Source of the DNA: Alistipes sp.
GTDB lineage: Bacteria; Bacteroidota; Bacteroidia; Bacteroidales; Rikenellaceae
Assembly (NCBI GenBank): GCA_017934845.1
Contig: JAGBIR010000129.1
Location: forward strand, 1-10,832
DNA: 10,832 nucleotides
Direction of reading: 5' to 3'
The translations under genes were made by a program, and so were the position numbers. Shown piece by piece: positions 1 to 10,832 of this stretch (the stretch's first letter is position 1; each line of letters starts with the position of its first letter). The notes beneath the pieces were generated by a model, which searched no databases, had not been told where the DNA came from, and saw only the letters and a program-made list of their open reading frames with translations.

Positions 1-291
1 ATGTATGGTATGTCACCCGGAATGACGTGTCAAATCACTATGCAAAGCGACAAAAATCGATCGCAGAGCGTTGCAATTCCTCTATCTGCCGTCTATGCTC
101 CCGCATCGGGTGGCACCTATGTTTGGGTGGTTGACTCTGCGGGCAGGGTCGAGCGTCGCTCGGTAACGCTTGGAAAGATTTTCGGACGCGATATGGTGAG
201 TGTTACTTCGGGCCTTAAGGCTGGCGAGAAGGTGGTTATTGCCGGTGTATATAAGTTGCGCGAGCACGTTGAGGTAAAAGCTATAAATTAA
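1..291 (+). CDS. RND efflux periplasmic adaptor (HlyD/AcrA-type membrane fusion protein), C-terminal part only
   Basis: This is the last 96 residues or so of a periplasmic adaptor, the subunit that links an inner-membrane RND pump to the outer-membrane channel. The reading frame is open at the left edge, and the ATG at base 1 is probably an internal methionine, because adaptors of this family are usually 330-400 residues long. Visible family features are a 'MSPGMTCQITM' strand near residues 4-14, an 'IPLSAVY' strand near 26-32 followed by 'VWVVDSAGRVERRSVTLG', and a 'V.VTSGLKAGEKVVIAG' block near 67-82. These are typical of the beta-barrel and membrane-proximal domains at the adaptor C-terminus. 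The pump gene starts 6 bp after the stop, so the two are co-transcribed. The signal or lipidation sequence and the hairpin domain lie outside the window. Confidence 0.9.
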   Translation: MYGMSPGMTCQITMQSDKNRSQSVAIPLSAVYAPASGGTYVWVVDSAGRVERRSVTLGKIFGRDMVSVTSGLKAGEKVVIAGVYKLREHVEVKAIN

Positions 292-297
292 CCGACT

Positions 298-3200
298 ATG
301 ACTCTCACCCAGCTATCGCTGCGCAATCGCAGCATTATATGGTTTATCCTCTTCCTGTCGCTTGTTGGAGGCATCTGGGCCTTTGTCAAAATGGGCAAAA
401 AAGAGGATTCGACGTTTGTACTTAAGAGTGCAGTCGTAACGTGCGAGTACGCAGGAGCTTCACCCATCGAGGTCGAGCAACTCATCTCCGAACCCATTGC
501 TCGCGAGCTGCAAACGATGCGCAAAATAAAGAAAATCTCCTCGACATCATATTATGGATTGTCGAAGATTATCGTTGAGCTGGAATCGGGAACACGCGCC
601 AACGAGATACCTCAACTATGGGATGAACTACGACGCAAGGTAATGAATCTCACACCATTACTTCCCGACAAAGCAGGGCCTATTATCGTTAACGACGACT
701 TTAGTGACGTCTATGGATTATACTACGGTCTGACCGCCGACGAAGGTTTTTCGTGGAGCGAAATTCGCGAATGGGCGCAGCGCATAAAGACCGAAATCGT
801 AACAGTCGATGGGGTCGAAAAGGTGGCACTTATGGGCGAGCAGCAACCCGTAGTAAACCTATACATCACGCGTGCAAAACTGACCACATTTGCCATCACA
901 CCCGAGATGATCGTGGCAATGATGAATCAGCAAAATGCTGTTGTAAATAGTGGTGAAGTGGTAGCCGGCGAGATGGTTGTCCGCATACTCGAAACGGGTA
1001 CTTACTCTACAATAGATGATATTGCAAATCAACTTATTATAGCCTCCGATGGCAAGCAGTTCCGACTTGGTGACATAGCTCGCATCGAGATGGATTACCT
1101 CTCGCCGCCCTCGGTTGTGATGCACGTTAATGGTCAGCGCGCAATAGGCATTGGAATCTCATCGGACGCAAAGGCCGATGTAGTTGCAACGGGAGAGCGC
1201 GTAAGAGATATTCTCAATCAATTCAGCGACAAGATGCCGCTCGGAATGGAGATTATCGAGCTATATCCCGAGGATAAGATTGCCCGCCAAGCAAACCTGT
1301 CGTTTATGCTGAATCTGCTGGAGTCGGTAGCGATAGTTATTGCCGTAATTATGCTCGCAATGGGACTCCGCAGCGGCTCATTGATTGGTATGTCGCTCCT
1401 CTTTACCATTGGACTAACGATGCTATGTATGTATATGATGGGGCAGGGAATAAACCGCACATCATTAGCGGGATTTATAATCGCTATGGGAATGTTGGTC
1501 GATAATGCCATAGTTGTAGCCGACAATGCAATGAAATCTATCGCACGCGGTCAAGCACCCGACAAAGCACTTCAAACGGCAGCCGACACTCCGAAATGGG
1601 GTCTATTGGGAGCTACGCTGATAGCGATATTCTCATTTTTGCCGCTATATCTGGCTCCTTCGTCGGTTGCCGAGATAGTAAAACCTCTATTCATCGTCAT
1701 TGCCTTATCACTTATGATTAGCTGGTTTATGGCAATGACACAAGTCCCGTTGTTTGGTATTTGGATGTTACGCGGGACAACAGACAAAAATATCATCAAA
1801 AAAATAGGGTGGTACGACCGTACACTCCGCGCAGCTCTTCAGCACCGATGGATTGTAGCCATTGGAGCGTTGTGTCTGTTTTTGGCATCGATGTGCATAA
1901 TGAGTCTTATGCCGCAGAACTTCTTCCCTCAACTCGATAAACCATATTTTCGCGCCGAGGTGATTCTGCCAGAGGGATATGATATCTCCACGACACAACA
2001 AAATATGGACATTATGGTCGATTGGCTATTACGTCAAGAGCAGGTAAAGCAGGTCTCGACAACCGCAGGTTCCACTCCGCTACGTTACTATTTGGCAAGC
2101 AGTAGCGTGTCACATAGGCCAAATTATGGAAATATACTCGTCGAACTTACCGACAAACGATACTCTCGCACCATTAAAGAGTCGTTCGACAGATTTGTTG
2201 CCGACTCTTGTCCCGATGTTTGGTTGCGCTCGTCACTATTTAAGTTATCACCCGTACCCGATGCAACAATCGAAATAGGATTTGTAGGTAACAATATCGA
2301 CACTCTGCTTAATCTCACTTCGCAGGTCGAGCAGATAATGTGGAACGATGGCCAGGCCGTAAACATTCGCAACAGCTGGGGCAATCGTATTCCCACTTGG
2401 CTGCCCGTCTATTCCCAGACAAAGGGCCAGCGCATAGGCGTAAGTCGCAGCCGCATGGCTGAATGGATAAAGCTGGCTACGCAAGGTTATCCTATGGCTG
2501 AATTTCGACGCGGCGATGAGTTTATTCCCATAGTATTGAAGGATGACGGCATAAACGATTTCGATCTGTCGAATCTGCAATCAATGCCCGTATTCTCGCA
2601 GGGAGGTCGCGTTTTCTCAATCGAGCAGGCGAGCAGTCGCTTCGATTTCGACTTCCGCACCGGTATCGTCGAGCAATATAATCGTCGGCGCGTAATGAAG
2701 GCGCAGTGCGACCCGGCAGCGGGTGTTAATACTCAAAAATTATTCGACAGAGTATTGTCCGAAGTTAAAGCAAAGGTTCACATTCCCGATGGTTACTCAT
2801 TGAAAATCTTCGGAGAACAAGAGTCACAGCGGGAGTCAAACGATGCTCTTGCCGAAAATATGCCACTTGCTATGGTGTTGATTTTCGTGGTGCTACTTTT
2901 GCTCTTTGGCAACTTCCGCGATCCGATAGCCATACTGCTCATGACTCCTCTTATTTTCATCGGAGTGGTTGGAGGATTACTCATAACGGGTAACAACTTC
3001 GATTTTTTCTCGCTCCTCGGCCTGCTCGGATTGGTTGGTATGAATGTGAAAAATGCTGTTATCCTGCTATCGTCAATCGACGAAAAGCGGCTTGCTGGGT
3101 ACACGCCATATTCAGCCATTATCTCGGCAGCGCATGAGCGACTCATACCCGTATGTGTTGCATCAATCACCACCATACTCGCTCTTATTCCACTGCTTTT

Positions 3201-3330
3201 CGACTCGCTGTTTGCGGGTATGGCCGCTACGATTATGGGTGGATTACTTGTTGCAACCATTCTTACAATGATTATTCTGCCAGCGGTTTACGCCATATTC
3301 CACAACATAACCAACAAACATAATCAATAA
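298..3330 (+). CDS. Efflux RND transporter permease (AcrB-like, HAE-type)
   Basis: This 1010-residue inner-membrane pump would use the proton gradient to drive export through the adaptor and TolC-like channel encoded beside it. The length and layout are standard. A first membrane segment lies near residues 13-30, followed by a large periplasmic region. A five-helix cluster spans about 335-500, TM7 lies near 517-540, and a second periplasmic region follows with the usual 'FFPQLDKPYF..EVILPEGYD' opening. A final five-helix cluster spans about 855-1003. The TM4 motif is 'GMLVDNAIVVADN' with D402 and N403. The TM10 motif 'NVKNAVIL' carries K918, and 'ERLIP' carries R948. By eye these align with AcrB D407/D408, K940 and R971, so the second relay Asp is Asn here. 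The AcrB T978 position appears to be Ala (A955). The start at 298 follows the adaptor stop by 6 bp. The substrate is unknown. Confidence 0.95.
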   Translation: MTLTQLSLRNRSIIWFILFLSLVGGIWAFVKMGKKEDSTFVLKSAVVTCEYAGASPIEVEQLISEPIARELQTMRKIKKISSTSYYGLSKIIVELESGTRANEIPQLWDELRRKVMNLTPLLPDKAGPIIVNDDFSDVYGLYYGLTADEGFSWSEIREWAQRIKTEIVTVDGVEKVALMGEQQPVVNLYITRAKLTTFAITPEMIVAMMNQQNAVVNSGEVVAGEMVVRILETGTYSTIDDIANQLIIASDGKQFRLGDIARIEMDYLSPPSVVMHVNGQRAIGIGISSDAKADVVATGERVRDILNQFSDKMPLGMEIIELYPEDKIARQANLSFMLNLLESVAIVIAVIMLAMGLRSGSLIGMSLLFTIGLTMLCMYMMGQGINRTSLAGFIIAMGMLVDNAIVVADNAMKSIARGQAPDKALQTAADTPKWGLLGATLIAIFSFLPLYLAPSSVAEIVKPLFIVIALSLMISWFMAMTQVPLFGIWMLRGTTDKNIIKKIGWYDRTLRAALQHRWIVAIGALCLFLASMCIMSLMPQNFFPQLDKPYFRAEVILPEGYDISTTQQNMDIMVDWLLRQEQVKQVSTTAGSTPLRYYLASSSVSHRPNYGNILVELTDKRYSRTIKESFDRFVADSCPDVWLRSSLFKLSPVPDATIEIGFVGNNIDTLLNLTSQVEQIMWNDGQAVNIRNSWGNRIPTWLPVYSQTKGQRIGVSRSRMAEWIKLATQGYPMAEFRRGDEFIPIVLKDDGINDFDLSNLQSMPVFSQGGRVFSIEQASSRFDFDFRTGIVEQYNRRRVMKAQCDPAAGVNTQKLFDRVLSEVKAKVHIPDGYSLKIFGEQESQRESNDALAENMPLAMVLIFVVLLLLFGNFRDPIAILLMTPLIFIGVVGGLLITGNNFDFFSLLGLLGLVGMNVKNAVILLSSIDEKRLAGYTPYSAIISAAHERLIPVCVASITTILALIPLLFDSLFAGMAATIMGGLLVATILTMIILPAVYAIFHNITNKHNQ

Positions 3331-3334
3331 CTTT

Positions 3335-4576
3335 ATGAGAAAAATAATTCTATTATTCGCCCTCGCCGGCACAACCTCCGTTTCGGCACAAATCTCCCTT
3401 CAAGACTACCGCAAGAGCGTCTATGATGCCAGCACCGAGATTGCCAATGCAATGGTAGAAATCGACAAAGCCGCCGCAACAGCCAAGCGTGAACATACGG
3501 GATTCTTACCATCGGTTGCGGCTAATGGTCAATTCTCGAAGAGTTTCCGACGCGATGACGACAACAAACTTTGGAACTTCACACTCGCACCTCAACTATC
3601 GCAGACGATTTATGCCGGTGGTGCCGTTCGTGCAACGTGGAATCAAGCACAAAGTCAACTTCATAAGTCGCAATACTCAGCCGATGATATAAAACTTACG
3701 ATGCGCTATCAGGCCGATTATGCCTATTGGCATGTGTCGGCATCGCAGCTATATTTAGAGGCGACAAAACGATACGTCGAAATAATCAAATCGCTATACA
3801 ATGTTGTGCAACAGCGTTATAGCGAAGGATATGTAGCAAAAAGCGACCTTTTGCAGGTTGAGGCACGTTTGAGCGATGCTGAATATTCACTTATCACGAC
3901 ACAGCACATCTATGAACAATCGCTACACCAGTTTAACAATCTACGCGGTGAACACGAGCCAACCGAAGTTACTCTGTCACAATCCATTATCGACTCCATA
4001 GCTATGCCACGACGCATAAGCTTTGCCGACATCGTAATGCGCCGTCCCGATGTTCAAGCAGCCGAGTGGGAGGTAAAATCGGCAGAATATGCTACCAGAA
4101 TCACGCGCGCGACATTTAATCCCGCAATAAGTGCTGGTGTCGGTGGTTCGTGGCAGACTTTCTCGCCTAATGTATCGGGGAAAACTTATTGCGATGCGGC
4201 AATAAGCCTAAGTGTCAACATTCCTATCTTCCATTGGGGAGAGCGTCGTCACGCCGTTGCCGCAGCAAAAGCAGACCAGCGCATAGCTTACAACACTTGG
4301 GAGCAGATTCGCGACGACATCGAGCAGGAAGAGGCCGACGGGTGGAGCGCACTTCAGAGCAGCTATTCGCAGATGCAATCTTCGCTGCGAAACCTTGAAA
4401 TTGCGGGCGAGAACCTCGATATTTCAACCTATTCCTACAACGAGGGGCAAGCAACCGTATTAGATGTTTTGCAGGCGCAAATAAGCTGGATACAGATATA
4501 CACCAACGCCATCACCGCACGTTTTAATTATGCGGTGGCAGTGTCGGCGTATATGAAGATTACGGCTACCGATTAA
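3335..4576 (+). CDS. TolC family outer-membrane efflux channel protein
   Basis: This is the outer-membrane factor of the tripartite exporter, expected to trimerise into a channel that spans the outer membrane and reaches into the periplasm. The 413-residue product starts with a clear signal peptide (MRKIILLFALAGTTSVSAQ, cleavage after about residue 18). Long, Ala/Gln-rich alpha-helical stretches follow, as expected for the coiled-coil tunnel. Family signatures include 'RYSEGYVAKSDLLQVEARLSDAEY' near residues 160-185, the 'RRPDVQAAEWEVKSAEYATRITRATFNPAIS' block in the second half, and 'YNEGQATVLDVLQAQISWIQIY' close to the C-terminus. The ATG lies 4 bp after the pump stop, so this is the last gene of the efflux operon. 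Its stop codon overlaps that of the convergent OsmC-type gene. Confidence 0.93.
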   Translation: MRKIILLFALAGTTSVSAQISLQDYRKSVYDASTEIANAMVEIDKAAATAKREHTGFLPSVAANGQFSKSFRRDDDNKLWNFTLAPQLSQTIYAGGAVRATWNQAQSQLHKSQYSADDIKLTMRYQADYAYWHVSASQLYLEATKRYVEIIKSLYNVVQQRYSEGYVAKSDLLQVEARLSDAEYSLITTQHIYEQSLHQFNNLRGEHEPTEVTLSQSIIDSIAMPRRISFADIVMRRPDVQAAEWEVKSAEYATRITRATFNPAISAGVGGSWQTFSPNVSGKTYCDAAISLSVNIPIFHWGERRHAVAAAKADQRIAYNTWEQIRDDIEQEEADGWSALQSSYSQMQSSLRNLEIAGENLDISTYSYNEGQATVLDVLQAQISWIQIYTNAITARFNYAVAVSAYMKITATD

Positions 4577-4594
4577 CCATTCGTGCTATCGGTA
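4567..4594. repeat. Inverted repeat at the convergent gene ends
   Basis: TACCGAT (4567-4573) and ATCGGTA (4588-4594) form a perfect 7-bp inverted repeat with a 14-nt loop. It contains the two overlapping stop codons of the channel gene and the OsmC-type gene. Neither side has a T-tract, so it is not a classical intrinsic terminator. It could be a weak two-way 3'-end hairpin for the converging transcripts, or a chance repeat. Confidence 0.4.
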
Positions 4595-4983
4595 CTAACG
4601 ACAGAAATATCGTGTTCAACGGGGGCTATCTCGCGCAACATTGCAATAACACCACACTTATGTTGCTGTGCCTCTAGAACCGCCTCGCTCACAGCATTTT
4701 GGTCGGCAATCTTACGACATTCCACTTTGTACGAAACGCGAAACTTATCGTATCGGCTCATCGGTTGCAGGGTAGGAGTATTGAGCCAACCCTCAACCGT
4801 AATCTCGAAGTGTTTTGGAACGATATTTTCTTTATCCAACAGACTCATCACCGTATATCCCGTACATTGCGCTGCAGCACAAAGCATTAACGCCTTTGGA
4901 TTAAGATACTCTATTTTTGCCGAATCAACCAGACGGAAACGCCCATTACGCAGTTCGACACTCACTTTTTGTAAATTTTCCAT
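4573..4983 (-). CDS. OsmC/Ohr family protein
   Basis: This small 136-residue protein of the OsmC/Ohr superfamily is probably cytoplasmic. Characterised members are thiol-dependent hydroperoxide reductases; uncharacterised members are common in Bacteroidetes. The key cysteine pair is present: one in the first helix ('LMLCAAAQCTGYTVM', with C40 the likely family cysteine and C35 an extra one), and C110 in 'HKCGVIAML', the equivalent of the second, resolving cysteine. The central 'FEITVEGW...YDKFRVSYKVEC' strands and the C-terminal 'APVEHDI' also fit. There is no signal peptide. The length is close to that of other short family members. The gene reads against the efflux operon, overlapping its last codon by 4 bp, and runs divergently from the TPR gene across 159 bp. 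I saw no perfect TAnnTTTG promoter upstream on this strand. Peroxide reductase activity is inferred from family only. Confidence 0.85.
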   Translation of the reverse strand: MENLQKVSVELRNGRFRLVDSAKIEYLNPKALMLCAAAQCTGYTVMSLLDKENIVPKHFEITVEGWLNTPTLQPMSRYDKFRVSYKVECRKIADQNAVSEAVLEAQQHKCGVIAMLREIAPVEHDISVVSTDSTNG

Positions 4984-5076
4984 AGTGTAAATTTTAGAAA
5001 CATTAAATTAGTTGATCTTGCTCGCGCACTCATCGTGTGCCGATGCAATAAATACCCGACAATAATCGTTCCTTTG

Positions 5077-5108
5077 TTGTGTAAATTACAGCAAAATAGT
5101 TACCTTTG
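5077..5108 (+). promoter_or_regulatory. Bacteroidetes-type promoter for the TPR/barrel operon
   Basis: TACCTTTG at 5101-5108 matches the Bacteroidetes -7 consensus TAnnTTTG exactly. TTG at 5077-5079 (or TTTG at 5073-5076) can serve as the -33 element, with 21 (or 24) nt between the elements. Transcription would start near 5115, giving a leader of about 28 nt before the ATG at 5143. This is the only clear promoter in the 159-bp divergent spacer. Confidence 0.7.
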
Positions 5109-5130
5109 TAACACTTTAAGTCAGACAATA

Positions 5131-5135
5131 AAGGA
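5131..5135 (+). promoter_or_regulatory. Ribosome binding site deciding the TPR gene start
   Basis: AAGGA ends 7 nt before the ATG at 5143. With the signal peptide that follows directly, it supports 5143 as the start over the in-frame GTG at 5035, which lies upstream of the promoter. Confidence 0.6.
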
Positions 5136-5142
5136 TTACGAT

Positions 5143-8130
5143 ATGATTAAGAAATCAACCCTTTTGACCTTATGCCTACTCCTGTTAGGAGTAGCGTCGG
5201 TGTCGGCGCAAACTTCATCGCAGGAACGCAGCGTCGAGCGAGGTCTTGCTTTATATGACTTCGGCCATTGGTCGGAGGCTCGTGCCGAACTGCTTTCGGC
5301 GCGTAAAAAGCTATCAGCCGTAAAGGATCGTTTTACCATCGAACGTATCGACTATTATGTTGCTTTGTGCGATGTAGAGCTTAAGCGTCGCGAGGTAGAG
5401 AGCCGCCTTAAGAAGTTTATTGCCGACTACCCGGGTTCGGGCTACTCCAACGACTTGCAGTTTGCTCTGGGTATTCACTACTGCATAGAGGGCGATATGA
5501 TAAAGGCCGAGAAGGAACTTTCGAAGGTAAATTACCGCCAACTCGACCCCGAGAGTCGCAATCGCTACGACCTGCGTATGGGATATATGGCATTTTTGCG
5601 AGGTGATTATCGTGAGGCAAAACGCTATTTCGGCCGCATTACGGGCAAAGGTGATTATGCCGACCACGCGCTATACTACACCTCGTATATGGCCTATACC
5701 GAAGGTGATATTGCCAAGGCGCGCCAAGGATTCACGCAACTAAACGAGCGTGGACAATATAAAGAGTTGATGCCTCACTACCTTATGCAGCTCGATTTCA
5801 AGGAGGGTAATTACCGCGCCGTAGTCGAGGGTGGCGATGCTCTCATAGCGCAATCGGCCGAGGAGGCTGCTCAACAGATTCGTCGTATGATGGCAGAGTC
5901 GTGGTTCCAGCTCTCGAATTACGAGAATGCGGTAAAATATATGTCCGAATATAAGTCGCGAGGAGGCGAGATGGGCCGAGTGGAGAACTATATAATGGGT
6001 TACTCGCTCTATCGTCGTACGCTCTATAACGAGGCACTCAACTATCTGAAGGGTGCTTGCGGAGCCGATGATATGCTTACGCAAAATGCTTCCTACCATT
6101 TGGCTGACTGCTTCCTGCGTGCCGGAGACAAACAAAATGCTATGTACTCGTTCGCTATGGCGTCGAGCGCAGCATTCGATGCTTCGATTGCCGAGGATGC
6201 ACTCTTCAATTATGGTAAATTGCAATACGAACTTGGTGGTGGCCGTTTCAACGAAGCTATAAATGCATTGACCCGCTACATTGAGCGTTATCCCCGCTCG
6301 GAGCGCATCGACGAGGTGCAGACTCTGCTGGTTGCTGCATATTATAATTCTCACAACTATTCAGCGGCTTACCAAGCTATAAAATCTATCCCTTCACCCA
6401 ACAACGATGTTCTGCTGGCTCTTCAAAAGATTGCTTACTTCAATGGCTTGGAGGCTTATAACGAGGGTGAGTTAGCCGAAGCATACGCCTCGCTTACAGA
6501 GTCTTTAGGGGTAGGTTTGAATGCAAAATACAACGCACTCGCTACGTTCTGGCTCGGCGAGATTGCCTATGCCAATGGCGATAGCGACACCGCGCTGCGA
6601 CACTATCGAAACTTTATGGCTCGCGCTCCACGCACGGGCGAGGAGTATGCTATGGCACAATATAATATTGGCTATTGTTTGTTCAACGACAACAACCTCT
6701 CGGCTGCTGGTGAGGCATTCGATCAGTTCCTCGATACAAGAGCTACTCGTGACGCATATCGTGCCGATGCACTGAATCGTCGCGGAGATGTATATTTCTC
6801 GTCGCGCAATTATGGCGATGCCAACCGTTGCTACGAATCGGCCATGGCGATTGGTACGAATGGAAAATATTATGCCGAATATCAGCGCGCTGTAACTTTA
6901 GGTTTGCAGGGAAACACAAGTAATAAAATTAATGCTCTTACGGCCATTATTCGCAATGACAGAGGCGATTACCTCGATGCAGCGACTTACGAGTTGGGCC
7001 GTACATATATTGCCGACGAGCAGTACGACAAGGGCGTAAGTACTTTGGCGCGTTTCGTTGACGAATATCCATCTTCGCCATACAATCTTCAGGCGTTGTC
7101 GGACTTGGCTTTGGCATATATGAATTTGGGCAATAAGGATCAAGCCCTGAAGTATTACGACCGCGTAGTAAAGGCAGCGCCACAATCCTCACAATCGAAG
7201 AGTGCCTTGCAGGGTATTCGAGAGATTTATATCGAGCGAGGCAATGCCGATGCCTATTTCGACTATGCCGAGAAGCATGGTTTAGAGGGTAACGTAAGCA
7301 CGATGACGCGCGATTCGTTATCCTATGCCGCAGCCCAAAAACTCTATCTCGACAACAAGACTTCGGAGGCGACAGCAAGCCTTAAGGGTTACCTTACGAA
7401 CTATCCCAATGGCTATTACCGCAGCGACGCCCTCTTCTACCTGAGCGATTGCTACATCCGCACAAATAAGGAGGGAGAGGCCAATGAACGCCTTTCGGAG
7501 TTGGCTGCAATGGGCCATACACAATACTCGGAGCGAGTTTTGGATAAGTTATCATCAATGTGCTACAAGAGTGAGCGATATGAGCAAGCCGCATCGGCCT
7601 ACCGAGCATTGTATGATGAAACATCCACTTCGGCCACAAAGCAGAATGCCGCTACGGGATATGTATCCTCTACGCTAAAATATGGCAAAGATGCCGACAT
7701 AGTAGCAATGGCCGACGACTTGGAGACAATGACCGAAGTGAGCGATATTGCTCGCCGCAAGGCACGTTATGCAAAAGCCGGCGTGCTGGTGCGTGAAGGT
7801 AAAAATACGGAGGCATTGGAGATTTATAAGATATTGAGTAAGGAGGTAAAGAGTGCCGAAGGTGCCGAAGCGCGCTTCCGCCTTATCGAAGCGGAGTATG
7901 CGGCAGGCAATCTGCAAAAGGCCGAAAATATGGTTTACGAGTTCTCCGACAGCAAAACACCTCAAAATTATTGGTTGGCAAAAGCATTCATCCTGCTGGG
8001 TGATATTTATATGAGTCGCGACGATGCTTTCCAGGCTCGCGCAACTTACCAGAGTGTCGTTGATGGATACTCTCCTGCCGACGATGGCATTGTAGAGGAA
8101 GCCAAGCAGAGAATTGCTAAAATGAATTAG
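5143..8130 (+). CDS. Large secreted tetratricopeptide-repeat (TPR) protein
   Basis: This 995-residue exported protein is made almost entirely of TPR-like helical hairpins, so it is probably a scaffold binding other envelope proteins. No enzymatic motif is visible. It begins with a signal peptide (MIKKSTLLTLCLLLLGVASVSAQ) without a lipobox cysteine, so it should be periplasmic or outer-membrane-associated. Clear repeats occur near residues 316 ('YHLADCFLRAGDKQNAMYSF'), 468, 504, 542, 613, 650, 762, 801, 909 and 946. Several repeats are followed by 'YP' spacers ('RYPRSERIDE', 'EYPSSPYNLQAL', 'NYPNGYYRSDAL') like those of YbgF/BamD-type periplasmic TPR proteins. The frame is open back to 5035, but the promoter at 5077-5108, the AAGGA site and the signal peptide set the start at 5143. 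The beta-barrel gene starts 4 bp after the stop, so the products are likely to function together. The exact role is unknown. Confidence 0.9.
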   Translation: MIKKSTLLTLCLLLLGVASVSAQTSSQERSVERGLALYDFGHWSEARAELLSARKKLSAVKDRFTIERIDYYVALCDVELKRREVESRLKKFIADYPGSGYSNDLQFALGIHYCIEGDMIKAEKELSKVNYRQLDPESRNRYDLRMGYMAFLRGDYREAKRYFGRITGKGDYADHALYYTSYMAYTEGDIAKARQGFTQLNERGQYKELMPHYLMQLDFKEGNYRAVVEGGDALIAQSAEEAAQQIRRMMAESWFQLSNYENAVKYMSEYKSRGGEMGRVENYIMGYSLYRRTLYNEALNYLKGACGADDMLTQNASYHLADCFLRAGDKQNAMYSFAMASSAAFDASIAEDALFNYGKLQYELGGGRFNEAINALTRYIERYPRSERIDEVQTLLVAAYYNSHNYSAAYQAIKSIPSPNNDVLLALQKIAYFNGLEAYNEGELAEAYASLTESLGVGLNAKYNALATFWLGEIAYANGDSDTALRHYRNFMARAPRTGEEYAMAQYNIGYCLFNDNNLSAAGEAFDQFLDTRATRDAYRADALNRRGDVYFSSRNYGDANRCYESAMAIGTNGKYYAEYQRAVTLGLQGNTSNKINALTAIIRNDRGDYLDAATYELGRTYIADEQYDKGVSTLARFVDEYPSSPYNLQALSDLALAYMNLGNKDQALKYYDRVVKAAPQSSQSKSALQGIREIYIERGNADAYFDYAEKHGLEGNVSTMTRDSLSYAAAQKLYLDNKTSEATASLKGYLTNYPNGYYRSDALFYLSDCYIRTNKEGEANERLSELAAMGHTQYSERVLDKLSSMCYKSERYEQAASAYRALYDETSTSATKQNAATGYVSSTLKYGKDADIVAMADDLETMTEVSDIARRKARYAKAGVLVREGKNTEALEIYKILSKEVKSAEGAEARFRLIEAEYAAGNLQKAENMVYEFSDSKTPQNYWLAKAFILLGDIYMSRDDAFQARATYQSVVDGYSPADDGIVEEAKQRIAKMN

Positions 8131-8134
8131 CCCT

Positions 8135-9811
8135 ATGAAGAGATTACTATCAGTTATTGTGATATTGTGCTGTGCCTCAAACCTTATGGCACAGGTTGCA
8201 AAGCAGGTGGAGGTATCGAAAGATTACACACCCACGGTGAGTAGCGCGCAGAAACTCGCCTTGATACCCGATATGACCGATACGGTGAAGATGCAGCCCG
8301 AGATAGACTATACCATCACACCGCGCACCTATGCGACATCGCTGATGACGCCCAACTTCCGACCGGCAACAATCGCCTATTGGGATTATAAGCGTATGCG
8401 CCCGCTCTATGTCAAAGCCGCCTTCGGAGTGCCTCTATCAAGCGAAGCTGATGCCTACCTATCGACCTACAACAAGGATCGCGGCTACGCCATGGTCTAT
8501 GCCAACCATTGGGGCGATTACCGCAATCGCAAAAACCTTAACGATGATAAGGTTACAGAAAATACCTCGCAGATGTCAAATAGGGTAGGTGGCCGCGCAG
8601 GATTGTTCGTCGGTCGTCACGTTGCCGAAATCGACCTCTATGGCGACCATCAGATGCGCCATCGCTATCCCACAACGGGTGCCATGATCGGCTTTGGAGA
8701 GATGCAGGGTAAGATTCGTTTTGGCGATGATTTTACTGACCTTAAGCGTTGGAATTTCAATATTGAGGCGGGCGGAGGTTTCTTCTCGCACCAAAGCCGC
8801 GACTTCGAGCCACAAGAGAAATTTGCTCAATCTAACTTCGACATTAATGCTACGGTCGGTAAGATGATGGGGCGTGGCCATGTACTTAAAATAAACGCCG
8901 GATATTCAGGATATTATGGTGGAAAAATGCTCGATGGATACAAGAATAATTCGCTTACCGTAGGTATGCGCTACGGCTTTAGCGGCCGACGCACAAACTT
9001 CATTATTGGTGCCGATTACTACCACGACAAGGTTGAACTTTCTACCGAATCGCCTCATTATGTGCTGCCATATATGCGCCTTACGTGGAAACGCCACACC
9101 GAACGATTTGTGCCATATATCGAGATCGACAGCGATTTGCGCCGACATAATTTCGCAGCACTCATTTACGAAAATCCATATTTGATTACCTCGCCCAAAC
9201 TCTTGGAAACCATTAAATCACTCCCCAACGAGGTGCAATACAATGGTCGCGTCGGTATAGGTGGCAACCTCGGCAAAGGTGTATTTTCTTATAACCTCTC
9301 AGCCGCACTATCATTTGCTAACGACCACGCATATTGGTATGCCAATGGAGCAAACTATCTGCTCACAACAGCCTATCAGCACTCGCTTCGCATCGATGGA
9401 GGGATGAAGATTCGTCCCGCAGGATGGTTTGAAGCAGAACTTACAGCCGGAGTATATGCTTGGGAGAATTATGGAGATTATTATGCCAATCGTCCAAATT
9501 TCGACGCCGCACTGGATTTGCGCGTAATCACTCACGAATTGAAGATTGATATCAACTTCGGTTATGCCGGCGGTATTAAGTGGATGACTGGCATAGAGAG
9601 TACCAACGAAAACGGCGAGATAACCACAAGCTATGGCTACGTCAAGACCAACAACACTTTCAGTCTCGGATTGAGTGCCGAGTGGAGAGTCTGCGAACGT
9701 ATCGCGGTATTTGCCGAAGGCCGCAACCTTACAGGCAGCCGAATTTACGAATGGCTGAATTACTACCAAAACACCCCTCAAGGCCTCCTCGGCGTAAAAA
9801 TGACATTCTAA
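8135..9811 (+). CDS. Outer-membrane beta-barrel protein, TonB-dependent-receptor-like barrel without a plug
   Basis: This 558-residue outer-membrane protein has a signal peptide (MKRLLSVIVILCCASNLMAQ) and then a proline-rich segment at about 21-75. That segment includes 'VEVSKDYTPTV' and 'PDMTDTVKMQPEIDYTI'. From about residue 85 the sequence alternates aromatic and polar residues as in transmembrane beta-strands, and it ends 'LLGVKMTF' with a C-terminal phenylalanine typical of barrels recognised by the BAM machinery. The last 45 residues ('ERIAVFAEGRNLTGSRIYEW...') resemble the end of TonB-dependent receptor barrels. No plug domain, carboxypeptidase-like N-terminal domain or clear TonB box is present, and the length is well below the 700-1000 residues of full receptors. 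It lies 4 bp after the TPR gene and is followed by a terminator, so it is the second and last gene of that operon. The ligand or partner is unknown. Confidence 0.82.
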   Translation: MKRLLSVIVILCCASNLMAQVAKQVEVSKDYTPTVSSAQKLALIPDMTDTVKMQPEIDYTITPRTYATSLMTPNFRPATIAYWDYKRMRPLYVKAAFGVPLSSEADAYLSTYNKDRGYAMVYANHWGDYRNRKNLNDDKVTENTSQMSNRVGGRAGLFVGRHVAEIDLYGDHQMRHRYPTTGAMIGFGEMQGKIRFGDDFTDLKRWNFNIEAGGGFFSHQSRDFEPQEKFAQSNFDINATVGKMMGRGHVLKINAGYSGYYGGKMLDGYKNNSLTVGMRYGFSGRRTNFIIGADYYHDKVELSTESPHYVLPYMRLTWKRHTERFVPYIEIDSDLRRHNFAALIYENPYLITSPKLLETIKSLPNEVQYNGRVGIGGNLGKGVFSYNLSAALSFANDHAYWYANGANYLLTTAYQHSLRIDGGMKIRPAGWFEAELTAGVYAWENYGDYYANRPNFDAALDLRVITHELKIDINFGYAGGIKWMTGIESTNENGEITTSYGYVKTNNTFSLGLSAEWRVCERIAVFAEGRNLTGSRIYEWLNYYQNTPQGLLGVKMTF

Positions 9812-9814
9812 ACT

Positions 9815-9850
9815 AAAAGCTGTTAGCCACCTCAACGACTAACAGCTTTT
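9815..9850 (+). terminator. Intrinsic terminator after the TPR/barrel operon
   Basis: AAAAGCTGTTAG (9815-9826) and CTAACAGCTTTT (9839-9850) form a perfect 12-bp stem with a 12-nt loop, followed by TCTTTT. It begins 3 bp after the barrel stop codon. The A-run at its left side could also let it stop transcription coming from the other direction. Confidence 0.88.
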
Positions 9851-9853
9851 TCT

Positions 9854-9884
9854 TTTGCTATTTAGCCATTTTTTCGTAGATTTG
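9854..9884 (+). promoter_or_regulatory. Bacteroidetes-type promoter for the caspase-like lipoprotein gene
   Basis: TTTG (9854-9857) and TAGATTTG (9877-9884) match the -33 and -7 consensus elements, with 19 nt between them. The expected start near 9890 leaves a leader of about 24 nt before the ATG at 9914, with no Shine-Dalgarno match, which is common in this phylum. The -33 box sits just after the preceding terminator, so this gene is transcribed independently. Confidence 0.72.
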
Positions 9885-9913
9885 TCGTATAAAAGTCTAT
9901 TTCTAACCCTAAT

Positions 9914-10832
9914 ATGAACAAAATCGGCATGCGTTACCTTGCGTTGGGTAATATATTTAGTCACTTTGCCAAGTCATTGGCAATTCTGTTTATGGTCGCA
10001 TTTATTGGCTGTACAAGCAGCTCAACCGACGACTCAGACGATAACACTCCGCCACAGGAGCAACCATCCAACCCCGACGATGGGGACGACAATAGTGGCG
10101 GTGGTAGCGGCTCTTCGGACAACAACGAGCAAATCTCAATGGAAGAATTGGTCGCCAATGTCGAGAGTGCGCAGGAGGTTATTGACCCGCTGTTTGAGCA
10201 GTGCGAAACTATCGACGACCTCGCCAAGCACCTTGACGAAATCAAGGCAATGGAGTGCGTATCAAACGCATGGATTTATGAAGATGCTTTATATACTATT
10301 GTAGAAGGTGGTTTCCAAATGGGCTGGTCTTACCATACAATCCCAACACCACAAGATAATACTACCTCTGCTAACAATAACTTATATTCGCCATCCGATT
10401 ATATTACACGTGCATCGAATACTGAACAAAGAGACGAACATACTTTCTTAAAAGGCAATAATGTCTGTATAATAAATCAAATATTTAATGACTCAGATTG
10501 GGCATATATTAGAACTTCATTTTCTAATCTTGAGCAAAATTTCACTGATGCAGAATTTGCCGTAAGACACTTAAGAGGAACAGGCACCACCAGCTTTATA
10601 CTCAATCAATTATCCAATTATAATATTATATTTTGGGCTACTCATGGTTGCTACGATGGAGATAATCATTGGTTTACAACTGAATCTATATCAACATCAA
10701 AGGATACTGTGTTTGATTATTTAGAAAGTTGGATTAAATATGGTTTTTTAGATGCTGCTATGTATTTAAGTACAACCTATGACGGAAAACACATTATGAT
10801 TGCAGATGAGCTAATCGACAATCAAATGGGGA
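9914..10832 (+). CDS. Lipoprotein with a predicted clan CD (caspase/CHAT/gingipain-like) cysteine peptidase domain, 3' end missing
   Basis: The frame is open from 9914 to the right edge (306 codons, no stop). An N-terminal hydrophobic helix ends in 'VAFIGC', with C33 the likely lipidated cysteine, although Phe at -3 is not the usual residue. Next come 'TSSSTDDSDD', resembling Bacteroidetes lipoprotein surface-export signals, and a Pro/Asp/Gly/Ser linker to about residue 72. Residues 74-140 form a small helical/strand module ('LAKHLDEIKAMECVSNAWIYEDALYTIV'). The final part fits the first half of a caspase-type fold: a strand 'NNVCIINQIF' near 182-191, a helix, then the hydrophobic strand 'NIIFWATHG' ending in H244-G245, the catalytic His-Gly pattern of clan CD. 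The catalytic Cys, normally after the next strand, would lie beyond the window; C246 beside the His-Gly is not that residue. An alternative start is Met6 (9929). Peptidase activity is inferred, and a CHAT-like or inactive member is also possible. Confidence 0.65.
   Translation, partial: MNKIGMRYLALGNIFSHFAKSLAILFMVAFIGCTSSSTDDSDDNTPPQEQPSNPDDGDDNSGGGSGSSDNNEQISMEELVANVESAQEVIDPLFEQCETIDDLAKHLDEIKAMECVSNAWIYEDALYTIVEGGFQMGWSYHTIPTPQDNTTSANNNLYSPSDYITRASNTEQRDEHTFLKGNNVCIINQIFNDSDWAYIRTSFSNLEQNFTDAEFAVRHLRGTGTTSFILNQLSNYNIIFWATHGCYDGDNHWFTTESISTSKDTVFDYLESWIKYGFLDAAMYLSTTYDGKHIMIADELIDNQMG

Follow-up and report, generated by a model that had tools for sequence, protein, structure and literature searches.

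The whole stretch of DNA analysed here (the window) comprises 10,832 bases and is identical with its contig, whose end falls inside the gene of interest. By eye, positions 1-4576 represent an RND efflux operon with the end of an adaptor (1-291), a pump (298-3330) and a TolC-like channel (3335-4576), followed on the minus strand by a gene at 4573-4983 for a small OsmC-like protein (Pfam E 4.6e-11), which is convergent with the channel gene and overlaps it by 4 bases. Positions 5140-9811 encode a TPR protein of about 995 residues and then a protein of 558 residues, an outer-membrane beta-barrel by eye with no significant Pfam match. The features at the right-hand end are as follows.

9810-9855, plus strand: terminator-like inverted repeat (17-nt arms, 88% complementary, 12-nt loop, T-rich 3' side)
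9854-9884, plus strand: promoter-like site of the Bacteroidetes type, TTTG-N19-TAGATTTG (single consensus match)
9914-10831, plus strand: gene of interest, 306 codons with an ATG start, without a stop, running off the contig end
9914-10012, plus strand: lipoprotein signal peptide with the lipobox FIGC (from the sequence and the aligned Cys)
10007-10264, plus strand: near-identical block, residues 32-117, with 85 of 86 residues as in the relative P0001 and both flanks diverged
10013-10138, plus strand: acidic Gly/Ser-rich linker (from the sequence; pLDDT low across much of it)
10139-10333, plus strand: conserved N-terminal module, residues 76-140, helices and then three strands (alignment, models, profile match)
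10454-10831, plus strand: start of the CHAT-like or caspase-like domain, residues 181-306, ending before the Cys
10643-10645, plus strand: codon of the putative catalytic His244, in WATHG (conserved alignment column)

The first-pass annotation had described a gene at 9914-10832 with the motifs FIGC and WATHG; the open reading frame (9914-10831) and both motifs, at residues 30-33 and 241-245 respectively, were confirmed. A motif alone is weak evidence, and it is more than chance here because the reading frame has homologues. The gene had also been taken to stand alone, which agrees on the left side with the terminator-like repeat, located after the upstream stop between the upstream gene and the gene of interest, and with the promoter match preceding the frame. 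For the promoter consensus used (PMC7366714), 0.10 matches are expected per window, and at least one match occurred in 18 of 200 shuffles. A sigma-70/terminator scan called neither 9810-9855 nor 9854-9884; it considers terminator loops of 3-8 only, compared with 12 here. No second piece of the gene was found by the family profile in the window's own assembly, which is 70% complete.

The putative lipid-bearing Cys33 is encoded at 10010-10012. Its alignment column holds a Cys in 23 of the 25 rows of alignment A3, the remaining two rows having no N-terminus, which indicates an exported protein; when a loosely defined lipobox was searched for, 19 of 27 sequences gave a match. Among the 23 rows with a Cys in this column, 12 match C-x-K-(D/E)2, the motif described as the optimal surface-export signal in Capnocytophaga (PMC5080379). 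The acidic stretch that had been noted directly after the Cys in the window protein is indeed present, but begins only at +6 (CTSSSTDDSDD) in place of that motif. Due to this later position of the acidic residues, a surface location of the window protein appears no more than likely.

A family with a conserved His-Cys pair

A search of 5.8 billion proteins gave one relative at E <=0.001, P0001 (E 1e-74), and within the genus (101 genomes searched) G035 was found to contain an open frame of about 1,210 residues (E 4e-18); the other matches in the genus (8 of 10; E 4e-5 to 7e-4), covering N-terminal stretches, were left out of the relatives. Profile and region searches starting from P0001 and the G035 frame led to 5 and 20 more proteins, and relatives were present in two MAGs, Reindeer_1_mag_244 (the same protein as L014) and RUG12310. 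Three genomic relatives, L014-L016, were found within the order. When the window protein and P0001 were compared with 22 relatives by profile-profile alignment, an E value of 2.7e-24 and a score of 165.8 were obtained, while 60 column shuffles did not exceed 23.0. The family is rare near the window, occurring with a one-sequence query in 2 of 268 genomes of the window's taxonomic family, the window's own counted. Profile A2 matched 15 of 393 genomes of the order; by inspection these include four clear relatives, the window's genome among them, four lipoproteins of a more distant group (L023, L024, L026, L027) and three CHAT proteins (L025, L028, L029); the four weak matches (L030-L033) were left out of the relatives.

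Neither Pfam nor NCBIfam contained a model for the window frame or for the catalytic domain in the relatives scanned. No match to the window frame was obtained in plasmids and phages by tblastn or among solved structures by a PDB sequence search, and no relative of P0001 was found in viral contigs. Two PADLOC matches, with one member each (E 0.04 and 0.78), were taken as chance, and the sole PDB match of the family profile, 3b83_A (TEN-D3; E 0.12), was rejected; it concerns a part behind the catalytic domain. A full-text literature search (titles and starts of abstracts, with most subscription journals outside its coverage) gave no description of the family among the matches listed. The gene and its family are real, and the family is absent from the family libraries searched.

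Two further observations were made among these matches. The more distant group of Bacteroidales lipoproteins (L023:340-2622, L024:526-2607 and L026:514-2646 on the plus strand, L027:772-2874 on the minus strand) shows a THG strand and a later strand ending in (G/N)SC, with no Pfam match over the catalytic part, and is probably another uncatalogued caspase-like lipoprotein group. The relative L016:523-2541 (minus strand; G422:C1) carries one in-frame TAG shortly past the putative active-site Cys, for which a broken gene, a sequencing error or recoding are candidates.

As the window gene is cut off, the tests for the catalytic Cys and for the fold were run on the relatives. His-Gly and Ala-Cys are frequent readings in clan CD members. 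In the 25 rows of A3, of which three, including the window, stop short of the Cys position, the His is kept throughout (THG in 23 rows, AHG in two), and a Cys ends a later hydrophobic strand in all 22 rows long enough to show that position, preceded by Ala or Ser in 21 of them and by Val in P0004. This is the arrangement that had been predicted, in which the strand following the His-Gly strand ends in a Cys. It had been expected 40-80 residues beyond the contig end; the spacing from His to Cys in the relatives is 72-94 residues and the window ends 62 residues past the His, so that the Cys should lie nearer, at about 10-32 residues. A His-Cys dyad is named as conserved in clan CD in PMC12445089, which places a Gly before the His, and after it in YabG; according to PMC4357240, the His and Cys of clan CD sit at the ends of neighbouring strands.

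The caspase-like alpha/beta fold that had also been anticipated was found in the predicted structure of the relative P0022. The window's own model gave no Foldseek match at E 0.001. The P0022 model gave five at E <=0.001 (DdvA twice, POMGNT2 twice and a beta-glucosidase); Csx29 (1.1e-3) and gingipain K (1.7e-3) came just behind. Among the 50 VIA matches listed, no C11 or C25 entry occurred, a result that excludes neither family. Of the families named in the first-pass annotation CHAT was the nearest, both by this structure and by profile comparison: when 22 domains of the family were aligned by hhalign with 15 CHAT domains of the same order, the E value was 1.2e-4 and the score 40.3 over 174 columns with His-Gly and Ala-Cys in register, compared with at most 25.0 for 100 CHAT column shuffles and 13.6 for the reversed profile. 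The window protein and P0001 alone matched CHAT with an E value of 2e-4 over 48 columns. Independently of this comparison, profile A2, built without CHAT sequences, picked from other genomes the Pfam-CHAT proteins L025, L028 and L029 (E 2.7e-7, 5.7e-5 and 1.0e-4), two of which contain TPR repeats. Because none of the 18 A5 members passed the gathering cut-off of Pfam CHAT (PF12770; best E 0.18, in two of them), the domain is named CHAT-like and assigned to clan CD, outside Pfam CHAT. By hhalign, C25 aligned with the family over 24 columns that lie outside the catalytic part (E 0.2), and C11 gave an E value of 0.23; CHAT itself misses both (E 0.46 and 0.39, respectively), so that these values are compatible with a relation of the family to either. 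In the window's own genome a Peptidase_C11 (clostripain-type) match was observed (L075:1501-1872, plus strand; G000:C29), and no CHAT or C25 match was found there.

Catalytic segments between more constant flanks

Segment identities were determined for 13 related proteins (12 P proteins and L014), with 26 of the 78 pairs listed. In the order N-terminal module, catalytic segments and C-terminal 192 positions, the identities were 71%, 39-52% and 99% for P0014/P0016, 92%, 49-74% and 98% for P0012/P0018, 95%, 41-62% and 88% for P0009/P0014, and 88%, 43-62% and 93% for P0007/L014. Sliding windows, calculated at the protein level only, showed steep edges of identity. In another subgroup, P0020/P0025 share 93% in the first segment, 76% in the last and 55% in the module, with 28-45% between; in the leucine-rich group, the identity of P0003/P0004 is 63% for the first 285 positions at the N-terminus and drops to 37-47% in the module and the catalytic part. 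The window protein and P0001 break at a comparable place: the window protein is 39% identical to P0001 in residues 1-31, nearly identical in residues 32-117, and 42% and then 27% identical after this block; the GC content of the gene is 0.50 in 9914-10264 and then falls to 0.335. In several pairs, then, the flanks are more constant than the catalytic domain they enclose, which is a new observation, and the protease domain appears to have been swapped between otherwise very similar relatives.

Trees (LG+G4) were calculated for the three parts and seven groups were examined in them, the groups having been picked after the segment identities were known. The C-terminal tree joined P0014 and P0016 (100/99.9) and rejected P0014 with P0011 and P0013 (p 7e-7), and the catalytic tree joined P0014 with P0011 and P0013 (100/99.9) and rejected P0014 with P0016 (p 0.0003). 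P0009 and P0014, nearest at the N-terminus (68/86), were rejected as a group by the catalytic and the C-terminal tree (p 2e-47 and 1.6e-10), and P0010 with L014, grouped in the catalytic tree (100/100), was rejected at the C-terminus (p 0.026). P0007 with P0008 reached 100/100 in the catalytic tree, and the C-terminal tree did not reject this pairing (p 0.079). The N-terminal tree is not decisive: it rejected none of the six groups for which it was used (p 0.057 to 0.275).

The simplest reading of these data is that recombination between genomes has replaced the protease domain. Silent cassettes at a phase-variable locus within one genome were considered as well and rejected, as neither the window's assembly nor G621 (90% complete; 1 match there, in 1 of 15 genomes of its family) yielded a second copy, both assemblies being incomplete; the lack of silent copies favours exchange between genomes over switching within one. 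The main alternative to recombination is chimeric metagenome assembly at similar flanks. It is quite possible, though somewhat doubtful, that the mosaic results from such assembly or from fast divergence under selection, and not from exchange. Several members originate from contigs of 3-5 kb, which may be chimeric, and the dip in the catalytic part is absent in P0007/P0008 and P0011/P0013 among the pairs listed. The pairing of P0012 with P0018 was not rejected by the catalytic tree (p 0.258), and fast divergence would therefore suffice for that pair. On the other hand, P0014 is represented by three contigs from two sources and the longest contig of P0016 has 115 kb, rendering an artefact less likely for this pair; for P0018, two contigs from two sources and a nearly identical L018 protein on a 123-kb contig partly counter a chimera. 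Moreover, fast divergence alone would not make the catalytic and C-terminal trees of P0014 reject each other's grouping.

We therefore propose tentatively, and with close to even confidence, a polymorphic surface peptidase: the signal peptide, the export signal, the N-terminal module and the C-terminal domains would form a conserved, lipid-anchored chassis on which the whole catalytic domain may be exchanged as a cassette by recombination among strains or species of gut and rumen Bacteroidales, with the His-Cys pair kept, most of its surroundings altered, and cleavage specificity, inhibitor sensitivity or antigenicity renewed. If this exchange is true, the family would constitute a natural library of surface peptidases on one chassis, and its driver, whether prey proteins, inhibitors, phages or immunity, would be directly testable.

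Proposed function and comparison with known systems

From the lipoprotein-type Cys, the conserved His-Cys pair, the caspase-like fold of P0022 and the relation to CHAT, the window gene rather likely encodes a Sec-exported lipoprotein, probably at the outer face of the outer membrane, with a CHAT-like clan CD cysteine peptidase domain behind an acidic linker and the N-terminal module; the reading of the first-pass annotation, a surface-anchored caspase/CHAT-like lipoprotein, is supported. Judged from the sequence and known pathways, the protein would be exported by Sec, lipidated and then transferred to the cell surface, where His244 and a Cys roughly 10-32 residues past the contig end, a pair known from the relatives, would catalyse a caspase-type cleavage of proteins meeting the cell, possibly those of a host, of competitors or of neighbouring surfaces. 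The target may be held, and the partner chosen, by variable C-terminal parts, which in relatives are BspA-type leucine-rich repeats, FISUMP or Ig/Fn3-like. Behind the domain, the G035 and P0004 proteins carry the leucine-rich repeats and L015 carries FISUMP, whereas the second piece of L016 shows a weak Ig-like match below threshold; in the P0007-P0018 group a further conserved C-terminal part follows the catalytic domain.

A domain that is mainly self-cleaving, and matures or releases attached surface parts with no attack on foreign proteins, is an unlikely explanation. Such autoprocessing has been proposed for caspase-like domains located inside surface proteins and polymorphic toxins (PMC3482391), and in relatives the domain is internal with adhesin-like or Ig-like parts after it. 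However, P0019, P0020, P0022 and P0024-P0026 end soon past the domain, where the model of P0022 alone shows strands of the sandwich type, and the catalytic domain is the most variable part in several pairs, which is unexpected if it cuts only its own conserved flanks. Although peptidase activity is only a prediction and the C-terminal parts of relatives are adhesin-like, the invariant His and Cys in an otherwise widely varying domain make a fold-keeping binding module (pseudo-enzyme) on a surface adhesin quite improbable. In L011:8330-18619 (G035:C38), the G035 homologue precedes a type III-A CRISPR-Cas operon by about 240 bp; Pfam identifies Cas10/Csm1, Csm2, two RAMP proteins, Csm4 and, encoded on the opposite strand, Cas6b, a curious neighbourhood for a CHAT-like protein. 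A role as protease effector in a type III CRISPR system, as for TPR-CHAT/Csx29 together with Cas7-11, is nevertheless highly improbable even given this neighbourhood and the presence of Csx29 in the fold family, because the protein is exported, the G035 neighbours are Csm genes and not Cas7-11, and no cas genes were seen by eye in the 18-kb loci L017 and L018 or in the window.

Compared with type III-E Craspase (TPR-CHAT/Csx29), the family thus has no Cas7-11 neighbour, and only the G035 homologue has cas neighbours at all. With CHAT (PF12770; SAVED-CHAT, TPR-CHAT/Csx29) it shares the caspase-like fold and His-Gly and Ala-Cys at matching positions; it differs in that no member scanned reaches the Pfam cut-off, in being an exported lipoprotein whereas two of the three CHAT proteins examined have TPR repeats, and in having its own N-terminal module and C-terminal parts that are variable and of surface type. 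Identity to the domains of separase (C50) and caspase (C14) is at most 12-14% in the aligned part; unlike them, the family is a bacterial exported lipoprotein, and it has no PDB sequence match. Exported members of the caspase superfamily are known from the host-cleaving gingipains (C25) and the surface-processing clostripains (C11), clan CD enzymes of Bacteroidales relatives (PMC3482391); profile similarity between them and the family was not detectable in a test of low power, and within the order C25 occurs much more often (73 of 80 genomes). A conserved anchor part combined with a variable active part is shared with polymorphic toxins and the Amoebophilus lipobox-APD effectors, of which APD1 and APD2 proteins carry a lipobox as well (PMC3482391). 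In the family, the variable part is instead central and varies within one family, with a conserved C-terminal part behind it in the P0007-P0018 group. The family adds to the caspase superfamily in Bacteroidales a lipid-anchored CHAT-like branch missing from the Pfam and NCBIfam copies used.
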